Assembly (NCBI GenBank): GCA_019637395.1
Contig: JAHBVR010000015.1
Coordinates: 124,001-188,000, forward strand
DNA: 64,000 bases
Source of the DNA: Vulcanimicrobiota bacterium
Lineage (GTDB): Bacteria > Vulcanimicrobiota > Xenobia > Xenobiales > JADMJV01
Direction of reading: 5' to 3'
In this document: in pieces, positions 1-64,000 of the stretch
Layout of the letters: every line of letters begins with the position of its first letter
Position numbering within the stretch: position 1 is the stretch's first letter
Made by a program: the position numbers and the translations under genes
Notes under the pieces: model-generated
Database searches by the model: none
Seen by the model: only the letters and a program-made list of their open reading frames with translations
Told to the model about the DNA's origin: nothing

Positions 1-165
1 AGCCTGGAAGCCAGTCACCAGGTGCAACTGGAGGACGTGGAGATCTGCGAGTCGGTGCAGCGCGGCCTGCGCTCCCAGGGTTACGATGTGGGCCGCTACG
101 CGCCCTCGCTGGAGATCGGCGAATATTCTTTTCACCATTGGCTGGCCCGCGATCTGGCATGTTGA
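1..165 (+). CDS. Rieske-type aromatic-ring-hydroxylating oxygenase alpha subunit, C-terminal end (partial)
   Basis: The window opens inside a gene whose last 54 codons are visible, ending with TGA at 163-165. The tail contains ICESVQRGLRS, then GRYAP, then a closing FHHWLARDL. This is the usual C-terminal pattern of the catalytic (SRPBCC) domain of Rieske 2Fe-2S oxygenase large subunits. These enzymes take electrons through the Rieske cluster to a mononuclear iron that oxygenates an organic substrate. The Rieske motif itself lies upstream of the window, so the substrate cannot be guessed. The next gene starts 7 nt before this stop, which implies cotranscription. Confidence 0.75.
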   Translation, partial: SLEASHQVQLEDVEICESVQRGLRSQGYDVGRYAPSLEIGEYSFHHWLARDLAC

Positions 166-1136
166 AGATTCTCTTCTGTCTGCTGCTGGTGGCCACGGCG
201 GCCGCCGAGGAAGTAGTTTATTCGGTCGCCTGGTGCGGCGCCGGGAAGTATCTCATCAGCACCGCTTCCGGCCGGAGCCTGCGCCTGCATGACGCGGCCA
301 CCGGCAAAATCAGGAAGAGCGTGAAAGTTCCCGGCCAGGCCGCCGTGTACGTTCCTTTTGGTCCCGATTCCGGCACAGATGAGGAGAATCGACTCTACGT
401 AACCGGCGGCGGAGATTTTGCGGTGACCTGTGGAGTGGACCAAATGCTACACTGGTGGAAAATTCCGCAACTGACCAGCCCTCTGCACAAAGAGATCAAC
501 TACGAGCTGGTGGGCATGTCGATGGCGGCCAACGGCAAGCTGCTCGCTTATACCAGCACCAGCAGTCGCTATCTGGACTCGGAGATGGTGCTGTTGCGAT
601 GGCAGGACAAAGGAGTGGAATTCGGCTCCTTCAGCGAGTTACCACCACCGGATGGAAGTAGCAGTTTCAGTTCTCCCCGCCTTTCCCCCGACGGTCACTG
701 GGCCATGGCCTTTACCGGTGCGGATGTCCAATTGTGGAATCTGACCAGACCGGAGTCGGGCAGCCAACATCTCAAAGACGTGTCCATCGGAGGCACCGCC
801 CTGGCGGCTCGGCACTTTTACACGCAAATTCCGGGAGGTGTCTCGGTCAGGTCGTACACGAATCCGGAGCAATCCTTGCGAACTTTCGCCTGTCAAAACC
901 CGCGCGCGGCGGGGGTGGATGCCCGGGAGAAGCGTCTGGTGGTGCTTACTTGGGATAATTTGTATTGCTGGGACCTGACCAGGCCCGAGCAGGCGCCTCG
1001 AGTCTGGCGGCACCGTGCGGAATTCATGCAGTTTTCACCGGACGGAGGCAAGGTCATGCTCCGAAGCGAGAAAGCCATCGAGGTTTGGAGCCTGCAACCC
1101 CACCAGTTGCTTTTCCGCTGGAAGCTGGGCTCCTAG
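159..1136 (+). CDS. Exported beta-propeller (WD40-like) protein, function unknown
   Basis: 325 residues from ATG 159. I prefer this start to the in-frame one at 138 because it begins directly with a signal peptide (MLKILFCLLLVATAAA, then E) and overlaps the stop of the oxygenase gene. The mature part has repeated blades with WD-like ends: VQLWNLTRPE (about residue 195), LYCWDLTRPE (about 270) and IEVWSLQ near the C-terminus, plus 'LSPDGHW' and 'FSPDGGK' turns. This is typical of WD40/YVTN propellers. The protein is probably a periplasmic or surface scaffold. No catalytic motif is visible. The overlap with the oxygenase gene suggests coexpression but not necessarily a shared function. Confidence 0.65.
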   Translation: MLKILFCLLLVATAAAEEVVYSVAWCGAGKYLISTASGRSLRLHDAATGKIRKSVKVPGQAAVYVPFGPDSGTDEENRLYVTGGGDFAVTCGVDQMLHWWKIPQLTSPLHKEINYELVGMSMAANGKLLAYTSTSSRYLDSEMVLLRWQDKGVEFGSFSELPPPDGSSSFSSPRLSPDGHWAMAFTGADVQLWNLTRPESGSQHLKDVSIGGTALAARHFYTQIPGGVSVRSYTNPEQSLRTFACQNPRAAGVDAREKRLVVLTWDNLYCWDLTRPEQAPRVWRHRAEFMQFSPDGGKVMLRSEKAIEVWSLQPHQLLFRWKLGS

Positions 1137-1141
1137 AGCGA

Positions 1142-1177
1142 AAAAGCCCCGCCTCTTTTTCAAGAGGCGGGGCTTTT
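1142..1177. terminator. Bidirectional intrinsic terminator
   Basis: A perfect 16-bp stem (1142-1157 with 1162-1177) around the loop TTTC. The stem has a GC-rich core and is flanked by A-tracts on one side and T-tracts on the other. It lies between the convergent propeller gene and nrdJ, so it can stop transcription from both sides. Confidence 0.9.
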
Positions 1178-1191
1178 GCGTTAATTCTAGC

Positions 1192-3717
1192 TTAACACTC
1201 GGAATAGCCGCAGCTGTAGCAGGTCTGGCAGCCTTCGATGGCCTGGAAGCTGACGTTGCCGCAGCTCGGGCAGATATCCGCGCTGACCTGGGTTTTGGGA
1301 GTGTGGTGGTGGACCGGCGGGGCTTCTTCGTATTCGCCGGAGTCGGCGCTCTCGAGGTATTGCTCCTCGAGGGCCTGAGCCAGCGCGTCGGGCAATGAGC
1401 GCACGCGGTTTTTCCCAAAACCGAGCGAGCGGGGACCGCCGATACCGGAGAGCTGGTTGATGATCTCGTTGACGCGCTCCTTGGGAGTCAGGGGGGACTG
1501 GAAGCGCAGTACCAACGAGGCCATACGGCCCAGCGCTTCGGCCATCGCCTTGATATCCGATCCGCCCTTACCGATGTCGACGAAGACCTCGAAAGGCCGC
1601 CCTTCAGCGTCGTCGTTCATGGTGATATGGGCGGTGCCGGCGGGCGTATTCTTGGAAACGGTGACGCCGTAGCGTTTGTAGGGACGGGGGCGAATCTTGG
1701 GCTCGTGCTTCGGCTCCATATGGACCACCGGGGCCGGGACCACGGGGGCGGGAGCGGCCGGGGTTTCTTCCAGCTTGAGGTTGAGCACCTGCTCGTCGCG
1801 CGACTGGTCGCGGTAGATAGTGCCGCCTTTGCAGCCGAGCTTATACATCAGCTCATAAAGTTCGCGGGTCTGCTCGAGGGTGAAGTCCGACGGGCAGTTG
1901 CAGGTCTTGGAGATGGCCGAATCGACCCAGCGCTGGATGGCGGCCTGCACGCGCACGTGCTGTTCGGGCGTCAGATCCATGGCGCTGACGAAGAAATCGG
2001 GCAGTTCTTCGCCGGGGTGGGCTTCCTGCCATTCCTGCACCACCTTGACCTTCTCCTCGTGCACGCCCAGGCGGCCCTTGCGGAAGTAACTCCAGAAGAA
2101 GAACGGCTCGATACCGGTGCTGGTACCGATCATGGTGCCGACCGTGCCGGTAGGAGCCTGGGTCAAGAGAGTTACGTTGCGGATACCTTTGGTTTTGACC
2201 GCCTCGCGAACGTCCTCGGGCATGCCGCGCATAAAACCGCTCTGCAGAAACTTGTCGGCCTCGAACCGGTCGAAAGAACCTTTCTCGGCGGCAATATCGC
2301 AGGAGGCCATATAAGATTCATGGGCGATGAATTTATACAAGCCGTCCAGAAACTTAAGAGACTCATCCGAGCCGTAGCGTATGTTCAGGCGGATGAGCAT
2401 TTCCGCCAGGCCGACGGTACCCAGGCCCACGCGGCGTTCCGCTTTTTGTTGTGTTTCGTTCTGAGGAAAGAAGTAGGGAGTGGCGTCGATGACGTTATCC
2501 AGGAAGCGCGTGGCCGAACGCACTCCCCGGGACAGCTCGTCCCACTGGACCTCGCCGTTGTGGACGAAACGGGATAGATTGATGTGGCCCAAATTGCACA
2601 CCGACCATTGAGGTAAAGGTTGCTCACCGCACGGATTGGTGCAGATCAGGTCGCCCTGATCATAGTAGTGGGAATTGGAATCTTTGTTGGCGCGGTCCAC
2701 AAAGAAGAGACCGGGCTCGGCCGAAGCCCAGGCGCTGCCGATGATCTGATTCCAGACCTCGCGGGCTTTGACGGTCTTGTGCACGATGGTCTGACCACCG
2801 CGCTCCACCCATTTGGTCATGTTGCCTGACCAACCGTCTTTGTAGTTGGGGTCGTTGGTGTCCGGGAAGCGCAGCTCCCAATTGGCATCGTCTTCCACAG
2901 CCTGCATAAAATCGTCGGTGATGCCGACGCTGATGTTGGCGTTGGTGATCTTGCCCATCTCGCGCTTGGCGTTGATGAACTCGAGCACATCCGGGTGCCA
3001 GACATTTAGGATAAGCATCAGGGCGCCGCGCCGCGACCCCCCCTGCTCGATCAGTCCGGTGACGAACGAATACAATCCACCCCAACTGACCGAACCCGAA
3101 GAACGGCCGTTGACACCCTTTACGTAGGCGTAACGCGGGCGCAGAGTGGAAAGATTAATGCCCACGCCGCCGCCGCGGCTCATGATTTCGGCCATCTGCG
3201 AAAGCGTGTCGAAAATACCGTCACGGGAATCCACCGGACTGGGGATGACGTAGCAGTTGTAGAAAGTCAATTGCTGCTCGGAGCCGCAGGCGGTCCAGAT
3301 GCGCCCGCCGGGCGAAAACTTCCATTCATCCAGCAGCCAGCGGAACTCGGCTTCCCAGCGTTCGCGCAGCTCGGGTTTCTCCACCGCGGCAGCGCCGCGG
3401 GCGACGCGATCCATCATCTGCTCGACGCGGGTTTCGACCGGCTTGTCAACGTGCTCCAAAGCGCAGGTGATGATGCTCTCATCGCGCAACTGCACCGTCA
3501 CTTCGGCGCCGTTCAGTGACAGCACGGTACCGATCTCACGCTGCCCGGACTTCTGGTCCACCACCGCAACCACCGTATCGCCATCCTTGAGGGAACGCTT
3601 GGTTCCATCTTTCAGGGCATAACGATCCAGGAAGATTTTCTCACCGAGAGGGGTTAACTGATTACCGGGTTTACTCACTGTTTCTTTTTCTTTCTGTAAA
3701 AAGGCGGGGGTGGCCAA
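1192..3717 (-). CDS. nrdJ: Adenosylcobalamin-dependent (class II) ribonucleoside-diphosphate reductase
   Basis: 841 residues; converts ribonucleotides to deoxyribonucleotides using a cobalamin-generated thiyl radical, without oxygen. The three expected cysteines are visible. One redox cysteine is in FYNCYVIPSP (C155). The thiyl-radical cysteine is in NPCGE (361-365) with its glutamate. The partner redox cysteine is in VCNLGHINL (about C374). A glycine-rich loop MSRGGGVGINLS follows the first cysteine. The extreme C-terminus has a zinc-ribbon-like tail (CPSC, then CQTCYSCGYSEC), usual for this NrdJ subgroup and thought to carry the reducing cysteines. The TTG start at 3717 is supported by AAAGGAG 6 nt upstream; the next in-frame start would lose the N-terminus. 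No intein is present. The gene is transcribed alone, with its own terminator. Confidence 0.95.
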   Translation of the reverse strand: MATPAFLQKEKETVSKPGNQLTPLGEKIFLDRYALKDGTKRSLKDGDTVVAVVDQKSGQREIGTVLSLNGAEVTVQLRDESIITCALEHVDKPVETRVEQMMDRVARGAAAVEKPELRERWEAEFRWLLDEWKFSPGGRIWTACGSEQQLTFYNCYVIPSPVDSRDGIFDTLSQMAEIMSRGGGVGINLSTLRPRYAYVKGVNGRSSGSVSWGGLYSFVTGLIEQGGSRRGALMLILNVWHPDVLEFINAKREMGKITNANISVGITDDFMQAVEDDANWELRFPDTNDPNYKDGWSGNMTKWVERGGQTIVHKTVKAREVWNQIIGSAWASAEPGLFFVDRANKDSNSHYYDQGDLICTNPCGEQPLPQWSVCNLGHINLSRFVHNGEVQWDELSRGVRSATRFLDNVIDATPYFFPQNETQQKAERRVGLGTVGLAEMLIRLNIRYGSDESLKFLDGLYKFIAHESYMASCDIAAEKGSFDRFEADKFLQSGFMRGMPEDVREAVKTKGIRNVTLLTQAPTGTVGTMIGTSTGIEPFFFWSYFRKGRLGVHEEKVKVVQEWQEAHPGEELPDFFVSAMDLTPEQHVRVQAAIQRWVDSAISKTCNCPSDFTLEQTRELYELMYKLGCKGGTIYRDQSRDEQVLNLKLEETPAAPAPVVPAPVVHMEPKHEPKIRPRPYKRYGVTVSKNTPAGTAHITMNDDAEGRPFEVFVDIGKGGSDIKAMAEALGRMASLVLRFQSPLTPKERVNEIINQLSGIGGPRSLGFGKNRVRSLPDALAQALEEQYLESADSGEYEEAPPVHHHTPKTQVSADICPSCGNVSFQAIEGCQTCYSCGYSEC

Positions 3718-3774
3718 ACCAAACTCCTTTCCCTCGACCCTTGCAGAGTTGAGGGGTATTCAACTTCGGTCTGG

Positions 3775-3804
3775 ACCTTAGCGCGTAGGTCGTGCGAAAG
3801 TCAA
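3775..3804 (-). promoter_or_regulatory. Probable sigma70-type promoter of nrdJ
   Basis: Read on the minus strand, TTGACT (3804-3799) is separated by 18 nt from TAAGGT (3780-3775). This would start transcription about 50 nt before the nrdJ TTG codon. A second TTGACA occurs at 3828-3823 without a matching -10 box. Match to consensus is moderate and there is no other support. Confidence 0.4.
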
Positions 3805-3866
3805 CCGAAAAACAAAATTCAATGTCAACATCTAGTATGCCTCCCTGGGATGTCACCACTACAGGT

Positions 3867-3907
3867 TGTGGAAAAGTGGAAAACACCTGGGGATAGCCTG
3901 TGGAAAA
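3867..3907. promoter_or_regulatory. Cluster of DnaA-box-like sites behind nrdJ
   Basis: TGTGGAAAA occurs twice (3867-3875 and 3899-3907), with a one-mismatch copy AGTGGAAAA at 3875-3883. The reverse complement TTTTCCACA fits the relaxed DnaA-box consensus TTWTNCACA. The cluster lies in the divergent region between nrdJ and the next gene. In Escherichia coli, DnaA boxes control nrdAB, so a regulatory role is plausible. Nothing else here (no dnaA or dnaN, no AT-rich unwinding element) suggests an origin. Confidence 0.4.
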
Positions 3908-3964
3908 ACATTCATAAAACTGACCAAGGAGTCAGGGGGGGAGGAATGGCGAAGGGCGGGACGG

Positions 3965-5242
3965 GTGAATCTTGAGCTCGAGCAGTTGGTCAAGGATTTG
4001 CGCGCCGAGGGCGCGCTGGATTCGGCTGGGAACTTTACTCTGGACGCGGCCAAAGCGCGTGAGAAACTGGCCCAGAGACAGCAGCGCGAAGCCGGTTTGT
4101 GGCTGGTCAAGCTGATCCAGGGAGCCCACATGTGGGAAGCCAACAGCCTGGAATTACGCCAGGAGCGCCTTTGCGCGCGGGCGGTGTTCGGGCTGGGCGG
4201 CAAGGAGCTGGACCTGCGCCCCTGGTTGGCCCGCCTGCACGACATCGAAATGCTGGCCGATCCGTTTTACGGACCGCTGGCCACCGCCTTTCAGGCCGCC
4301 CTGGCCGATGGCTGTTCGGGGATGGATATCACCTTGCCGGAAGGCCCGTTGCTGCTGGATAGCCAGGGCATCAAGGGCCACTGGAAAGGCCTGGAGCCGG
4401 TCTCCTGTCTCCCCCTGCGCTTTCTCTACGCACAAAAGAAGCCGTGGTGGAACCCTCTGCTGCACCTGCGCCCTCCCCAGCGTTCCGCGGAGAACTTCCT
4501 GGCCGCGCAACGCAAGGGTGGACTGGCTCTGCCGCGAGTGGACGTGGACCGCTTTCCCATCAGTCGCCAGGGCGCGCTGGAGAAGGTCGTCGGCGTGGAT
4601 CCGCATCCAGCCCGGATGGAAAGAGTGTTTTTGTCTTCCGACCCGGCTCGCGAGTTGATGTTCTATCCTGAATCCGGGCGGCGCCGGGCCAGTATCGAGG
4701 AGGTCAACGGCCAGGTCACCTGGCAGAATCCGGGCGTAACTTACCAGGGCTTGCGCCAGTGGCGTCACGAGCAGGGCGCTCGCCTGCCGTTGCCCACCTC
4801 TGTGCACGTGCAACCCTGGCTGGACCACCTGCAGCGCGAAGGCCTGCAGACCCCTCCCCCGCCCTCTCAAGAACAGGCTCTGGCCGTGCGTGGCGTGTTG
4901 GTCTGGAATATGGACAGCCACGTGCCGGCCACGATTCTGCCCGTCAAGTATGGGATTCAGCTGGAAGGGGTGCCCTTCACTTCGCTGCCTCCGGGGGTCA
5001 CCATGTGGTTGTCGAGTTCGCGCTGGCGCACCGACATCCACCAGAAGAAGGTGGTGCATGACGAGACCTATCGCGAGTTATGCAACTGGTGCAGCGAGCA
5101 GTTCGACTGCATGGTAAGCGATGCCGCCGACCTGTTACGCGCTTCCGAAACGGTCCGCCAGATGCTGGCTCCGCTGCGGCTGGCCCTGGGCAACTCCCGA
5201 GCGGGCGCGGCCCTGCGCACCCTGCCCTTTCCACGGCGCTGA
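3965..5242 (+). CDS. Orphan protein with degenerate GHKL-like N-terminal domain (paralogue A)
   Basis: 425 residues from GTG 3965. An upstream in-frame TTG at 3866 is rejected because the DnaA-like boxes would then lie inside the gene. I do not recognise a named family. The first ~140 residues match the N-termini of the genes at 9008 and 55652. They share an 'L..L...G.L...G.FTLD...A..KL' opening (here LRAEGALDSAGNFTLDAAKA), then a hydrophobic helix followed by a short strand (NSLELR). Next comes a segment 'LATAFQAALADG' followed by a strand and 'PEG'. In an intact GHKL ATPase these correspond in order to the N-box helix, the first strand and the G-loop region, but the E, N and D of the ATP site are absent. 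The remainder is proline- and tryptophan-rich with no motif. The gene is a single unit, ending against a tandem repeat array. Confidence 0.6.
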   Translation: MNLELEQLVKDLRAEGALDSAGNFTLDAAKAREKLAQRQQREAGLWLVKLIQGAHMWEANSLELRQERLCARAVFGLGGKELDLRPWLARLHDIEMLADPFYGPLATAFQAALADGCSGMDITLPEGPLLLDSQGIKGHWKGLEPVSCLPLRFLYAQKKPWWNPLLHLRPPQRSAENFLAAQRKGGLALPRVDVDRFPISRQGALEKVVGVDPHPARMERVFLSSDPARELMFYPESGRRRASIEEVNGQVTWQNPGVTYQGLRQWRHEQGARLPLPTSVHVQPWLDHLQREGLQTPPPPSQEQALAVRGVLVWNMDSHVPATILPVKYGIQLEGVPFTSLPPGVTMWLSSSRWRTDIHQKKVVHDETYRELCNWCSEQFDCMVSDAADLLRASETVRQMLAPLRLALGNSRAGAALRTLPFPRR

Positions 5243-5592
5243 AAGCGCGGAGAACTGGTGGCGGAGGCCCGATTGGGCAGCCTTTCCGGGGGGCGCGGAG
5301 AGCTGGTGGCGGAACCTCCGCCACGGCGGCTCCGCGGAGGCCGATTGGGCAGCCTTTCCGGGAGCGCGGAGAGCTGATGGCGGAGCCTCCGCCAGCGCGG
5401 CTCCGCGGAGGCCGGATTGGGCAGCCTTTCCGGGGGGCGCGGAGAGCTGGTGGCGGAACCTCCGCCACGGCGGCTCCGCGGAGGCCCGATTGGGCAGCCT
5501 TTCCGGGAGCGTGGAGAGCTGATGGCGGAACCTCCGCCACGGCGGCTCCGCGGAGGCCGATTGGGCAGCCTTTCCGGGGGGCGCGGAGGGCG
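5243..5592. repeat. 72-bp tandem repeat array between convergent genes
   Basis: The whole gap between two convergent stop codons is repeats. The core GATTGGGCAGCCTTTCCGG begins at 5271, 5343, 5415, 5488 and 5559 (periods 72, 72, 73, 71), preceded by a shortened unit at 5243-5270. Copies 1, 3 and 5 continue CCGGGGGGCGCGG, while copies 2 and 4 continue CCGGGAGCG and have GATGG instead of GGTGG, so the array has a ~144-bp two-unit period. Each full unit holds nested inverted repeats (GGCGGAACCTCCGCC and the palindrome CTCCGCGGAG), so transcripts would fold strongly. Long open frames run across it on both strands but translate into a repetitive RG/PP-rich string and are not convincing genes. Confidence 0.9.
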
Positions 5593-6930
5593 CTAAGGCT
5601 GGGGCTCGGCGGGAGGGGGCGGGTCCGGCTGGGGAAGCGGATCTTCTTGAATTTTGCGCTTTTTGCTCCAGGGGTACTTGCGCTTGGGGCGGGTGACCAC
5701 GCCCGGGATCTCACCATCCTTGATCTGCTGCTTGTTGCTCTTCTTTTCTTGCTTGACGGCTTTGGCTTGGCCGGGAGCGTCGACGAAGCAGCAGCAGTCC
5801 CAGTTGGACGAGCATTTGCAGGCGTCGCAGCAGTCAGGATCGCAGCAGTCGCAAATCTCGCAGCACTCCAGCCCTTCGCAGGCCCCGCACTCGCAAGAGT
5901 TGCAGACCGAACAGGCGTCGCAGGCGGTCAGGTCGCAGGCGTTGCAGTCACACAGATGGCATCCGTCGCAGCAGCCTCCACAATCGCAGCCCTCACAGCC
6001 TCCACAGTCGCAGCCGTCACAGGCCACGGCCGCCTGGGGTTGCAGGGAGGCCGCCGCCAGGCCGGCACCGATCCAGCAGGCCCGGCCGGAAAAGCGCGCC
6101 TCGTCAGAACGGAACTCACGCAGAGTCAGGCTGCGCAGCCGGTTCACCTGCTCTTCCAGCAAGGGGCGGCGCTGGCCTAAAGGCAGATGGTTGAGGGCCC
6201 GGCGCGCGTGGTGCAGGGCGTGCAGCAACTGCACTCCCAGTTCCTCGTCGGCCAGCGGAAATTTCACCAGAGCGTTAAAGGCTCCGTGCCGGCGGTCTTT
6301 GGCCTGGTCGCTCCAGGCATCATAGAGATAGATCCACAGGCCCAGGGCCCGTCCCAGTTCTTCTAGATGAGGGCGCAGCCAGGTTTGTTCCGTATAATCC
6401 GCCAGAAAACCAAAAAGCGCGGCCAACATGGTCTGGGTGGGCACGGCCAGGTCGGGCAGCGAGCCGGCCTCTTGCTCGACAGCCCGCTGCCAGGCGCCCA
6501 ACCCCTCGATGGCGTCGCGCGGGAACCGCGCTTCATCCAGAATGGGCGCGGCCTTGCGCCAGCTCTTTTGCAGCGGCAGAAAAGCCCAGCGCACCCAGGG
6601 GCGATCCCCATCATGGAGATCGTCTTCGACTTTGGCGCCGGCCAGGGCCAGAGTCAGAGCCGATACCAGCTTACGCGTGCGCAACGGCATCTGCAGCACC
6701 GGCACCTGGCGGAAGAAGACGGCCGTGCAGGCCTTGCGTTCAATATGCTCAGATCTCTCTAAGGCGGCCAGCGTAATCAGAAAAAAAGTGGTGTCATAGT
6801 TGGTGAGCAAGGAGGCAAATTTGCCGCCGAAGGCGTCGAGGCTATGGCACAGTCCGCAGAAATGACTCTGGTAGAGTCGCTTCTGATCCGCGTCAAAGCG
6901 GTCTTTGGGCGGACGCAGGGAGCCGAACAC
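5593..6930 (-). CDS. DUF5685-family protein with a 30-cysteine C-terminal domain
   Basis: 445 residues from GTG 6930. An in-frame ATG exists 20 codons upstream (6990), but the family characteristically begins 'MFGxLRP', matched by GTG-FGSLRP. The first ~290 residues carry the DUF5685 pattern: CGLCHSLDAFGGKFASLLTN (about 25-45), 'YDTTFFL', and a helical block ending GLWIYLYDAWSDQAKDR before HGAFNAL. After a short hydrophobic stretch comes a segment (DNA 5780-6035) with 30 cysteines in ~80 residues, mostly CxxC and CC pairs with Asp, Glu and Gly. A basic then proline-rich tail follows. The biochemical role of DUF5685 is unknown to me; the Cys domain looks like a metal-binding or disulfide-rich module. 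The gene stands alone, bounded by the repeat array and a hairpin. Confidence 0.75.
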   Translation of the reverse strand: MFGSLRPPKDRFDADQKRLYQSHFCGLCHSLDAFGGKFASLLTNYDTTFFLITLAALERSEHIERKACTAVFFRQVPVLQMPLRTRKLVSALTLALAGAKVEDDLHDGDRPWVRWAFLPLQKSWRKAAPILDEARFPRDAIEGLGAWQRAVEQEAGSLPDLAVPTQTMLAALFGFLADYTEQTWLRPHLEELGRALGLWIYLYDAWSDQAKDRRHGAFNALVKFPLADEELGVQLLHALHHARRALNHLPLGQRRPLLEEQVNRLRSLTLREFRSDEARFSGRACWIGAGLAAASLQPQAAVACDGCDCGGCEGCDCGGCCDGCHLCDCNACDLTACDACSVCNSCECGACEGLECCEICDCCDPDCCDACKCSSNWDCCCFVDAPGQAKAVKQEKKSNKQQIKDGEIPGVVTRPKRKYPWSKKRKIQEDPLPQPDPPPPAEPQP

Positions 6931-7002
6931 GGGGGCTGCCTTCGCCGAGCCCGGGGAGGAGTCCCTGGCCCGGTTAGGAAAACCGCCCAAGCAGGGGGGT
7001 CC

Positions 7003-7025
7003 AAGGGGGGACTGCCGTCCCCCTT
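7003..7025. repeat. GGACTGCCGTCC hairpin, copy 1
   Basis: AAGGGGGGAC-TGCC-GTCCCCCTT forms a near-perfect stem with a TGCC loop. It lies between the divergent DUF5685 and cyclophilin genes. The same core occurs at 20500-20570 (twice) and, inverted, at 51763-51774, always between genes. Confidence 0.7.
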
Positions 7026-7058
7026 TGAACGCTGGAATTATCTATATTGGAGCTTTTT

Positions 7059-7496
7059 ATGGCAAATCCGCGTATCTCGATGAAGACTTCAAAAGGCGAA
7101 ATGATCATCGAATTGTTTCAAGACGCCGCTCCCAACACCGTGAAGAACTTTCTCGATCTGACCAACAAGGGTTATTACAACGGTCTGACCTTCCACCGCG
7201 TCATCCCCAACTTTATGATCCAGGGGGGCTGCCCTCACGGCACCGGTACCGGTGGTCCGGGCTACAAGATCAACTGCGAAATCAACCCAAACAAGCACCT
7301 GCGCGGCTCTCTCTCGATGGCTCACGCCGGTCCCAACACGGGCGGCAGCCAATTCTTCATCTGTCACTCGCCCCAGTCCCACCTCGACGGCGTCCACACC
7401 GTCTTCGGCCAAGTGATCGAAGGCATCGAAGTGGTCGACAAGGTGCAAAAAGACGACAAGATGGAAGAAGTTCGCCAGCTCAGCGTAGCCGGCTAG
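7059..7496 (+). CDS. Cyclophilin-type peptidyl-prolyl cis-trans isomerase
   Basis: 145 residues, a minimal single-domain cyclophilin that catalyses proline isomerisation during protein folding. The start is ATG 7059, with GGAG 6 nt upstream; the in-frame TTG at 7047 is worse placed. Family signatures are clear: [13 protein letters not shown] (catalytic Arg and the substrate loop), then GSQFFICHS and [12 protein letters not shown]. There is no signal peptide, so it is cytoplasmic. The usual tryptophan of eukaryotic cyclophilins is replaced in the [10 protein letters not shown] segment, as in most bacterial ones. It is followed immediately by a terminator. Confidence 0.95.
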
Positions 7497-7506
7497 CTCG
7501 ATTGAA

Positions 7507-7535
7507 AAGGGGCCGGAAGACCGGCCCCTTTTTTG
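7507..7535 (+). terminator. Intrinsic terminator after the cyclophilin gene
   Basis: A 10-bp stem AAGGGGCCGG / CCGGCCCCTT (7507-7516 with 7521-7530) around AAGA, followed by a T-run. It ends only 3 nt before the ATG of the GHKL ATPase gene. Confidence 0.9.
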
Positions 7536-7538
7536 TTT

Positions 7539-9011
7539 ATGGGAAAAAAGAAAGCGAAGGTCAAAGCCGCCGGAAACGCGTTGGACATGCTGGTCCGCCA
7601 GTTCGCCCAGCCGCTGGCGTGTTTGCGCGAGCTGGTGCAGAATTCCATCGACGCCGGCACCAATCAGGTGGAAGTCACGCTGGCCCAGGAGCGCGAGGGC
7701 ATCCGCCTGTCGGTGAGCGACACCGGCGAGGGCATGACCGAAAACATCATCGAGACTCAGTTGACTCGCCTGTTCGCTTCTTCCAAAGAAGGCGATCTGA
7801 CCAAAGTCGGCAAGTTCGGCATCGGCTTCGTATCCGTCTTTGCCCTGGTGCCCCTGGCGGTGGTGGTGGACACCGGCCGCCAGGGTGAGGCCTGGCGCGT
7901 GCTCTTCAAACCTGACCGCTCTTTTGAGCTGCTCAAGTTACCTCATGGAGTGGAGGGCACCACCGTCCATCTCTACCTGGATGGTGAGCGCTTCGACCTC
8001 CCCGATTTGCGCGCCAAGGTCCACCAAACCCTGGCCTTCTGGTGCCGCCACTGCCGGGTGGAGATTTTTGTCGATGGCCAGTCCATCCGTTCGCCTTTTG
8101 AATTGACTGACTCGGTGCAGGCCCACTATGAAGAAGCGGGCACCCGCCTGGTGCTGGCTCTGAGCCGGCAGGCCGAATGTTTCTACGGATATTACAATCA
8201 GGGTCTGACGTTGCTGGAAGGCATGCAGTCCCCCTTGCCTCATCTGACCTTCAAAATCGATTCGCGTTACTTCGAGCACACGCTGACCCGCGACAATATC
8301 ATTCAAAACGAGGACTACGCCAAAGGGATGGCGTTGCTTGAGCGCGTGCTGAAAACCCACTATCCGCCGAAACTCTATGAGCATTTAAGAAACGGTGGGG
8401 AAGATTGGGAATTGCTGAGCATTCTCGGGCTAAAGGGGGTCAGTTGCGACCAGGAACCCCTCTTTCCCGACCACCAGGGCCAACGGTATTCCCTGGCCCA
8501 GTTACGCAAAGCTCAGGTTTGCCATCAGGACGAGCCCGATGAGTTGAGCCGACTGATCCACGAACCGGCTCAGAGTCGACTGGTGCTGCGGCTCAGCCAG
8601 GCGGCCGCCGCCTGGCTGAGCCAGCGCGACCTTCCCGTGCCGGCCACCAGGCAACGCTGGCGCTTTTCCCGGCCGGACGACTCGCTCGACCCCTTGCTGG
8701 TTTCGTGCCAACAATTGGGAAAAGCGCTGGGCGTGCGGCGCCTGAAGGCGGTGAGCTGGATCAGCCCGGCTCCCGGTTCTTTCCTGTGGCCGGCCTCGAA
8801 GGTGGGACTGGTTGGACATTCCGACCACGGGGATTTACTGCTCCTGGACGTGAACCACCCGACCGCGGCCAACCTGAAACGCCTGCAGGATTGGAATCGG
8901 CCGCTGGCGGCGCAAATTTTGCTGCAGCACCTCATCTTGCAGCTACCGGAAAAAGACCGTGAGGCACGCGCCGAGAAGCTGGCCATCACCATGCTGAGGC
9001 ACTTGAAGTGA
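7539..9011 (+). CDS. Hsp90/MutL-like GHKL ATPase
   Basis: 490 residues from ATG 7539. The ATP-binding Bergerat fold is intact: N-box LRELVQNSIDAG (E31, N35), G1 box DTGEGM (D61), the glycine lid KFGIGFVSVF (93-101), and GTTVHLYL (about 140-147) for the last strand. Residues ~230-265 (YYNQGLTLLEG, then HTLTRDNIIQNEDY) resemble the middle domain of Hsp90-like proteins, where a conserved Arg contacts ATP. The C-terminal 200 residues are unassigned, and there is no MutL or topoisomerase domain. No Shine-Dalgarno is visible because the upstream DNA is the terminator, so initiation may be leaderless or unusual. The gene overlaps the next by 4 nt (GTGA), so the ATPase and the 1322-residue protein are coupled. 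It probably acts as a chaperone-like or remodelling ATPase. Confidence 0.8.
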   Translation: MGKKKAKVKAAGNALDMLVRQFAQPLACLRELVQNSIDAGTNQVEVTLAQEREGIRLSVSDTGEGMTENIIETQLTRLFASSKEGDLTKVGKFGIGFVSVFALVPLAVVVDTGRQGEAWRVLFKPDRSFELLKLPHGVEGTTVHLYLDGERFDLPDLRAKVHQTLAFWCRHCRVEIFVDGQSIRSPFELTDSVQAHYEEAGTRLVLALSRQAECFYGYYNQGLTLLEGMQSPLPHLTFKIDSRYFEHTLTRDNIIQNEDYAKGMALLERVLKTHYPPKLYEHLRNGGEDWELLSILGLKGVSCDQEPLFPDHQGQRYSLAQLRKAQVCHQDEPDELSRLIHEPAQSRLVLRLSQAAAAWLSQRDLPVPATRQRWRFSRPDDSLDPLLVSCQQLGKALGVRRLKAVSWISPAPGSFLWPASKVGLVGHSDHGDLLLLDVNHPTAANLKRLQDWNRPLAAQILLQHLILQLPEKDREARAEKLAITMLRHLK

Positions 9012-12000
9012 GCTTTCTCGAGCGGCTGCGCGGCCAGGGCCAACTGCATCGCGAGGGCGAGTTCACCCTGGACGTGGAGCAGGCCAGGACCAAGCTGTCG
9101 CGCTTTCAGTTCCGAGAGGACCAGGATTTTCTGTATCACCTGGTGGGTGGTCTCTTTCGTTTAGGCGCGGAAGAGATCGAAGTAGATTGGCAGGCCAACC
9201 GGCTGAGCGTACGGATGCTGGCTCTTCCTCTAGAACCGGATTTCCTGCCGGCGCTGCCGGGAGCTTTGCTGGAGGAAAACTCACCGCAGCGGCGTCTGGC
9301 CGCGGCCGCCCAATCCTTGCTGGCACACAAGCTGATCCGCTTCGATTGGATCGGCTCAGGCAAAAATCAACTATATGACTATCTGAGCGGCAAACAACAG
9401 AACTGGGAGCGGGTTTGCTTGCGGGAGATTCAACTGGAAGGCCTTTCCTCCGGCCTGGTCGAGCGAGCTCTCGCCGAGCTGAGAAAAAAAGCCGCTTATT
9501 GCCGCAAGCCGCTGCTCGTGAGAGGAAATGCCCTGCCGATCACGTTCCCCACCGGCCAACTGGGCGGACTGCCGGCCACCTGCCAATGCCGCCCCGGCCA
9601 GCTCAGCCAGTTGGAGCTGGTAGTGGACGAAATGGTTTGTCCGCCCAAGACCGTGCCCGCTCCGTTTGCCTGGCACGGTGTTTGCTATGGCGACTTCCAT
9701 CTCGATGTCTCGCTAACGAACGCGGTCGAGGACGAACTCTATGCGCGCGTGGCCAACGCCATCGAGAGCAGCTTTACCGATTGCATCGAAAGGGTCCGCG
9801 ACCGCGAGGTCATTGGTAAGCTTCTGAGCGGCCCGGCTTACCCCTGGTTGCAACCGCTACTGCCGCGCCTGCGCAAGCGGGTGCTATTTACCGACCAGCG
9901 CGCTGAAGACTGGTCGCTCGACGAATTAACTCCACCGGTCTATTTCAGCACCGAGCAGGCACCGATCGATCTACCCGAGAGGATTTTGCTGGAGACCTCG
10001 CCGGTAATGCTCGCCTGCCTGCAAGCGCAGTTTGGCGCCGAGTGCCGACGCGCGGACGAGGTGGTGTTGCGCCAGTTACGCCGCCAGCGCAACCAGTTCC
10101 AGTGGAGCCGGCGAGCCGAGACCGGACTGAACCTGCCGGCGCGCAACTGGTTGGTCCAGAAAGTCTTCGAGCAGAGCGCCGGGCAGTGGTCGCTGGGCAT
10201 TCCCGACGACTGGGCCGAACCCGGAGGCAGCCTCACCCTGTTGCACCAGGGCCGTCTTCTCTGCCACCGCCAACTCGCTCACCCCGAAGTGGCTTTTACT
10301 TTAATTTGCGAGGTTGGCGAAGCTCAAATCAATGAGTTGTGGGACGACATCACGGAAGAGGCCTGGGAAGAATTGGAACCGCGCTGGCTGCACAGCCTGG
10401 AGGAGCTGATTCGCGAAATGGCCGGAGAAGGTGTGCCCAGAGGGGCCCTGCGGACCTATCTGGTAAAGCATTTGAGCCACGCCCGGCGCCCACAGGACAG
10501 CTATTTCGCCAAGACCATGCTCTTCCAGGATTGGCACGGTCGGTTTTATTCGCTATTTCAATTGCTCTCGCTGGGGCCTGGTCAAAGCTTGTGCCTGGTG
10601 ACGGAAGAGCAAGCCCCGCTGGAGGATTTTATGCCGGTGGGCGTTTTCATCCGAGCCGGTCATTGGGAGACACGGCTTTTCAAGAGCATCAGCTCGCTCA
10701 AGCTTTTGGAACTTGACTATCTGTTGAGAGACCTGAACCTGTCCCGCCGCCCGTCTTTCCTGGAACGCCGGAACCTGTCTCCAACCTTTGGCCAGGCCCG
10801 CGTGACTTTCTGCGTGCGCGGAGTCGAATTGGAAACGGTCAAGGTCGATTCAATACTCGGCTTTGAAGCCTGGGTGCGGAACGACGAGCTGACCTTCCAG
10901 ATTCGCCTGGAAAACGAGAGGCTGGGAGCCAGTCGCTTTCGCCTGGCCATGAACGCCAAAGCCAAACGCTTCCTGGATCAACTGGTGGCGGAGGCGCGCG
11001 AACTCTCCCCTCCCCTGCCGCTGCAGGCCGAGTGGCTGGCCTGGGCTCGGGAAGCCACGCTGCGCCAGGTGGCTGCGCCCGAACTGGCCTGCTGGCCCAC
11101 CCTGTGGAATGGAATGGTGAGCTTACAAGATTTGCGCCGGGCCGAGCGGGTCAACTGGACCAGCGGGCCTGGTTCTGCGCAATTTCCCCGAGAGTTATTG
11201 CTGATCAACCTGTCCGATGGCCAGCGCGCCTACCTGCAACAGCAGTGCCAAAACGAGTGGGTCGGCCAGGATCTTTGGTTCGCTGAGCAGGAACGGTTGC
11301 GGCTCTTTCTCGAGAAACCGATGTGGAGTCCGAATTTTCAGGCGTTGGGCACCTACCCTGGAGTCTGGCTGGTGGCTGACAAAGACCCCGGCAAGGTCAT
11401 TCACCTGCTTCGCGGACGCTGGTTGCGCGAGGAAGAGGGATTGATACCGCCCGGACTGCGCGCTACCGTGGAGTGCGCGGGTTTCGAGGATGCCCCCGAT
11501 CTCTCGGAGTTGCTGGAACGAATCCGAAGGCATCTGGCCGATTGGTTGGCAGTGGCTCGTCCCCGCAACCGCGGAATGCTCTACCACTGGCGAGAGTGGG
11601 CGCCGCTCAGCCAGGAGATCAACGATTGCCTGCGCCGCCAGCCCTGGTTTCAGACTAACCAGGGCCTTCTCAGTTGGGAAGATATTCTGCAGAAAGGGGA
11701 GATCTACCGGGTGGTGGCAATCTATCCGGATCTCCCTCGAGATCGGCTCTTCTTAGCCGAAAGCGGGACTCCGCCGGGGTTGCTGGATTCGCTGCTGGCC
11801 CAGCACGGCAAAGGCCATTCCGTGCCCCAGACCGCCAGGCTACTGCAAGAAGAAAAACGGCTGGCCGAACGACGCCAGCGTCTGGCGGATCAGCTCCGCC
11901 GGCTCAACCACCTGAAGTTCAAAATCAAGGTCGAGTGGGGCGATGTGGGCCTGTCGGGTAAGTCCACCAAGGATTGCTGGCTGCTCTTGCCGGAACGGGC

Positions 12001-12976
12001 CGTACTGCTCCACAATGTCCCGTCGGGCCTGGTGGGCGCCCTGGAGTGCGACCAGGAATATCGACTGCGCCGCATCGGGTCTCAAGAGTACGCGGAATTG
12101 AATCAGGGAGTGCGGCGCCGCTTTTACCAGGCGCTGCAGCCGCTGCTGCTGCAACGAATTCAAGCCGGCCGTCTGAATGCAGCGGAACTCGCCACCTTTT
12201 GCGAAGTTCTCATGCTGGGTATGGAAGATATGGCTCAGGTGCGCTGGATCCCTTGTGCCGACGGCAGCCTGACCAGCCTGGCCCAGCTCAAACTCGATAG
12301 CGAAGAGCGTGATGAACTCGGCTATTGGCCCAAGACCTACGCCTTCAGTTCGGGGGGAGCCCGCATCACGCCGATCTTGTCCTCCCCGTTGATGCTGGAG
12401 GTGGTTGGACGTTACTGTGGGCGCCGGCCCCAGCCCCTGCCCAAACCGTTACTGCATCAGGACGTGAAACTCAAAATGCCCAGTTTCCGCGGTTTCGGCC
12501 AGGTGCTGCGCAGCCTGGGCCATGCCGCCGACAGGCTACGCGAACAAGTGGTGAATGTGGAAACGCGCCGGGCCACCCTCTTTGAGACACTCTTCAAGGA
12601 GACGCCGCCGGGCGATGGCAAAGCCTTGTTGACGGCGCTCCGGCGCCAGGCGGCTCAGTTGACTCAAGGCGCGGCTCGCCGAGAGCTTTTGAAAGTTCTG
12701 GACAAAGCCAGAATCGGTGACTGCCGCGATTTGTGGGATTTTACACCGGAACTGGTGTTGTCGAGCTCCTGGTTGCGAGCGCACCTGGGTAGCCAGGAGC
12801 CGCCGGTGGAGGTGACTTTGAGCTTGCTGCTCTGCCTGGTGAGCGCCATCAACGCCCGCAGCCAACCGTTCACCGACAAAATGGAAGAGAAATTCCTGGG
12901 AAGCCTGACCGAAGAGCTAGTAGGGTCGTGGGCCACCAGCGGGAACGCGGGATCGAGTGAAGTCACGAGGCCTTAG
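9008..12976 (+). CDS. Very large orphan protein with degenerate GHKL-like N-terminus (paralogue B)
   Basis: 1322 residues from GTG 9008, translationally coupled to the GHKL ATPase (GTGA). I recognise no named family. Residues 1-110 match the genes at 3965 and 55652: 'GQLHREGEFTLDVEQAR.KL', then a helix LVGGLFRLGA and a strand EEIEVDW. This lines up with the ATPase's 'ELVQNSIDAG..QVEV' but has lost E, N and D. 'LAAAAQSLLAHKLIRFDWIG' then falls where the lid of the active enzyme lies. The rest is Leu-, Arg- and Trp-rich, apparently soluble and all-domain, with no transmembrane helix, signal peptide or known catalytic motif. A charged helical stretch (about 940-975, 'LLQEEKRLAERRQRLADQL') may be a coiled coil. 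It overlaps the following exporter gene by 20 nt. I infer a partner or client platform for the ATPase. Confidence 0.6.
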   Translation: MSFLERLRGQGQLHREGEFTLDVEQARTKLSRFQFREDQDFLYHLVGGLFRLGAEEIEVDWQANRLSVRMLALPLEPDFLPALPGALLEENSPQRRLAAAAQSLLAHKLIRFDWIGSGKNQLYDYLSGKQQNWERVCLREIQLEGLSSGLVERALAELRKKAAYCRKPLLVRGNALPITFPTGQLGGLPATCQCRPGQLSQLELVVDEMVCPPKTVPAPFAWHGVCYGDFHLDVSLTNAVEDELYARVANAIESSFTDCIERVRDREVIGKLLSGPAYPWLQPLLPRLRKRVLFTDQRAEDWSLDELTPPVYFSTEQAPIDLPERILLETSPVMLACLQAQFGAECRRADEVVLRQLRRQRNQFQWSRRAETGLNLPARNWLVQKVFEQSAGQWSLGIPDDWAEPGGSLTLLHQGRLLCHRQLAHPEVAFTLICEVGEAQINELWDDITEEAWEELEPRWLHSLEELIREMAGEGVPRGALRTYLVKHLSHARRPQDSYFAKTMLFQDWHGRFYSLFQLLSLGPGQSLCLVTEEQAPLEDFMPVGVFIRAGHWETRLFKSISSLKLLELDYLLRDLNLSRRPSFLERRNLSPTFGQARVTFCVRGVELETVKVDSILGFEAWVRNDELTFQIRLENERLGASRFRLAMNAKAKRFLDQLVAEARELSPPLPLQAEWLAWAREATLRQVAAPELACWPTLWNGMVSLQDLRRAERVNWTSGPGSAQFPRELLLINLSDGQRAYLQQQCQNEWVGQDLWFAEQERLRLFLEKPMWSPNFQALGTYPGVWLVADKDPGKVIHLLRGRWLREEEGLIPPGLRATVECAGFEDAPDLSELLERIRRHLADWLAVARPRNRGMLYHWREWAPLSQEINDCLRRQPWFQTNQGLLSWEDILQKGEIYRVVAIYPDLPRDRLFLAESGTPPGLLDSLLAQHGKGHSVPQTARLLQEEKRLAERRQRLADQLRRLNHLKFKIKVEWGDVGLSGKSTKDCWLLLPERAVLLHNVPSGLVGALECDQEYRLRRIGSQEYAELNQGVRRRFYQALQPLLLQRIQAGRLNAAELATFCEVLMLGMEDMAQVRWIPCADGSLTSLAQLKLDSEERDELGYWPKTYAFSSGGARITPILSSPLMLEVVGRYCGRRPQPLPKPLLHQDVKLKMPSFRGFGQVLRSLGHAADRLREQVVNVETRRATLFETLFKETPPGDGKALLTALRRQAAQLTQGAARRELLKVLDKARIGDCRDLWDFTPELVLSSSWLRAHLGSQEPPVEVTLSLLLCLVSAINARSQPFTDKMEEKFLGSLTEELVGSWATSGNAGSSEVTRP

Positions 12977-14654
12977 AGCCCTTTTCGGTTATCTTTGGAA
13001 TTATCGCTGGCAAACGGGCATCGGCGTGCTCGGTTTGATTCTGGCTGACGCCGCTCAGTTGGGCATTCCCTTTTTAAGTCAACGAGTCATTGACGATCTG
13101 CGGGAAGGACCTGATCGGTTCACCATCGCTCTGATCGTGTGCCTGGCCCTGCTGGCCTATGCCGCCCGCTGTTTATGGCGCTACTGCTTGTTCGGAGCGG
13201 CCCGTAAATGTGACATCGAGATTCGCCGCCAGATCTACCACCGGGCCATTCACCTCGATTTGACCTATCATTCCCAGAGTTCGATCGGCCATATGATGGC
13301 ACTGGCCACCAGCGATGTGGCGGCCGTGCGCATGGCGCTGGCCTTCGCGCTGATGTCTTCGTTTGACGCGGTCATCTACAGTTTGCTGAGCATCACCGCC
13401 CTGTTGCGCATCGACGCCGGCCTGGCCATGGTAACGCTTTTGCCCTTTCCCTTGCTCGGTTTCATGATGCGCTATCTGATGAAATGGAACTATTCGACCT
13501 GGGATCGGGTGCAGCAAAGCATCGACGAGTTGACCGAAAAGTCGCGCGAGAGTATTGCCGGTATGCGCGTGTTGCGCACGCTGGTCCAGGCAGAGGGGGA
13601 CGCGGCCGAGTTTCGCCGCATCACCGCCGAGCAGCACCGGCGCTTTATGACTTTTGTGAAAGTGGATGGGGTCTACTCCCCCACCATTTTGTTTTTGTCC
13701 GGCATCAGTTCGGCTCTGCTGCTGGCGGTGGGCGGCCAGCACGTGGTGGACGGGCGCCTGACGGTGGGCGAATTCGCGGCTTTTGCTTCCTTTCTGGGCC
13801 AGTTGAGCTGGCCCATGGTGGCAGCCGGCTGGACGCTTTCCCTGGTGCAGCGGGCCACCGCCTCCATGGATCGAATTTTGACCTTGCTGGATGCTCTGCC
13901 CGAGCCGCAGCAGCCGGTGCTGGACGGTCCTTTTGAGGGAGCCCTGGAAATTCGCGGGCTGACCTTTACGTATCCGGGTGGGGTCAAACCAGCTTTGTCA
14001 GACCTGACAGCTCGGGTGGCGGCAGGGGGCAGCCTGGGCCTGGTGGGAGAGGTGGGCTCGGGCAAGTCGACGCTGACGCGTCTGCTGCAGCGTTTGTTCG
14101 AACCACCGGCCGGCACGATTTTTCTCGACGGCCGGGACGTTGTCGAGTTGAATTTGACGCAATTGCGCCGGCAGTTCGCCTGGGTGGAGCAGGAGTCGTT
14201 TTTGTTTTCCGCCACCATCGAAGAGAATTTGCGCCTGAGCGGCTTTGCGGGAGACGTCCAGGAAGCCGCCCGCCAGGCCGAGTTGCATCAGGAGGTCATG
14301 AGTTTTCCGGAGGGTTATCAGACCTTGTTGGGAGAGAGGGGCGTGACGCTCTCAGGCGGACAGCGCCAGCGCTTGTGTTTGGCCCGGGCCCTCTTAAAGC
14401 CGGCTCCGGTGTTGTTGTTAGATGACACTTTGTCGGCGGTGGACGCCGACACCGAACAGCGTATTCTGGCTTCCCTGGCCGCCTTGCGCGGCCGGCAGAC
14501 GCTGGTCATCATATCCCATCGGGTCAGTTCCGTGCGCGACTGCGACGAGATTCTGGTCTTGGAAGAGGGCAGCGTGGTGCAGCGCGGGCGCCACCAGCAG
14601 TTGCTGGCCGAGGATGGGTTATACAAACGCCTGTATGAGTTACAGACCTCATGA
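12957..14654 (+). CDS. ABC exporter half-transporter, non-canonical subunit
   Basis: 565 residues: a six-helix exporter membrane domain (residues ~15-310), then a nucleotide-binding domain with Walker A GEVGSGKST (about 364), Q-loop, signature LSGGQRQR (about 465), Walker B LLLDDTLSAVD (about 487) and switch His in ISHRVSS. The catalytic Glu after Walker B is Asp (LDD). This marks the inactive-site half of heterodimeric exporters such as BmrC/BmrD or LmrC/LmrD. The GTG start at 12957 overlaps the 1322-residue gene by 20 nt, and the stop overlaps the next ABC gene (ATGA). Substrate is unknown; lipids, drugs or peptides are possible. Confidence 0.9.
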   Translation: MKSRGLRALFGYLWNYRWQTGIGVLGLILADAAQLGIPFLSQRVIDDLREGPDRFTIALIVCLALLAYAARCLWRYCLFGAARKCDIEIRRQIYHRAIHLDLTYHSQSSIGHMMALATSDVAAVRMALAFALMSSFDAVIYSLLSITALLRIDAGLAMVTLLPFPLLGFMMRYLMKWNYSTWDRVQQSIDELTEKSRESIAGMRVLRTLVQAEGDAAEFRRITAEQHRRFMTFVKVDGVYSPTILFLSGISSALLLAVGGQHVVDGRLTVGEFAAFASFLGQLSWPMVAAGWTLSLVQRATASMDRILTLLDALPEPQQPVLDGPFEGALEIRGLTFTYPGGVKPALSDLTARVAAGGSLGLVGEVGSGKSTLTRLLQRLFEPPAGTIFLDGRDVVELNLTQLRRQFAWVEQESFLFSATIEENLRLSGFAGDVQEAARQAELHQEVMSFPEGYQTLLGERGVTLSGGQRQRLCLARALLKPAPVLLLDDTLSAVDADTEQRILASLAALRGRQTLVIISHRVSSVRDCDEILVLEEGSVVQRGRHQQLLAEDGLYKRLYELQTS

Positions 14655-16423
14655 TAGATGATCATCTCCAGGTCAAGCTCAGCCAGCGCCAGGCGCTCTT
14701 CTACTTTGGCCGAGTCTTGCGCGAAGCACGCGAGCAACGTTGGATGATCGCGCTCTGTTTGTTCGGTTCCTTGCTGGAGGCCGGCATCGAGGTGCGTCTG
14801 CCGCAGCTGATGGCTTCAGGCATCGATCAGTTCATGATCTCCAAGGCTTCCGGCCCGGCCCGCATGGACGGCTTGATGCAACTCGGCCTGGTTTACCTGG
14901 GACTGGTGTTGCTGGCGGCCGTGCTCGGCTTTCTCCTGACCCTGGGCTTCAATCGAGTCGGCCAAACGGTGGTGGAGCGCCTGCGCAATCATCTCTTCGA
15001 GCATCTGCACCGCCTGCCCATCGGTTATTTCGACGGCAATCCGGTGGGGCGACTGGTCACCCGCGTGGCCAACGACACGGGCACCTTAAGCGAGTTTTTC
15101 ACCGGCGTGGTGGCCAATCTGCTTTGCGATCTGCTCAAACTGCTGGTGCTGCTGGGGGCGCTGTTCTGGGCCTCGCCGCGTCTGACGTTGAGCGTGCTGG
15201 TGCTGGCTCCCCCGGCTCTGCTGGCCTCGCTGCTCTTTCAGCGAGCCAACACACGGGTGAACCGGGACATTCGCCGCCTGCTGGCCCAGTTGAACGCCTT
15301 CATTCAGGAGAATCTGCAGGGTCTGGCCACCTTGAAGTCGTTCACCGCCGAAGCCAAAATGCAGGGCGATTTCGACCGCCAGAACCGCGAATACCTGGGC
15401 GTGGAAATGCGTCTGGTCTATCTCTACATGCTGTTCCGGCCCCTGTTTGGCACGATTTCCATGCTGTCGTTGGCCATCGTTCTGTGGGTGGGCGGCTGGC
15501 AGGTGACCAGCGGGCAGATTTCGCTGGGAACCCTGGTGTTGTTTGTCTTTTACCTGAAAATGTTGTTCGCTCCCCTGGACGACCTGGCCGAACGCTTCAA
15601 CGTCTTGCAGTCAGCGGCGGTGGCGGCGGAACGCCTGTTTTTGATTCTGGACGCCGAGCCGGAGTCGCCGGGCGGCCAACCGGTTGTTTCCAGTCGGGGG
15701 CGCATCGAATTCCGCGACGTGCACTTTGCCTATGACCCCAAAAAGCCGGTGCTGCAGGGCGTGTCCTTTGTCTTGGAACCGGGCCAGAAGCTGGCCCTGG
15801 TGGGAGCCACCGGTTCCGGCAAAACCACCGTGACGTCTCTGTTGCAGCGTCTGTATCCGCTGGTGGAAGGCGAAATTCTGTTGGACGGCGTGGACATACG
15901 CCAACTGCAGGTAGACTCGCTGCGCCGCCAGTTCGGCATCATTCAGCAAGAATTGTTTCTGTTCAAAGCCTCCTTGCGCCATAACGTAACCCTCTACCGC
16001 TCGGTCTCGGAACCGGCCCTGGCCGAGGCGTTGCGCATTTCCCGGGCTGCGCGGGTGGTGGAAGCGCACCCGGAAGGGCTGGAGCGCCGCTTGGGGGAGC
16101 GCGGCAATCAATTGTCGCAAGGTGAACGCCAGCTGGTCTCTTTCGCACGCGCCCTGGTGGATGATCCGCCGGTGCTCATCATGGATGAGGCCACGGCCAG
16201 TATCGACAGCCTGACCGAGCAGGCCATTCAAGAGGCCCTGCATGAGGTGCTCCAGGGTCGCACGGCCATCCTGGTGGCCCACCGTTTGTCGACCATCCAG
16301 CATTGCGATCAAATCTTACTGCTGGATCACGGGAAAGTGGTGGAAAGAGGCACGCACCGGGAACTGATGGAGCAAGATGGTGCTTATGCCAACCTGGTGC
16401 GACATCAACTGGAGAAAGCGTGA
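14651..16423 (+). CDS. ABC exporter half-transporter, catalytic subunit
   Basis: 590 residues with the same architecture as its upstream neighbour: an exporter membrane domain (to about 330) and a nucleotide-binding domain. Walker A is GATGSGKTT (about 385), the signature is LSQGERQ (about 488), and Walker B is VLIMDEATASID with the catalytic Glu intact. The His-switch is in AHRLSTI. The signature LSQGE instead of LSGGQ is typical of the canonical-Walker-B partner in heterodimeric exporters, complementing the degenerate neighbour. It starts by ATGA overlap and ends by GTGA overlap with the metallophosphoesterase, so the three are surely cotranscribed. Confidence 0.92.
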   Translation: MIDDHLQVKLSQRQALFYFGRVLREAREQRWMIALCLFGSLLEAGIEVRLPQLMASGIDQFMISKASGPARMDGLMQLGLVYLGLVLLAAVLGFLLTLGFNRVGQTVVERLRNHLFEHLHRLPIGYFDGNPVGRLVTRVANDTGTLSEFFTGVVANLLCDLLKLLVLLGALFWASPRLTLSVLVLAPPALLASLLFQRANTRVNRDIRRLLAQLNAFIQENLQGLATLKSFTAEAKMQGDFDRQNREYLGVEMRLVYLYMLFRPLFGTISMLSLAIVLWVGGWQVTSGQISLGTLVLFVFYLKMLFAPLDDLAERFNVLQSAAVAAERLFLILDAEPESPGGQPVVSSRGRIEFRDVHFAYDPKKPVLQGVSFVLEPGQKLALVGATGSGKTTVTSLLQRLYPLVEGEILLDGVDIRQLQVDSLRRQFGIIQQELFLFKASLRHNVTLYRSVSEPALAEALRISRAARVVEAHPEGLERRLGERGNQLSQGERQLVSFARALVDDPPVLIMDEATASIDSLTEQAIQEALHEVLQGRTAILVAHRLSTIQHCDQILLLDHGKVVERGTHRELMEQDGAYANLVRHQLEKA

Positions 16424-17523
16424 GAGGGAGGGTTTGGGGCCTCACCTTCGTGGGTCTGCTGATTTGCCTGAGCCATCCCCGCATTGTGGAAATCAAAGCC
16501 ATCGGGGTGCTCTTGAACGGCCCCGGCATGATGCTGGTCGGTTCGCTCTTGGGAACTTCCTTTGCGCGCACCGTGCTGGGCCGGGTGCTCTGCTGGCTGG
16601 TCACCCTGATCCTTTTGGAACCCCTGCTGCGCTGGATTTCGCTGGGCCCCAAGCCGGGACGCCGGGCCATATTGCTGGGCGGTTCGGCAGCCCTGGGCGG
16701 CGTGGCCCTGGGGGGCTACGGAGGGCTGGTGGAGCGCAAGCACTTCGTATTAGAACGGTTCGCGCTGTCATTGCCGGACTTGCCTCCGGAGCTGGAAGGC
16801 GTGCGGGTCGTGTTGATGGCCGACTGGCACTGCGGTCCGGTCTGCCGTCCCGATGATTTACTGCCGGCCATTCGCCTGGCCAACTCCTGTAAACCGGATG
16901 TGATTCTGGTTCCGGGCGACTTCATTTCGCGCTCGGGCGACTACTTTCACGAAGCGGCCGAGCTGGCTTCGCTGCTGCGGCCGCGCTTGCCCCAGGGAGT
17001 GCTGATCAGTTGGGGCAACCACGACTACTGGCACGGTCTGGAGACCGGACTGGCGGAAATGCCCCGGGCCGGCTGTCAAATCTTGTGCAACCGCAGTCTG
17101 CTGCTCACCCCCAGGCTCGAGTTCTCCGAATCCGGCTCAAGCGGTTTATGGTTGTGCGGACTGGACGACCTGTGGGCGGGCCAGCCGGATCTGGCGGGCA
17201 CTCTGGGCCAACTGTCGGATTGTCCACGCCTGGTGATGTCGCACAATCCCGACCTGGCCGAGGAACAATCAGGTGCCCGGGTGGATTTGATGGTCTCAGG
17301 CCACACCCATGGAGGACAAATCCGCCTGCCCACCCTGGGCACTCCGGTGCTGCCCAGTCGCTACGGGCAAAAGTATGCTTCCGGCTGGGTGGAGGCCCCC
17401 CACTATCCGGTCTATGTGACGCGCGGCGTGGGTACCAGCAGTTTGCCGATCCGTCTGGGAGTGCCTCCGGAGGTGACCTTGTTCGTGCTCCGGCGCGGTC
17501 CCCGCGGCTTGTTGCGCGCTTGA
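16420..17523 (+). CDS. Membrane-anchored metallophosphoesterase (YaeI/YkuE/LpxG-like)
   Basis: 367 residues from GTG 16420, overlapping the ABC gene stop; longer in-frame starts would lie inside that gene. Residues 1-90 hold three or four hydrophobic segments. The rest is a calcineurin-like phosphoesterase with all metal motifs: ADWHCG (D-x-H), PGDFIS, GNHDYW and SGHTHGGQ. Relatives hydrolyse membrane phospho-compounds; some, such as chlamydial LpxG, cleave UDP-diacylglucosamine in lipid A synthesis. Being coupled to an exporter makes a lipid or envelope precursor the likeliest substrate, but this is inference. A decayed copy of its 3' end follows immediately. Confidence 0.85.
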   Translation: MRGRVWGLTFVGLLICLSHPRIVEIKAIGVLLNGPGMMLVGSLLGTSFARTVLGRVLCWLVTLILLEPLLRWISLGPKPGRRAILLGGSAALGGVALGGYGGLVERKHFVLERFALSLPDLPPELEGVRVVLMADWHCGPVCRPDDLLPAIRLANSCKPDVILVPGDFISRSGDYFHEAAELASLLRPRLPQGVLISWGNHDYWHGLETGLAEMPRAGCQILCNRSLLLTPRLEFSESGSSGLWLCGLDDLWAGQPDLAGTLGQLSDCPRLVMSHNPDLAEEQSGARVDLMVSGHTHGGQIRLPTLGTPVLPSRYGQKYASGWVEAPHYPVYVTRGVGTSSLPIRLGVPPEVTLFVLRRGPRGLLRA

Positions 17524-17539
17524 GAAACGCATCTACGCG

Positions 17540-17668
17540 GTCCTCTGGGGCACGGCTCTGCTGGGCTGTTTGGCCCAGCCGCTACGGCCAGAAATACGCC
17601 TCCGGCTTGGAGTGCGGCCGGAAATCACCGTTTTCGAACTGCACCGGCACAGCGTACTGGGGTTTTAG
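17540..17668 (+). pseudogene. Decayed duplicate of the metallophosphoesterase 3' end
   Basis: Just after the intact gene, DNA at 17573-17610 reads SRYGQKYASG, identical to residues of the parent. About 17610-17660 reads, in a different frame, LGVRPEITVFELHR, which matches the parent's LGVPPEVTLFVLRR. The ~22 codons between these two segments in the parent are missing. There is no start codon. This is a tandem duplication remnant with an internal deletion and frame change. Confidence 0.65.
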
Positions 17669-17768
17669 AGACGTGCGCGCCCTCGCGCACATATGAGCGC
17701 CAATTCGCGCACCTGCGTGGGGCTTGACGATCAGGGTGCGCTGCCTTTATATTGGGCACGCCCAATAA

Positions 17769-17843
17769 GGCTGGGTAGCTCAGTGGCAGAGCAGGGGATT
17801 CATAAGCCCTTGGTCGGGAGTTCGACCCTCCCCCCAGCCACCA
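17769..17843 (+). tRNA. tRNA-Met (CAT)
   Basis: Acceptor GGCTGGG pairs with CCCAGCC. The D-arm is GCTC...GAGC, the anticodon loop TTCATAA carries CAT, and the T-arm is GGGAG TTCGACC CTCCC. Discriminator A is followed by an encoded CCA. It starts G1-C72, so it is an elongator-type tRNA and not the initiator; tRNA-Ile2 with a modified C34 cannot be excluded from sequence alone. The anticodon stem has an A-G closing mismatch. Confidence 0.93.
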
Positions 17844-17848
17844 CAACG

Positions 17849-17874
17849 AAAGCGCGGGAAACCGGGCTTTTTTT
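17849..17874 (+). terminator. Terminator after tRNA-Met
   Basis: AAAGCGCGG / CCGGGCTTT stem with one mismatch, loop GAAA, then a T-run, starting 6 nt after the encoded CCA. Confidence 0.75.
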
Positions 17875-17909
17875 GTTTGTTTTAGACCCGATGGCCAATA
17901 ACCAGCGGG

Positions 17910-18116
17910 TTAGCGAAGCCAGTTGACGACGGATAGGCCCTTAACCCGCCGAAACTCTCGCTCGTTGTCGGTGACAACGGTGTGCCCCAGAGACAATGCC
18001 TGGGCGGCAACTAGAAAGTCATTGCCCCCAATGGGCAGGCCATCTTGCTCCAACGCAAGCCGAATTCGCCCGTACACCGCGTCGACGGGCTTCTCGAGAT
18101 ATCCAGAAGAGAACAA
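17910..18116 (-). pseudogene. Truncated VapC-type PIN-domain toxin
   Basis: About 68 codons survive, encoding the C-terminal half of a PIN-domain ribonuclease: YGRIRLALEQDG, then PIGGNDFLVAAQALSLG, VVTDNEREF and the final VNWL. The acidic GGND and TDNEREF motifs of VapC are intact. The N-terminal half, with the first catalytic Asp, is missing. The remaining frame is joined directly to the end of the vapB remnant, consistent with one deletion that removed the vapB/vapC junction. It is not expected to be active. Confidence 0.75.
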
Positions 18117-18284
18117 TCGGGCTCAGTGTCGCCAGGAGAGCAAGCAGCGACTTGGGCCGGGCAGGCTCAATAACCAAACGGTCGCCCTCGCGCCTCCTCC
18201 CCCGGGCAATTCAAACTCTCGAGGAATCCGCACAGCCTGATTTCTTCCGTTTCGGAACAACTTCACGTGACGGTCCAAACTCAT
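18117..18284 (-). pseudogene. Frameshifted VapB-type antitoxin
   Basis: From ATG 18284, with GGAGG 4 nt upstream, the frame reads MSLDRHVKLFRNGRNQAVRI and continues PREFELPG, the AbrB-like DNA-binding start of VapB. It then breaks in the G-rich run near 18198-18204. In another frame the DNA continues REGDRLVIEPARPKSLLALL, the normal VapB C-terminus that binds VapC. So one indel and one downstream deletion inactivated the pair. Confidence 0.75.
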
Positions 18285-18337
18285 TACACCTCCAGGCCTA
18301 TGCCATAGCATAGGCCAAACAGCCTTCCTGTCCAGCC

Positions 18338-18367
18338 TTGCCTCACAGACTTTTAGGGTTTCATAAT
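18338..18367 (+). promoter_or_regulatory. Possible promoter of the Gln/Gly-rich gene
   Basis: TTGCCT (18338-18343), an 18-nt spacer and CATAAT (18362-18367), about 95 nt before the ATG at 18462. The match is moderate and unsupported by other evidence. The rest of the 180-nt gap shows no clear structure. Confidence 0.3.
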
Positions 18368-18461
18368 CAGGGAAGTTTCCTTACACTTTCCTTACCAAAG
18401 AGGGATCATTCTTAACAGTGCGCCCCTACTCTGTGTGAAACCAGCGGGAGGCACATGCAAC

Positions 18462-19445
18462 ATGGCAATTTTCGGCGTAAATCCTTACAATTTCGGCGGC
18501 ACTCAGGTCGGCTCGTTCGGGTTCCAATCGGGATTGGGCATCCAGGCACAGTCCAACGCCTTTTCCCAGCAAGCCCTCGGATTGGGCGGCCCGGCCCAGA
18601 TCATTCAGGTGCTGCAGCAACTGATTTCCAGCCTTTCGCAGCTCTCCCAGGGCTGGGGCGGCCTGCTCGGCCAGCAGCAGCAACAGAATCCCTTTGGCCA
18701 GTTTCAGCAACCTTACTACGGCACACAGACCGACCAGAGCCAGTCCGGCGTGCCCAACTTCCTGCCCACCGGAGCCTATACCCCGACCGTCCCGACCACC
18801 ACCACTACCACGGGCGGCGGACTCTACGGCGGGGGGACTTCTACCGGCGGTAGTTTGCCCGCTCTGCCCTTCCCCAGCGACGGCAATGACTACGCCAGCT
18901 ACCTCCAGGCCCAGGTGGCCGGCGGGGCGCTCAACGGACAGACCACCGTCAACCAGTCCGACGGCATTCCCGGCACCCGCTTCGCCACCGTGGCTCCCTC
19001 GCAGCTCTGGAATGCCAACGTCGGCCGCCTCTACGCCTACCAGTTCGCCGCCCAAGCCAACGGCTACGATCCGCTCAGTGCCCAGGGATTGCAGGCCGGT
19101 GCCCAGGCCATGCAGCAGATGTCTCCCGACGCCCAGCTCTTTATGCAAGTCGCCTCAGTCTTCAAAGGCAACCTCAACGGTGGGCCGGGCAACTACGACA
19201 ACGCCGGCCTCAAGCAGTTGCTCATCAACGCCGGGGCTGGCGACCTGACGGGAACGGCGGGCGTAGGTGAAACCGACGTGCAGACCATCGGGGCCGTGGC
19301 CGCCGCCATCAATCGCGGTCAGCTCAGCCTGCAGGACGTGATCAACTCGGGCACCATCGACAACCTGGACCGCTACGGCCAGATCATCAACTACGTCCAG
19401 TCCGGCCACTTCCAGACCGACCTGAACCTCTACGATACGATCTAA
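18462..19445 (+). CDS. Gln/Gly/Ser-rich protein of unknown function
   Basis: 327 residues from ATG 18462, with GGGAGG 10 nt upstream; the in-frame start at 18435 lacks a better site. It has no signal peptide, no transmembrane helix and no cysteine. The N-terminus is Gly/Phe/Gln-rich (FGVNPYNFGG), followed by an amphipathic segment IIQVLQQLISSLSQLSQ, a GLLGQQQQQ run, a TTTTTTGGGLYGGG linker and then a more ordered Ala/Gln-rich half. The composition (Gly/Gln/Ser-rich, Cys-free, LLG repeats) recalls harpins and other secreted flexible proteins, but no family is identifiable and I do not assign a function. It is single, and its stop overlaps the stop of the convergent gene (CTAA at 19442-19445). 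Confidence 0.6.
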   Translation: MAIFGVNPYNFGGTQVGSFGFQSGLGIQAQSNAFSQQALGLGGPAQIIQVLQQLISSLSQLSQGWGGLLGQQQQQNPFGQFQQPYYGTQTDQSQSGVPNFLPTGAYTPTVPTTTTTTGGGLYGGGTSTGGSLPALPFPSDGNDYASYLQAQVAGGALNGQTTVNQSDGIPGTRFATVAPSQLWNANVGRLYAYQFAAQANGYDPLSAQGLQAGAQAMQQMSPDAQLFMQVASVFKGNLNGGPGNYDNAGLKQLLINAGAGDLTGTAGVGETDVQTIGAVAAAINRGQLSLQDVINSGTIDNLDRYGQIINYVQSGHFQTDLNLYDTI

Positions 19446-20488
19446 TCGCGGGCTCCGGCCGAGAGCAGGGTCAGACCGCACAGCTTATACAACATCCGGG
19501 CCCCCACGTTACCGTCCCACTGGTCACCGTCAGGGCCCGGCGCCACTTCGTTCAGGTCAAAGCCCACCAGGCGCTTGCCGGCCCGGTGCAGCGTCTTTAA
19601 CAAATAGACGGCCTCGTGGAAACGCAGGCCGCCCGGCACGGGTGTACCCGTATGGGGACAGAGGGCCGGCTCCAATCCATCGATGTCGAACGACACATAG
19701 ACGTTCTCGGGCAGCAAGCCCACTATCTCCTCGCACAGACTGTGCCAGCTCTCCCCCTGGCAGAGGCGTTCCTTCAGAGCGAAGTCGAAGAAAGTGCGCA
19801 CCTTGGGATGGGAAGTGGCCAGACGGTACTCACTATCGCAGTAATCGCGCACACCCACCTGCACCAGGCGCCCCACCCGCGTCTCCAGCACATTGTGCAT
19901 AATCGAAGCGTGCGAATGGGCAAAGCCCTCATAGGCCTCGCGTAGGTCCGCATGAGCGTCGATCTGCAGCACGCCCAGCCCGGGGTACTCCTCCAGGAAA
20001 GCCTCGATCGCTCCCAGCGGCGTGGAATGCTCGCCGCCGACCAGGCCCACCAGCTTGCCCTGTGCACGCCAGTGGCGCACCCGTTTACCCACCCAGGTGT
20101 TTAACTGCGAAGACAGCTCGTTGACCCGGTCCAGCCCGGCGCAAAAGCGCCCGCCGGAAGCGATGATCGGGGTCGACAGGCGGCAGGCCTCCAGATTGGC
20201 CGCCACCACCCCCGGGTCTTCCGCTTCCATATGAATGCCGAACTCCCAGGGCCGCGCCAGTCCCAACTGCCCCAACTCGGCGTCGAACAGATCTAGCTGC
20301 GGACTGGCCGCGAGAATCGCCCGCGGCCCGGCGGCCGTGCCTTTGCCGTAGGAAGTGGTCGCTTCCCAGGGCACTGGAATGAGAATCAGCGAGGACTCTT
20401 CGGCCGTCAGCGGTAGGCCGAAAATGCCCACGTCCTCGAGAGCGGCTCCATCGGGGTCATACTTGGAGAGGTCGGTCTTCTGCAACAT
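19442..20488 (-). CDS. speB: Agmatinase/arginase-family ureohydrolase
   Basis: 348 residues. The manganese-binding motifs of ureohydrolases are present: GGEHST (H ligand), IDAHADLRE (DAHAD) and SFDIDGLEP followed by TGTPVPGG. Two usual Asp are Glu (GGEHS and LEP), as seen in some agmatinase-like subfamilies. The likely reaction is agmatine to putrescine plus urea. Arginase or formimidoylglutamase activity cannot be ruled out. The N-terminal ~40 residues (LSKYDPDGA) form an extension before the catalytic core. A spermidine synthase lies at 54217-55092, consistent with a polyamine route. The gene is transcribed away from a region with two GGACTGCCGTC hairpins. Confidence 0.75.
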   Translation of the reverse strand: MLQKTDLSKYDPDGAALEDVGIFGLPLTAEESSLILIPVPWEATTSYGKGTAAGPRAILAASPQLDLFDAELGQLGLARPWEFGIHMEAEDPGVVAANLEACRLSTPIIASGGRFCAGLDRVNELSSQLNTWVGKRVRHWRAQGKLVGLVGGEHSTPLGAIEAFLEEYPGLGVLQIDAHADLREAYEGFAHSHASIMHNVLETRVGRLVQVGVRDYCDSEYRLATSHPKVRTFFDFALKERLCQGESWHSLCEEIVGLLPENVYVSFDIDGLEPALCPHTGTPVPGGLRFHEAVYLLKTLHRAGKRLVGFDLNEVAPGPDGDQWDGNVGARMLYKLCGLTLLSAGARD

Positions 20489-20499
20489 GTCCCCGTGTT

Positions 20500-20570
20500 C
20501 TGGGGGGGACTGCCGTCTCCCCCCAGGCCCCCCCCTGCTATCCCTGGGGGGGACTGCCGTCTCCCCCCAG
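20500..20570. repeat. Two identical 27-nt GGACTGCCGTC hairpins, copies 2 and 3
   Basis: Positions 20500-20526 and 20544-20570 are identical 27-mers. Each folds as CTGGGGGG pairing with CCCCCCAG, a bulged T, and GAC/GTC closing a TGCC loop. A further GC-rich hairpin (GCAGGCC/GGCCTGC) follows near 20575-20594. They fill the divergent gap between the agmatinase-family gene and the small helical gene. The core is shared with 7003-7025 and 51763-51774. Confidence 0.85.
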
Positions 20571-20610
20571 GCCAGCAGGCCCCGCCGGCCTGCCTTGCGA
20601 AGGGCGGCCC

Positions 20611-20886
20611 ATGGAAAACGAACAAGACGAGACCCTGGCCAATCTCATCAACAACTACCAGGTCAGCAGCAATCTGCAACAGGAAGTCCTGACCAACATT
20701 CGGCGTATCGCCGACTCCGCCAGCAACGTGACCGACGCCGAGACCAAGCTCACCGCCGGTGAAGCCACCATTCTCTGGGCTCTGTCGCAGCAATTGGACG
20801 TGATCCGTTCGCAGATGACTCAGTTAGAACAGCTCAATCTGGCGATACTGAAACATCTCTTACAACACGAGCAGGCACACCAGTAG
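20611..20886 (+). CDS. Small helical protein, unknown
   Basis: 91 residues from ATG 20611, with AAGGGCGG upstream. It is acidic, almost entirely helical by composition, and rich in Gln, Leu and Asn (NLINNYQVSSNLQQEVLTNI). A likely amphipathic C-terminal helix contains LDVIRSQMTQLEQLNLAIL. No signal peptide or known motif is present. Its last 53 nt overlap the end of the convergent acyltransferase gene. It may be a coiled-coil partner or adaptor; confidence that it is real is moderate. Confidence 0.55.
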   Translation: MENEQDETLANLINNYQVSSNLQQEVLTNIRRIADSASNVTDAETKLTAGEATILWALSQQLDVIRSQMTQLEQLNLAILKHLLQHEQAHQ

Positions 20887-21442
20887 CCACAATCCCGGCG
20901 GGCAGGTCGCGCACCACCGCGGCCCCCGCCCCCACCACGCTCCTTGCGCCGATGGTCCGTCCCGGGATGACGCTCACCCCTGTACCCAGCATGGCGCCCT
21001 CTCCCACCCGGACCGTTCCGGCCAGATGAGTTCCCGGGCAAAGGTGCGCGTGATCTTCAATCACACAATCATGATCCACCGTGCAGCCAGTGTTCAAAAT
21101 ACAATTGCGCCCGATCACGGTATCCACATTGACCACCGCTCCCGCCATGATGACCGTGCCCAGACCCACGCGCACCGTGGCATCGACCACGGCCGAGGGG
21201 TCTACTAAAACCACCGAACGCGAAGCACAGAACCATTCGGCGCGCAACTGGTTACGGCCTAGAGAGACAAACAGCTTACCCTCAAACGAGGAAGCTTCGG
21301 AAAAACGCCCCAGAACGGGCAGTCCCAGCACCTGACCGGTGGCCAAGTCGTCGTAAAAACCGACCACCTCGAAACCCGCCCGTTGAGCCACTCGGCAGAC
21401 CACTTTGCCGTGCCCGCCGGCCCCCAAAAGGGCTAACCTCAA
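20834..21442 (-). CDS. NeuD/PglD-type sugar O- or N-acyltransferase
   Basis: 202 residues. I choose TTG 21442 because it overlaps the upstream stop (TTGA) and places LALLGAGGHGKVV at the N-terminus, as in the family. An open upstream extension would lie inside the preceding gene. Residues 1-75 form the Rossmann-like substrate domain. The rest is a left-handed beta-helix of hexapeptide repeats. Catalytic-type residues are in TVDHDCVIEDHAHLCPG, and the C-terminal ATGVPARVV is typical. Relatives transfer acetyl from acetyl-CoA to sialic acid or bacillosamine precursors of surface glycans. No other glycan gene is adjacent; it is coupled to a small exported protein. Confidence 0.85.
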   Translation of the reverse strand: MRLALLGAGGHGKVVCRVAQRAGFEVVGFYDDLATGQVLGLPVLGRFSEASSFEGKLFVSLGRNQLRAEWFCASRSVVLVDPSAVVDATVRVGLGTVIMAGAVVNVDTVIGRNCILNTGCTVDHDCVIEDHAHLCPGTHLAGTVRVGEGAMLGTGVSVIPGRTIGARSVVGAGAAVVRDLPAGIVATGVPARVVRDVSVSPD

Positions 21443-21930
21443 CGGGTTTCCAACAACGCCGGCGCCTGCTTCATCATGGTGGCCAACTGCTGATGCCAAC
21501 TATCGTACTGGCGATTCACCAGACCGGCCATCAACTTGGCGTTGCCCCGGGTAGCCAGCTCCATCTCGGCGCACATCAGCGCTCCGCCGCGCATCTCCCA
21601 CTGCATCAAGCGCCATTCCAGCACCTGACCCTTTTGCACCCAACCCGAGTGCACCAGTTTCACCGCGGAACGGTAACGCACGTCCCGCTGCGACTGGTCC
21701 CAATGGCGTGTATAGGCCAGTTCGTAGGCACGCAAATCCTTGCAGGCTACCTTGCGTAGCCACAGCCGGCGTTCACAGGTGTCCGGATTGTCGCCGTCAC
21801 GCAGAAAGGCAAGCACGCGGCTACCCGGCTTGGCGGAGCGCTCGATCAGATAGAAGTCTTCCCCGTCAAAGCGCCATACCGGAGCCGGTGACCCGGCCAG
21901 AATCATCATCAGCAAAAAGAGCACACGCAT
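21439..21930 (-). CDS. Small exported protein, unknown
   Basis: 163 residues. It begins with a short signal peptide (MRVLFLLMMILAGSPA). The mature part contains many Trp and Arg residues (VWRFDGEDFYLIERS, RRLWLRKVACKDLRAYELAY) and two or three cysteines that could form disulfides. No family is recognised. It is cotranscribed with the acyltransferase, whose TTG overlaps this stop codon. Confidence 0.6.
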   Translation of the reverse strand: MRVLFLLMMILAGSPAPVWRFDGEDFYLIERSAKPGSRVLAFLRDGDNPDTCERRLWLRKVACKDLRAYELAYTRHWDQSQRDVRYRSAVKLVHSGWVQKGQVLEWRLMQWEMRGGALMCAEMELATRGNAKLMAGLVNRQYDSWHQQLATMMKQAPALLETR

Positions 21931-21991
21931 AGCCCCAGCGCTTCCGGATCCTTGAGAACTTTCCTGCGGATTATTGAACTTCTTTCAAGGC

Positions 21992-23017
21992 TCAGAACAA
22001 TTCCAACTGAGTGGGCACATCTTCGCTCACCAGGTCCCCGACTCCCAGGCCCAACAAGCGCACCGGTTGCTTAACCACCCGCAGCCGCTCCGCCAGCACG
22101 CTCATGCTCGCCTCCCACAGCGAGCCCGAACGCAAGCGCACCGAGCGGGTTTCCGTCCGAAAATCCGGCCAGCGAATCTTGACCACCGCCAATCCCGCCC
22201 GCATCCGCAAACGCCCCAGTCGCTCCTCCAGACGGGTAACCTGCCGCTTTAACACCCGACCCAGTTCCTCCAGGTCTCCACAATCCCGCTCGAAGGTATG
22301 CTCACAGGATAGCGACTTGGCCTCGAAATCCGTCTCCACCGGCCGGTCATCCCGACCCCAGGCCAGCTTGTGCAGATCCGCCCCCGACCGGCCCACAATA
22401 CGCGTCAAATCCTCCACCGAAGAAGCCGCCACCTGCTCGATGAAAACCAGGCCATGGTTACGCAGCCGCTCCGCCGTCTTGGGTCCCACTCCCCACAACT
22501 CCGATACCGGCAAAGGCCAGAGGAACTCTAACACGCTCTCGGCGGCAATCAGCAACTGCCCGTCCGGCTTGGCTTTGCCCGAAGCCACCTTGGCCACGTA
22601 CTTATTAGGACCAATCCCGGCCGAAGCCGGTAACCCAAAGGCGGAGTGAATCCGCGAGCGAATTTCGGCTACGATTCGACCCGGAGATTCCCACTCGAAC
22701 AAATCAAGATAGCACTCGTCCAGCGCTAGCGGTTCCACCCGGGCCGTATACTCGGCATATAGAGCTCGCAGCCCCGAAGAAATGGAGGAATACACCTCAA
22801 AGCGCGGCGGTGCCACCACCAGTCCCGGACAAAGTCTCACCGCTTTAGCCATCGGCATGGCCGAGAACACGCCATATTTGCGCGCCTCGTAAGAGGCGGC
22901 GGCCACCACTCCGCGCGAGCCATCATAGCCAACCACCACCGGCTTGCCCCGCCAGCGCGGGTTATCGCGCAGCTCCACCGAGGCGTAAAAAGCGTCCATG
23001 TCAATGTGTGCAATCAT
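21992..23017 (-). CDS. dinB: DNA polymerase IV (Y-family translesion polymerase)
   Basis: 341 residues. The Y-family catalytic acids are present: HIDMDAFYASVE near the N-terminus and ALDECYLDLF (about 104). The palm continues GIGPNKYVAKVASGKAKPDG, followed by the helix-hairpin-helix LWGVGPKTAERLRNHG and the little-finger domain. The very C-terminus is QLELF, a textbook beta-clamp-binding pentapeptide, so the protein is complete. It copies past damaged bases with low fidelity. No LexA-type operator is obvious in the 200-nt upstream region. It stands alone, with the act operon terminator upstream. Confidence 0.95.
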   Translation of the reverse strand: MIAHIDMDAFYASVELRDNPRWRGKPVVVGYDGSRGVVAAASYEARKYGVFSAMPMAKAVRLCPGLVVAPPRFEVYSSISSGLRALYAEYTARVEPLALDECYLDLFEWESPGRIVAEIRSRIHSAFGLPASAGIGPNKYVAKVASGKAKPDGQLLIAAESVLEFLWPLPVSELWGVGPKTAERLRNHGLVFIEQVAASSVEDLTRIVGRSGADLHKLAWGRDDRPVETDFEAKSLSCEHTFERDCGDLEELGRVLKRQVTRLEERLGRLRMRAGLAVVKIRWPDFRTETRSVRLRSGSLWEASMSVLAERLRVVKQPVRLLGLGVGDLVSEDVPTQLELF

Positions 23018-23177
23018 GAGGGCCCGTCGCTTAATAATTCAGACGTTTGGGTACCAGATCCATCCCCACCCGCTGCGTCGCAACTCCGCACCGTATAACC
23101 TGATACGCCTTGTCGTTGCTCCTTGCGGGAGGGGCGCCTCCGGCACCGAAATGCCTACCTTATCAAGCGCCGGGCCT

Positions 23178-23210
23178 AAAAAAAAGCCCCCACCCGAAGG
23201 CAGGGGCTTT
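23178..23210 (-). terminator. Terminator of the act operon
   Basis: Read on the minus strand, AAAGCCCC and GGGGCTTT form a stem (23183-23190 with 23203-23210) followed by an eight-U run. It is placed 16 nt after the ActD-ActE stop codon. Confidence 0.88.
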
Positions 23211-23226
23211 CTCCATCCGAGAGGGC

Positions 23227-24414
23227 TTACTGGGTCTTCTGCAGTTCGCGCAGATGCACCACGATGGTGGCGATCTCTTCCGGGGTCAGCTTGTAGCCGA
23301 AGGGCGGCATATTGTTTTTACCACTGTAGATGTTGTAGTAAAAGTAGCCGTCCGGCTTGGTGTGGTTCGGGTATTTGGCCTTGGTGCCGATAGCCGGAGG
23401 AGCAGGTTGGCAGGCTTCGCCCACCTTGCCGTCACCCGCGCCTGTGGCACCGTGGCACATCGCGCAGTTAACGGCGAACAACTGCTCTCCGCGCTTGAGT
23501 ACTTCCGCGGTGGGTTTGACCGGATTGACCCAGGGGGCAATGGCGGCTTCCACTTCGGCCTGGCGGTTCTTCAGCTCATACATCTTCGGGTACTGGCCGG
23601 AAGCCTTCAAGAGAGTCTCGGCTTCCGCCATGGCCTTCATCGCCTCAGGCGCATGAGGATCCTTGGCGGTGCCTTCCCGAATAGCCCGGGCCAGCGCCGC
23701 GCGATAGTTATAGAACAGCTTTTCATCGCCGTCCACGTTGTAACCGATGGCGGGCGGCGGAGCCACCGCCTGCTCCTGGTTGGTCGGCATGCTGACCGAT
23801 TGCGGCGGGGCCAGTTCGGCGGCCGCCTCGGTGCTTTTGATGACGTCTTGCTGGCGCATATTGAACTGGGAACAGCCCGTCAACATCGTCAGCAACATCA
23901 AGGCGAAGCAGTAGGAAACCACCGAGCGGGCTCCCTTGCCCTCCAGCATCTTCATGGCCCGGTCGGCCGAACGGCCGCCCACCACCAGAGCGATGTAGCC
24001 GATGGCCACCGGCATATCCTCTTCCAGCGGCGGGACCAACGAGCGGAACTTGAAGGTCTCCAGGAAGAACATGAAGGTGGTGGTCAAAATCGCCGTGATC
24101 ATACCGCACTCGTAGGTCACGATCATGGTGATGGGGATCGGAATCAACGGATGGCCGTTGGTCACCGAAACCGGTGCCCACTCATACTGGGTAAAGGTTA
24201 CGAAGGAGAAGCCGCAGAGCACGGCCACGGCCCACATAAAACGCGCGGCTGCGCGCATATTGTAAGGACCGGTGCGGTGCGGCGGGATGGGATGCTCAGG
24301 CAGCGGGTAGGGGCTGCGGATCTCGATCTCTTGAGGATCGAGGCCCTCGTCTACCAGATGCCGGTGAGCAGCCAGGGCGGTGAAGTGATCTTCGAATTCA
24401 GCACAGACTCTCAT
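23227..24414 (-). CDS. Alternative complex III: ActD-ActE fusion (membrane subunit plus monohaem cytochrome c)
   Basis: 395 residues. Residues 1-165 match ActD (DUF3341): FEDHFTALAAHRHLVDEG, 'ISSPYP'-like EIRSPYPLPEH, two transmembrane helices, then 'GGRSADRAMKMLEGKGA'. Without a stop the frame continues into ALMLLTMLTGCSQ, which is exactly the lipoprotein signal and lipobox of a free ActE, and then an ActE-like domain ending in a cytochrome c fold with CAMCHG and a distal Met (NMPPFGYKL). In other act operons these are two genes. Here the lipobox is internal, so it may act as a third membrane helix, or the fusion may be cleaved. It is the last gene of the operon, 3 nt after actC. Confidence 0.85.
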   Translation of the reverse strand: MRVCAEFEDHFTALAAHRHLVDEGLDPQEIEIRSPYPLPEHPIPPHRTGPYNMRAAARFMWAVAVLCGFSFVTFTQYEWAPVSVTNGHPLIPIPITMIVTYECGMITAILTTTFMFFLETFKFRSLVPPLEEDMPVAIGYIALVVGGRSADRAMKMLEGKGARSVVSYCFALMLLTMLTGCSQFNMRQQDVIKSTEAAAELAPPQSVSMPTNQEQAVAPPPAIGYNVDGDEKLFYNYRAALARAIREGTAKDPHAPEAMKAMAEAETLLKASGQYPKMYELKNRQAEVEAAIAPWVNPVKPTAEVLKRGEQLFAVNCAMCHGATGAGDGKVGEACQPAPPAIGTKAKYPNHTKPDGYFYYNIYSGKNNMPPFGYKLTPEEIATIVVHLRELQKTQ

Positions 24415-24417
24415 CGT

Positions 24418-25806
24418 TTACTCACCCGACTGGAAGTAAGCGACGGGAACGCCGGCTACTTCGCGCTCAATTTGACGTGACTTGGTCTCGGCCAGCTCCC
24501 AGTAAGGGAGAATCGGGAAGATGCGACAGAAGGTCGTCAGTCCGCCGATGACCCAGCCGAAGGTTCCCATCACGATGAAGAACTCGGTGGGGCTGATCGA
24601 GTAAGGCAGAATGTTGTAGTTCAGCTTGTTGTAGATTTCGAGACCGGGGATAATGATGACCACGCGCTCGAGATACATACAAATATTGACGATGATGGAC
24701 AGCACGAACATCGGGAAGATGCTGCGCCGGAATTCCTGGAAGGCCAGGCACATCAGCGGCACCACGAAGTTTCCGATGACCAGCATCCACCAGTGGGGAG
24801 CGTAGGCACCGAAAGCGTTGTAGTAGAGGTAATCCATTTTGTCCGCCTTATGGGCGTAGTAAGCGGGCAGGAAGTCGTTGAAGAACAGATAGGCCCAGGC
24901 CAGTCCCAGCACCAGCCAGACGCGACCCAGCATATCGTAATGCACCTGGGTGATCAGCAGTCGGAAAGACGGGTAGGTCCAGATTAGAATACACAGCATC
25001 GTGAACACGGCGGCGGTTCCTGAATAAAGAGCGCCTACGAAGAAGATGGGACCGAAGACCTCCGAGTGCCAACCGGGCACCACCTGCATCGCGAAGTCCC
25101 AAGATACAATGGTGTGCACCGAGATAACCACCGGGAGGATGATGACCGAGTAGAGAGCCGCGGCTTCCTTGACTCGTTTCCATTCCTCGGCGGTGCCGCG
25201 CCAACCCCAGCTCATCAGCGTGTAGACGGTGCGAATCCAGCCTTTCATACGCGGACGGGCGATGCCCAGGTCAGGCACCGTGGTTACGTAGAGAAAGATG
25301 ACCGACCCCGTCAGGTAAGTCGAAATCGCGAATACGTCCCAGACCAACATACTCTTGAAATTGGGCCACAAGAGACGGTGGTTGGGGAAGGGCAAACAGT
25401 AATAAGCAGCTTCGGTGCGGCCGACGTGAATCAGCGGGAACGAAGCGGCGGCCGGCAGGGTGAACAGAGTGATCACCTCGGCGACGCGCGTCACAGCGGA
25501 CTTCCATTCCGCTCCGCACAACCTTAGAAGTGCCGAAATCAAAGCTCCGGCGTGGGCTACACCAATCCAAAACACAAAGGTGATGATGAAGTAGCCCCAG
25601 TAGACGGGGATGTGCAGTCCGGTCACCCAGAAACCGCACAGAACCTGGCGAGCGAAGGCGACGCCAGCCGTCAGAACCATCAGGATACAAATCCCGATGA
25701 CGACGTTACTGCGCCAGCCCGAGCGCCCGATGGGCTCGAACGAGGCGTTATAGATCTCCGGAATGGAGATCTCCGCCGCGCGGAAGTTCAGATTCTCGTG
25801 GCTCAT
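24418..25806 (-). CDS. actC: Alternative complex III quinol-binding membrane subunit ActC (NrfD-like)
   Basis: 462 residues, polytopic, with about ten transmembrane helices, of the NrfD/PsrC superfamily. It starts by ATGA overlap with the Fe-S subunit gene. Recognisable stretches include FWIGVAHAGALISALLRL, the helix following ENLNFRAAEISIPEIY, and VISVHTIVSWDFAMQ. ActC together with the Fe-S subunit oxidises menaquinol in complexes that replace cytochrome bc1. A second NrfD-like subunit, ActF, normally follows ActE but is absent here, so ActC is the only large quinol-site candidate in this operon. Confidence 0.92.
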   Translation of the reverse strand: MSHENLNFRAAEISIPEIYNASFEPIGRSGWRSNVVIGICILMVLTAGVAFARQVLCGFWVTGLHIPVYWGYFIITFVFWIGVAHAGALISALLRLCGAEWKSAVTRVAEVITLFTLPAAASFPLIHVGRTEAAYYCLPFPNHRLLWPNFKSMLVWDVFAISTYLTGSVIFLYVTTVPDLGIARPRMKGWIRTVYTLMSWGWRGTAEEWKRVKEAAALYSVIILPVVISVHTIVSWDFAMQVVPGWHSEVFGPIFFVGALYSGTAAVFTMLCILIWTYPSFRLLITQVHYDMLGRVWLVLGLAWAYLFFNDFLPAYYAHKADKMDYLYYNAFGAYAPHWWMLVIGNFVVPLMCLAFQEFRRSIFPMFVLSIIVNICMYLERVVIIIPGLEIYNKLNYNILPYSISPTEFFIVMGTFGWVIGGLTTFCRIFPILPYWELAETKSRQIEREVAGVPVAYFQSGE

Positions 25807-26543
25807 GCGCCGAGCGCCTCCGAATTCTTCTCCGGACGCAGGTAAATGACGTTGGGAGCGGTGTGATATTCGACGTGGCCGATGCGGTAATTACGATGAG
25901 CGTGATGTTTCACCAGCTTGCTGATGGTGCTCTCCTCATCGTTCAGGTCGCCGAAAGTCAGGCAGCCGGCGCCGCAGCTCTGCACGCAGGCCGGGCGCAA
26001 CTCACCGTCCTCGGTGGGACGCTTGCTGACTTTGGCGTCGAGGTCGGCGCGACGGATGCGCTGCACGCACATGGTGCATTTCTCCATCACACCTTCATTG
26101 CGCACCGAGACGTCGGGGTTGAGCAACAACTCCATAGAGGGCGGCCACTTGGGCTGCACAAAGTTATACATACGCACGTGGTAGGGGCAGTTGTTCGCGC
26201 ACAGACGCGTGCCCACGCAACGGTTGTAAATCTGAGCGTTCAGACCGTCGTGCGTGCCCACGGCCGCGAACACCGGACAAACCGACTCACAAGGAGCCGA
26301 ACCGCAGTGTTGGCAGAGCATCGGCACGAACATCGTCTGAACGTTTGGATACTCGCCGTGGAACATGCGCTCGATGCGAATCCAATCCATCATGCGGCCC
26401 ATGGCGCTCTGCTCGGCTCCCACGGTCGCGATATTATTTTCGGAGCGGCAGGCCACCACGCAAGCTTTGCAGCCTGTGCAGCGGTCCGTATCCACTACCA
26501 TCCCCCACTGAACTACGCCCCAAGGGGGCTTTTCGTCAGCCAT
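25803..26543 (-). CDS. Alternative complex III iron-sulfur subunit (ActB C-terminal part as separate gene)
   Basis: 246 residues with four cysteine clusters of ferredoxin type: CTGCKACVVACRSEN, CQHCGSAPCESVCPV, CVGTRLCANNCPYH and CTMCVQRI with a later Cys pair (PACVQSCGAGC). In total these could ligate up to four Fe-S clusters, matching the Fe-S half of ActB. In many bacteria this half is fused to the molybdopterin-like half; here it is a separate gene. GGAG sits 6 nt before ATG 26543. It carries electrons between the quinol site and the cytochromes. Confidence 0.92.
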   Translation of the reverse strand: MADEKPPWGVVQWGMVVDTDRCTGCKACVVACRSENNIATVGAEQSAMGRMMDWIRIERMFHGEYPNVQTMFVPMLCQHCGSAPCESVCPVFAAVGTHDGLNAQIYNRCVGTRLCANNCPYHVRMYNFVQPKWPPSMELLLNPDVSVRNEGVMEKCTMCVQRIRRADLDAKVSKRPTEDGELRPACVQSCGAGCLTFGDLNDEESTISKLVKHHAHRNYRIGHVEYHTAPNVIYLRPEKNSEALGA

Positions 26544-26568
26544 ATTCTCTCCTTTTCGAGCGCTTCAG

Positions 26569-28833
26569 TTATTCAAAGGGCAGGATTTCACGCGGTAACA
26601 GGAACACGCGGATATCCATCGCCGTAATCATTTCAACTTTGTTTTCGGCATCTTTCTCGACCTTGACTTTGGTGCCGACCCAGCGTGGCTCACCACCCGC
26701 CGTCATCGTCGCCGGAATCTTGGTCAGGGGATTGATGCCCCCCTTGCTGTAGTTGGCGTTAGTCCAGCCGTAGCGTCCGAAGACCTTGCTGCCCAGACCG
26801 TAATTCAATCCGGACCAGCCCGAGTAATCGGGATTCTCCATTCCAACCGGGATACCGATGAAATCCTCGTGCATCGAGATGTTGGGCAAGGCCGGTCCGA
26901 CGATCGGTTTATCCACGCCCTCGACGGTGACTTTCACCACATCGTGACGTTTGATTCCATGGGCGTCGGCGAAGCGCTGGCTCATCTCGATATAGCCACC
27001 CCAAACGGCGGTGGTCATCGGGTCGGGCAACTCCTGCATCCAGGGCCGGTTGCCCAGGCTGCCGTCCTTCAGCGCCAGCGTGGCGATGGGGACCAGCACG
27101 GGGCCTTCCACAAAGAGGTCGGTCCAACCGGTGACCTGGGCAGGTTCAAGACCTTCGTAGGGATTGACGCCGGCCGGCGGCTTGCCGGGGTCCGGCAGCA
27201 GGCGGGGCGGAGTCACCACGCGATTTTTGTAGACGTCAAAAGCCAGCGATTCGGCCTTGTAGGAGCCACCGCGAGCCAACAGGGTTTCCCAGCGAGCTTC
27301 GTCGGCGTCGCCCTTGATCAGATCGTGGAAAGTCTTCCCCTTGGCGGCATTCTCGGGCGCGCCGGGGGGAATCACACCCAATCCGATGGGATCCCCCAGC
27401 TTGACGGCCGTCAAAATCGCGCCCAGTGAGCGGGCATTCTCCCAGTGGGGCCGAATGGCCGGCTGCTGCACGTTGTAAACGTCCAGACCGGCGCCGGTGA
27501 TGCGCTGGTCGCCGAAGTCTTCAATCCAGTTGAGGATAGGCACGACCGCCTTGGCCAGCCGGGTGGTTTCGTTAGCGAAGGTGGAGAAGACCACCAGCTC
27601 GCCGCCCTTGCCCAACTGCTCTTTGGCGTTGATGGAGGCCGGCATCAAACTGACGATGTCGACGTCGAAGACCCAAACGGCGCCGCAGTTGGTGCTGTCC
27701 AGATGCTTCATGGCTTCGGCCGTGTTGACGATAATGCCCTTGGGCACGCCGCCCTTGACGCCCAGCACGTTCTCCGGCTCCCAGGTTTCAATCGAACCGG
27801 TCAGCAGCTTTTGTAAGGAGTGGATGATGAACAGCGAGTCGACGCCATTGACGTAGTTGCCGGCATCGCTGTCAGCTACAATCAAAGGCTTTTTGGCCTT
27901 GAGCAGCTGCGCCGCCAGACGCTCGATCAAGCCGGCTTCCAGGCCCGAGGCCTCGGAGGCTTTCTCGAGGGAGATCTCCTTGGCCCAGGCGGGCCAGGCG
28001 GCACCGCCCTTCTTGGCGGCGATGAGGTTGCCGACGGCCAGCGCCACCCAGCCTTCCGCGCCGGGGCGCGTGGCCAGCCAACGGTCGGAATTGCCCGCGG
28101 TCATGTTGATACGCGAGGAAACCGAGACCAGCGTGCCGCGGTCGCGGCCGCGGCCCTGGCGAAACTCGCCGTAACCCCAACCGGAGCGAACGATGTTGTG
28201 GCCGAGAGCCAGCAAATCGCCGCCGAAAGTCACCGCATAGTCGGCGTCCTCGAAACGATAGAAGGGCAGCTCGGCCTTGCCGGTCAGCGCCTTCATCACC
28301 TGGCGCTCGGCCAGACGACCCGGGTAATCCAGCACCCAGATCTTGCCTTTGTTCTCCCTGGCCAGTTCGACCATCAGACCACCCAGCGTGCCGCCCAGCG
28401 AGCGGGTCACGAAGAGCGGCTGCTTGTCGGCCAGGCGAGCCTTGTCCAGGGTATTCTTATAGATTTCGGCCCAGTCGCGGGTCACCACTTTGTTAGCGGT
28501 GCCATCCCAGAAGGCATCCAGGCGACTGGGATGATAGGTTACCTGCAGACCCGAATGACCGCGGGCGCAGACGGCACCAAAACTGAGCGGATGTTCGGGA
28601 ATGCCTTCCATTTTGATGGCGCGGCCGTCAACCGTCTTGATGGCCACACCGCAGCCCCCATAACACTCTCCACAACTGGTTGCCCAGTAGAGAGGCTGGC
28701 CCGGAAGTGCGTATTCCGGCATGGCATACTGCGAGACGACCCCGTGCTCGACGTTGCGCTGGCAGGCCGTGAGCGACACGGCCGCCCCGGTCATCAGACC
28801 GCATTTGATAAAGTTACGACGTGAAAGTGACAC
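26569..28833 (-). CDS. actB: Alternative complex III subunit ActB, molybdopterin-oxidoreductase-like part
   Basis: 754 residues from GTG 28833, with GGAGG just upstream. The N-terminus is a twin-arginine signal (SRRNFIKCGLM) ending in a lipobox-like LTACQ, so it is exported folded and probably lipid-anchored. The rest has the molybdopterin-oxidoreductase fold (SCGECYGGCGVAIKTVDGRA near the N-terminus and many GGDLLALG-type loops). ActB proteins of this kind are not known to bind molybdopterin or do redox at that site; they scaffold the complex. This is the second gene of the operon, after ActA. Confidence 0.92.
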   Translation of the reverse strand: MSLSRRNFIKCGLMTGAAVSLTACQRNVEHGVVSQYAMPEYALPGQPLYWATSCGECYGGCGVAIKTVDGRAIKMEGIPEHPLSFGAVCARGHSGLQVTYHPSRLDAFWDGTANKVVTRDWAEIYKNTLDKARLADKQPLFVTRSLGGTLGGLMVELARENKGKIWVLDYPGRLAERQVMKALTGKAELPFYRFEDADYAVTFGGDLLALGHNIVRSGWGYGEFRQGRGRDRGTLVSVSSRINMTAGNSDRWLATRPGAEGWVALAVGNLIAAKKGGAAWPAWAKEISLEKASEASGLEAGLIERLAAQLLKAKKPLIVADSDAGNYVNGVDSLFIIHSLQKLLTGSIETWEPENVLGVKGGVPKGIIVNTAEAMKHLDSTNCGAVWVFDVDIVSLMPASINAKEQLGKGGELVVFSTFANETTRLAKAVVPILNWIEDFGDQRITGAGLDVYNVQQPAIRPHWENARSLGAILTAVKLGDPIGLGVIPPGAPENAAKGKTFHDLIKGDADEARWETLLARGGSYKAESLAFDVYKNRVVTPPRLLPDPGKPPAGVNPYEGLEPAQVTGWTDLFVEGPVLVPIATLALKDGSLGNRPWMQELPDPMTTAVWGGYIEMSQRFADAHGIKRHDVVKVTVEGVDKPIVGPALPNISMHEDFIGIPVGMENPDYSGWSGLNYGLGSKVFGRYGWTNANYSKGGINPLTKIPATMTAGGEPRWVGTKVKVEKDAENKVEMITAMDIRVFLLPREILPFE

Positions 28834-28845
28834 TGAATCCTCCGC

Positions 28846-29400
28846 CTAGTTGTGACAAACCGTGCAATCGGTGGGCGCATTTTTCTGACGATGACAGCCC
28901 ACGCACCAGCCCATATGGGGAACCTGGTTCATGGTGACGACTTTCATGTCTTCCACCTTGCCGTGGCACTCGACGCACTGCAGACCCGCGTTGATGTGGG
29001 CCTTATGCGGAAACTTGACATGCTCGGGCATGTCGTAAACCTTGTACCACTTGATTTCTTTCTTGGTCTCGACGTAGTCCTTGAGCAGGCGCTGCACATC
29101 GGGACGGTCGATCACGTTGGCATTCGGGTCGACCGAGCTCTTGCCCATCAAATTCTGGTGACAGGCCCAGCAGTCAGACACCGAAGGCACGCCGGCCATA
29201 TGGCCTTTGTCGGTGCCGCGGTGACAATACTTACAATCAATCTGCCGCGTCCCCGCGTGCACATTGTGGGGAAACGGGAACGGCTGCTCCTTCACGCGCC
29301 AACTGAACTTATAGACCGCGAAAAACGTGATCATCAGGGCGACGGGAGCGATCAGGACAAGCGTCCTGATGCTGGCCAATAATCTCTGCTCTGGTGCCAT
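28846..29400 (-). CDS. actA: Alternative complex III pentahaem cytochrome c ActA
   Basis: 184 residues with one N-terminal membrane helix (LIAPVALMITFFAVYKFSW) and five CxxCH haem sites: CKYCH, CWACH, CVECH, CVGCH and CTVCH. This is the ActA pattern. It passes electrons from the Fe-S subunit to the monohaem ActE-like domain and on to soluble carriers or an oxidase. GGAG precedes ATG 29400. It is the promoter-proximal gene. No terminal oxidase genes lie within the window next to the operon. Confidence 0.95.
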   Translation of the reverse strand: MAPEQRLLASIRTLVLIAPVALMITFFAVYKFSWRVKEQPFPFPHNVHAGTRQIDCKYCHRGTDKGHMAGVPSVSDCWACHQNLMGKSSVDPNANVIDRPDVQRLLKDYVETKKEIKWYKVYDMPEHVKFPHKAHINAGLQCVECHGKVEDMKVVTMNQVPHMGWCVGCHRQKNAPTDCTVCHN

Positions 29401-29449
29401 TTCTGACCTCTACTCCTTATGTGTGTAGGGAATTTTCAACCCCTACGGA

Positions 29450-29467
29450 CCGGCACAGTGGTGCCGG
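29450..29467. promoter_or_regulatory. Hairpin in the act operon leader
   Basis: A perfect 7-bp stem CCGGCAC / GTGCCGG around AGTG, about 50 nt before ActA, in a 207-nt gap. It has no T-run, so it is not a terminator. It may be an mRNA 5' element or a symmetric operator. No other structure was found in the gap apart from a C-rich run near fumC. Confidence 0.35.
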
Positions 29468-29607
29468 AAACTTTGTGAAAAATTTCTCAAAGGCCCTTTT
29501 ACAAGAGGCCCCTTACTCCTTCTGCGTTAAACACCGGTGAATCTTGAGTCTTTTACTCAAAATAACCAGAAATTCAGGAGGAGGCGGAGCCCCCCCCCTG
29601 AGCCCCC

Positions 29608-31014
29608 CTATATTCCCGGAAAGCACATCTTCCGAGGCTGTAGCGCCTCGTCAAATTCCGCTTCGGTGAGCAACTTCAACTCCAAACAAACCTGCTTGAG
29701 GTTCTTCTTTTCCTTGTGGGCCTGCTTGGCCACCTTGGCGGCCGTGTCGTAGCCGATCTTGGGCGCCAGCGCCGTGACCAGCATCAGCGAGTCGCGCACA
29801 TAAGCTCCAATCACCTCTTCATCGGCCTCGATACCCACAGCACAATGGTCGGCAAAAGAGTGACAGGTATCGCACAGCAGTCGAACACTATGTAAAAAAT
29901 TATGGATGATGACCGGTTTAAAGACATTCAATTCGAAATTGCCCTGGGAGCCGGCAAAGCCAATGGCGGCGTCGTTGCCCATCACCTGCACGGCCACCAT
30001 GGTCATGGCCTCCGACTGAGTGGGGTTGACCTTGCCCGGCATGATCGAGGAGCCGGGCTCATTCTCCGGCAAAACCAGCTCGCCCAGACCGCAACGCGGA
30101 CCGGAGGCCAACCAGCGAATATCGTTGGCGATTTTCATGAGCGAGCAGGCCAGCGTTTTCAAGGCGCCGCTGGCCATGACCAGCGGGTCGTGCGAAGCCA
30201 GTCCTGCGAATTTGTTGGGCGCCGTCACGAACGGCAAACCGCTGATGGCGGCAATGCGTTCAGCAACCTTAACAGCGAAGTCCGGGTGCGAATTCAGACC
30301 GGTCCCCACCGCCGTGCCTCCGGCCGCTAATTCGTACAGGTGAGGCAATACGGACTCGAGCCGCACCAGGTTCTGGTCCAACATCGCCACAAAGCCGCCG
30401 AACTCCTGACCCATGGTCAGCGGCACGGCGTCCTGCAAATGGGTGCGCCCTATCTTTACAATGTGGTCAAACCTGGTCTGCTTGGAAGCCAGCACATCGC
30501 GCAAGTGCTTGACGGCGGGAATCAGTTTTTTAACCATCACCTCCACAGCCGCGATGTGCATGGCGGTGGGAAAGGTGTCGTTGGAAGACTGGCTCATATT
30601 GACGTGATCGTTGGGATGAACGGGCTTCTTGGAACCCATCTGCCCGCCGGCCAGCTCGATGGCCCGGTTGGAGATCACCTCGTTGGTATTCATATTGGTC
30701 TGGGTGCCCGAACCTGTCTGCCAGATGCGTAGCGGAAAGTGCTCGTCCAACTTGTTCTCGATGACCTCGTTGGCGGCTTTGACGATCAGGTCTTTCAGGT
30801 CTGGTTTGAGCAATCCCAGTTCCGAGTTCACCTCGGCGGCCGATCTCTTAAGAATTCCGAAAGCGCGGATCAACACCGGCGGCATGGTATCTTCGCCGAT
30901 ATTAAAATACTTGAGCGAACGCTGCGTCTGCGCCCCCCAATACCGATCGCTGGCGACCTCAATCGTTCCCATGGTATCCGATTCCTGGCGCACTTGCACT
31001 GTCTGCGTACTCAT
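29608..31014 (-). CDS. fumC: Fumarate hydratase, class II
   Basis: 468 residues; an iron-independent, homotetrameric enzyme that interconverts fumarate and malate in the TCA cycle. Family signatures are [14 protein letters not shown] (about 105-118), [20 protein letters not shown] (substrate site), and [16 protein letters not shown] (active-site loop with the catalytic Ser). Fumarase is distinguished from aspartase by the fumarase-type N-terminus ([20 protein letters not shown]). GGAGG lies 6 nt before ATG 31014. It is single, with no neighbouring TCA gene. Confidence 0.93.
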
Positions 31015-31131
31015 AACAAACCTCCGGCGGTCACAAACTGTGCCGGCCGTTTCTTTTCCAAAGGGAGAGGGACCTGCGTACGTTCGGCACCCCAGCAGGG
31101 GTTTGAATTAGTGTCGAGTATACTCTAAGCC

Positions 31132-31584
31132 ATGATGACTACTATCGATGAATCGATCCTCAATCATTTCGGCGACGAGTATCAGGGCATTCCCCTTACT
31201 CTTCAGGCTCTGGGCGACAGGCAATGGCTGGTCGTGCTGCAGGCCCGCCCCGCCGCTCGTCTTCGACTCAGCGCTGAAAGCGACTTCACCAAACAGCTCG
31301 ACAAAATGGGCATCTCCGATGAAACCAAAATCGGTGACCCGCAACTGGACGACAATTATGTGATTCGCGCCGAATCCACCGAGGCCCGAGAACTCCTGGC
31401 CAACCCCCAGGTGCGCCACGCCCTGACCGCTCTGACTCCTTTCGTGGAACTGGAACTCACCCACAAGGAATACCGTCTCATCAAGGACGGTGTTCAGCCC
31501 ACCCCGCAGGCCCTCGAGAGCCTGCTGACTCCCTTCCACCAACTGGTGGAGGCGACCAAAGGCCCGGAGGGGTCCTTCGAATAG
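31132..31584 (+). CDS. Conserved hypothetical protein
   Basis: 150 residues, soluble, no signal peptide. It contains the pattern 'IGDPQLDDNYVIRAESTEARELLANPQV', which I have seen as a recurring motif in small uncharacterised bacterial proteins, plus a C-terminal helix. The function is unknown. It precedes the M13 peptidase gene by 18 nt, so the two may be cotranscribed. Confidence 0.55.
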   Translation: MMTTIDESILNHFGDEYQGIPLTLQALGDRQWLVVLQARPAARLRLSAESDFTKQLDKMGISDETKIGDPQLDDNYVIRAESTEARELLANPQVRHALTALTPFVELELTHKEYRLIKDGVQPTPQALESLLTPFHQLVEATKGPEGSFE

Positions 31585-31602
31585 AGCGCGAACGCGGGGG
31601 GC

Positions 31603-33618
31603 ATGACCCACCCACTCTTTTCGCGCAAGAGCCTGGCCGCCGTGGCCCTGGCTCTTTTTGCTTGTAGCGCCCTCCACGCTGAACCCTCCCAAAGCGGCCT
31701 CGACCTCAACAATCTGGATCGCACCGCCAATCCCGCTCAGGACTTCTTCCAGTACGCCAACGGCGGCTGGCTTAAAGCCAACCCGATCCCCGCCGACAAG
31801 CCGCGCTGGGGCACTTTTAATAAGTTGCTCGAAGAGAATCAGGACAAGCTTCATGCGATCCTGGAAGAGCAGGCCAGGACCCCTACCGACGCCGAAGGCC
31901 AGAAGCTGGGCGATTTCTACATGTCCGGCATGACCGAGCCAGGCCAGCAAGCCGGTAAGGCGCTGGTCACCAAGCAGCTCAACGAGCTCAACCAAAGCAA
32001 AGACCTGCAGGCTTTCATCACCTACCAGCACCGCCATGCCAACCATCCCCTCTTCAGCTTCGGTTCGGCCCAGGACTCCAAAGACAGCAGCCTGGTGATC
32101 GGCCAGCTCGGCCAGGCCGGCCTGGGCTTACCCGATTGCGAGTATTACACGCGCAACGACGAAAAGTCGGTCAAAATCCGCACTCAGTACCAGGTTTTTC
32201 TTCAGCAAGTCTTCGAAAAGTGGGGCGACGCTCCGGCGCTGGCTCAGAAAAAGGCCAAACAAGTCTTTGAGCTGGAAACCAAACTCGCCAGGGCCAGCAT
32301 GACGATGGTGGAACAGCGCGATCCGAAGGCCACCTATCACCCGGTCAGCCTGGCTCAGTTGCAGAAGGAAGCCCCTGGCTTCAACTGGGCTGCCTACTTC
32401 AAGGCCATGGGCGCCCCGCCACTCAAGACGATCAACGTTTCCTCGCCCAAGTACTTCAAGCAAATGGGCAAGATCTGGAAAGCCACTCCGCTGGAGGCCC
32501 AGAAAGCCTACCTGCAATGGCACGTCTTAAAAAGCTCGGCCGACTACCTCACCGAAGATTGGTCGCAGCTCCATTTCAGCTTCTACGGCAAGACCCTGAC
32601 CGGCGCTCTGGAGATGAGCCAGCGCTGGCGCCGCGTGGTCAAAGAAATTGACGGCGATATGGGGTTTGCCCTGGGCCATAAGTACGTCGACCAGCACTTT
32701 CCTCCGGCCGCCAAGGCCAAGGTGGAAGACATGCTCAAGAACATCCGCAAGGCCCTGGCTACCACCATCGATCAACTGGAGTGGATGACCCCCGAAACCA
32801 AGCAAGCCGCCCAGGAGAAGTTGGCCAGTTTCCACCAGAAGATCGGTTACCCCGACAAGTGGCGCGACTACAGTTCTCTGAAAATTACCCGCGACAACTA
32901 TCTGGCCAACGTGGAGAACTCGGACGCCTATGAAGTGCAGCGTGACCTGCGCAAAATCGGACAACCGATGGACCACAACGAGTGGTACATGTCGCCGCCC
33001 ACCGTCAACGCCTACTATGACCCTCAGAATAATGAGATCGTCTTTCCGGCCGGCATTCTGCAGCCACCTTTCTTCTCGATGGAGGCTGACGACTCGGTCA
33101 ATTACGGGGCCCTGGGCGTGGTCATCGGCCACGAAATCACCCATGGCTTTGATGACCAGGGCGCTCAGTTCGATCCCAAAGGCAACCTGCGCAACTGGTG
33201 GAAACCTAGCGACCTGGAAAAATTCCAGGCCCTCTCCCAGGCCATCGTCGATCAATTCAGCGGTTACGAAGTGGCCCCCGGCCTTTTTATTCAGGGCAAG
33301 CTGGTGGTGGGCGAAAGCATTGCCGACCTGGGCGGGCTGAAATTGGCCTGGCAGGCCTATCAGGATTCCCAGGCGGGCAAAACCCCGCAGACCTTAGATG
33401 GCTTCACTCCCGAGCAACGCTTCTTCCTGGCCTATGCCCGTATCTGGGCCATGAATATGCGCGACGAGTACGTGCGTCTCCAGGTGAATACCGACCCCCA
33501 TCCCAACCCGCGCTTCCGGGTCAACGGGCCGCTCTCCAATCTGCCGGAGTTCCAGAAAGCCTTCCAAATTCCGGACAACTCGCCCATGGTGCGTAACCCG
33601 CGCAACCGCGTATGGTAA
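31603..33618 (+). CDS. pepO: Exported M13-family (neprilysin/PepO-like) zinc metallopeptidase
   Basis: 671 residues. It has a signal peptide (SLAAVALALFACSALHA) and then the mature M13 start, NLDRTANPAQDFFQYANGGW. Zinc site GHEITHGFDD (HExxH) is followed by GESIADLGGLKLAW (ExxAD, third ligand), preceded by NAYYDPQNNEIVFPAGIL (substrate binding). The C-terminus VRNPRNRVW corresponds to the family's final CxVW. These enzymes cut peptides of limited size outside the cytoplasm. It overlaps the next gene by 7 nt. Confidence 0.92.
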   Translation: MTHPLFSRKSLAAVALALFACSALHAEPSQSGLDLNNLDRTANPAQDFFQYANGGWLKANPIPADKPRWGTFNKLLEENQDKLHAILEEQARTPTDAEGQKLGDFYMSGMTEPGQQAGKALVTKQLNELNQSKDLQAFITYQHRHANHPLFSFGSAQDSKDSSLVIGQLGQAGLGLPDCEYYTRNDEKSVKIRTQYQVFLQQVFEKWGDAPALAQKKAKQVFELETKLARASMTMVEQRDPKATYHPVSLAQLQKEAPGFNWAAYFKAMGAPPLKTINVSSPKYFKQMGKIWKATPLEAQKAYLQWHVLKSSADYLTEDWSQLHFSFYGKTLTGALEMSQRWRRVVKEIDGDMGFALGHKYVDQHFPPAAKAKVEDMLKNIRKALATTIDQLEWMTPETKQAAQEKLASFHQKIGYPDKWRDYSSLKITRDNYLANVENSDAYEVQRDLRKIGQPMDHNEWYMSPPTVNAYYDPQNNEIVFPAGILQPPFFSMEADDSVNYGALGVVIGHEITHGFDDQGAQFDPKGNLRNWWKPSDLEKFQALSQAIVDQFSGYEVAPGLFIQGKLVVGESIADLGGLKLAWQAYQDSQAGKTPQTLDGFTPEQRFFLAYARIWAMNMRDEYVRLQVNTDPHPNPRFRVNGPLSNLPEFQKAFQIPDNSPMVRNPRNRVW

Positions 33619-35087
33619 ATACCCCGGACTGGCTGCTCGAGACCTTCCCCTTCGCCGTGCTCATCCTGGATGGGCAGCACTACGTCGTGCGCGCCAACCA
33701 GGAAGCGCGCCGCTTTTTCGGCAACCAGGCCGATAAGGGTAGCCATTTCTCGCAGCGCCTGAGCTCCGGACAGCATCGTCTGCCCAGCCCCGAGGCCGGT
33801 TCCAATGGCTGGGTTGTCGACGTGGTGGAAGCGCCGGACAAGCAGTGGCTCTACATTTTCCGAGAAGACGCCCAGGTCGCCTGGGTCTCGGAAGACACCG
33901 AGCGCATGGCCTTCGAGGATCCTCTCACCGGCCTGCCCAACTGGAACATTCTGGCCCAGTTTGTCGATCACAGCTGCTCGCAGGCCCAGCGCTATTCCAG
34001 ATCCTCGGCCTTGCTGCGCGTCGACCTCGACCATCTGCGCCATGTAAACACCGAGCTGGGGCGCAGCGCCGGCGACGAGGTGCTGATCCAGGCGGCCCAG
34101 CGCTTGCAGAACAATGTGCGCAGCTCCGACATCGTGGGCCGTCTGGAAGGCGACAGCTTCCTGGTGCTGCTCACCGAACTCACCAACGACCGCGGCACCC
34201 GTGGCGGAGACTCCGGACACCTGCCCGTGCGCGGGCGCGCCGCCGTGGTGGCCAATCGCCTGATCGCAGCTTTTCGCCAACCCTTCGCGGTGGCCGAGGC
34301 CCACATCAAATGTTCCGCCTCCATCGGCGTGGCCGTCTGTCCCGAGGATGCCCGCCTGGCCAACGAATGGATGGAAACGGCTGAACTGGCCCTCAAGCGA
34401 GCCAAAGACAACGGCGGCGACAGCTGCGAACTCTATGCCGAGGCCCTCAAGCAGAGTCACCAGCTCAAGAAAGAGCGCCACGCCGCCCTGGAAGACGCTC
34501 TGCGCGCCGACCAGCTCCAGTTCCGCTGGCTCCCCGCCCTGGGGCCCGAGCCCCTCGAACACTATTGGCCCGATTGGCCCGCCCACAAACTGGAAGGCCC
34601 GGAAGTACTCGACCTGGTCGACTCAGCCGGAGTGCACGGCCTGTGGGCCAGGTGGGAAAAGGCCTACCTGGAAGGCCATCAGGGCGAAGCCACTCGCCTG
34701 GCACCGCTGGCCTCCGCCTGGCTTAACCCCGGCATGGACACTGCTTTCCTGCTCGAAGCCGGCTGGCTCTGGGAAGTCGACGAAGGCCTGTTGCACCATC
34801 GCTACCGCCTGGAAAGCCTGCTCCACCTCCAGGAGAAGGGCCTCAACTGGGTGCTCAAATGCGGTTCGCGCGGCCTGCAAAGCCTGGCCGTGCTCGGCAA
34901 ACTCCAACCCAAAATGCTCAAACTTCCCATCCCCGCCAAACCCAGTTTTGAGCACGATCGCCTGCTCACTGCCTCGGCCTGCGTGGCCGAGGCCTTCAAG
35001 ATTGAACTACTGGTCGCACTGCCCAAAGACGCCGACCCCCCCCTGGTGGGCAAGTTGCAGCCGCGCTGGCTGGTGCGCACTCCTTAA
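33612..35087 (+). CDS. PAS-GGDEF-like protein with degenerate motif and EAL-like tail
   Basis: 491 residues, starting by overlap with the peptidase stop. Residues ~5-85 look PAS-like (PFAVLILDGQHYVVRANQEA). The GGDEF fold follows from DPLTGLPNWN (about 100) through LLRVDLDHLRHVNTELG. Its signature is RLEGDSF in place of RxGGDEF, so two of the five residues are lost, and the metal-binding Glu is Ser. The last 200 residues align only weakly with EAL domains (LEDALRADQLQFRWLPALG at the position of the usual YQPI) and lack the EAL signature. It is probably a c-di-GMP-binding or purely structural protein. It is similar to the C-terminal part of the giant protein at 37169-41533. Confidence 0.7.
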   Translation: MVNTPDWLLETFPFAVLILDGQHYVVRANQEARRFFGNQADKGSHFSQRLSSGQHRLPSPEAGSNGWVVDVVEAPDKQWLYIFREDAQVAWVSEDTERMAFEDPLTGLPNWNILAQFVDHSCSQAQRYSRSSALLRVDLDHLRHVNTELGRSAGDEVLIQAAQRLQNNVRSSDIVGRLEGDSFLVLLTELTNDRGTRGGDSGHLPVRGRAAVVANRLIAAFRQPFAVAEAHIKCSASIGVAVCPEDARLANEWMETAELALKRAKDNGGDSCELYAEALKQSHQLKKERHAALEDALRADQLQFRWLPALGPEPLEHYWPDWPAHKLEGPEVLDLVDSAGVHGLWARWEKAYLEGHQGEATRLAPLASAWLNPGMDTAFLLEAGWLWEVDEGLLHHRYRLESLLHLQEKGLNWVLKCGSRGLQSLAVLGKLQPKMLKLPIPAKPSFEHDRLLTASACVAEAFKIELLVALPKDADPPLVGKLQPRWLVRTP

Positions 35088-35530
35088 GCCGCGGAATTAT
35101 CCCTGGATTCCAGAACGCGCAGGCGTTCCTCAATCCGCTGGATGTGCTCCATGGTAGGCGCGTTCTCCACCCTGGTCCCAACCAAGTCCAGCATCTTGCC
35201 AAAGCGCTCTTCTACCAGACGCACGCGACCCTGCATAGTGCGGGTGGTCTCCCGCAGATCGCCCCGAGTCTGCCCGACCGCTTCGTTGCTGGCCGCCAGT
35301 TCGCCCCGGGTTGCCTGCAATTGCAACTGAACCTGGCGCACCGTCTCCTCCACTCTCCCGACGGCCGTTTCGGCGTTCCCAATCGCAGCTTCCGCCTTGC
35401 CCAGCCGGTCTTGCACAGCACCCAGGCCCTGGTCCATTTTACCCGCCAGGTAATCGATCTTCTGATCGAGACGCTCGGCCTCTTTGCGATATTCTCGGCG
35501 CATCTGGCTCATCTGCTCACGGAATGACAT
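35084..35530 (-). CDS. Coiled-coil protein, unknown
   Basis: 148 residues, highly charged and almost certainly one long coiled coil (heptads through MRREYRKEAERLDQKIDYLA, KAEAAIGNAETAVGRVEETV, RTMQGRVRLVEERF). No signal peptide or domain. Its stop codon shares TTAA with the stop of the convergent GGDEF-like gene. Confidence 0.6.
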   Translation of the reverse strand: MSFREQMSQMRREYRKEAERLDQKIDYLAGKMDQGLGAVQDRLGKAEAAIGNAETAVGRVEETVRQVQLQLQATRGELAASNEAVGQTRGDLRETTRTMQGRVRLVEERFGKMLDLVGTRVENAPTMEHIQRIEERLRVLESRDNSAA

Positions 35531-35603
35531 TGGCTAACCCTCCTCTATGTTTGTTCTCTGGTGACATCCTAAAGCCTGGGCTGGAAGAAGAGTTGAACTG
35601 GCC

Positions 35604-36701
35604 ATGTCCAAAGCAATCGAGGAACTGCCCTACCGCCGCAGAACTCGGCAGCGTGGCAAAATGGTTGCTGAGCTTAATCGTCTTGGGTTTGTTGGCAGCT
35701 GGATTCTTCAGCCAGTGGGCCTATTGGACCGAATTTCGCCGTCAGCCCGACCTCCTGGTTTTAACACTCACGGCACGGTAGCCCTGCAAGGAGGCAGCTG
35801 GAGCGCCGAATTTTCCACCGTCTGCCCCGCCAGCGCCAGCTATGAGACAAAAATCTCCTGTGCGGAGTCGGCCGCTCCCTTTCATCCGGCTCCCCTGGAC
35901 GCGATGCTGAAAGTCAATCAGGAACAAGTTTACCAAAAAATCGGCCATTGTCTCACCCAGCCCTCGATCAGAGAAGACCCCCAGAAACAGTTAAACGAAG
36001 CCCTCACCCGCCTCAAGGAGCTGGAAACGGCGGGCGCTTCGGTCGCCCTGGTAGAACAAGTTCACCGGCAGCTCGAAGCCTGCCACGCATCCGCCAGCGA
36101 CCTGGCTCGAGCCCTTTCCCTGGAGGCCCGCCTGCGCGCCGGGCAGCACCAGTGGCTCCCGGCCATCGAATTGACCCGACAGGCCACTCCCGCCTTGAAA
36201 GCCCAACTGAAGAACTACCGCTCCCAGGTTTGGACCGAAGTCGATCCGCCACAACTGTCCGGTGTGGATCCTGCCACCTTCAAATTCCCGGCCTCGGAGA
36301 AGCTGCAGGGCCTGGAGACAACCTATCTCGGCATCGTCTTTCCCACCGGCCAAAAATATTTAGCCGGCGAAAAATTGGCCGTCCTTCCCCTCTTGCCAGG
36401 CTTTCTGACAGCGACTTTTGACGAATATGAGGCTCGCCTGGATCTCCGCTACCCCGAACCGGAGCGCTCTTCGCGGGGGGGCGAAGGCGATGGTTTTAGC
36501 CTTGGTTTCGGGTCCAGCGCCGAAACCACACAAAAATGGCGCTTACAAATCCTGGAACTGGAATTGGGCTCCACCGTGAAGCATCCGGGCACCGGCCAGG
36601 ACTGCTCCAAGGTGGAGCGACTGGCTTTGGACTTCATCTACAAAGACCGCGGGCCGGTGTGCAGCTACGGAAAACTACGCTACCACTCCCACTACCGGTA
36701 A
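35604..36701 (+). CDS. Membrane-anchored protein, unknown, with two apparent compensating frameshifts
   Basis: ATG 35604 gives a basic N-terminus (YRRRTRQRGK). The annotated frame then lacks any membrane segment, while a neighbouring frame between 35658 and 35762 encodes WLLSLIVLGLLAAGFFSQWA, a convincing transmembrane helix directly after the basic stretch. One fewer A in AAAA (35658-35661) and one more T in TTTT (35759-35762) restore a single frame that enters GTVALQGGSWSAEFS and runs to the stop at 36701. The extracytoplasmic part is about 300 residues with no known family. It is therefore either real frameshift mutations (a dead or recoded gene) or two homopolymer sequencing errors. Confidence 0.6.
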   Translation: MSKAIEELPYRRRTRQRGKMVAELNRLGFVGSWILQPVGLLDRISPSARPPGFNTHGTVALQGGSWSAEFSTVCPASASYETKISCAESAAPFHPAPLDAMLKVNQEQVYQKIGHCLTQPSIREDPQKQLNEALTRLKELETAGASVALVEQVHRQLEACHASASDLARALSLEARLRAGQHQWLPAIELTRQATPALKAQLKNYRSQVWTEVDPPQLSGVDPATFKFPASEKLQGLETTYLGIVFPTGQKYLAGEKLAVLPLLPGFLTATFDEYEARLDLRYPEPERSSRGGEGDGFSLGFGSSAETTQKWRLQILELELGSTVKHPGTGQDCSKVERLALDFIYKDRGPVCSYGKLRYHSHYR

Positions 36702-37100
36702 TCAGGAAGCGGTGATCTTGAACCCCTCGGTGCTTTTCTTGGTGAGCACGTCGCCGCAGTCCCAGCGGTAGGGGGCCTCGATATGATGGGTGACTTTGGA
36801 GCCGTCTTCCCAGATCCACGACTTGAGGGTGACATTGCCGGCCTTTACCGACAGCGTCTGATGCTCAAAGGCCCAGGAACCATCGGACTGCTTTTCCCAG
36901 CCCTGGTGGGGAGCCAGGCCGGTCACGAGAAAATCCTGGACGCGTTTGTCGTCCACCGAGTGAATGAAATCGTCGCCCGGCTGGCAGAACGAAGAATCGA
37001 CACAACCATCGGAACGAATCTCATCCACCGAGGGGTGCCCGGCGAAATTGCCGTTGAACACGGTGCCGTAGGGAATGCCACTCCAGCCTGAAAGCTTCAT
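36702..37100 (-). CDS. Hypothetical protein
   Basis: 132 residues, no signal peptide. Trp- and Asp-rich, with strand-like segments (VKAGNVTLKSWIWEDGSKV). No family recognised. Its stop is directly adjacent to the convergent stop of the previous gene. Confidence 0.55.
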   Translation of the reverse strand: MKLSGWSGIPYGTVFNGNFAGHPSVDEIRSDGCVDSSFCQPGDDFIHSVDDKRVQDFLVTGLAPHQGWEKQSDGSWAFEHQTLSVKAGNVTLKSWIWEDGSKVTHHIEAPYRWDCGDVLTKKSTEGFKITAS

Positions 37101-37168
37101 GGGCCCACTCTAACCGCAAACTCTCCCCAACAAGTGAACGGGAAGTTACAACTTACAAAACCAGCAGT

Positions 37169-40100
37169 TCACCGTAAAAGACGGCCGGCTCGAGCCAGTT
37201 CACTGATCTGAGCGGCGTCGGTGGGAATGTAGACCAGGTTACCCTGCACGTACTCGCATTCCAACTGGCGGCACAGGCTCAGTTGAGCCGCGTTCTCCAC
37301 GCCCACGGCCACCGGGCGCACGCGCAAGACGCGGGCCAGAGCCATAGCGGCCGCAGTCACATTCAAAGCGGCCGCGTTGGAGGCCGAATGGAACAAGAAC
37401 TTGCGGTCCACCTTGATCAGAGTGGTCAGTTCGCTGTGAATCCGCTCTAGCGACGAGAAACCCGAACCGAAACGATCCAAGGCCACGCGCACGCCGGCCT
37501 GGCGGAGCGCCAGTAAAATCCCCTGCACCCGCTGGATGTCCAGCATCTGCACCGACTCGGGTATTTCCACCACGAAATTGTGGGCCGGCGCCCCTGTCGA
37601 CTCCAGCGCGCGCCGAATGGTATCCACCAGGTCGGCCTGCAAAAACTGGCGGGTGGACAGGTTGACGGTCACAAACAGGTCCAGACCCTGGCGCGACCAC
37701 TCGTAGAGTTGCTGAGCCGCCTGCAGAATGACCCAACGGCCTAGAGGAACCATCACGCCCGTCTCGTCAGCCACCTCCAGGAAGTAGTCGGGCGTCAAAA
37801 CCCCGTAAGACGGATGCGCCCAGCGCAGTAAAGACTCCACGCCCTTGATAGCACCCGTAGCCAGATGCACGATCGGTTGATAGAGTAATTGGAACTGGCG
37901 AGCCTCCACACCTTTGCGCAGCTCGGCTTCCAGGGTGGCGCGCGCCTCATGGCGTTTCTGCAACTCGTCGGTATAAAACTGGACCTGGTTGCGGCCCAGC
38001 TCCTTGGCGCGGCGCATGGACTCATAGGCGTGCACCATCATCTTCTCGCCGTCCTCGGCGTCGCTGGGAAATTGCGAAACACCGATGGAAGCGGTGACCA
38101 AAACCGGCTGACCGCCAGCGATGATGGGTGGGGCCAGCACCTCCTGGATACGCTTCAAAACGATGGAAATCGATTGGGGAGCATCCGCTTCGCCAGCCAC
38201 CTCGGAAAGCAGAATCAGAAAATCGTCCTCATTCTTGCGGCATAAAACATCGGAAGTGCGCACTACTTTTTGTAGGCGCTCGCCTACCTGGCGCAACACC
38301 TCGTCACCCGCCTCAGGACCTAAGGCCTCATTCAAAGCCGCAAAGCGATCAAGATCCACATGCACCAGCGCGCATTTGCGCTGATACCGATCGACCTGCT
38401 TGAGCGAGAAATCCAGATAGCGCTTGAGCAGATTCAGATTGGGCAGCCTGGTGAGACTGTCTTCAAAAGCCAACTGCTCGGTTTCCTTACCGGCACCCTC
38501 ACCGGCCGGCACCGCCAAGGCTTGCTGCTGTTGGAGGGTCGCCAACTGGGCCTGCAGCGCCACCACTTCGGCGGAAGACTCTCCGCCGGCGCGGGCCCCA
38601 TCCAACTCAGCCTGGAGACGCAGCACCTCGGCTTCCAACTCGGGAACACGGGGCTCCACCGAAGTCCCCTGCAATTCATCAATGCGGCCGTGAGCGGCTG
38701 CAAGCTCCCCTTTGAGCCGGGTGACTTCGGGTTCAAAATTGCTGGCCTGCTCCAGCAAATCCTCCAGCTCGGCCACGCGCGCGTCGGCATCAGCCCTGGC
38801 CTGAGCGACCGCCGCTTCCAGCTCGGCCACCCGGAGATCGGGCGCCCCGCCATCCAGTAGCGCCGCCTCCAGTTCGGCCGCCTTGGCCTCCAGCTCGGCA
38901 AGGCGCGGATCAGGACCGGAACCGTCCACCAGCGCGGCTTCCAACTCAGCCACCCGGGCTTCATGATCGGCGCGAACCCTGGTCAGCTCGGTCTCCAGCT
39001 CGGCAATGCGCGGATCGGGAGCCTGGGGAGCTTCCAACTCGGAAACCTTGGCTTCCAATTCCGTCACCCGCCCGGCGCTCTCTCTCAGCAGTTGCAATTG
39101 CTGGGCCTGTTCGTCCACCTGGCCGCGCAGTAAAAAGACTTCCGTCTCCAACTTGTCGGCCAACTCCACCCGCTCGATCATCTCATCCAGTTGCTCTTGC
39201 AGCAGACGAGCTTTTTCCTCGCCGGCCGTCAGACTGGCCTTAAGCGTCTCGGCCTCGGCCGAAGGGGTCTTGCGAGCCTCTTCGGCCGCATCTAACTGAT
39301 TTTCCAGATCGCTGAGAGCGGCCGCCTGAGCCTCGGCTTCGGCCGTCTTGGCCTCCAGTCGGGAACTCATCTCCGCCACTTCGCCGCGGGCCTTTTCCAG
39401 TTCCACTTCCGTCTCGTCTAAATGGCGCAACAACTCGTCGCGCTCTTTCTCGACCGAAATCAAGTGCTGCTGCACGTCGTCAAACTCACCGCTGACGTGC
39501 TGCATCTGCTCCAACTGCTGGCGAGCCAGGGCCAACTCCTCCAGCGTGCTCCGGGCCGTACCTTCGCTTTCGGTCAGTTTCTCGTGCAGGTCGGCCGACT
39601 CCAGTTGCAGTTCGGCCAGTTGCTCCTCCAACCGGGAAGCCAGGCTTTTCTCGGCAGAATCGGAGTCGCTCAGACGAGCCGTGAGCTTCTCATTCTCCGC
39701 CTGCAGTTCGGTCACCAGCGCCTGACTGGTGCTGATCTGAGCCTGAGCCTCGGAAAATTGGGCTTGAATGTCCTGGATCTGGGCCTGGGCTTGCAGCAGG
39801 GCCGTTTGCGACTCGTTCACCTGCGTCTGCGACTCGGCCCAATGTTCCTGAGCCGTAGCCAGCTCCACCTGCACGTTGGTGCACTCGTCCTGGGCGGCGC
39901 TGAGCTGCCCGCTCAATTCGCTGATCTGCTCCTGGGCCGCCAGCAACTGCACCTGCAATTGCTCAGACTCGCCGTCCCGAGCGTTTTTCAAGTCTTCCAT
40001 CTCGGCGCTGAGCTTTTCGAGACGCTCCAGCAACTCGGCCTGGGCCTTGTCCTGCTGCGCCTGAGCCAACTGCGCCGCCGATTCCAGCTCCAAGCCGCGC

Positions 40101-41533
40101 TGTTGCGCCTGCTCCAGCTCGGTGCGGCTTTCCACCCATTTTTCTTCCAACTCGGAACGCTCGACCTCAAGAAAATCCAACCGTTCCTGAAGCTCGCGCA
40201 CTTGCTCTTGCAGCTTCTCCAGCTCGCCCGGCTCGACCGTCTGACTGGCTTGCGCCTCCTGCCAGTTCTGGCGCTCCTCGCGTAACTGCTCCAGCTCGGT
40301 GATCACCTGCAGGTGCACCAATTCGAGCTCTTCCACTTCGCTCTCGCGGATCTTCCACTGGGCTTCACGCTCTTCCCAGTCGGACAACTCGGCGCTGGCC
40401 TTCTTGGTGGCGGCGCGGGCCGTTTCCAGCTCCTCGCGCAGAATCTCTACCTGCTCGGTCAAATCTTGAATCCTGGCCGCCCCGCCGCTCAGCTCGCGCA
40501 GCTTCTTCTCGGCGGCCAGCTCAGCCAGAGCTGCTTCCAACTGCTCTTCCACCTGGCGCACACTGTCCTGGACATCCTCCAGGTGGCGCTCGGTCTCGCG
40601 CGCCTGTGATTCGGCCTCCTCCATGAGCTGCTCGGCCTCTTTGGCCCGCTCCTCGGCCAGGTCCACGCGGCTTTCCACCGCCCGCAGTTCCTGCTCTACT
40701 TGCGAAGTGCGCGCCTGCGCGGCCTCCAATTCGGCCTTCAACTCCGCCTCATGGTCGCGCAAGGATTGCAGTTCAGCGCCCCCGGCACTGGCCTCATCCA
40801 GCAAGCTCTCGGCCGCCTGGGCTCGCTCCTCGGCCTCCTTCAGTTGTTTCTTCAGCGTGGACTCGCTTTGCGAAGTCTCCTCAAGCAGCGTCTCGGCCTC
40901 GCCGGCCCGCTCCTCGGCCCTGGCCAGAGCCTGTTCCAGTTGGGTCGCCCGTTCCTGAACGCTGGCCAGTTGGGCCCTGGCTTCAGCGTCGCTGGCTTCG
41001 GCCAGCAATTTCTCGGCCGCGGAGGCGCGTTCCTCAGCCTTGGCCAGTTGCTCCTTCAAAGAAGCGTCGCCGCCGGTGACTTTGGCGGCCTTGCGCGCCT
41101 CCTGCAGCAGGCCTTGCAACTGGGCAACCTGCTCCTCGGCTTCGCGGGCCCGCTCTTCGGCCGCTTCCAGACGCCATTCGGTGGAAAACGAAGCGGAATT
41201 GGAACTGATGGTGGTCAAAACCAACAAAGTGGCGTCCTGACCCTGCCAGGTCAGGGTGGAGACCTGGCGATTGAGGTCGAGAGTCCGCATGGGGCCCTCT
41301 TCCAATTCTTCCGGGAAAGGCTCGTTCAGCAGTTTCTCCCGTTTCTTCTTGAACATCCTCTCGGCGCTACGATTGGCCCACAAAACCTGGCGCGACTCGG
41401 TTTCGACCACCATTAACCCGTTGGGGTCGTGGTCTAAAACGGCCTCGAGATCCGAAAGCTCTTCTTCCTCCACCACGGCGACATCGCCGCCGTTTTCCAC
41501 GGGATCGTTCGTCTTGCGCTTTTTGCGTGCCAT
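37169..41533 (-). CDS. Giant PAS / coiled-coil / GGDEF / EAL protein with degenerate catalytic motifs
   Basis: 1454 residues from ATG 41533 (an ATG at 41551 is the alternative). A PAS-like domain occupies about 25-115 (LDHDPNGLMVVETESRQVLW). About 850 residues of nearly uninterrupted Glu/Ala/Leu/Gln coiled coil follow. Then comes GGDEF (~1025-1190, LAFEDSLTRLPNLNLLKRYL) whose signature is NEDDF, and EAL (~1200-1450) with ESLLRW. In the EAL domain the second Asp of DDFG is Arg (ALDRFGSG) and the first Glu of AEGVE is Val (VAVGVE), while Lys in LIKVDRKFL is kept. Catalytic cyclase or phosphodiesterase activity is therefore unlikely; c-di-GMP binding is possible. No transmembrane helix. The coiled coil could span over 100 nm and act as a cytoplasmic tether or scaffold. 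Confidence 0.85.
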   Translation of the reverse strand: MARKKRKTNDPVENGGDVAVVEEEELSDLEAVLDHDPNGLMVVETESRQVLWANRSAERMFKKKREKLLNEPFPEELEEGPMRTLDLNRQVSTLTWQGQDATLLVLTTISSNSASFSTEWRLEAAEERAREAEEQVAQLQGLLQEARKAAKVTGGDASLKEQLAKAEERASAAEKLLAEASDAEARAQLASVQERATQLEQALARAEERAGEAETLLEETSQSESTLKKQLKEAEERAQAAESLLDEASAGGAELQSLRDHEAELKAELEAAQARTSQVEQELRAVESRVDLAEERAKEAEQLMEEAESQARETERHLEDVQDSVRQVEEQLEAALAELAAEKKLRELSGGAARIQDLTEQVEILREELETARAATKKASAELSDWEEREAQWKIRESEVEELELVHLQVITELEQLREERQNWQEAQASQTVEPGELEKLQEQVRELQERLDFLEVERSELEEKWVESRTELEQAQQRGLELESAAQLAQAQQDKAQAELLERLEKLSAEMEDLKNARDGESEQLQVQLLAAQEQISELSGQLSAAQDECTNVQVELATAQEHWAESQTQVNESQTALLQAQAQIQDIQAQFSEAQAQISTSQALVTELQAENEKLTARLSDSDSAEKSLASRLEEQLAELQLESADLHEKLTESEGTARSTLEELALARQQLEQMQHVSGEFDDVQQHLISVEKERDELLRHLDETEVELEKARGEVAEMSSRLEAKTAEAEAQAAALSDLENQLDAAEEARKTPSAEAETLKASLTAGEEKARLLQEQLDEMIERVELADKLETEVFLLRGQVDEQAQQLQLLRESAGRVTELEAKVSELEAPQAPDPRIAELETELTRVRADHEARVAELEAALVDGSGPDPRLAELEAKAAELEAALLDGGAPDLRVAELEAAVAQARADADARVAELEDLLEQASNFEPEVTRLKGELAAAHGRIDELQGTSVEPRVPELEAEVLRLQAELDGARAGGESSAEVVALQAQLATLQQQQALAVPAGEGAGKETEQLAFEDSLTRLPNLNLLKRYLDFSLKQVDRYQRKCALVHVDLDRFAALNEALGPEAGDEVLRQVGERLQKVVRTSDVLCRKNEDDFLILLSEVAGEADAPQSISIVLKRIQEVLAPPIIAGGQPVLVTASIGVSQFPSDAEDGEKMMVHAYESMRRAKELGRNQVQFYTDELQKRHEARATLEAELRKGVEARQFQLLYQPIVHLATGAIKGVESLLRWAHPSYGVLTPDYFLEVADETGVMVPLGRWVILQAAQQLYEWSRQGLDLFVTVNLSTRQFLQADLVDTIRRALESTGAPAHNFVVEIPESVQMLDIQRVQGILLALRQAGVRVALDRFGSGFSSLERIHSELTTLIKVDRKFLFHSASNAAALNVTAAAMALARVLRVRPVAVGVENAAQLSLCRQLECEYVQGNLVYIPTDAAQISELARAGRLLR

Positions 41534-41594
41534 GAGCCCGCGTTTCTTCATGGGGAGGAAGCGGGCCTTCTAAATGTACGGAGAAGCAGTACTT

Positions 41595-41945
41595 ATGAAG
41601 AGAGCGATCCTGCTGGCCTGCCTGATTGGGTACGGCTCCCCGGCACAAACCGTCCCTGAACAAAAGCAGATGCGTCAAATCCTGGAGAATCTGGCCCAGG
41701 CCCGTCCCGAAGCCGAACAGCAAGTCGACTGGGATCACCTGCACATTCCCAAAGCCCGGAATTTACCCGATTACGCCAGCCTCAGCACCAATCAACAAGC
41801 CGCTTTTCGCAAAGCCGTACGGGCCACCCTTCGCCCCCATCTGCGGGACCTGAAGGCCGGCCCGGGCCTTGTCTTAGAGGGTGCCGGAGTCCAATTCCGC
41901 TTCCGTAAAACACCTCAGGGCTTGAAGTTGACGGCTATTCTATAG
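41595..41945 (+). CDS. Small exported protein, unknown
   Basis: 116 residues from ATG 41595, chosen over the start at 41574 because it opens with a signal peptide (MKRAILLACLIGYGSPA). The mature part is soluble and polar. No family. Its stop overlaps the stop of the convergent kinase gene by a few bases. Confidence 0.55.
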   Translation: MKRAILLACLIGYGSPAQTVPEQKQMRQILENLAQARPEAEQQVDWDHLHIPKARNLPDYASLSTNQQAAFRKAVRATLRPHLRDLKAGPGLVLEGAGVQFRFRKTPQGLKLTAIL

Positions 41946-42746
41946 TCCGATACGCCGGCGCTCCAACTGCACGCACCCCAAAAGGGCGGCTTCCGCTTCT
42001 AAACGCAGCAACCGCAGCCCCCAGCGCTCCTGAATCTCCTCGGCGGAAACCCAACCGCGCTCAAACCACTCGCCGAAATGCCCTCCCAGGGCCAGCACCT
42101 CCGGCCGTACCACTTCCAGACGGCGGGCCAGCAAGGCCTGCAAGGCCTCCTGAAATGGCCGCGGCCGCTCGGTTCTCCAGGCTCCCGCCCGCAACCAGGC
42201 CTCCCCGTCCCGCCCCTTAAACTCCCAGGTCGAGGCCCGGCCCAACCTGGCGGAAAACTCCTCGCGCGTCCAGCTTCGCCCTTCCTCATAGTAAGCCTCA
42301 CCCAGTCCCGAACCACTGATGAGCGCATAGGCCGAAGCGAAGTCATAAAGAACGGCGGCCCCCTCCAAAGCGGCGCGCGCATCACTATGCAGACATGGCG
42401 TTCCCTGCAGCGGCACCAGGGCTCCCAAACGCTCCACCAGATCCGGAATGGCCGGACCATAACGAGCGGCCACCGTACCCATTCCGTCAGCGGAGGGCGC
42501 TCCCGCCCAGGCCAACCCCAGGCGAAAGGGCGGAGTCCAACCGGCTCGCTCGGCCACCGAATGAATCAAGGTCGCCGCCTGGGCCACCCGCGACGGTCCC
42601 AACGAGGAATCGAAGTTCTCCACCGCCACCGGACCGCAGAAACGCGCCGTTCCGGAAAAGCAAATAGGTGCCACTCGGATTCGAGTGGCACCCGCATCAA
42701 TGGCCAGCCAATACTGCGGCTCTAACTCAGTTGACTCAACACCCAT
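41940..42746 (-). CDS. BadF/BcrA/NAGK-type sugar kinase or ATPase
   Basis: 268 residues from ATG 42746. An open extension upstream overlaps the preceding gene more deeply. It is an ASKHA-fold enzyme: phosphate-1 loop IDAGATRIRV, a central LGLAWAGAPS, phosphate-2 ISGSGLGEAYYEEG and the adenosine loop LALGGH. Relatives are N-acetylglucosamine kinases and the BadF/BadG/HgdC activator ATPases. No Fe-S-binding cysteines of the activator type are visible, so a sugar kinase is more likely, perhaps for amino-sugar recycling. It overlaps the upstream hypothetical gene by 25 nt. Confidence 0.7.
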   Translation of the reverse strand: MGVESTELEPQYWLAIDAGATRIRVAPICFSGTARFCGPVAVENFDSSLGPSRVAQAATLIHSVAERAGWTPPFRLGLAWAGAPSADGMGTVAARYGPAIPDLVERLGALVPLQGTPCLHSDARAALEGAAVLYDFASAYALISGSGLGEAYYEEGRSWTREEFSARLGRASTWEFKGRDGEAWLRAGAWRTERPRPFQEALQALLARRLEVVRPEVLALGGHFGEWFERGWVSAEEIQERWGLRLLRLEAEAALLGCVQLERRRIGL

Positions 42747-43099
42747 TGTCGATTGTGAAACGCAAACCACGCCTTACCCACCTCTTGGGTCCCGCGAAAC
42801 AGTTCGCAAACCACGGCCGAGTTACTCACCTCGTGCGCCTCACCCAACCGCAACCGTCCCCACGGACCCGAAATAATCGGCTTCATCCTCTGGAAGAATC
42901 GAGACGACCCCTCCACCTGGAGGCGGCGCTGCATCATCGCCCGCAAATTCGGATGAATCGTCTCCCACAGACACGTCGGCTGTTCCGTCAAAATCGCTCG
43001 ACAGTACGTGTCCCACGTCGAGCGGGGCGTTCGCAAGTCTACTATCGGGGCCAAACGGAACATTTCCGTCATCCCCAGTGCCAAAGCCTGAGCCATCAA
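42722..43099 (-). CDS. Hypothetical protein
   Basis: 125 residues, soluble. It contains a Trp/Met-rich segment (TCLWETIHPNLRAMMQRRLQ) followed by strand-like regions ending FAFHNRQWVLSQLS, which would fit a small NTF2-like fold, but this is only a shape argument. It is cotranscribed with the kinase gene. Confidence 0.5.
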   Translation of the reverse strand: MMAQALALGMTEMFRLAPIVDLRTPRSTWDTYCRAILTEQPTCLWETIHPNLRAMMQRRLQVEGSSRFFQRMKPIISGPWGRLRLGEAHEVSNSAVVCELFRGTQEVGKAWFAFHNRQWVLSQLS

Positions 43100-43222
43100 G
43101 CGATCTCCAATCGGTTTGTGAGCCGATATTATGACAACTTTGCTCTCAGCTTATTGCCAAATTGTTAACGCGCCGCCATGTCATTCACATCTCGTTTACA
43201 AATGCAACCTCCCGTTAACAAC

Positions 43223-43459
43223 CTAGGCTAACTCGGGAGCGGCGTGCCGTTCGCGCCGCGGCGCCGCTTCCTCTACCTCAAGATCGGCCGCGAAGCACGG
43301 CGGCTCGCCCAAACCCAGATGGTCATAGACCAGACGGCGCAAATATTGACTCACGCCGCCTCCCCTACCCCGCTCGGCGGGTTCACTCAGTTCCTGAATC
43401 CGGTTCATCACATGAGGCTCCAGCCTCACCATCGCATATGGGTTCCCACGTCTGGCCAC
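43223..43459 (-). CDS. Small ribbon-helix-helix-like DNA-binding protein
   Basis: 78 residues from GTG 43459, with GAGGAG 9 nt upstream. The pattern MVRLEPHVMNRIQELSE followed by GGGVSQYLRRLVYDHLGL fits a ribbon-helix-helix: a short strand, helix, glycine-rich turn and helix. The tail is charged (EEAAPRRERHAAPE). No toxin gene is next to it. The regulon is unknown. Confidence 0.55.
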   Translation of the reverse strand: MARRGNPYAMVRLEPHVMNRIQELSEPAERGRGGGVSQYLRRLVYDHLGLGEPPCFAADLEVEEAAPRRERHAAPELA

Positions 43460-43583
43460 CGCACCACTGCTCCTCTACACGAGTTGCTGTTGAATTAGTT
43501 TCAAGAAAAAACTCTCCTCTCAACCGGCTGCAAAAGTCTTGACCTGCAAGGAAGAATTGATTAACATCACGTGGTCAACTCGT

Positions 43584-43655
43584 TGGCCAGTAGCCAAGTG
43601 GTAAGGCACCGCTCTTTGGAAGCGGCATTCGTTGGTTCGATCCCAACCTGGCCAG
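43584..43655 (+). tRNA. tRNA-Gln (TTG)
   Basis: Acceptor TGGCCAG pairs with CTGGCCA. The anticodon stem is CCGCT / AGCGG with loop CTTTGGA (anticodon TTG). The T-arm contains GTTCGATCC. Discriminator G; CCA is not encoded. A second, similar tRNA follows 16 nt downstream. Confidence 0.95.
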
Positions 43656-43671
43656 GTCTTTACATAAACAA

Positions 43672-43746
43672 TGCCCAGTAGCCAAGTGGTAAGGCAACGG
43701 TCTCTGAATCCGTCATTCGTAGGTTCGATCCCTACCTGGGCAGCCA
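43672..43746 (+). tRNA. tRNA-Gln (CTG)
   Basis: Acceptor TGCCCAG pairs with CTGGGCA. The anticodon stem is ACGGT / TCCGT with loop CTCTGAA (anticodon CTG). The D-arm and T-arm are nearly identical to the preceding tRNA, indicating a recent tandem duplication and anticodon change. Discriminator G with CCA encoded at 43744-43746. Confidence 0.95.
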
Positions 43747-43750
43747 ACAC

Positions 43751-43777
43751 GCAAGTCCTTACTTCGTAAGGACTTGC
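43751..43777. other. Perfect hairpin after the tRNA-Gln pair
   Basis: A 12-bp stem GCAAGTCCTTAC / GTAAGGACTTGC around TTC. It has no T-run, so termination is doubtful. It may be a processing site or folded RNA end. Confidence 0.7.
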
Positions 43778-43809
43778 AAGGAATCAAAAGACCTCGTCAA
43801 CGGGTCCAG

Positions 43810-43840
43810 CAGCCTCCCGCCGGGAGGCTGTTTTCGTTTT
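43810..43840 (+). terminator. Intrinsic terminator for the tRNA-Gln unit
   Basis: A 9-bp stem CAGCCTCCC / GGGAGGCTG around GCC, followed by TTTTCGTTTT. Confidence 0.88.
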
Positions 43841-43919
43841 CAACCACCAGCAGATCGATCGTCACCAGGGTTGATTTACAAATGAGGAAATTAGCGGGGG
43901 CCGCGAGAAGCCCCCGGCC

Positions 43920-44855
43920 ATGGTCGTCAAACCCAATCAAAGTTGGCTGAGCCAGATCCTCAGCATCAAAGACACGGCTCTGGGAGAGTGTGGCCCCCGT
44001 ATCTTCGTGGCTACCATGCTGGCTACCCTGGTCACCTACATCGAGCACGTCTACGGAGTAGGAGTCCTGGATCTCACTCCCCTGCCCTTTAGCCTGATCG
44101 GCGTAGCCATCGGTATCTTCCTGGGTTTCCGCGGTAAAACCGCCTACGACCGCTTCTGGGAGGGCCGCACTCTGTGGGGCGGCCTGGTCAACAATTGCCG
44201 CACCGCTACCCGCCAGGTCCTCACCCTGTTGCAGGCTCCCCCCGAACAGCAGGCCGAGCTCCAGGAAATGCAAAAACGCGCGGTCTACTTGCTCATGGCC
44301 TTTGCCAACGCCCTGCGCCATCACTTACGAGACAGCTCTCCCTGGGACGACCTGGCCCCCCTGCTCAGTTCTGAAGAGTTGCAAAAACTCAAACAGCACA
44401 AGAACGTACCGCTGGCCATCCTGCAACGGCTGGGTGAAGGCCTGGCCCGGGCCCGCGCCAACGGCTGGCTGCATGAGTTGCACGTGCCGGCCGTCGACGG
44501 CGTGCTTACCGAACTGACCAACATCCAGGGCGGCTGCGAGCGCATCAAGAACACCCCGGTCCCCTACGCCTACGGAATTCTCAGCCACCGTGTGGTAGCC
44601 GCCTTCTGCTTCTGCCTGCCGCTGGGCATCGCAGACGGCGTCAAAGGCTATACTCCGTTGGTAACCGCCTTCGTCTCCTACGCCTTCTTCAGCCTGGATT
44701 CACTGGGAGCCGAGATCGAAGAGCCGTTTGGAACCGACCCCCACGACCTGCCCCTCTCGGCTCTGTGCCGAACTATCGAAATTAATTTGCGCCAGCTACT
44801 GGGCGAAGAAAATCTGCCCGAACCGCTGCCGGTAGTGGACTGCGTGCAAATTTAG
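43920..44855 (+). CDS. Bestrophin-family (UPF0187/YneE) channel, copy 1
   Basis: 311 residues. Family landmarks: an N-terminal membrane stretch (RIFVATMLATLVTYIEHVYG), IFLGFRGKTAYDRFWEGRTL (the F-x-x-x-x-x-YDRxWEgR motif), and a C-terminal hydrophobic pair before EEPFGTDPHDLPLSALCRTI and EINLRQLLGE. Bacterial bestrophins form pentameric channels that pass cations, whereas the animal ones pass chloride. The cytoplasmic part (about 100-230) is charged. It is single, after the tRNA terminator. A paralogue lies at 61327-62220. Confidence 0.87.
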   Translation: MVVKPNQSWLSQILSIKDTALGECGPRIFVATMLATLVTYIEHVYGVGVLDLTPLPFSLIGVAIGIFLGFRGKTAYDRFWEGRTLWGGLVNNCRTATRQVLTLLQAPPEQQAELQEMQKRAVYLLMAFANALRHHLRDSSPWDDLAPLLSSEELQKLKQHKNVPLAILQRLGEGLARARANGWLHELHVPAVDGVLTELTNIQGGCERIKNTPVPYAYGILSHRVVAAFCFCLPLGIADGVKGYTPLVTAFVSYAFFSLDSLGAEIEEPFGTDPHDLPLSALCRTIEINLRQLLGEENLPEPLPVVDCVQI

Positions 44856-44918
44856 TCCCTCTGAGTCGGCAAGGAAAACTCCCGGAGCGGGGTAAGATGG
44901 CTCTCGAAAGGCGGCCAC

Positions 44919-45068
44919 ATGCACAATAAAATCTACCCGCTGGGTGGCGCCGCGCTGGGCTCGGTCCTCGGCCTGTTCATCAGCCGTGGCAGCGGTATTT
45001 TGTTGCTGCTATTGTTGGGAGCGGCGCTGGGTTGGCTGCTCAGTTTGGTAACGCGCGAAGAGAGTTAG
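44919..45068 (+). CDS. Small membrane protein
   Basis: 49 residues from ATG 44919, preceded by GGCGG. Translated sequence begins MHNKIYPLGGAALGSVLGLF and continues ISRGSGILLLLLLGAALGWL, then LSLVTREES: two hydrophobic glycine-containing segments with a short charged turn (ISRGS). It looks like a real small membrane protein, and it overlaps the end of the convergent kinase-like gene by 29 nt. Function unknown. Confidence 0.5.
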   Translation: MHNKIYPLGGAALGSVLGLFISRGSGILLLLLLGAALGWLLSLVTREES

Positions 45069-45918
45069 CTGGCAACCAGGAGCGCTTGGATAACTCGGCG
45101 CGGATCTGGGCCACGCAGGCTTCAGTGGAACTGGCGCCGGTATTGACCATCAAGTCGTAAGTGAAAAAGGGCGCAATCTTCTTCCCGGCCCGTCGCAAAT
45201 AGGGGCGCCAATCCAATTCCTGGCCCTTCAGGGACTTCTGATAAGTATGGCAAGCCCGCAGGTCGTGCTCGAGCTGTTCCGGCTCGAGGCGATCGACAAA
45301 GCGGGCCTCGGTGGGAAGATACATCGAGAAATACATCTCCAGTGGCAGGGTCAGGTCACGATGTTCATAGGAATGCGGCGACCGATTGCGAGCGCGCACG
45401 TGCTCCAGCAGACTGCTCAACGGACAATAAACCACCACGTGAAAAGCCCGATAGTGTTTCGATTGCTCGCGCCACTCCTCGATCTGCCGCGCTTTCCACA
45501 GCGTGTTGTCCAATACGATGAAGTCGTAACCCTGACGGGACGCCAATTCGATCTGACGGCGCCTATCCTGTTGAATGAAAGCCTGACCGCGCCGACGGAA
45601 CTCGCCTCGCAAGGAGCTCTCCACATCCGCGGGCAAAGAAGCCCGATAATTCATGAGTTCCGCCAGCGTGCGGGGCGGGTGCGGCCGCATCCCTTTCTGG
45701 CGCAAAATGTCCAGATAAGCATTTAAAACCAGTTTCTCTTCACTCAAGAATGTGGCGTGAGCCAGACCTTTCTCCAACTGCCTGCCGATGGAGGACTTAC
45801 CTGCCGAACCGGTGCCGTTCAAAAGCAGCAGTACGGGGGGTAAATCGCGGGCCCAAGCCGGGGCATACAAGAACAACAGGAAAATCAGCCGTCGCAACAA
45901 CCCCACTAATGCCACCAC
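45040..45918 (-). CDS. Probably exported P-loop kinase-like protein (chloramphenicol-phosphotransferase-like)
   Basis: 292 residues from GTG 45918 (45915 is equivalent); longer starts would overlap the divergent gene. It begins with a hydrophobic N-terminus (LVGLLRRLIFLLFLYAPAWA) that looks like a signal peptide with AWA cleavage. An intact Walker A follows: LLLLNGTGSAGKSSIGRQLE. Then LSEEKL, FIVLDNTLW (Walker-B-like acidic position), HVVVYCPL and a lid with RARNRSPHSYEHRDL. The family relates to CPT-like small-molecule kinases. ATP is normally absent outside the cytoplasm, so a periplasmic kinase would be odd. Alternatively the hydrophobic start is a membrane anchor with a cytoplasmic domain. 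The stop lies inside the small convergent membrane gene. Confidence 0.65.
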   Translation of the reverse strand: MVALVGLLRRLIFLLFLYAPAWARDLPPVLLLLNGTGSAGKSSIGRQLEKGLAHATFLSEEKLVLNAYLDILRQKGMRPHPPRTLAELMNYRASLPADVESSLRGEFRRRGQAFIQQDRRRQIELASRQGYDFIVLDNTLWKARQIEEWREQSKHYRAFHVVVYCPLSSLLEHVRARNRSPHSYEHRDLTLPLEMYFSMYLPTEARFVDRLEPEQLEHDLRACHTYQKSLKGQELDWRPYLRRAGKKIAPFFTYDLMVNTGASSTEACVAQIRAELSKRSWLPANSLRALPN

Positions 45919-45987
45919 GGGCCCAAACCCCCTGCTCGGACCTAAGCCCGATGCGCTTCCGGTAGCCGCTGACCTAGAATCCTCTCT

Positions 45988-46413
45988 ATGGATAAAGCCC
46001 AACTGGATCAAATGAACGCCAAAGTTCTGGCGGAATTCCGCGCCAACCACGGTAAAGTGGGCGGCATGTTCGAAGGAGCCCCTATGGTGTTGCTCCATCA
46101 CAAAGGCGCCAAAAGCGGCGTCGAGCGTATCTCGCCGCTGGTCTACACCAAGGACGGCGAGAGGTTCGTGATCATCGCCTCCAAAGGGGGCGCGCCCAGC
46201 CATCCCGATTGGTACCACAATCTGGTGGCCCATCCCGAAACCAAGATTGAAATCGGCGACGACACCATCAGGGTGCGCGCCTCGCTCACCAGCGGAGAAG
46301 AACGCCGGCGCCTCTTCGATGAGCAGGCCAGGCTAATGCCCAACTTCAAGGATTACGAAAAAGCCGCCGCTGGCGTGCGCGAAATTCCCGTCTTCGTTTT
46401 AACCCCGATATAG
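45988..46413 (+). CDS. Deazaflavin (F420)-dependent nitroreductase-like protein (Ddn family)
   Basis: 141 residues. Matches the split-beta-barrel family of F420H2- or FMN-dependent reductases: GAPMVLLHHKGAKSGVERIS, VIIASKGGAPSHPDWYHNL and HPETKIEIGDDTIRVRA. Most relatives use coenzyme F420 to reduce quinones or nitro compounds. No F420 biosynthesis gene lies in the window, so the cofactor is uncertain. Confidence 0.8.
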   Translation: MDKAQLDQMNAKVLAEFRANHGKVGGMFEGAPMVLLHHKGAKSGVERISPLVYTKDGERFVIIASKGGAPSHPDWYHNLVAHPETKIEIGDDTIRVRASLTSGEERRRLFDEQARLMPNFKDYEKAAAGVREIPVFVLTPI

Positions 46414-46422
46414 AAGGCCAGC

Positions 46423-47526
46423 TTAAGCTTCCCGGGGTCCAAATAGAGCCCGAGCCACCATCGGGTCTTCGCGCATCTTCCACAGCGTATTGTCCAGAAA
46501 ATAGTGGTGGATGTTGATGAAGAGAAAGAAACAGAGGATAAAGAACGGGATTCCCAATACGGCTTTGTTAGCCACAGCCGCGTCCAGGCCTCCGGGCACC
46601 GCCAAAAAGCTGAGCCAACCGGTGGTGACCAGTCCCACGGCCAGGATGCTGTAGTAGAGCTGGCCGTGAAAATGATAGGTATCACGAATCTCGTGTGAGT
46701 TCTCGATACGATAGACGAAAGCCAGGTACTGAAGCGAGTGGAAGAACGGAATGATGGCGAAGCATAGATTGTTCATCTGCAGTTGAGGTAGAGACCAGAC
46801 CATGATGGCCAGGTAGGGCACCACCAGATTGGGATGCGGCATCATCCCCTTGCGGGCATTGACGAGAAAGACTCGATAGAAGAGCCAGCCCTGCAGGCCC
46901 AGGAAAACGTAGAGAGAGAGGGGCTCGATCCAGGCCGGCAAGCTGGGCCAGCTAAAGGTCAGGTCAAAGAGAGCTCCGGATGCCCCATGAGCATCGTGAG
47001 CGAATTTATACCACCAGACCGAAAGAATGGCGTAACGCATCGTCTCGCGCTGAATATTCTCCAACCGGTAACCGGTGTAGTTGGAATAAGCCATCACGCA
47101 ACCGAAAGCTTGTTTGGTGTAATGCCAGCCCACCGAAAAATACATGACCACCACCATGGCTCCGAGCCAATTGCGCGCCGCCGCTTGCTGACCAGGCTGG
47201 GTCGTCAAAGCGCCGATGTAACAGAAAATGGCCAACAACAAGAAAGGTACCGCCAGCGTCTGCATCCAATGCTTACGCAGAAACGGAAAGCCTCGCCGGT
47301 AACAGAGATGATAGCTGGCCATGAAGTGCGGATAATTGATAAAAAGTTGAGCGAAGGAAAGCGTCATCGGCAAATTATTGGTGATGTCGCCGACTCCGAC
47401 CACGTTGGTGTAGTTACCGCACAGGACCAGTACTGCCCAGGCCAGGATGGCCCCCCCACCCAGCATCCAAAAATCGACTTGGGGCGAGATCAAACAGGTG
47501 GGTTTTTTACCCTCGTTCATCCTCAC
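46423..47526 (-). CDS. Polytopic membrane protein, unknown, with conserved-looking His motifs
   Basis: 367 residues with about nine hydrophobic segments. Histidines fall at the membrane edges: INYPHFMASYHLCY (about 65), FSVGWHYTKQAF (about 135), WWYKFAHDAHGA, IPFFHSLQYL, and INIHHYFLDNTLWKMR near the C-terminus. The spacing of these His is reminiscent of membrane di-iron or haem proteins, but I cannot place the family. The gene is convergent with the nitroreductase and separate from its upstream APC permease. Confidence 0.7.
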   Translation of the reverse strand: MRMNEGKKPTCLISPQVDFWMLGGGAILAWAVLVLCGNYTNVVGVGDITNNLPMTLSFAQLFINYPHFMASYHLCYRRGFPFLRKHWMQTLAVPFLLLAIFCYIGALTTQPGQQAAARNWLGAMVVVMYFSVGWHYTKQAFGCVMAYSNYTGYRLENIQRETMRYAILSVWWYKFAHDAHGASGALFDLTFSWPSLPAWIEPLSLYVFLGLQGWLFYRVFLVNARKGMMPHPNLVVPYLAIMVWSLPQLQMNNLCFAIIPFFHSLQYLAFVYRIENSHEIRDTYHFHGQLYYSILAVGLVTTGWLSFLAVPGGLDAAVANKAVLGIPFFILCFFLFINIHHYFLDNTLWKMREDPMVARALFGPREA

Positions 47527-47620
47527 CTGAGATTAGCCCCAATTCTCCGATAGTCCTGTCTCAAGGAGGGGGTGCGCCTCCCTTTACCGGGCCTCTTCTG
47601 GAAGGCTAAAGAGGCAGGTT

Positions 47621-49009
47621 TTACGGACCCGGGCGGGGCGCTCTAGAGGAACGAAAAAATGTTGCCCATACCCACTGGACGGGGAAGCCCGCCAGCATCA
47701 CCAGCAACGACAGACCGGCCGTGCGATCGACGCTGGAAAGAGCCCCCCACAGCAGGGCTACCGCTCCCAAAACGAAAAGCCCGGGCACGACCGGGTAGCC
47801 GGGAACTTTAAAAGGGCGTTCCAAGTCGGGCTCCTTGTAGCGCATCACGGCCAGGCTGGCCACGGCCAGGATATAGAACGGGAAGTAGCCGACCACGAAG
47901 CCGTCGGTGAGCTGCTCAAAGGACCGGTTCATCACGTAGCCCAGTCCGCACAAAGCGGACACGGCCACAGCCCGAGCGGGAATGTGGCTGGTAGGAGAAA
48001 CCTTGCCTAACCAGGCCACAAAGACGCCGTCGCTGGCCATGGGCACGAAGATGCGCGAACCGGTCAGCAGTGAGCCCATGGTGCCTCCCAGGCAGCTGAC
48101 CAAAACCAGCAAACTGAGAAAAGACTGCCCGGCCGCCCCCCAGGCGCTACGGACCAGATTGGCTCCGGCCATATGGCTGCCGGTGGTGGAAGCCTGCAGG
48201 CCGACCAGCCCCAAAGTGCGCGCGTAGCCGAGGTTGGCGGCCAGATAGAGGGCCACGATCGAGGCCGTGCCTAAAATGAGCGCCCTGGGTAAGGTTTTAC
48301 CCGGATTCTTGACCTCGCCGGATAAGCTGGCCAGGTCGGCCCAGCCGTCGTAGGCCCACATCACCGAGACCAGAGCGGCAAAAGCCCCGGCCCAACCTCC
48401 CGGACCAATTTTGATGGCCGCGTCCAGTACCGCCGGGGCCTGCACGGAAAGCGGCCAGAGCAAGCCGACGGCGGCCAGCAGGGCTACGCCGATGTACTTC
48501 GCCACGGTAATCACGGCCTGTTGTAGAGTGTTGGTCTTGACCCCCATCAGATTGAAGCCGGCGGCCACAACCAGGAAAACCACGGCCAGACCGGTATCGC
48601 GGGAAGAGTTGGGCGGCAAAGCCAGCAGGGCCACCAGAGCCTCGGCGGCCAGGCGGGCGAAACTACCGACCGCACTGGGGATCAGCAAGGTCAGCTTGGC
48701 CCAGCCAAACAGAAAGGCCAACCTGGGACCGTAAGCTCGCCGCAGAATTTCATAAAGGCCGCCGGTGCGCGGCATACTGGCCGAAAGTTCGGCCATCGAA
48801 AGCGCCCCGCACAGCGCAATCACGCCCCCCACCACCCAGACGGCCAGGGCCATGCTCAGCGAGTCGGTTAAGCGAGCCACCTGCGCCGGCGTCTTAAAGA
48901 TGCCGGTTCCGATGGTACTGTTGACTACGATCAGAGCGCCGAGCGCGAGACCGATCTCGCGGCGCATATCTTCTTCGCCGACGCCTACTTTCGGGGAAGC
49001 CTCACTCAT
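47621..49009 (-). CDS. APC-family amino-acid permease
   Basis: 462 residues, about 12 transmembrane helices. The N-terminal helix has NSTIGTGIFKTPAQVARL (the GSGIF-type signature of APC transporters), followed by CGALSMAELSASMPRTGGLY, both diagnostic. It is close to the amino-acid antiporter subgroup (YfnA, SteT, LAT-like). Substrate cannot be read from sequence. The stop of the upstream HTH/EIIA-like gene is 41 nt away, so they form a likely two-gene operon, with that regulator controlling the permease. Confidence 0.9.
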   Translation of the reverse strand: MSEASPKVGVGEEDMRREIGLALGALIVVNSTIGTGIFKTPAQVARLTDSLSMALAVWVVGGVIALCGALSMAELSASMPRTGGLYEILRRAYGPRLAFLFGWAKLTLLIPSAVGSFARLAAEALVALLALPPNSSRDTGLAVVFLVVAAGFNLMGVKTNTLQQAVITVAKYIGVALLAAVGLLWPLSVQAPAVLDAAIKIGPGGWAGAFAALVSVMWAYDGWADLASLSGEVKNPGKTLPRALILGTASIVALYLAANLGYARTLGLVGLQASTTGSHMAGANLVRSAWGAAGQSFLSLLVLVSCLGGTMGSLLTGSRIFVPMASDGVFVAWLGKVSPTSHIPARAVAVSALCGLGYVMNRSFEQLTDGFVVGYFPFYILAVASLAVMRYKEPDLERPFKVPGYPVVPGLFVLGAVALLWGALSSVDRTAGLSLLVMLAGFPVQWVWATFFRSSRAPRPGP

Positions 49010-49050
49010 GGGTCGAGCGTTTCGCCTGAAGGGATGGCATGGCCTGCGCT

Positions 49051-49743
49051 TCAGCCGAGCGGCGAGGATTTGCGCAGGGAAGACTCGATGCGCACCAGAT
49101 GCTCAACGATCTGATTGCGACCTTCCTCCTGCTGGAGGCATTTCAAGAACCTTCGATCTCGTAAACTATAATAGAGGCGATTGAGCAGAATATGGTAGGC
49201 GCGCAGGCTCGCTGAAAATAGGCCGAAGAGCGTTTTCACCTGCTTTCCGTCAAAACTATCGTATTCCACAGGTGCCTCCAAAAAGATCAGGGTAATCATG
49301 GGAAACTCCAGGTCCAACACGTTGGGATAAAGCAACTGAGGAATGGCCACTCCGTCCCCTACTCCAGTCGGCGCCAGAGCTTCGCGAGCCAGCACCAGGC
49401 TGAGAAGATGTTGAGAGCCGACCTGCCCACCCGCCCGAGCCCACTCCACCGTGGCCCGCAGAGCCGCTTCCTTGTCTTCGGCCTGAACGCGATAGTGAAT
49501 GCCGCCACGCTGAACGGCCTCAGCCAGAGTCGGAACCGGACCCACCACGCGCAGGGAGTCGTGAAATGCCTCCTCAGGAACGTTGATGCGCCGAGAAATG
49601 GCCCAGGCCAGCAATTCTGAGCGATTGAAACGATATTGGTCATGCACCCGGTAACCTGGTAGAGAGCCAGCGCGGATCCATCGATAGATCGTCTTTTCCG
49701 AGACGGATAACAACCGGGCTGCTTCCTGAACGCCAATCTTCAC
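49051..49743 (-). CDS. HTH regulator with an EIIA-like domain lacking the phospho-histidine
   Basis: 230 residues from GTG 49743 (a start at 49803 would add 20 unremarkable residues). Residues 1-60 are an excisionase-type helix-turn-helix: VQEAARLLSVSEKTIYRWIR, then GSLPGYRVHDQYRFNR. The rest is a PTS EIIA type-2 fold (LVLAREALAPTGVGDGVAIP). The site that is His in active EIIA (AIPH) is Gln here (VAIPQLLYP), so phosphotransfer is not expected; the domain may sense a ligand or partner. No PTS gene is nearby. It is upstream of the APC permease and divergent from the DUF2892-SulP pair. Confidence 0.8.
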   Translation of the reverse strand: MKIGVQEAARLLSVSEKTIYRWIRAGSLPGYRVHDQYRFNRSELLAWAISRRINVPEEAFHDSLRVVGPVPTLAEAVQRGGIHYRVQAEDKEAALRATVEWARAGGQVGSQHLLSLVLAREALAPTGVGDGVAIPQLLYPNVLDLEFPMITLIFLEAPVEYDSFDGKQVKTLFGLFSASLRAYHILLNRLYYSLRDRRFLKCLQQEEGRNQIVEHLVRIESSLRKSSPLG

Positions 49744-49857
49744 TGCGCAGCGATTTTCCTGGAAGCGGAAACGAATCCCTCCCCCTTGATCTCTTCTGGA
49801 CATATCTCTATACTCATGGACATCCTAGGACATGTTCGGTCTTGTGAGGACTGTAGA

Positions 49858-50040
49858 GTGAAGTATCAAAATGTGGTGGGAGTCGAGCGCTTCCTTCGAG
49901 GAGCGCTGGGAGCGTCACTGCTAAGTTGGGCGCTGAACGGCAACCCCGAGGGCTGGGCAGGACTGTTCTTCACCCTCACCGCTATCCTCCAATACTGCCC
50001 CATCCGGCGCTTTGCGGAAGCCCTGCGAGGCCAGGCATGA
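49858..50040 (+). CDS. Small DUF2892-like membrane protein
   Basis: 60 residues from GTG 49858, with GAGG 9 nt upstream. It has two hydrophobic segments (RGALGASLLSWALNGNP, WAGLFFTLTAILQYCPIRRF), matching the short DUF2892 (YgaP C-terminal) pattern including the CP motif. The ATGA overlap with the SulP gene suggests it is part of, or modulates, that transporter. Confidence 0.7.
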   Translation: MKYQNVVGVERFLRGALGASLLSWALNGNPEGWAGLFFTLTAILQYCPIRRFAEALRGQA

Positions 50041-51680
50041 TCGCTTTGCTACGGGCCCGGCAAGAGGGGCGGTTGGGGGCCGGCAGTCTGCAGCGGAATC
50101 TGGTCGCGGGACTGGTGGTGGGAGTGGTGGCCCTGCCTTTGGCCATGGCCTTTGCCATCGCCAGCGGCGCTCGTCCGGAGCAAGGAATCTACTCCGCTAT
50201 CGTGGCCGGCATTTGTGTTTCGCTTTTCGGCGGCAGCCAGGTCCAAATAGCAGGTCCAACCGGAGCTTTCATTGTTCTGCTGGCGGAGATCACCCGCCAG
50301 CACGGCCTGTCGGGGTTGAGCACGGCGACTTTTCTGGCGGGCCTGATTCTCATCGCCCTGGGGACCGTCCGGTTGGGGCAGCTCGTCCGTTTCCTGCCGA
50401 CCTCTGTGATTCTCGGCTTCACTGCGGGCATAGCGGTCGTCATTGCTCTCGGTCAGTGCACCGCTTTCCTGGGCCTGCCCGAGCTGACGGGGGAACACGC
50501 CGGCGCGAAAATGCTGAGTTTGACCGGACAACTGGTGCATCTCGATCTGCAGACGACTCTGGTGGGAGTAACTTCTCTGGCGACCCTGCTATTGTGCGGC
50601 CATGGCAAGCTGGCTCGGATTCCTGGTCCGTTGGCCGCCCTGTGCCTGGGAACGGCCGTGCAGGCTGCCTTTGGGTTTACCGATGTGGCCACCATTGGTA
50701 GCGCATTCGGAGGCATTCCCACCGGGTTACCAGCCTTGCAGTTTCCTGATTTGAGCCCGGGCCGAATGGTCGAATTGCTGGGACCCGCTTTTGCCATTGC
50801 CAGCCTGGGTGCGGTTGAGTCCTTATTGTCGGCAGTGGTAGCGGATGGGATGTTGGGGAGTCGGCATGATTCCGACCAGGAACTGGTCGGCCAGGGTCTG
50901 GCCAATGTGGTCGCCCCCTTCTTCGGAGGATTTGCCGTGACCGGCGCCCTGGCGCGCACGGCAACCAGCGTTCGCTACGGAGGCAACAGCCCCCTGGCCG
51001 GTCTCATTCACTGTCTGCTCTTGACTCTGGTCCTGCTCTTCCTGGCTCCGCTAGCCAAATCCGTGCCCCTGGCGACTTTGGCGGCGATCTTGCTGGTGGT
51101 GGCCTGGAATATGAGCGAACTGCCCCAGATTCTGGCGTTCCTGCGCAGCTCTCCACGGGCCGAGAACCTGATCCTTTTGTGTACCTTCCTGCTGACCGTT
51201 TTTACCGACTTAATCCTCGCCGTGCAGGTCGGAATGGCGCTGGCGGCCATCGATTTTCTGCGGAAAATGGCGGGCACCGTCCAGCTCTCCCGGCATGATC
51301 TGCAGGCTACCGTCCCGGACGCCCTGCCGGCGGGGGTGGTGGCCTACACCGTCGACGGCCCCTATTTCTTTGCCGCCGCCGAACGTTTTGAACACGCCTT
51401 GTCGGAAATTCAGGCCGAGGCCAAAGTGCTTATTCTGGTTTTCCGTTGGGTTCCTTTTATCGATAGCACAGGTCTCCTCAGTCTGGGACGACTGGCGGAG
51501 CGGCTCAAAAAGAAGGGAACTCGTCTGGTGTTGGCCGGTGTCACCGAACGAGCTCAGGGAGAGTTGATGCGGGCCGGACTCATTGAGAGGCTGGGTTGGG
51601 AAAACGTGCACTCCTCACTTGACGGTGCATTGGAAGCCATCCTGGCAAGTGATGGCCTCGCCCCCAGGAACAATTCTTGA
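50037..51680 (+). CDS. SulP-family anion transporter with STAS domain
   Basis: 547 residues from ATG 50037; an open extension upstream lies inside the DUF2892 gene. The membrane domain has the SLC26/SulP fold with characteristic VVALPLAMAFAIASGARPEQ and GSQVQIAGPTGAFIVLL. The STAS domain covers the last ~110 residues, with LVFRWVPFIDSTGLLSLG at the site of regulatory phosphorylation in relatives. Bacterial SulP proteins carry sulfate, bicarbonate or dicarboxylates; which applies here is open. Confidence 0.93.
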   Translation: MIALLRARQEGRLGAGSLQRNLVAGLVVGVVALPLAMAFAIASGARPEQGIYSAIVAGICVSLFGGSQVQIAGPTGAFIVLLAEITRQHGLSGLSTATFLAGLILIALGTVRLGQLVRFLPTSVILGFTAGIAVVIALGQCTAFLGLPELTGEHAGAKMLSLTGQLVHLDLQTTLVGVTSLATLLLCGHGKLARIPGPLAALCLGTAVQAAFGFTDVATIGSAFGGIPTGLPALQFPDLSPGRMVELLGPAFAIASLGAVESLLSAVVADGMLGSRHDSDQELVGQGLANVVAPFFGGFAVTGALARTATSVRYGGNSPLAGLIHCLLLTLVLLFLAPLAKSVPLATLAAILLVVAWNMSELPQILAFLRSSPRAENLILLCTFLLTVFTDLILAVQVGMALAAIDFLRKMAGTVQLSRHDLQATVPDALPAGVVAYTVDGPYFFAAAERFEHALSEIQAEAKVLILVFRWVPFIDSTGLLSLGRLAERLKKKGTRLVLAGVTERAQGELMRAGLIERLGWENVHSSLDGALEAILASDGLAPRNNS

Positions 51681-51762
51681 GCTGCTCCCTGGCCGCGCTC
51701 CGGCCCAGGCGCAGGCTCAAAGCGCGGAAATTCACCAGGGCTGATCGGTACTCTCGTCATTA

Positions 51763-51774
51763 GGACGGCAGTCC
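51763..51774. repeat. GGACGGCAGTCC hairpin, inverted copy 4
   Basis: GGAC-GGCA-GTCC, the reverse complement of the core GGACTGCCGTCC found at 7003-7025 and 20500-20570. Here it lies between SulP and the histidine kinase gene, with a short stem. Confidence 0.5.
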
Positions 51775-51827
51775 CGTTTCTGCTAACCTGAATTGGAATC
51801 TTCTCCCGAAGAGGCAGTGAGGAAACG

Positions 51828-53681
51828 ATGGATCAGGTCAGATTGCTCGTCATCGAGGATGACCCGGATGACGCCGAACTCCTCAGGATGCATCTGAACT
51901 CGGCCAACTTTGACGCCTTTTGCCACCGCGTCGACAGCCCCGAAGCCCTTCACACCGCTCTTTCTGGAGATCGTTGGGATGCCGTCATCTGCGACCATTC
52001 CTTGCCGGGATTTACCGGGGTGGAGGCCCTGGCCTGGGTAAAAGCTGCCCAGCCCGACCTTCCTTTCTTGTTTGTCTCGGGAACCATCCGCGAAGACGTG
52101 GCTATTTCGTGTATGCGCCAGGGCGCTCAAGATTACTTGATGAAGGGCAATCTCAATCGCCTGGTCCCGGCCCTCCGCCGGGAACTGGCCGAAGCGGCGG
52201 TTCGCAAGGCCCACCGCGTGAACGTCCGGCGAAGCCGGCAGATCGTGGACCACGCTTCCGATGGCATTTGGATACTGGACGAACTCGGGATCATCACCTA
52301 TGCAAATGACCGGTTTTCCAGACTCTTGGGATTGGATGCCGAGGAAGTTCTGGGCCGCCAGTTTCTGGAGTTTGTCGACTCGGCAGATTTGACCGCGGTC
52401 TTGGCCCGGGGTCCGTTTCTACTCGAAGGGCCCTCCCCTTTTCCCTGTCAGTTGCGGGGAAAGAACGGGCTACAAATTGTCGGAGTCATATCAGTAGCTC
52501 CTTTGGCCGACGGCTCCTGTGCCGAGACGACCCTGGGAATGGTGGTCGACGTAACCCAGCTCAAGGATTTAGAGCTTCAGTTGCTGCAAGCACAGAAGCT
52601 GGAAGCGCTGGGGAGATTGTCCAGCGGCATCGCCCACGACTTTAACAATCTCCTTTCCGTGATTCTCGGTTTTAGCGATTTGCTGCTCGACGATTCCCTC
52701 AACGACGGCTCAACCAGCCGCACCGGGCTACAGGAAATTCGCAAAGCAGCCCTGCGCGGCGCCGCCCTTACCAAACAATTGTTGGCAATCGGCCGAAGGC
52801 AGGCCGGGCTGGCGGAAATCGTTTGTGTTCACCACCAGATCCACGATCTTCTACCCATGCTGACCCGGGTTCTCGGACCGGACGTCTCTCTTCATCTCAG
52901 GCTGGGGGCGGTTGACACTCAAATCCTGATGGACCAAACCCATTTATGCCAGATCATTTTGAATCTGGTCATCAATGCTCGCGACGCCATGCCGCAGGGC
53001 GGCACCATTCACCTGGTAACGGAAAATCCTCGTCCTCAAGAGCTTTTACTGAGTATCAGCGACACCGGAACGGGAATTCCCGACGACATTCTTTCACAAA
53101 TTTGGTCACCTTTTTTTACCACCAAAGGAGTCGACAAAGGCACTGGATTGGGACTATCAACCGTCAGGCGCCTGGTGGAAATGAATCAAGGAACGATTGA
53201 CGTGAAAACCGAGGCTGGAAAGGGAACAGGATTTTTTCTGTCCTGGCCGCTCACCTCATCCGCCCGGCTGGCGGACTTGGACTCCGACGGCGACGGTCTG
53301 CCCGCCTGCGGCGGCGAGACCATTTTAGTGGTGGAAGACTCCGAGGACGTGCGAGAAATGCTGGTAGGACTTCTGCTCCGATTTGGCTACCGCGTGCTGG
53401 CAGCTGAGCAAGCCGATGGAGCTTTCGCCCTGCTGGCAAACTTATCGGACCCAATCGATCTCATCGTGGCCGATATCATGCTGCCGGGGCTCAAAGGCCC
53501 GGAGCTGGTCAACGAATTACGGCGACGGCAGCCGGGACTCCGGGCTCTTCTCATCTCCGGGTTCGGCCCCGAGCAAATGGAAGATCTGGAAAGCACCGAT
53601 GAATTCCTGGAGAAGCCCTTTACGCAGACCCAATTCCTGCAGAAAGTTACCGCAATTTTAGGCACATCCGCAATTGTATAA
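51828..53681 (+). CDS. Hybrid sensor histidine kinase (REC-PAS-HisKA-HATPase-REC)
   Basis: 617 residues, soluble. The N-terminal receiver has phospho-acceptor D56 (AVICDHSLPG). A PAS domain covers about 135-245 (IVDHASDGIWILDELGIITY). HisKA has H270 (GRLSSGIAHDFNNLL). The ATPase domain has the N-box LVINARDAM, SDTGTGIP (G1) and GTGLGLSTV (G2). The C-terminal receiver has D549 (LIVADIMLPG). All phosphotransfer residues are intact. With a receiver at both ends and no membrane helix it probably integrates signals from an upstream kinase. The neighbour is a lone response regulator. Confidence 0.93.
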   Translation: MDQVRLLVIEDDPDDAELLRMHLNSANFDAFCHRVDSPEALHTALSGDRWDAVICDHSLPGFTGVEALAWVKAAQPDLPFLFVSGTIREDVAISCMRQGAQDYLMKGNLNRLVPALRRELAEAAVRKAHRVNVRRSRQIVDHASDGIWILDELGIITYANDRFSRLLGLDAEEVLGRQFLEFVDSADLTAVLARGPFLLEGPSPFPCQLRGKNGLQIVGVISVAPLADGSCAETTLGMVVDVTQLKDLELQLLQAQKLEALGRLSSGIAHDFNNLLSVILGFSDLLLDDSLNDGSTSRTGLQEIRKAALRGAALTKQLLAIGRRQAGLAEIVCVHHQIHDLLPMLTRVLGPDVSLHLRLGAVDTQILMDQTHLCQIILNLVINARDAMPQGGTIHLVTENPRPQELLLSISDTGTGIPDDILSQIWSPFFTTKGVDKGTGLGLSTVRRLVEMNQGTIDVKTEAGKGTGFFLSWPLTSSARLADLDSDGDGLPACGGETILVVEDSEDVREMLVGLLLRFGYRVLAAEQADGAFALLANLSDPIDLIVADIMLPGLKGPELVNELRRRQPGLRALLISGFGPEQMEDLESTDEFLEKPFTQTQFLQKVTAILGTSAIV

Positions 53682-53691
53682 TCACGCCTGG

Positions 53692-54039
53692 TTAACAAGT
53701 CAGACCTCGCACTATCTCCAAGAGTTCCTTGGCCAAGAAAGGCTTGGCCAGGCAAGCCCATCCCTCAGGAAAAGACTGGGGCCTGCCAGTAATAATCAAA
53801 AAGCGAACGGTTCTGTCGATAGACAAAAGAGTGAGCACCAATTCCTGCCCGCTCATACTCGGCATATCGAGATCCGTAATGACCAGGGCGAACTTTGTCG
53901 GAGCCCATCGTTTCAAAGCCTCGGCTCCATCGCGAGCTTCTTCTACTTCGAAGCTGGCGCTTTCCAAAATTCTACGGATGACCTTACGCACGGCCTCGTC
54001 ATCTTCCACCAGCAAAACCCTTTGCTGACCGTGTTTCAT
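53692..54039 (-). CDS. Single-domain response regulator
   Basis: 115 residues from ATG 54039, with GGAGG 8 nt upstream; a longer in-frame start lacks one. It is a CheY-like receiver only: VLLVEDDEAVRKVIRRILE (acid pocket), VITDLDMPSMSG (phospho-Asp), ITGRP (Thr) and LAKPF (Lys). No output domain, so it acts by protein binding. It is convergent with the hybrid kinase, a likely partner. Confidence 0.92.
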   Translation of the reverse strand: MKHGQQRVLLVEDDEAVRKVIRRILESASFEVEEARDGAEALKRWAPTKFALVITDLDMPSMSGQELVLTLLSIDRTVRFLIITGRPQSFPEGWACLAKPFLAKELLEIVRGLTC

Positions 54040-54216
54040 CGCGCTGCCTCCAGTGCCCCGGCCAGCGAAGATCGGCACCAGCGTGGCGGAATGATCTACT
54101 GAGTCTATCAACCGGTTGAATAAACATGGAAAAATTCCAGCAGCAGAAGATTTCCGAAATTTAACCAATTTGCGCTGAAAATTTGCGCAACTGTGGCGGC
54201 TGTGTTACCTCCCAAC

Positions 54217-55092
54217 TCAACCCGAGCCCTCGCGCAGATGCACCAGCGCGCGGCGCAGGTGCTTGGGCAGGTGGCAGGTACTTACGTGCGTGACCCCATC
54301 GTATGCCTGGAGACTCGGAATCGTACGTTCGATCAGTCGCTGATCCACTTCAGAAGCGCTCAAAAGGCCTGGATTGGGCCCATGACTGGCGGTCAAAAAG
54401 CACCAGAGGCTGGTATAACTGGGGATGAACTGAACAAAAGGACAAAGAACGGCCCAGTGTTTTTTGAGATTACGATAATGCCTTAGGAAGACTCCTTCTT
54501 CGTTGGGGTTGCCGCTGCCGAGCTGGGTACAGAACAGGCCATCCAGTCCCAGGTGGGCCGAGATCAAGCGATAAAGCTCTGGAAAGTTGAGCCCCCGCGG
54601 TTCCGCGGTCAAATCGGCAATGATGACGTCGAAGTTACCTTGAGCCTGCTCAAGATAATGGAACGCATCTCCCACCATCAGCCGGCAGCGCCCATCCTGG
54701 AAGGCCCCGCCGTGAAACTCCGGGGCATGCTCTCGGCAAACCTTGACCACCGTCGCATCCTGCTCGACCATTACCACTTCCTGCACGCACTGGTGGCGGA
54801 GCACTTCCTTCAAGGTTGCGCCCTCACCGCCGCCGAGCAGCAAGACTCGGCGAGGCTGTGGGTGAACTAGCAAACCCGGATGGACGAGGAGTTCGTGGTA
54901 GAAGGCGGCATCACTGGTGGAAGACTGCATGTCCCCATCCAGCAGCAGGTATTTTCCGAGCCGGTCATTCTCGGCCAGCAGAATCTCCTGGTAAGGACTA
55001 CGGCCCTGCCACAAGATTCGATCGGCGAGGTGTTCTATACGGATCGGAGCTGTGCTTTTTTCGCGCAACCAACGTGGGCTCTTGATTTTCAT
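54217..55092 (-). CDS. speE: Spermidine synthase-family aminopropyltransferase
   Basis: 291 residues. Family landmarks are DAAFYHELLVHPGLL, the SAM-type loop VLLLGGGEGATLKEVLRH, and FDVIIADLTAEP, which holds the catalytic Asp; the second Asp of the usual DStDP is here Glu. This would transfer aminopropyl from decarboxylated SAM to putrescine. With the agmatinase-family gene at 19442 this fits a polyamine route from agmatine, but the substitutions mean the exact substrate could differ. Confidence 0.85.
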   Translation of the reverse strand: MKIKSPRWLREKSTAPIRIEHLADRILWQGRSPYQEILLAENDRLGKYLLLDGDMQSSTSDAAFYHELLVHPGLLVHPQPRRVLLLGGGEGATLKEVLRHQCVQEVVMVEQDATVVKVCREHAPEFHGGAFQDGRCRLMVGDAFHYLEQAQGNFDVIIADLTAEPRGLNFPELYRLISAHLGLDGLFCTQLGSGNPNEEGVFLRHYRNLKKHWAVLCPFVQFIPSYTSLWCFLTASHGPNPGLLSASEVDQRLIERTIPSLQAYDGVTHVSTCHLPKHLRRALVHLREGSG

Positions 55093-55260
55093 AATTCGAA
55101 GTTATACAGGTTACCCGACAGGCAAGCTTCTCTTTTGTGGTTTTACGCAAGCAGACCATCATTTTGCGAAATCTTGCAAGCTCCGGCGGGTCAGCCACCT
55201 TGTTGCGTTCTTGATTCGCCTCCGAAAAGCCATCACCTGAAGTCAGAGAACCCCTCCAGG

Positions 55261-55662
55261 GTGATTTTCGAATTCTTCCTCGGTTGCGGACTGACGCTCA
55301 CAGCCGCTCACCTCTACCGCTTCTCGCGCAATCGAAACATGCTCCGGCCAAATGGCCTGACCAAGGCCGCCTGTCTGCTGATTGTGCTACCTGAAGCAAC
55401 TTCCTCGCAAGTGCTGGCAGAGCTTGATCCGGCCGTAGCCCTACAATTATCCAAGGTCATGAGCCGGGTCGCCCAGTTACCCCCCAAGATCCTATCCGCG
55501 CTGACCCGGTGGACCTTCAGGGAGGTTTTCCTGGAAACGGCTACTCAGCCAGAAGATCAGAGCGAGACCTGGCTTTCTCTAGCTCGCTCGGATCCGACTC
55601 TGGCAGCCAATGTGTGTCTCCATCACTACCGTGCCCAAGATTCCGTGAAGCATGGAGAATGA
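55261..55662 (+). CDS. Small protein with a FliG-N-like domain
   Basis: 133 residues from GTG 55261; open DNA upstream lies in the gap to speE and is not convincing. After a hydrophobic start (VIFEFFLGCGLTLTAAHLY) there is KAACLLIVLPEATSSQVLAE then LDPAVALQLSKVMSRVAQLP, which follows the pattern of the FliG N-terminal domain (KAAILLLSLG..xAaevL..L). No flagellar gene is near. It overlaps the next gene by 11 nt, so they are coupled. It may be a membrane adaptor for that protein. Confidence 0.5.
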   Translation: MIFEFFLGCGLTLTAAHLYRFSRNRNMLRPNGLTKAACLLIVLPEATSSQVLAELDPAVALQLSKVMSRVAQLPPKILSALTRWTFREVFLETATQPEDQSETWLSLARSDPTLAANVCLHHYRAQDSVKHGE

Positions 55663-57151
55663 TGGCGGCCCGGAGTTGGCTCGGTATTTGGAAGCCTCTC
55701 AATCGGAAGGCCAGTTCAATTCTCAAGGCCGCTTTACTCTCGCCCTCACGGAGTTTGCCAGCAAACTTAAGTCCCACGGGTTCTATCACCAAGCGAACTG
55801 GAGTCTATTTGCCGTTCGGGCGTTCGTTCGTCTGGGCTGCCGAAGTCTGCACCTGACTCAGTACCGGCGGGAGTTGTGGCTGGTAGCCTGCGGAGTCGGG
55901 GAGGTTCCCCCATTGGCCGACATCGAGACACAAACCTCAGCCCAGATTCTGGCCGGCGCCACCCCCGAAGGCCTGCTGGCCAGAGCGGTAGCTGGACTGG
56001 CCCAGGCAGATGCGACCCAGGTTTCGCTGGTGTGCTGGCAAAACGGCACCACCAGCAGAGTCCGGAATCTGATCGGCCCGGGCCGGTGCCCCAAGAATTT
56101 CCCTGTCCTGCAGCGAGAAGGATGGTGCCTGGGAATCTATGTGTGGTTCTCCACCGGTTGTCCCTGGGAACTGGCCGCGCACCTGAGTTACCCTGTTCAG
56201 TTCTGCCCGATTCCCGTGATGGAGCACCACCTTCGTCCCTGGTCCTCAGCTAGCGATACACGCGGGAAGTACTGGCTGGGGCAAGCAACCACCGATTCTC
56301 CCTACCCGCCCGACAGAATGCTCAACTTGGAACTTCCGTTGCTGTGCGATATCTACCTGGGAAAAGGCATATCCGGCCCCTTATTGCTAAAGCCTGGCGG
56401 AGGCCATTCCCATTCTCACCTGGCCGGTTGGTGTAACCAAAAATGTTTCGAATGGCTGAAGCCGGCCGGCCCTATCAGTTCTATTTCTACTTTGGCCCGA
56501 TATTATTGGGGCCCCCAGTCCATTCATCAGGAATTTAAATGGTCGGCCCAAAGAAAACTCCTGAATTCCGCCTGGGAGGAAAAGCCTGCGCGCACAGCCT
56601 GGCTGACCACCGCCCGAGGCAGCGACATCCTGTTCATTTCAGCGGACACTCATGCGGATCGGTTGCTCCCTATCGCCGACGGAATTGCCTTGGAGGCGCT
56701 CTTTGATGAACTGAAAATTCCTGGCCTGACCCTGATCACCGGCGCGGATTCCCTCAATATGGACGTCTCGGGCTCCAGGATCGTCGAGGATGTACGTTTC
56801 AAGCTGTGGCTCCAAGAAAAACGGCTGGTCATCCAAGAAGCCCTGGAAAAGGCTCTAGAAATACCCCCAACCCCGCCAAACTACCATTGGCCTCCCCTCG
56901 GAAAAACCATGCTGGCCACCGGCTTATCCTGCCTCCTGGCCGGCATTCTCGCGAACGGATTTCAGCCCTCCGACTTCTTATTTCTCACCCACGGAGGAAT
57001 ATTCGGAGGCACCGCCGTCGCGGCCGGCCTCCGTTCCATCGCCAACTACCTGCCCGGCCGCGGGCGCCAGGAGCAACAAAGAAACATCACTCGAGTTTTG
57101 CAGGAGCGGCTACAGGCAACTCAGCAAGCGATTGCTTCGGCAGACCATTAG
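55652..57151 (+). CDS. Orphan protein with degenerate GHKL-like N-terminus and C-terminal membrane hairpin (paralogue C)
   Basis: 499 residues. Residues 5-110 match the proteins at 3965 and 9008: GQFNSQGRFTLALTEFASKL, a helix AVRAFVRLGCRSL, a strand LHLTQ, then LARAVAGLAQ. The equivalents of the GHKL Glu, Asn and Asp are absent. The middle has a GGGHSHSHLAG loop. Residues ~415-460 contain two hydrophobic segments (LATGLSCLLAGILANGF and GGIFGGTAVAAGLRSIANYL) suggesting membrane attachment, unlike A and B. No other family is recognised. It is coupled to the FliG-N-like gene and ends sharing TTAG with the convergent channel gene. Confidence 0.6.
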   Translation: MENDGGPELARYLEASQSEGQFNSQGRFTLALTEFASKLKSHGFYHQANWSLFAVRAFVRLGCRSLHLTQYRRELWLVACGVGEVPPLADIETQTSAQILAGATPEGLLARAVAGLAQADATQVSLVCWQNGTTSRVRNLIGPGRCPKNFPVLQREGWCLGIYVWFSTGCPWELAAHLSYPVQFCPIPVMEHHLRPWSSASDTRGKYWLGQATTDSPYPPDRMLNLELPLLCDIYLGKGISGPLLLKPGGGHSHSHLAGWCNQKCFEWLKPAGPISSISTLARYYWGPQSIHQEFKWSAQRKLLNSAWEEKPARTAWLTTARGSDILFISADTHADRLLPIADGIALEALFDELKIPGLTLITGADSLNMDVSGSRIVEDVRFKLWLQEKRLVIQEALEKALEIPPTPPNYHWPPLGKTMLATGLSCLLAGILANGFQPSDFLFLTHGGIFGGTAVAAGLRSIANYLPGRGRQEQQRNITRVLQERLQATQQAIASADH

Positions 57152-58599
57152 TTGTTAGTGCGCCGAGCGCAGCCTATGCAGAGAAGGCAGTCCCCGGATT
57201 CCAAGACATGCCGGGTGGGATTCACCGAAACCGCCCCCTGACGGTCCTGAACGGCGATAGGAATAGCGCCTGTGAGCAAGCGGAACTCGCTCAGGATTTC
57301 CCCGAATTCACGCCCGGCCAGCTCGGCGGGCACCGGATGGGGCTCGAGATTGGCCCCCTGGCTGGAGCGGATCAGCTCATGCAGTACCTGTGAATTGGCC
57401 GAGTGTAGCGCCGCCTGGGCCAGCATGTGCCCGGTAACATCCCGGCTCACGATGACTTCGTTGACGTTACCCATTCTCAAATGGGGCTCGTTCATGGCGT
57501 TGGATAGTTCGGCGATGGTATAGACCGAGGGATTGAGCTTTTCGATGGTCAAGGCCGCCAGCACCGTGCGCGCATCGGCATCTTGCCGGGTGCGGTGGCC
57601 ATCAATGTCGGACACGATGATGGCCACCGACGCCTTCATCACATTGGCGCGCTGCAACGACTCCACCCGAGTAAAGTCGGCGCGCATCAGATGAATCCGG
57701 TTTCGCGCCGGCAGAAAGTCCAGGTCGGGCAGGGTCTCGCGGTCGGCTACCACGACGAATTCCCTCAGCGCATAGTCAGAGCTGGACTGCAGTTCCATCA
57801 AAGTCTTCTCAAGGCCACTGCTCCAACCACATAAGATGACGTGATCTTCCATATCTTCAAAAACCATTCCGTGCAAAATGGCGCCCTCCCTCAGCTTTTC
57901 AATCATCACAGCCGACATCGTGCCGGTCATCACGGCAAACATACCCAGACTGGCGAATTGCACCAATAACACCGTCATACGGCCGCCCACGCTGTCCGGG
58001 AACTGAGTCGAGTACTCACCTGAAAATAGTGTAAACAGGCAGACCCACAGTGAATTCTCGAGCAACTTGGGACTGGCTCCGTGGGGATGTTCGAACATAG
58101 CCATGCCCAGTGTCCCCGCTACCATGGTGAAGCCTACCAGTAGCCCCATCAGCACGTACTCACCGGCCCGCCGCCTCAAGAGATAGTCGAAGAAACGCGA
58201 GTGGCTGGTCAACATCTGAGCCAGGCGAAACAATCGCAACAGTCGCAACAAGCGCACAAACCGGGCGAAACGAAAGATGCGCAACAGTGGCAAAATGGCC
58301 AGAATATCCAGCCAGTATTCGCGTAGGAATCGATTACGCCGGCGCATCGCCAGGTAGCGAACCATCAACTCCAGGATGAAGATTCCGGTAATGGCCTCCT
58401 CGACCAGAAAAAGACGGTGACGTAACTGGCTACCCGGGGGTAGCGCCACTTCGATCGCCAGGATCAGGATGGAAATCACGATGAGCGCGGCCATGGCCAG
58501 ATCAAAAGCCACCTGGGCCTCGAGCCAGCGACACAGGCGAACCATCCTGGACGGAAGGGAGAAGAAGGTCACCGGCCAGACTTCAGCACTCGGCGACAT
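57148..58599 (-). CDS. Voltage-gated-like ion channel with NAD-binding (RCK) domain but no K+ selectivity filter
   Basis: 483 residues from ATG 58599, with GGGAG 8 nt upstream (GTG 58617 is the alternative). It has six-helix channel topology with an S4-like arginine series (RIFRFARFVRLLRLLRLFRL) and two later helices flanking a pore loop. The place of TVGYGD in potassium channels reads LFSGEYSTQFPDS, so K+ selectivity is not expected. A Rossmann domain follows (DHVILCGWSSGLEKTLMEL), a TrkA-N/RCK fold, then a TrkA-C-like end. It could be a non-selective, anion or sensor channel. It is convergent with paralogue C. Confidence 0.82.
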   Translation of the reverse strand: MSPSAEVWPVTFFSLPSRMVRLCRWLEAQVAFDLAMAALIVISILILAIEVALPPGSQLRHRLFLVEEAITGIFILELMVRYLAMRRRNRFLREYWLDILAILPLLRIFRFARFVRLLRLLRLFRLAQMLTSHSRFFDYLLRRRAGEYVLMGLLVGFTMVAGTLGMAMFEHPHGASPKLLENSLWVCLFTLFSGEYSTQFPDSVGGRMTVLLVQFASLGMFAVMTGTMSAVMIEKLREGAILHGMVFEDMEDHVILCGWSSGLEKTLMELQSSSDYALREFVVVADRETLPDLDFLPARNRIHLMRADFTRVESLQRANVMKASVAIIVSDIDGHRTRQDADARTVLAALTIEKLNPSVYTIAELSNAMNEPHLRMGNVNEVIVSRDVTGHMLAQAALHSANSQVLHELIRSSQGANLEPHPVPAELAGREFGEILSEFRLLTGAIPIAVQDRQGAVSVNPTRHVLESGDCLLCIGCARRTNN

Positions 58600-58705
58600 T
58601 GTCTTGCTCCCCCCCACACAAAAGAGGCGCTCTCTACTTGATGCATTCTTGATTCAGTCGCCACAGGATAGAGCTTCAAGCCCCTGAAATTGAGCCCGGT
58701 ATACA

Positions 58706-58909
58706 GTGGAAAGTATATCTCGACTAATACTTGTCGCCTTTTTCCTGGGATTGAGCCTGGCACGCATTTTCGGGCCAGCCCGGCTGTTCCGAAATCAGGC
58801 TGAGCAGGAAGCTTTCAATAAGGAACCGGGCAAATTCATTCCTGTTTTCGATCTATGCATCGGCCTGGCACTACTGGCCTTGGGCCTGCTCGTGTGGCTC
58901 TCTCCATGA
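58706..58909 (+). CDS. Small membrane protein, unknown
   Basis: 67 residues from GTG 58706. Two hydrophobic segments (LILVAFFLGLSLARIFGPA; FDLCIGLALLALGLLVWL) separated by a polar loop with NKEPGKF. No family. Divergent from the channel gene. Confidence 0.5.
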   Translation: MESISRLILVAFFLGLSLARIFGPARLFRNQAEQEAFNKEPGKFIPVFDLCIGLALLALGLLVWLSP

Positions 58910-59012
58910 AAATCTAACGGAACGCTAACGACCCATTTACTCCCGACTAACGCACGCCGAGTAAATTCAGGTCATCCGTTCAGCAATGAACAAGCAAAGG
59001 AGATTCGCAATC

Positions 59013-59402
59013 ATGCGCTTATTGGAACCTACCCTTGGAATCGCCTTGCGGGAGGCGGTGAGCCGTTCTGACGGCGGTTTCCCGAGCATGCTCGTGGACG
59101 TCCTGGAATCCCATGATGAACTGGTGGTCAAGGCCAATGTCCCCGGCACCACCAAGGAACAACTGGAGATCCATTACGAGAAAGATATCCTTACCCTGAA
59201 AGCGGAAATTCCGGCCGAGAACGCGCCCGAGCAAGGCAAGTTCCTGCTCCGCGAGCGAACCAACGGAAGCGTCAGCCGCACCTTCCGGCTGCCCTTCGCG
59301 ATCGATGCGGAGAGGGCCGTGGCCGAATACCAGAACGGCGTTTTAATCCTGACGCTGCCCAAACTGGAATCGGCCAAACCGCGTCAAATTGAAATTCATT
59401 AG
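59013..59402 (+). CDS. Hsp20/alpha-crystallin small heat-shock protein
   Basis: 129 residues from ATG 59013, which has AAGGAG 10 nt upstream; an earlier ATG (58986) lacks it. The alpha-crystallin domain is clear: VDVLESHDELVVKANVPG, then LTLKAEIPAE and FRLPFAID, ending with the family's GVLxxxxPK motif (NGVLILTLPKLE). It binds unfolded proteins to prevent aggregation. Its own terminator follows. Confidence 0.95.
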   Translation: MRLLEPTLGIALREAVSRSDGGFPSMLVDVLESHDELVVKANVPGTTKEQLEIHYEKDILTLKAEIPAENAPEQGKFLLRERTNGSVSRTFRLPFAIDAERAVAEYQNGVLILTLPKLESAKPRQIEIH

Positions 59403-59464
59403 GCGTAGAGCAACCCGGTCTTCGCCGAGCGTAGGGCCGCGAGGACCCGAGCGTTGGCGATACC

Positions 59465-59500
59465 AAAAGCGAGCGGACCTTTGGTCCGCTCGCTTTTTTC
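59465..59500 (+). terminator. Intrinsic terminator after the Hsp20 gene
   Basis: A 15-bp perfect stem (59465-59479 with 59483-59497) around TTT, followed by T residues. Confidence 0.93.
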
Positions 59501-59615
59501 ACGCTGCGGGGAGAACGTTCAGCCAAGTTGGGCACAACTAACTCGTAACCTGTTGGAACTCCGCTGGGAATCCGCCGCTGGTTGCCATGATTGATGCAGG
59601 GGAGAGTGGCCGCTG

Positions 59616-61238
59616 ATGCGAGGTTATTTTGAGCTGGTGTATCACAAACAGAGCTGGCGTGGCGAAGACGGTCGCGTTTCGCGCGATGGCCGCGAATTTC
59701 CCGAGGATCCCATTCGCTGGAGTTTGCTCTGGCAGGCTTTGAAGTCTTGCGAAGCCTGGAATCGTTGGGAGCCGGGCAGCGGCCACGACTGGTGGCTGGA
59801 AGCTCGGCGGGGGGGCTATAAACTGGCCTGCCGCGGTGGAGTGGAGCCGGACTGGCTGCCGCTACTGCTCCGCCTGCTTTCCGGATACGATCCTGATATT
59901 GTGGAACCATCGGATGCCTTGGAGTTATCTTCAGCCCTGGGCCGGCTGCGCGTAGGAGAATACCGTGAACTGGCCTGGCCTCTCGCTTTTCGCCGCAAGA
60001 CCTTGTGCGAATTGGCCGAGCAGGCTCGTGGTGCCGGCTGGGAGGAAGCCCGCGAAATGGTCGATCGGTTAGATGTCTCCTACGACCGGCAGCGCCTGCT
60101 GCTGCAGGCCCGGGACAGCCAGGAACTGGCCCGCCGGGCCGAAGAGTTGGCAGCCGGCATGACCGATGTCGATCTGGCCCTGGAAGCTTTTGCCGAGAGC
60201 CCTTATCCGGCTCTGCACGAGCTGCTGGAAATGGGTGAGGAAGCGCGCGCCGCGCTGCCGCTGGTGGCTCGTTACCTGCAGGGAGTCGGCTGGGAGAACT
60301 CCGGGGCCGAGGATGGAGAAGAGCGGGCTTTACTCAAGGACGGTTGGCGCCTCTATCGGCGCTGGGCCACGGCCAAGGAGCTGCTCGAGGCGCTGGAGTG
60401 GGGCAATAGCCGGGCGGTGGCCGAAGCCTGTGAGGAACTATGGGAACGCGGCCACGATCCGAGTGACTTTGTGCAGCCGCTGGTCTGGGCGGTAGGCGGC
60501 GCCTGGGGGCCGCTGGCCGGCAAGCTGTTGCGCAAGCTGGGCGACGTCGGCCAGGACGAGACCTTGTGGCTGTGGTTAGAAAACGAAGCCGGGCGGGGCG
60601 CCTCGGCCGCTTTAGGAGCGCGCCACCCGGCTCGACTGGTCAATCGCTTGCTGCAGAGGAAGCGAGACGTCGAGGCCATGCTCTGGCTGGCTGGTCCCGA
60701 GGCAATTCCAGCCATCATTCAGGGGCTCTACAACCATGACCCGGAAGTCCGCTTGACCTGCCAACAGGTATTGCTGCGCTACCAGCGCGAGGAGTTGGCG
60801 GGTTGGCTGCCGCGTCATTCCCTGCTACCTCCCTACGGAATCAACGGCAAGCTGGCCTGTCTACTCTGGGATTGGAACCCCGCCGCCCTGGGTGTCTGGG
60901 CCGAGACGGCCGGTCTGGAAGCGCTGCAGCAGGCCTTTCAACACGTCCAGTTACAACTTGCTTCGCCGGGCGGCGGCTACGGACGCAGTCACTTCTTTTT
61001 GCAGGCGGCCGGCCAGTGCCCGGTCAGCGCTCGTGACTTGCAGCGCGGGCTGCGCGACTCGGATGTAGGAACCGTTTACTGCGCCCTGCGGGCCGCCCGC
61101 CGTTTGGCGGAGGCGGAGAGGCCGCAATTGGAGCCCGCCTTGAAGCGGCTACGGGAGAACGAGGATCCGGAGATCGCAGCCGAGTTACAGGCCCTGCAGC
61201 AACACTGGGCCAGCCACCGGACCGGGGCCGCGGTTTAA
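59616..61238 (+). CDS. HEAT-repeat-like protein, unknown
   Basis: 540 residues, soluble and almost all helix. Repeating helical pairs with Leu, Ala, Trp and Arg include AIPAIIQGLYNHDPEVRLTC and RGLRDSDVGTVYCALRAARR, typical of HEAT/armadillo-type scaffolds. The first 110 residues are a separate Trp-rich N-terminal domain (YFELVYHKQSWRGEDGRV, a WGR-like opening). No catalytic motif. Probably a protein-binding scaffold. Confidence 0.65.
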   Translation: MRGYFELVYHKQSWRGEDGRVSRDGREFPEDPIRWSLLWQALKSCEAWNRWEPGSGHDWWLEARRGGYKLACRGGVEPDWLPLLLRLLSGYDPDIVEPSDALELSSALGRLRVGEYRELAWPLAFRRKTLCELAEQARGAGWEEAREMVDRLDVSYDRQRLLLQARDSQELARRAEELAAGMTDVDLALEAFAESPYPALHELLEMGEEARAALPLVARYLQGVGWENSGAEDGEERALLKDGWRLYRRWATAKELLEALEWGNSRAVAEACEELWERGHDPSDFVQPLVWAVGGAWGPLAGKLLRKLGDVGQDETLWLWLENEAGRGASAALGARHPARLVNRLLQRKRDVEAMLWLAGPEAIPAIIQGLYNHDPEVRLTCQQVLLRYQREELAGWLPRHSLLPPYGINGKLACLLWDWNPAALGVWAETAGLEALQQAFQHVQLQLASPGGGYGRSHFFLQAAGQCPVSARDLQRGLRDSDVGTVYCALRAARRLAEAERPQLEPALKRLRENEDPEIAAELQALQQHWASHRTGAAV

Positions 61239-61326
61239 GAAAGCGGTGGAGATGATGAAAAGGTGAAGAATCTATTAAAACTGTGGCCCTGGACAGACCG
61301 CTCTGATTCGTGCAAAGTGCTGTAGA

Positions 61327-62220
61327 ATGTTACTAGAGCAACGAATCCCCCCCGTCTATATTTTGCGCAAAGTTCGTTACGACCTGGTTTCCGTAATGCT
61401 CTTGTCGCTGGTAGTCCATGTGGTCACAACTTATTTCCGGGACTTCCTGCCGATCATGCCACCCAGCATTCCAGGATTTATCGGCACGGCCATTTCGATT
61501 CTGTTGTCCTTCAAAATCAGCCAATCTTACGATCGATGGTGGGAGGCCCGCAAGGTCTGGGGAGCCATCGTCAATGACTCGCGCAGCCTGGTTCTGCAGC
61601 TCCGGTCCCTGGTGGCCGACGGAAACGACGCGGTCATCCGGCGAATGGCCTTTCGGCAGATTGCCTGGTGCTATTGCCTGGGCCAGTCGTTACGGGGCTT
61701 GTCTCCCACGGAAAATTTGGCGCCCTTGCTTTCGGGAGAGGAACTGCGGGAGATGACGAAGCACAACAACAAGCCGCTGGCCCTGCTGGAGATGCATGGC
61801 CGGGATTTGAAGGAATTACGCCAAAAACAACAATTGGAACTGTTTGCTCAGTTGCAACTCGACAATACATTGGTGCGTCTCTGTGATTCCCAGGGTAAAG
61901 CAGAACGCATCAAGACGACTGTTTTTCCAGTTACTTACCGCTATTTTCTCCACGGAATCATCTACCTGTTCGTGGTAACCCTGTCGCTTTCGTTGAAGGA
62001 CGTACCGTTCCGCTTTGAGCTACCCTTGCTGCTTTCGATTTCCATGGCCTTTTTTCTGCTGGAGAAGTCGGCCACCCACATGCAGGATCCGTTCGAAAAC
62101 CGACCGACTGACACAGCGGTGACAGCTATTGCCCGAACCATCGAAATCAATATCAAACAACTGCTGGGAGAATCCGAGGTTCCGAAACCTCTGGCGCCCG
62201 CTGTTTTCTACCTCTCCTGA
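61327..62220 (+). CDS. Bestrophin-family (UPF0187/YneE) channel, copy 2
   Basis: 297 residues. Same layout as the gene at 43920-44855: ILLSFKISQSYDRWWEARKV (the F-x(6)-YDRxWEaR motif), then charged cytoplasmic helices (EELREMTKHNNKPLALLEMH), two C-terminal helices, and ATHMQDPFENRPTDTAVTAI before ARTIEINIKQLLGESEVP. The two copies share the last helix and tail nearly word for word, but the rest has diverged, so the duplication is old. Likely a pentameric cation channel. Confidence 0.87.
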   Translation: MLLEQRIPPVYILRKVRYDLVSVMLLSLVVHVVTTYFRDFLPIMPPSIPGFIGTAISILLSFKISQSYDRWWEARKVWGAIVNDSRSLVLQLRSLVADGNDAVIRRMAFRQIAWCYCLGQSLRGLSPTENLAPLLSGEELREMTKHNNKPLALLEMHGRDLKELRQKQQLELFAQLQLDNTLVRLCDSQGKAERIKTTVFPVTYRYFLHGIIYLFVVTLSLSLKDVPFRFELPLLLSISMAFFLLEKSATHMQDPFENRPTDTAVTAIARTIEINIKQLLGESEVPKPLAPAVFYLS

Positions 62221-62272
62221 AGTAAATGGCAGGGCGCGAAGGCAAGTTGACGGTTCTCGCGAAGCGCCCACC

Positions 62273-62767
62273 ATGAAGAAAATCGCTATTTTATTGTTTG
62301 CATCGGTCGTTCTCGGCGGTTGCTCCCAGCCTGCCCCTTCCGGTACGGCCACTACCAGCGTCAGCGTCAGCGCCAGCGCTACACCGATCGCCAGCGCTCC
62401 TGACCGAGAGGCGGCCCTGGCCCATCTGCGCAAGGCGGCGGCCGCGCTGGAAGCCAAGAATTACGAGGAGGCGGCCACCTATTTCAAACTTCCTGAAGGA
62501 GCCCCACCCGAGGTGGTGGCCAAAGAGCTGGCTAAACTGACGGAGAAAAAGGAAATCTCCAGCGCCGGCGTGGAGAAGTTGGCCAAGGACGCCAAATGGG
62601 GCAGCTTGCAGGAAGTCTTTGGCGACAAAGGCGCGCGCTGGACCGAGCGAGCCAAAGTTCCCCCCGACCAATGCTACGCTCTGAGCAAAGACCCGGCCGA
62701 GGTTGGCTTATTTTGGGACGGAACCAAGTTCCTGATCTTCCGCCTGGATGACGTAGGTAAGCTCTAG
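62273..62767 (+). CDS. Lipoprotein, unknown
   Basis: 164 residues from ATG 62273. It has a lipoprotein signal (KKIAILLFASVVLGGC, lipobox LGGC), then a Thr/Ser linker (TATTSVSVSASATP) and a soluble domain with AALAHLRKAAAALEAKNYEE (a helical-repeat-like start) and a C-terminal strand LFWDGTKFLIFRLDDVG. No family known. Outer-membrane or inner-membrane lipid anchor. Confidence 0.75.
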   Translation: MKKIAILLFASVVLGGCSQPAPSGTATTSVSVSASATPIASAPDREAALAHLRKAAAALEAKNYEEAATYFKLPEGAPPEVVAKELAKLTEKKEISSAGVEKLAKDAKWGSLQEVFGDKGARWTERAKVPPDQCYALSKDPAEVGLFWDGTKFLIFRLDDVGKL

Positions 62768-62969
62768 GAGCCTCCAGGGCTTCCGCTATTTAAGCAGAGA
62801 GCATCCTTCCCGGTAATCCCAACTGACCCAGCACGACTTTGACCGGGTGATGGTGGAACTTCGTGATTGAAATATGATCAGCCCCGATCCACTTAAGCTG
62901 GAGTCCCGATTCAAGGCTGAAATCCGCCACGCGGAAGGGTGAGCGCGCGTTAGCACAAACTGGGCTGGC

Positions 62970-63575
62970 ATGCAGCTCGTACTGGCCAGCACTTCACCCC
63001 GCCGCCAACAAATGCTGGAGGCTTTGAACATCCAGTTTACTGTGATGGCCCCACGCTCCGAAGCCGAAAAGCCTCTCCCCCGCCATCTGCCCCTGGCCCG
63101 GCTGCAACAGATGATGCCGGAGATTTCCGAAGGTAAAGCCCGCGACGTGGCCGGGCGCTGCCAGCCATACTCGCTGGTGGTGGCGGCTGACACGGTGGTC
63201 TATTGCCAGGGCCAGGTGTTGGGCAAACCCGGTGGAGCTCTGGTGGCCCGCCGCTACCTGGAGAAATTGAGTGGCCGCGCCCATCGGGTGCTTTCTTCCG
63301 TAACCGTCCACGATACCCAGACCGGCCTGGTTCATAGCGCCGTGGAGGTGACCGAGGTGCGCTTTCGCAAGCTGGGAGAACGCGAAATCGAGCGCTACGT
63401 GGCCAGCGGGGAGCCCCTCGATAAAGCGGGTTCCTACGGGATTCAAGGTTGGGGCGGCTTGTTGGTGGAGAGTATCAAAGGCCGCCAGGACAACGTGGTT
63501 GGCTTTCCTCTGGCCACCCTGGAGGAGGTCCTGAAAACTTTTGGCCGCAGCCTCTACGACTTTGCTCGTGTTTAA
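62970..63575 (+). CDS. maf: Maf-family nucleoside triphosphate pyrophosphatase
   Basis: 201 residues. All family motifs are present: STSPRR at the N-terminus, VVAADTVV (about 68), LGKP, LSGRAHRVLSSV, and EPLDKAGSYGIQG with VVGFPL near the C-terminus. Maf proteins hydrolyse non-canonical or modified nucleotides and in some species also block septation. It overlaps the MreB-like gene by 8 nt, a classic maf-mre neighbourhood. The 200 nt upstream of it hold no clear structure. Confidence 0.95.
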   Translation: MQLVLASTSPRRQQMLEALNIQFTVMAPRSEAEKPLPRHLPLARLQQMMPEISEGKARDVAGRCQPYSLVVAADTVVYCQGQVLGKPGGALVARRYLEKLSGRAHRVLSSVTVHDTQTGLVHSAVEVTEVRFRKLGEREIERYVASGEPLDKAGSYGIQGWGGLLVESIKGRQDNVVGFPLATLEEVLKTFGRSLYDFARV

Positions 63576-64000
63576 CTGGCTGCGACGCGAGGGGTCGAAC
63601 CCCACTATAGGTCTGGACCTCGGGAGCTGGCGCAGCCGGCGTCTTTCGGCTCAGGGCCTGGAAGTCAGCCAGAGCAGCGCCGTGCTTTGGGATCTGTCCA
63701 GCAACACCCCCGTGGAACTGGGGGATCGAGCCCAGGCCCTGCAAGGCCGCCATCCTTCCCACTGGACCTTCCTGCGCCCCTTCCGCCACGGCTTGCTGGC
63801 CGATTTCGACGCCGCTGAGGAGCTGGTGCGCCACCTGCTGGAAGGTCAGCGCGGCAAACTCTCGGTGCTGGCCAGTGCGCCCGCTATGGCCGGCGAAATT
63901 GAACTGCAGGTTTTCGCCGAGATGCTGCGCGAGGCAGGCTGCGGCTCGCTGTGCTTGCTGCCTTCGGCTGCCTGCCTGGCGGTGGCCGCCGGACATCCGC
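63568..64000 (+). CDS. MreB-like actin-family protein (partial, runs off the window end)
   Basis: About 144 codons visible from GTG 63568. Overall it follows MreB: IGLDLGSWRSRRLSAQGLEV, SSNTPVELGDRAQALQGRHP, FLRPFRHGLLADFDAAEELV. The first phosphate loop reads DLGSWRSR where MreB has DLGTANT, so the nucleotide contacts are altered, and several other positions diverge. It may be a divergent MreB or a paralogue. The 3' end is beyond the window. Confidence 0.75.
   Translation, partial: MFNWLRREGSNPTIGLDLGSWRSRRLSAQGLEVSQSSAVLWDLSSNTPVELGDRAQALQGRHPSHWTFLRPFRHGLLADFDAAEELVRHLLEGQRGKLSVLASAPAMAGEIELQVFAEMLREAGCGSLCLLPSAACLAVAAGHP

Follow-up and report, generated by a model that had tools for sequence, protein, structure and literature searches.

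The gene at positions 5593-6930 of the window (the whole 64,000-nucleotide stretch of bacterial DNA analysed here) encodes a DUF5685 protein, in which a core that very probably has the class I isoprenoid-synthase fold, of the trans-prenyl diphosphate synthase-like type, is joined to a cysteine-rich tail kept under strong purifying selection. Our favoured reading, to which we give a probability of roughly one in three, is that the core prenylates the thiols of this Cys module; a tail that binds metal comes close to it in probability. A family of unknown function, present in at least three phyla here, thus gains a fold, a candidate class of ligand and a partner. Protein S-prenylation is known mainly from eukaryotes; if the core does act on cysteines, bacteria would own an unrelated S-prenylation enzyme, and clostridia would possess a J-domain chaperone system with a lipid anchor.

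The gene and its parts are arranged in the window as follows.

5593-6930, minus strand: whole gene (DUF5685 core, linker, Cys-rich tail and basic/Pro-rich end); 445 amino acids, GTG start, TAG stop
6091-6930, minus strand: DUF5685 core, residues 1-280, with the proposed isoprenoid-synthase fold (Pfam match and fold evidence)
6847-6858, minus strand: C25-x-x-C28 (CGLC), unchanged in all 17 of the intact members compared
6727-6729, minus strand: C68, invariant in 17 of 17
6610-6624, minus strand: first Asp-rich motif, D103-D-x-x-D107 (D103 in 17 of 17, D104 in 11 of 17, D107 in 16 of 17)
6274-6321, minus strand: second Asp-rich motif, D204-A-x-x-D208-x3-D212, to N219 (each in 17 of 17)
6022-6078, minus strand: linker, residues 285-303, conserved in congeners
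5782-6021, minus strand: Cys-rich tail, residues 304-383, 30 Cys in 80 residues (Cys count and congener comparison)
5593-5781, minus strand: basic and then Pro-rich C-terminal end, including the stop codon, under weaker constraint than the Cys tail

The initial annotation had named this gene a DUF5685 protein, and a Pfam search of the window protein bears it out (PF18937, 112.1 bits against a curated cut-off of 26.7, E = 4e-32). The match covers residues 22-279 in a numbering that starts from the TTG at 6990, and the domain ends at about residue 260-280. Other family members start with MFG at the corresponding point, in agreement with a GTG start at 6930. Positions 6931-6990, in frame from the TTG, show protein-level similarity in three congeners, so that either the protein extends further at its N-terminus or the leader DNA is conserved. 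DUF5685 was found once in the 7.66-Mb genome assembly and in nine of 149 genomes of the phylum, at ten places in all; a search of the window's genome for a second copy of the tail gave nothing convincing (best E = 0.2).

Neighbours of the gene are a cyclophilin (7059-7496) and an Hsp90-like ATPase protein (7533-9011), and two long proteins without a Pfam match to E 0.01 are encoded at 3866-5242 and 9008-12976 (the latter of 1322 amino acids), in an order kept in the genus. The gene at 1192-3717 on the minus strand is, by eye, presumably a ribonucleotide reductase. Gene order is conserved among members of the genus but not beyond them and is therefore of little help in assigning function; a functional tie to the cyclophilin and the Hsp90-like protein, conserved only inside the genus, was set aside. 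A 72-bp tandem repeat (5261-5588; 4.5 copies, 90% matches) ends beside the DUF5685 stop.

The residues C25, C28, C68, D103, E152, G197, D204, A205, D208, D212 and N219 are invariant in the 17 intact members, in all of which Ala takes the place of the second Asp in the second motif, so that this motif reads DAxxDxxxD instead of DDxxD. This Asp pattern suggested an isoprenoid synthase, and tests of the fold were made. When 17 DUF5685 cores were aligned by hhalign with 14 polyprenyl synthases of relatives, a score of 38.1 (E = 1.6e-4) was obtained; the alignment spans 135 columns and pairs each of the two Asp-rich motifs with its polyprenyl synthase counterpart. The score of the compressed form, 29.6, was reached in none of 200 column shuffles, in none of 100 block shuffles each at 1, 10 and 20 columns, and in three of 100 at 30 columns, and the reversed template scored 18.5. 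Subsets of cores taken by phylum gave much the same register at lower scores. Likewise, prenyl diphosphate synthases made up 20 of the 22 rows listed (E up to 10) in an unguided hmmsearch of the 17-core profile against all PDB sequences; the matches are remote, with a best E of 0.025 and no single one significant at 0.001, and the 20 rows correspond to about six different enzymes in the same register, 14 of them appearing to be variants of one Thermotoga enzyme. With a 7-sequence profile, four of seven PDB rows were prenyl diphosphate synthases.

Structural comparison pointed towards the all-alpha isoprenoid-synthase fold on models of low confidence. Two AlphaFold models were built from an input of only four close sequences (pLDDT 43 and 44; pTM 0.41 and 0.48). 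For the first, MoeN5 filled the seven top rows of VIA re-alignment (Z 5.0-5.7), and Foldseek returned receptors and other noise only. For the second, 47 of 50 entries in VIA-align were isoprenoid synthases or prenyltransferases of that fold, the best again being MoeN5 (Z 7.3, 157 aligned residues, rmsd 4.7), and ranks 1-8 in Foldseek were of the isoprenoid-synthase fold (best probability 0.95 at E 0.13). Squalene/phytoene synthase (SQS_PSY) was considered as closest kin, its motifs being alike by eye, and was rejected because hhalign gave no significant similarity (E = 0.13; in a further comparison 20 of 200 shuffles scored equally well). An NCBIfam search gave nothing of use. An assignment of fold or function to DUF5685/PF18937 was not found in the open-licence literature searched, where one paper gives the name DUF5685 in a list and PF18937 has no mention.

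The tail matches its first description closely. Where about 30 Cys in 80 residues had been proposed, residues 304-383 hold exactly 30, versus four within the other 365 residues of the protein; the CxxC, CC and CxC spacings were counted at 14, six and six, respectively, and the basic and then proline-rich end is present after the Cys domain. The tail carries 17 acidic residues and one Lys, with a net charge of -16. It is found in four further species of the genus (L004, L005, L006 and L007): 29 of the 30 Cys are retained in each of the first three, and in L007 all 23 aligned Cys are retained, the other seven falling in gaps. Relative to L004-L006, pN/pS is 0.07-0.13 for the tail and 0.13-0.19 for the core, with synonymous sites saturated or nearly so; relative to L007, the values are 0.29 and 0.47. 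The tail is thus under strong purifying selection. Distant members of the phylum (L002, L003, L008, L009 and L010) also possess a Cys tail, with few alignable residues besides Cys.

The initial annotation had allowed that the Cys positions might not be conserved in close homologues, or that the tail might be an assembly artefact of a low-complexity region; neither is the case here. One explanation sees in the tail a short Cys/Asp/Gly repeat that has expanded without meaning, or an artefact of assembly or reading frame. A 24-bp repeat (2.1 copies) does lie inside the tail at 5972-6022, and its number of units differs among congeners; the remainder of the tail was not reported as repetitive. This explanation is hardly credible against the low pN/pS, the retention of 29 of 30 Cys, the recurrence of the tail in the separate assemblies of four other genomes and the occurrence of a Cys tail in every fused member. 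It is refuted for the tail as a whole, although the number of 24-bp repeats may itself be neutral: as the unit number differs among congeners, the length of the tail drifts while the thiols are held.

To place the protein in its family, 20 different DUF5685 proteins (18 intact and two degenerate) were collected; those from outside the window's phylum form a small sample of 10 proteins from plasmid and phage collections. Before counting, L011-L013 were dropped as repeats of L005, L004 and L006, respectively. The 17-member residue counts leave out the degenerate L018 and L019, and L005, which is near the window sequence, was left out of the 17-row alignment, the tree and the tail table; in alignment A7, L012 and L013 stand in for L004 and L006. 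Further tblastn searches added no family members of use, and a scan of viral contigs with three queries gave no match.

It had been asked at the outset whether the Cys domain is fused to DUF5685 generally or only here. In this sample, it is fused in 14 of 14 members from the window's phylum (ten) and the actinomycetes (Nonomuraea, two Nocardia and Tsukamurella), and in none of the four members of clostridial type (one each in Pusillibacter and Subdoligranulum, two on faecal contigs catalogued as phage). In all four of the latter, the gene following the tail-less DUF5685 encodes a J-domain protein with a C-terminal Cys string, comprising five to nine Cys within the last 20-24 residues; these J tails, unlike the fused ones, have almost no net charge and consist largely of hydrophobic residues, and some of the J proteins show weak TPR-like matches. 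Full-length relatives of the J proteins occurred in the plasmid and phage collections only next to DUF5685, and the other 16 of 18 plasmid matches cover about the J domain alone. In the window's genome, none of three J-domain proteins read through, out of five J-domain places, has a Cys end. Neither of the two degenerate paralogues has the CxxC, an intact second motif or a Cys tail, and a pattern search of the 5.7-7.2 kb covered at these loci showed no J-domain gene. A tree of 19 cores separates the fused from the tail-less members by a branch with 99/99 support and puts the degenerate pair with the latter; as the tree is unrooted, both fusion and fission are possible. Because the core and the Cys module occur together, whether fused or split between DUF5685 and the J-domain protein of the next gene, they probably work together and are functionally coupled.

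Some of these loci deserve separate mention. The degenerate paralogues (L018:2764-3705 and L019:3483-4367) lie upstream of a membrane protein and of a gene that we take, by eye, to be glmS, in faecal contigs that are filed as phage and look bacterial. In Pusillibacter (L015:7613-9535), an RseC-family gene and cdaA/CdaR-family genes directly precede the DUF5685-J pair, which belongs to a stretch of house-keeping genes; the record bears the label plasmid.

A feasible model for this coupling comes from the peptide prenyltransferases. ComQ, described as a homologue of FPP/GGPP synthases, prenylates a Trp of the ComX peptide (PMC5331326), which is encoded in the gene adjacent to comQ (PMC4008528). 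From what is described of this fold and its motifs, binding of prenyl diphosphate through Mg2+ is expected (PMC7839719, PMC5331326). The window protein would unite an enzyme core and a thiol module in one chain, in which the core would bind a prenyl diphosphate through Mg2+ by its two Asp-rich motifs and prenylate the module at its thiols, whether in cis or in trans. Protein farnesyltransferase is described as using a Zn-activated Cys thiolate (PMC7839719), and it is tempting to guess that the invariant C25, C28 and C68 hold a metal by which the acceptor thiol is activated. Prenylation at many sites would turn the Cys string into a membrane anchor, either for the protein itself or, in clostridia, for a chaperone-type J protein.

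As to the acceptor, Trp is probably recognised, in the account given by a 2026 review, by a Gln that shortly precedes the second motif (PMC13290415); the corresponding position is Tyr in 13 and His in four of the 17 DUF5685 cores, and the acceptor should therefore differ from Trp. Across the family, the density of Cys is kept and its spacing is not, as expected of a multi-site acceptor. On the other hand, that review presents every characterised trans-IDS-like peptide prenyltransferase as acting on Trp (PMC13290415), the second motif has Ala for its second Asp in all 17 cores, and none of the 17 gives a Pfam match to PF00348 (trans-polyprenyl synthases). The AlphaFold models are weak, no PDB match is significant at 0.001, and the sample beyond the phylum comprises 10 proteins. 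Moreover, the fused tails are as a rule acidic and hydrophilic, and in this they resemble metallothioneins more than lipidated strings. The fuller proposal, that the DUF5685 proteins are the first trans-IDS-like enzymes to prenylate Cys rather than Trp and that they multiply modify their own tail or the string of a partner J protein, is on balance rather doubtful. Within the literature searched, no report was found of bacterial Cys-string J proteins or of bacterial Cys prenylation.

The composition of the tail also lends itself to a different explanation, only a little less probable than prenyl transfer, in which the tail is a metallothionein-like module for Zn, Cu or an Fe-S centre; the core would then bind an isoprenoid or other ligand in a metal-requiring reaction or switch, and the thiols would never be lipidated. 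Metallothioneins are characterised by a high Cys content with CxC, CxxC and CC spacing, and the tail resembles them in both respects, its 30 Cys standing among 17 acidic residues and a single Lys. All 13 fused tails described are acidic (net charge -2 to -19) and as a rule hydrophilic, a property that metal binding fits better. Three members from other genera of the phylum (L003, L008 and L010) bear two TFIIB-type zinc ribbons C-terminal to the Cys tail. By contrast with metallothioneins, the tail is no free small protein but is fused to an isoprenoid-synthase-like core, and it belongs to no matched family: neither Pfam (to E 10) nor the PDB sequences yielded a match, although such searches are weak on Cys-rich sequence. 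Furthermore, the number of Cys ranges from six to 36 among the 13 fused tails described and their spacing is not kept, and some clostridial J tails, with five to nine Cys of which several stand amid Leu and Met, seem ill suited to binding metal.

A third explanation, clearly less probable than these two, regards the core as a non-catalytic relative of the isoprenoid synthases and the tail as a thiol/disulfide or redox sensor, the J-domain link reflecting protein folding under oxidative stress. The absence of the second Asp of the second motif throughout the 17 cores would suit a non-catalytic core, and the J-domain partners, together with the cyclophilin and Hsp90-like ATPase found nearby within the genus only, would suit a role in folding. 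However, neither the Asp motifs nor the three core Cys show decay, being invariant instead, the paralogues that have decayed lost the Asp motif and the CxxC together, and the chaperone-like neighbours are not kept beyond the genus. The initial annotation had offered metal storage, a disulfide cage or a modified peptide-like domain; this proposal is supported in part, the modified domain being slightly favoured on account of the fold of the core and the split arrangement with the J protein.

The DUF5685 core can be set beside several known systems. It resembles ComQ, PalQ and the P domain of ChrP, as these trans-IDS-like peptide prenyltransferases are described, in being prenyl-diphosphate-synthase-like with the first Asp motif conserved and the second altered, and it resembles ComQ in being paired with an acceptor encoded alongside, which in DUF5685 is a candidate acceptor only (PMC5331326, PMC13290415). 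It differs from the ComQ type in that this candidate acceptor is a Cys string, fused or carried by a J-domain protein, rather than a Trp, and in having Tyr/His in place of Gln as well as three invariant core Cys. MoeN5 and the trans-prenyl diphosphate synthases provide the closest solved folds and profiles, with both Asp-rich motifs in register; DUF5685 departs from MoeN5 and PF00348 in its DAxxDxxxD, its N-terminal CxxC and its Cys tail, and in the failure of all 17 cores to match PF00348. Finally, the Cys domain of DNAJC5 (CSP-alpha) is described as palmitoylated for membrane binding (PMC10903463). The four clostridial partners combine a J domain and a Cys string as this cysteine string protein does, whereas they are bacterial and their string forms the very end of the chain; in the window protein itself, Pfam shows no J domain. 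If the reading of Cys prenylation is true, the DUF5685 system would be to bacteria what the lipidated cysteine string protein is to animals.

Follow-up and report, generated by a model that had tools for sequence, protein, structure and literature searches.

Hsp90, MutL and other GHKL proteins function as dimers in which the N domains close upon ATP, and Hsp90 is known to pair two copies of the same live protomer. How the work is divided between the two Hsp90 ATP sites is an open question that has been probed with engineered heterodimers of one live and one dead protomer (PMC5550277). That paper cites studies in which a live Hsp90 site stays active beside a dead one, and TRAP1 itself is described as requiring both hydrolyses to finish its cycle (PMC5550277). 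Sacsin and the bacterial sacsin-type GHKL proteins, including TmtA of Tiamat, are giant proteins in which an Hsp90-like N domain is combined with regions that are middle-like or repeated, and sacsin repeats the whole unit of N and middle domain (N+M) in one chain (PMC3629688). Unequal or degenerate ATP sites also occur in known GHKL heteromers, namely MutL-alpha (MLH1-PMS2; PMC12733681) and topoisomerase VI-like heteromers with MTOPVIB (PMC11077084). In the open-access literature, the coverage of which is incomplete, we found no description of a dead bacterial Hsp90 paralogue or of a pair such as the one reported here.

The pair lies in a 64,000-nucleotide stretch of DNA (the window) from a Vulcanimicrobiota bacterium (GCA_019637395.1 JAHBVR010000015.1:124001-188000), whose genome measures 7.66 Mb and has Candidatus Eremiobacterota MAGs as its nearest named relatives. 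Its two overlapping genes are the following.

7539..9011, + strand: active-type Hsp90-like ATPase (P0001), 490 aa; N domain 1-125; Hsp90-middle-like domain 126-328, in which R251 is invariant; C-terminal part 329-490
9008..12976, + strand: predicted dead (pseudo-)Hsp90 partner (P0002), 1322 aa from GTG; GTGA overlap with the ATPase at 9008-9011
9008..9367, + strand: predicted dead Bergerat/GHKL N domain, partner residues 1-120; without catalytic Glu, Mg-binding Asn, DxGxG and lid glycines

The ATPase frame starts with ATG, and its N-box (RELVQNSIDAG), G1 (DTGEG) and lid (GKFGIGF) are all complete. The initial annotation had called these motifs intact, and this was borne out by profile matches to Pfam HATPase_c_3 (5.8e-13), HATPase_c (1.5e-9) and the NCBIfam sacsin-type N-domain (1.8e-14), as well as by the absence of variation at E31, N35, D61, G63, G65 and R251 in 15 relatives. 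Besides these GHKL/Bergerat hallmarks (N-box Glu/Asn, DxGxG, GxxGxG lid), the ATPase possesses an Hsp90-type middle domain, in which R251 falls, in the alignment, on the catalytic-loop arginine of the HtpG encoded by the same genome (LNLSRELLQ / SRELLQ). In TRAP1, this middle-domain arginine is the sole residue touching the gamma-phosphate (PMC5550277). The same domain is homologous to the first repeat of the partner (U1, below), whose predicted fold is Hsp90-like. Judged from its sequence, the ATPase is Hsp90-like across its N and middle domains, and the pair shares with Hsp90, HtpG and TRAP1 the N+M fold and domain order. By contrast, the Pfam HSP90 model PF00183, which matched the HtpG of the same genome (L062:5002-6954) at 1.6e-132, gave no match to the ATPase at E<1. 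Given that this match is missing, the ATPase has no recognisable canonical C-terminal dimerisation domain and is therefore named 'Hsp90-like' rather than a canonical Hsp90; the pair as a whole differs from the described Hsp90s in the same two respects. Scanning the whole collection with the single ATPase sequence returned nothing beyond the two nearest MAGs, a plasmid search gave no match at 1e-8, and viral contigs yielded two weak GHKL matches and nothing else.

The partner had initially been described as carrying a dead GHKL-like N-terminus of 110 residues, on the basis of a helix-strand correspondence seen by eye. Profiles independently gave the same register, and the dead module was found to extend over about 300 residues. 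An AlphaFold2 model of residues 1-300 (pLDDT 91.5, pTM 0.87) showed a Bergerat/Hsp90-like N-terminal fold, and its top Foldseek matches in the PDB were all Hsp90 N+M structures (TRAP1 at E 5.5e-7, Grp94 and Hsc82) with probability 1.00 and a TM of about 0.5, so that the region is modelled as an Hsp90 N+M fold. When the dead module was compared with the ATPases by hhalign, 286 colinear columns were aligned at 12% identity with a probability of 98.4 and an E-value of 5.6e-15, which refers to one single comparison. A dead-only profile, built from 41 partner-type N-termini and zero ATPases, recovered the ATPases (E 2.6e-5 to 6.4e-13) and the HtpG middle domain (E 2.6e-5). Because E-values from searches of the retrieved loci relate to a small, enriched sequence set, reversed-sequence controls were run, the best of which reached E 0.11 for this profile. 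Relatives of the partner were found by profiles and folds alone; a Pfam search and a single-sequence search against the PDB gave no match. These profile and model comparisons show, within the limits of prediction, that the partner's N+M module and the ATPase share common descent. The residues that define an active site have been lost on the partner's side: the Mg-binding Asn (N35) is present in 0 of 60 dead-module homologues, E31, N35 and D61 are jointly kept in none of the 60, the lid glycine G94 is replaced by Ala in 49 of them, and the position of ATPase R251 is Leu in the window partner. With its nucleotide-binding and catalytic residues gone from the sequence, the partner is predicted not to bind ATP. 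Purifying selection acts on the dead domain (dN/dS 0.07-0.31, with dS partly near saturation).

The ranking of these matches bears on whether the pair could be a DNA-acting GHKL machine of the MutL, MORC or topoisomerase VI kind. The unequal or degenerate GHKL heteromers cited above offer precedents for such an identity, and MORC structures appeared as weak fold matches (E 0.02-0.1), but Hsp90s rank first in both fold and sequence searches, and the domain search revealed neither a nuclease nor a DNA-binding domain. Moreover, MutL-alpha and the topoisomerase VI-like heteromers consist of DNA-repair or DNA-breaking subunits and domains without middle-domain repeats. We consider a DNA-acting machine very improbable.

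Such repeats make up most of the partner, which beyond its dead N domain is composed of five units and a C-terminal domain.

9368..9943, + strand: repeat U1, residues 121-312, Hsp90-middle-like; catalytic-loop Arg lost
9944..10579, + strand: repeat U2, residues 313-524; motif, hhalign and repeat profile
10580..11149, + strand: repeat U3, residues 525-714; motif, hhalign and repeat profile
11150..11704, + strand: repeat U4, residues 715-899; motif, hhalign and repeat profile
11705..12304, + strand: repeat U5, residues 900-1099; motif, hhalign and repeat profile
12305..12973, + strand: partner C-terminal domain, residues 1100-1322, mostly helical; conservation similar to that of the dead N domain

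The motif LF-x-D-x-x-G-x-x-x-SL-x-x-L, found at partner residues 293, 505, 695, 880 and 1080, marks five units of about 195 residues and is recognisable at matching positions in 12 long partners aligned with the window partner. Segments cut at the motif positions cross-matched one another in hhalign (E 2.9e-4 to 1.5e-20), and U1-U4 matched the ATPase middle domain at E 4e-9 to 5e-5, the match of U5 being weak (0.003); the best reversed control reached 0.0058. Exactly five copies were detected by the repeat profile in the long partners listed, which represent families f1-f4 and include a fused protein, and a 1547-residue protein outside the training set (L067) displayed the same five-copy pattern with four copies significant alone. 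Shorter partners possess 1-3 copies. The AlphaFold2 model of residues 123-1322 is locally fair (pLDDT 76) and globally uncertain (pTM 0.36), and its best PDB matches were again Hsp90s. No relative of the C-terminal domain was found.

The repeats also help to decide whether the locus might encode an anti-phage defence system of a bacterial sacsin-like or Tiamat-like kind. The ATPase N domain does score against the sacsin N-domain model, as noted above, and against PADLOC TmtA profiles (best E 5.1e-11). However, these matches are limited to the ATP-binding domain (about 70-100 residues in the case of TmtA), the partner matches no PADLOC model, and a search of 17 loci surrounding GHKL proteins of the sacsin type did not find the partner repeats (best E 0.028). 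The genus-level synteny of the locus includes housekeeping genes (an NrdJ-type reductase and a cyclophilin), which is not what a variable island would show. We regard a defence role as quite improbable. Membership of Tiamat was rejected on the lack of a full-length TmtA match, and that of the sacsin family on the single N domain and on the repeat profile, which misses the bacterial sacsin-type proteins. In architecture, sacsin repeats its entire N+M unit, whereas the partner combines one dead N domain with five middle-like repeats, and the live N+M is encoded here by a separate gene. The same genome also encodes a 2425-residue sacsin-type GHKL protein (L175:2103-9377, - strand; G000:C18) with relatives in G001-G005.

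Adjacency of the two genes in other genomes had been anticipated, and their homologues were indeed adjacent, mostly translationally coupled, or fused. A dead-Hsp90 gene is directly downstream and co-directional, or fused, in 24 of 36 ATPase loci (13 genomes); 11 loci have no adjoining dead partner and one has a convergent dead gene. The GTGA overlap read at the outset was verified at 9008-9011. Of the 12 unfused pairs with a long partner, 11 have a 4-nt NTGA overlap (ATGA or GTGA), and one further pair has a 4-nt NTGA overlap as well. In one genome (G006, L057), ATPase and partner form one 1919-residue frame. The distance matrices of ATPases and dead domains are correlated (r 0.88); when partners were exchanged inside genomes, 2 of the 82,944 arrangements did equally well, one of these being the true pairing. 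Because the swaps are among paralogues within genomes, this co-evolution signal goes beyond species history alone. Fusion, coupling and co-evolution, all read from sequence, support a fixed partnership, and since the genes stay adjacent or fuse in relatives, the two proteins probably constitute one lopsided chaperone. These results also dispose of the idea that the N-terminal resemblance is due to chance and the genes are mere neighbours. Identity of only 12% and a partner without a Pfam match would fit that idea, but the independent results from profiles, folds, fusion, synteny and co-evolution rule it out, leaving it next to no probability.

A different relationship would be that the partner is a regulator or giant co-chaperone: the ATPase would form a homodimer, and the dead protein would bind it transiently to gate its cycle or localise it. 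The existence of unpaired ATPases indicates that the ATPase may work alone, and dead modules fused elsewhere in the genome to a kinase or to TPR arrays resemble adaptors. By contrast, 4-nt translational coupling and a natural fusion suggest fixed stoichiometry, and we regard the regulator as unlikely. One unpaired ATPase (L060:6305-7918; paralogue at G000:C36) sits beside MreB/MreC/PBP rod-shape genes in at least 4 genomes; in this cluster, which includes a second MreB and a PBP, a 637-residue frame (L060:2851-4761, - strand) matches both MreB and MreC and appears to be an MreB-MreC fusion. Conversely, a long dead partner (L051:7328-11593, + strand) has no ATPase in the ~14 kb retrieved, and its genome has another complete pair.

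We favour the reading, which we think rather likely, that the two proteins assemble into an Hsp90-like machine, heteromeric and asymmetric, made of a live ATPase subunit and a dead, client-binding subunit. The 490-residue subunit, with its Bergerat N domain, its Hsp90-type middle domain and an arginine placed to sense the gamma-phosphate, would bind and hydrolyse ATP. The 1322-residue subunit would descend from the same N+M module after loss of the ATP-binding residues, and its dead N domain would most likely dock on its active counterpart to complete an Hsp90-type clamp, while the five tandem middle-like modules would form an extended arm gripping the client protein. ATP binding and hydrolysis by the single live subunit would then close and open the clamp around the client. 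The pseudo-enzyme with an active paralogue, proposed initially as a chaperone-like machine, is as an architecture well supported by fold and adjacency; we infer that the complex forms through N-N heterodimerisation, that the repeats bind client and that the function is one of chaperoning or remodelling. Several observations weigh against such a machine, namely the 11 of 36 unpaired ATPase loci, the L051 partner with no nearby ATPase, the lack of a PF00183 match in the ATPase, the low global confidence for partner residues 123-1322, and a hairpin that splits a cyclophilin gene from the ATPase; in its favour, the cyclophilin is found upstream in two families and provides a folding context. In contrast to classical Hsp90, with its two live protomers, the second subunit here, which bears five middle-like repeats, is a dead paralogue. 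The closest likeness is to engineered TRAP1 heterodimers (PMC5550277), in which one live protomer is likewise joined to a catalytically impaired one; those were made by mutation, whereas the asymmetry here appears natural and ancient. If true, a natural and conserved live/dead pair would be a ready-made test of how ATP sites share their work, and the five-repeat arm would be a new use of the Hsp90 middle domain.

The genes flanking the pair are as follows.

7047..7496, + strand: peptidyl-prolyl isomerase of cyclophilin type, next to the ATPase on its 5' side; likewise in G001-G004, and 5' of the fused gene in G006
7504..7533, + strand: terminator-like hairpin with a T-run, separating the ATPase from the cyclophilin; found at the corresponding site in G002, G003, G004 and G006 but not in G001
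12957..16423 (12957-14654 and 14651-16423), + strand: two ABC exporter subunits, downstream; tied to the pair within the genus only

Eukaryotic cyclophilins are known Hsp90 co-chaperones, and in five genomes from the genus a cyclophilin gene directly precedes the ATPase, as it does the fused gene in another family. Because a strong terminator-like hairpin intervenes, cotranscription of cyclophilin and ATPase is doubtful or attenuated. The T-run of this hairpin comes so close to the ATPase start codon that neither a promoter nor a usual ribosome-binding site would fit, and attenuation or a leaderless start is possible from this arrangement. The downstream exporter and a phosphoesterase had been assigned to the pair as well; their order holds within the genus (G001, G003, G004 in part) and is absent in other families, and they were rejected as core parts beyond the genus. 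A DUF5685 protein (5593-6990, - strand), whose C-terminal region is very rich in cysteine, is syntenic with the pair in the genus.

The large protein had been taken for an orphan, which it is not: 65 match pieces in the same genome, after removal of HtpG and merging of broken frames, correspond to about 44 dead-Hsp90 loci, set against three active ATPases of the family and one HtpG. Two further members lie in the window.

3866..5242, + strand: second dead-Hsp90 N+M protein, 458 aa; syntenic in the genus
55652..57151, + strand: third dead-Hsp90 protein, 499 aa; no adjoining ATPase

The dead module was found in 14 genomes, all of this phylum, among 388 searched with at most 5 candidates scored per genome; since about 240 of these genomes lie outside the phylum and so few candidates were scored in each, occurrence beyond it may exist. 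Dozens of dead Hsp90 genes in one bacterial genome would show pseudo-chaperones expanding in the manner of pseudokinases. Tentatively, and on the doubtful side, the family may form a divided Hsp90 network in which three live ATPases pair with about 44 dead paralogues acting as adaptors, each bringing a client-binding or effector part of its own (five middle repeats, TPR arrays, kinase), so that interchangeable dead protomers would let one ATPase serve many clients. Within the same genome, a dead-Hsp90 module is fused to a Ser/Thr-type protein kinase domain (L062:12675-14897, - strand) and others to TPR arrays (L195:522-3707 and L063:2373-3944, both - strand). Just 3' of the gene for the 458-aa protein, 4.5 tandem copies of a 72-bp unit occupy positions 5261-5588.
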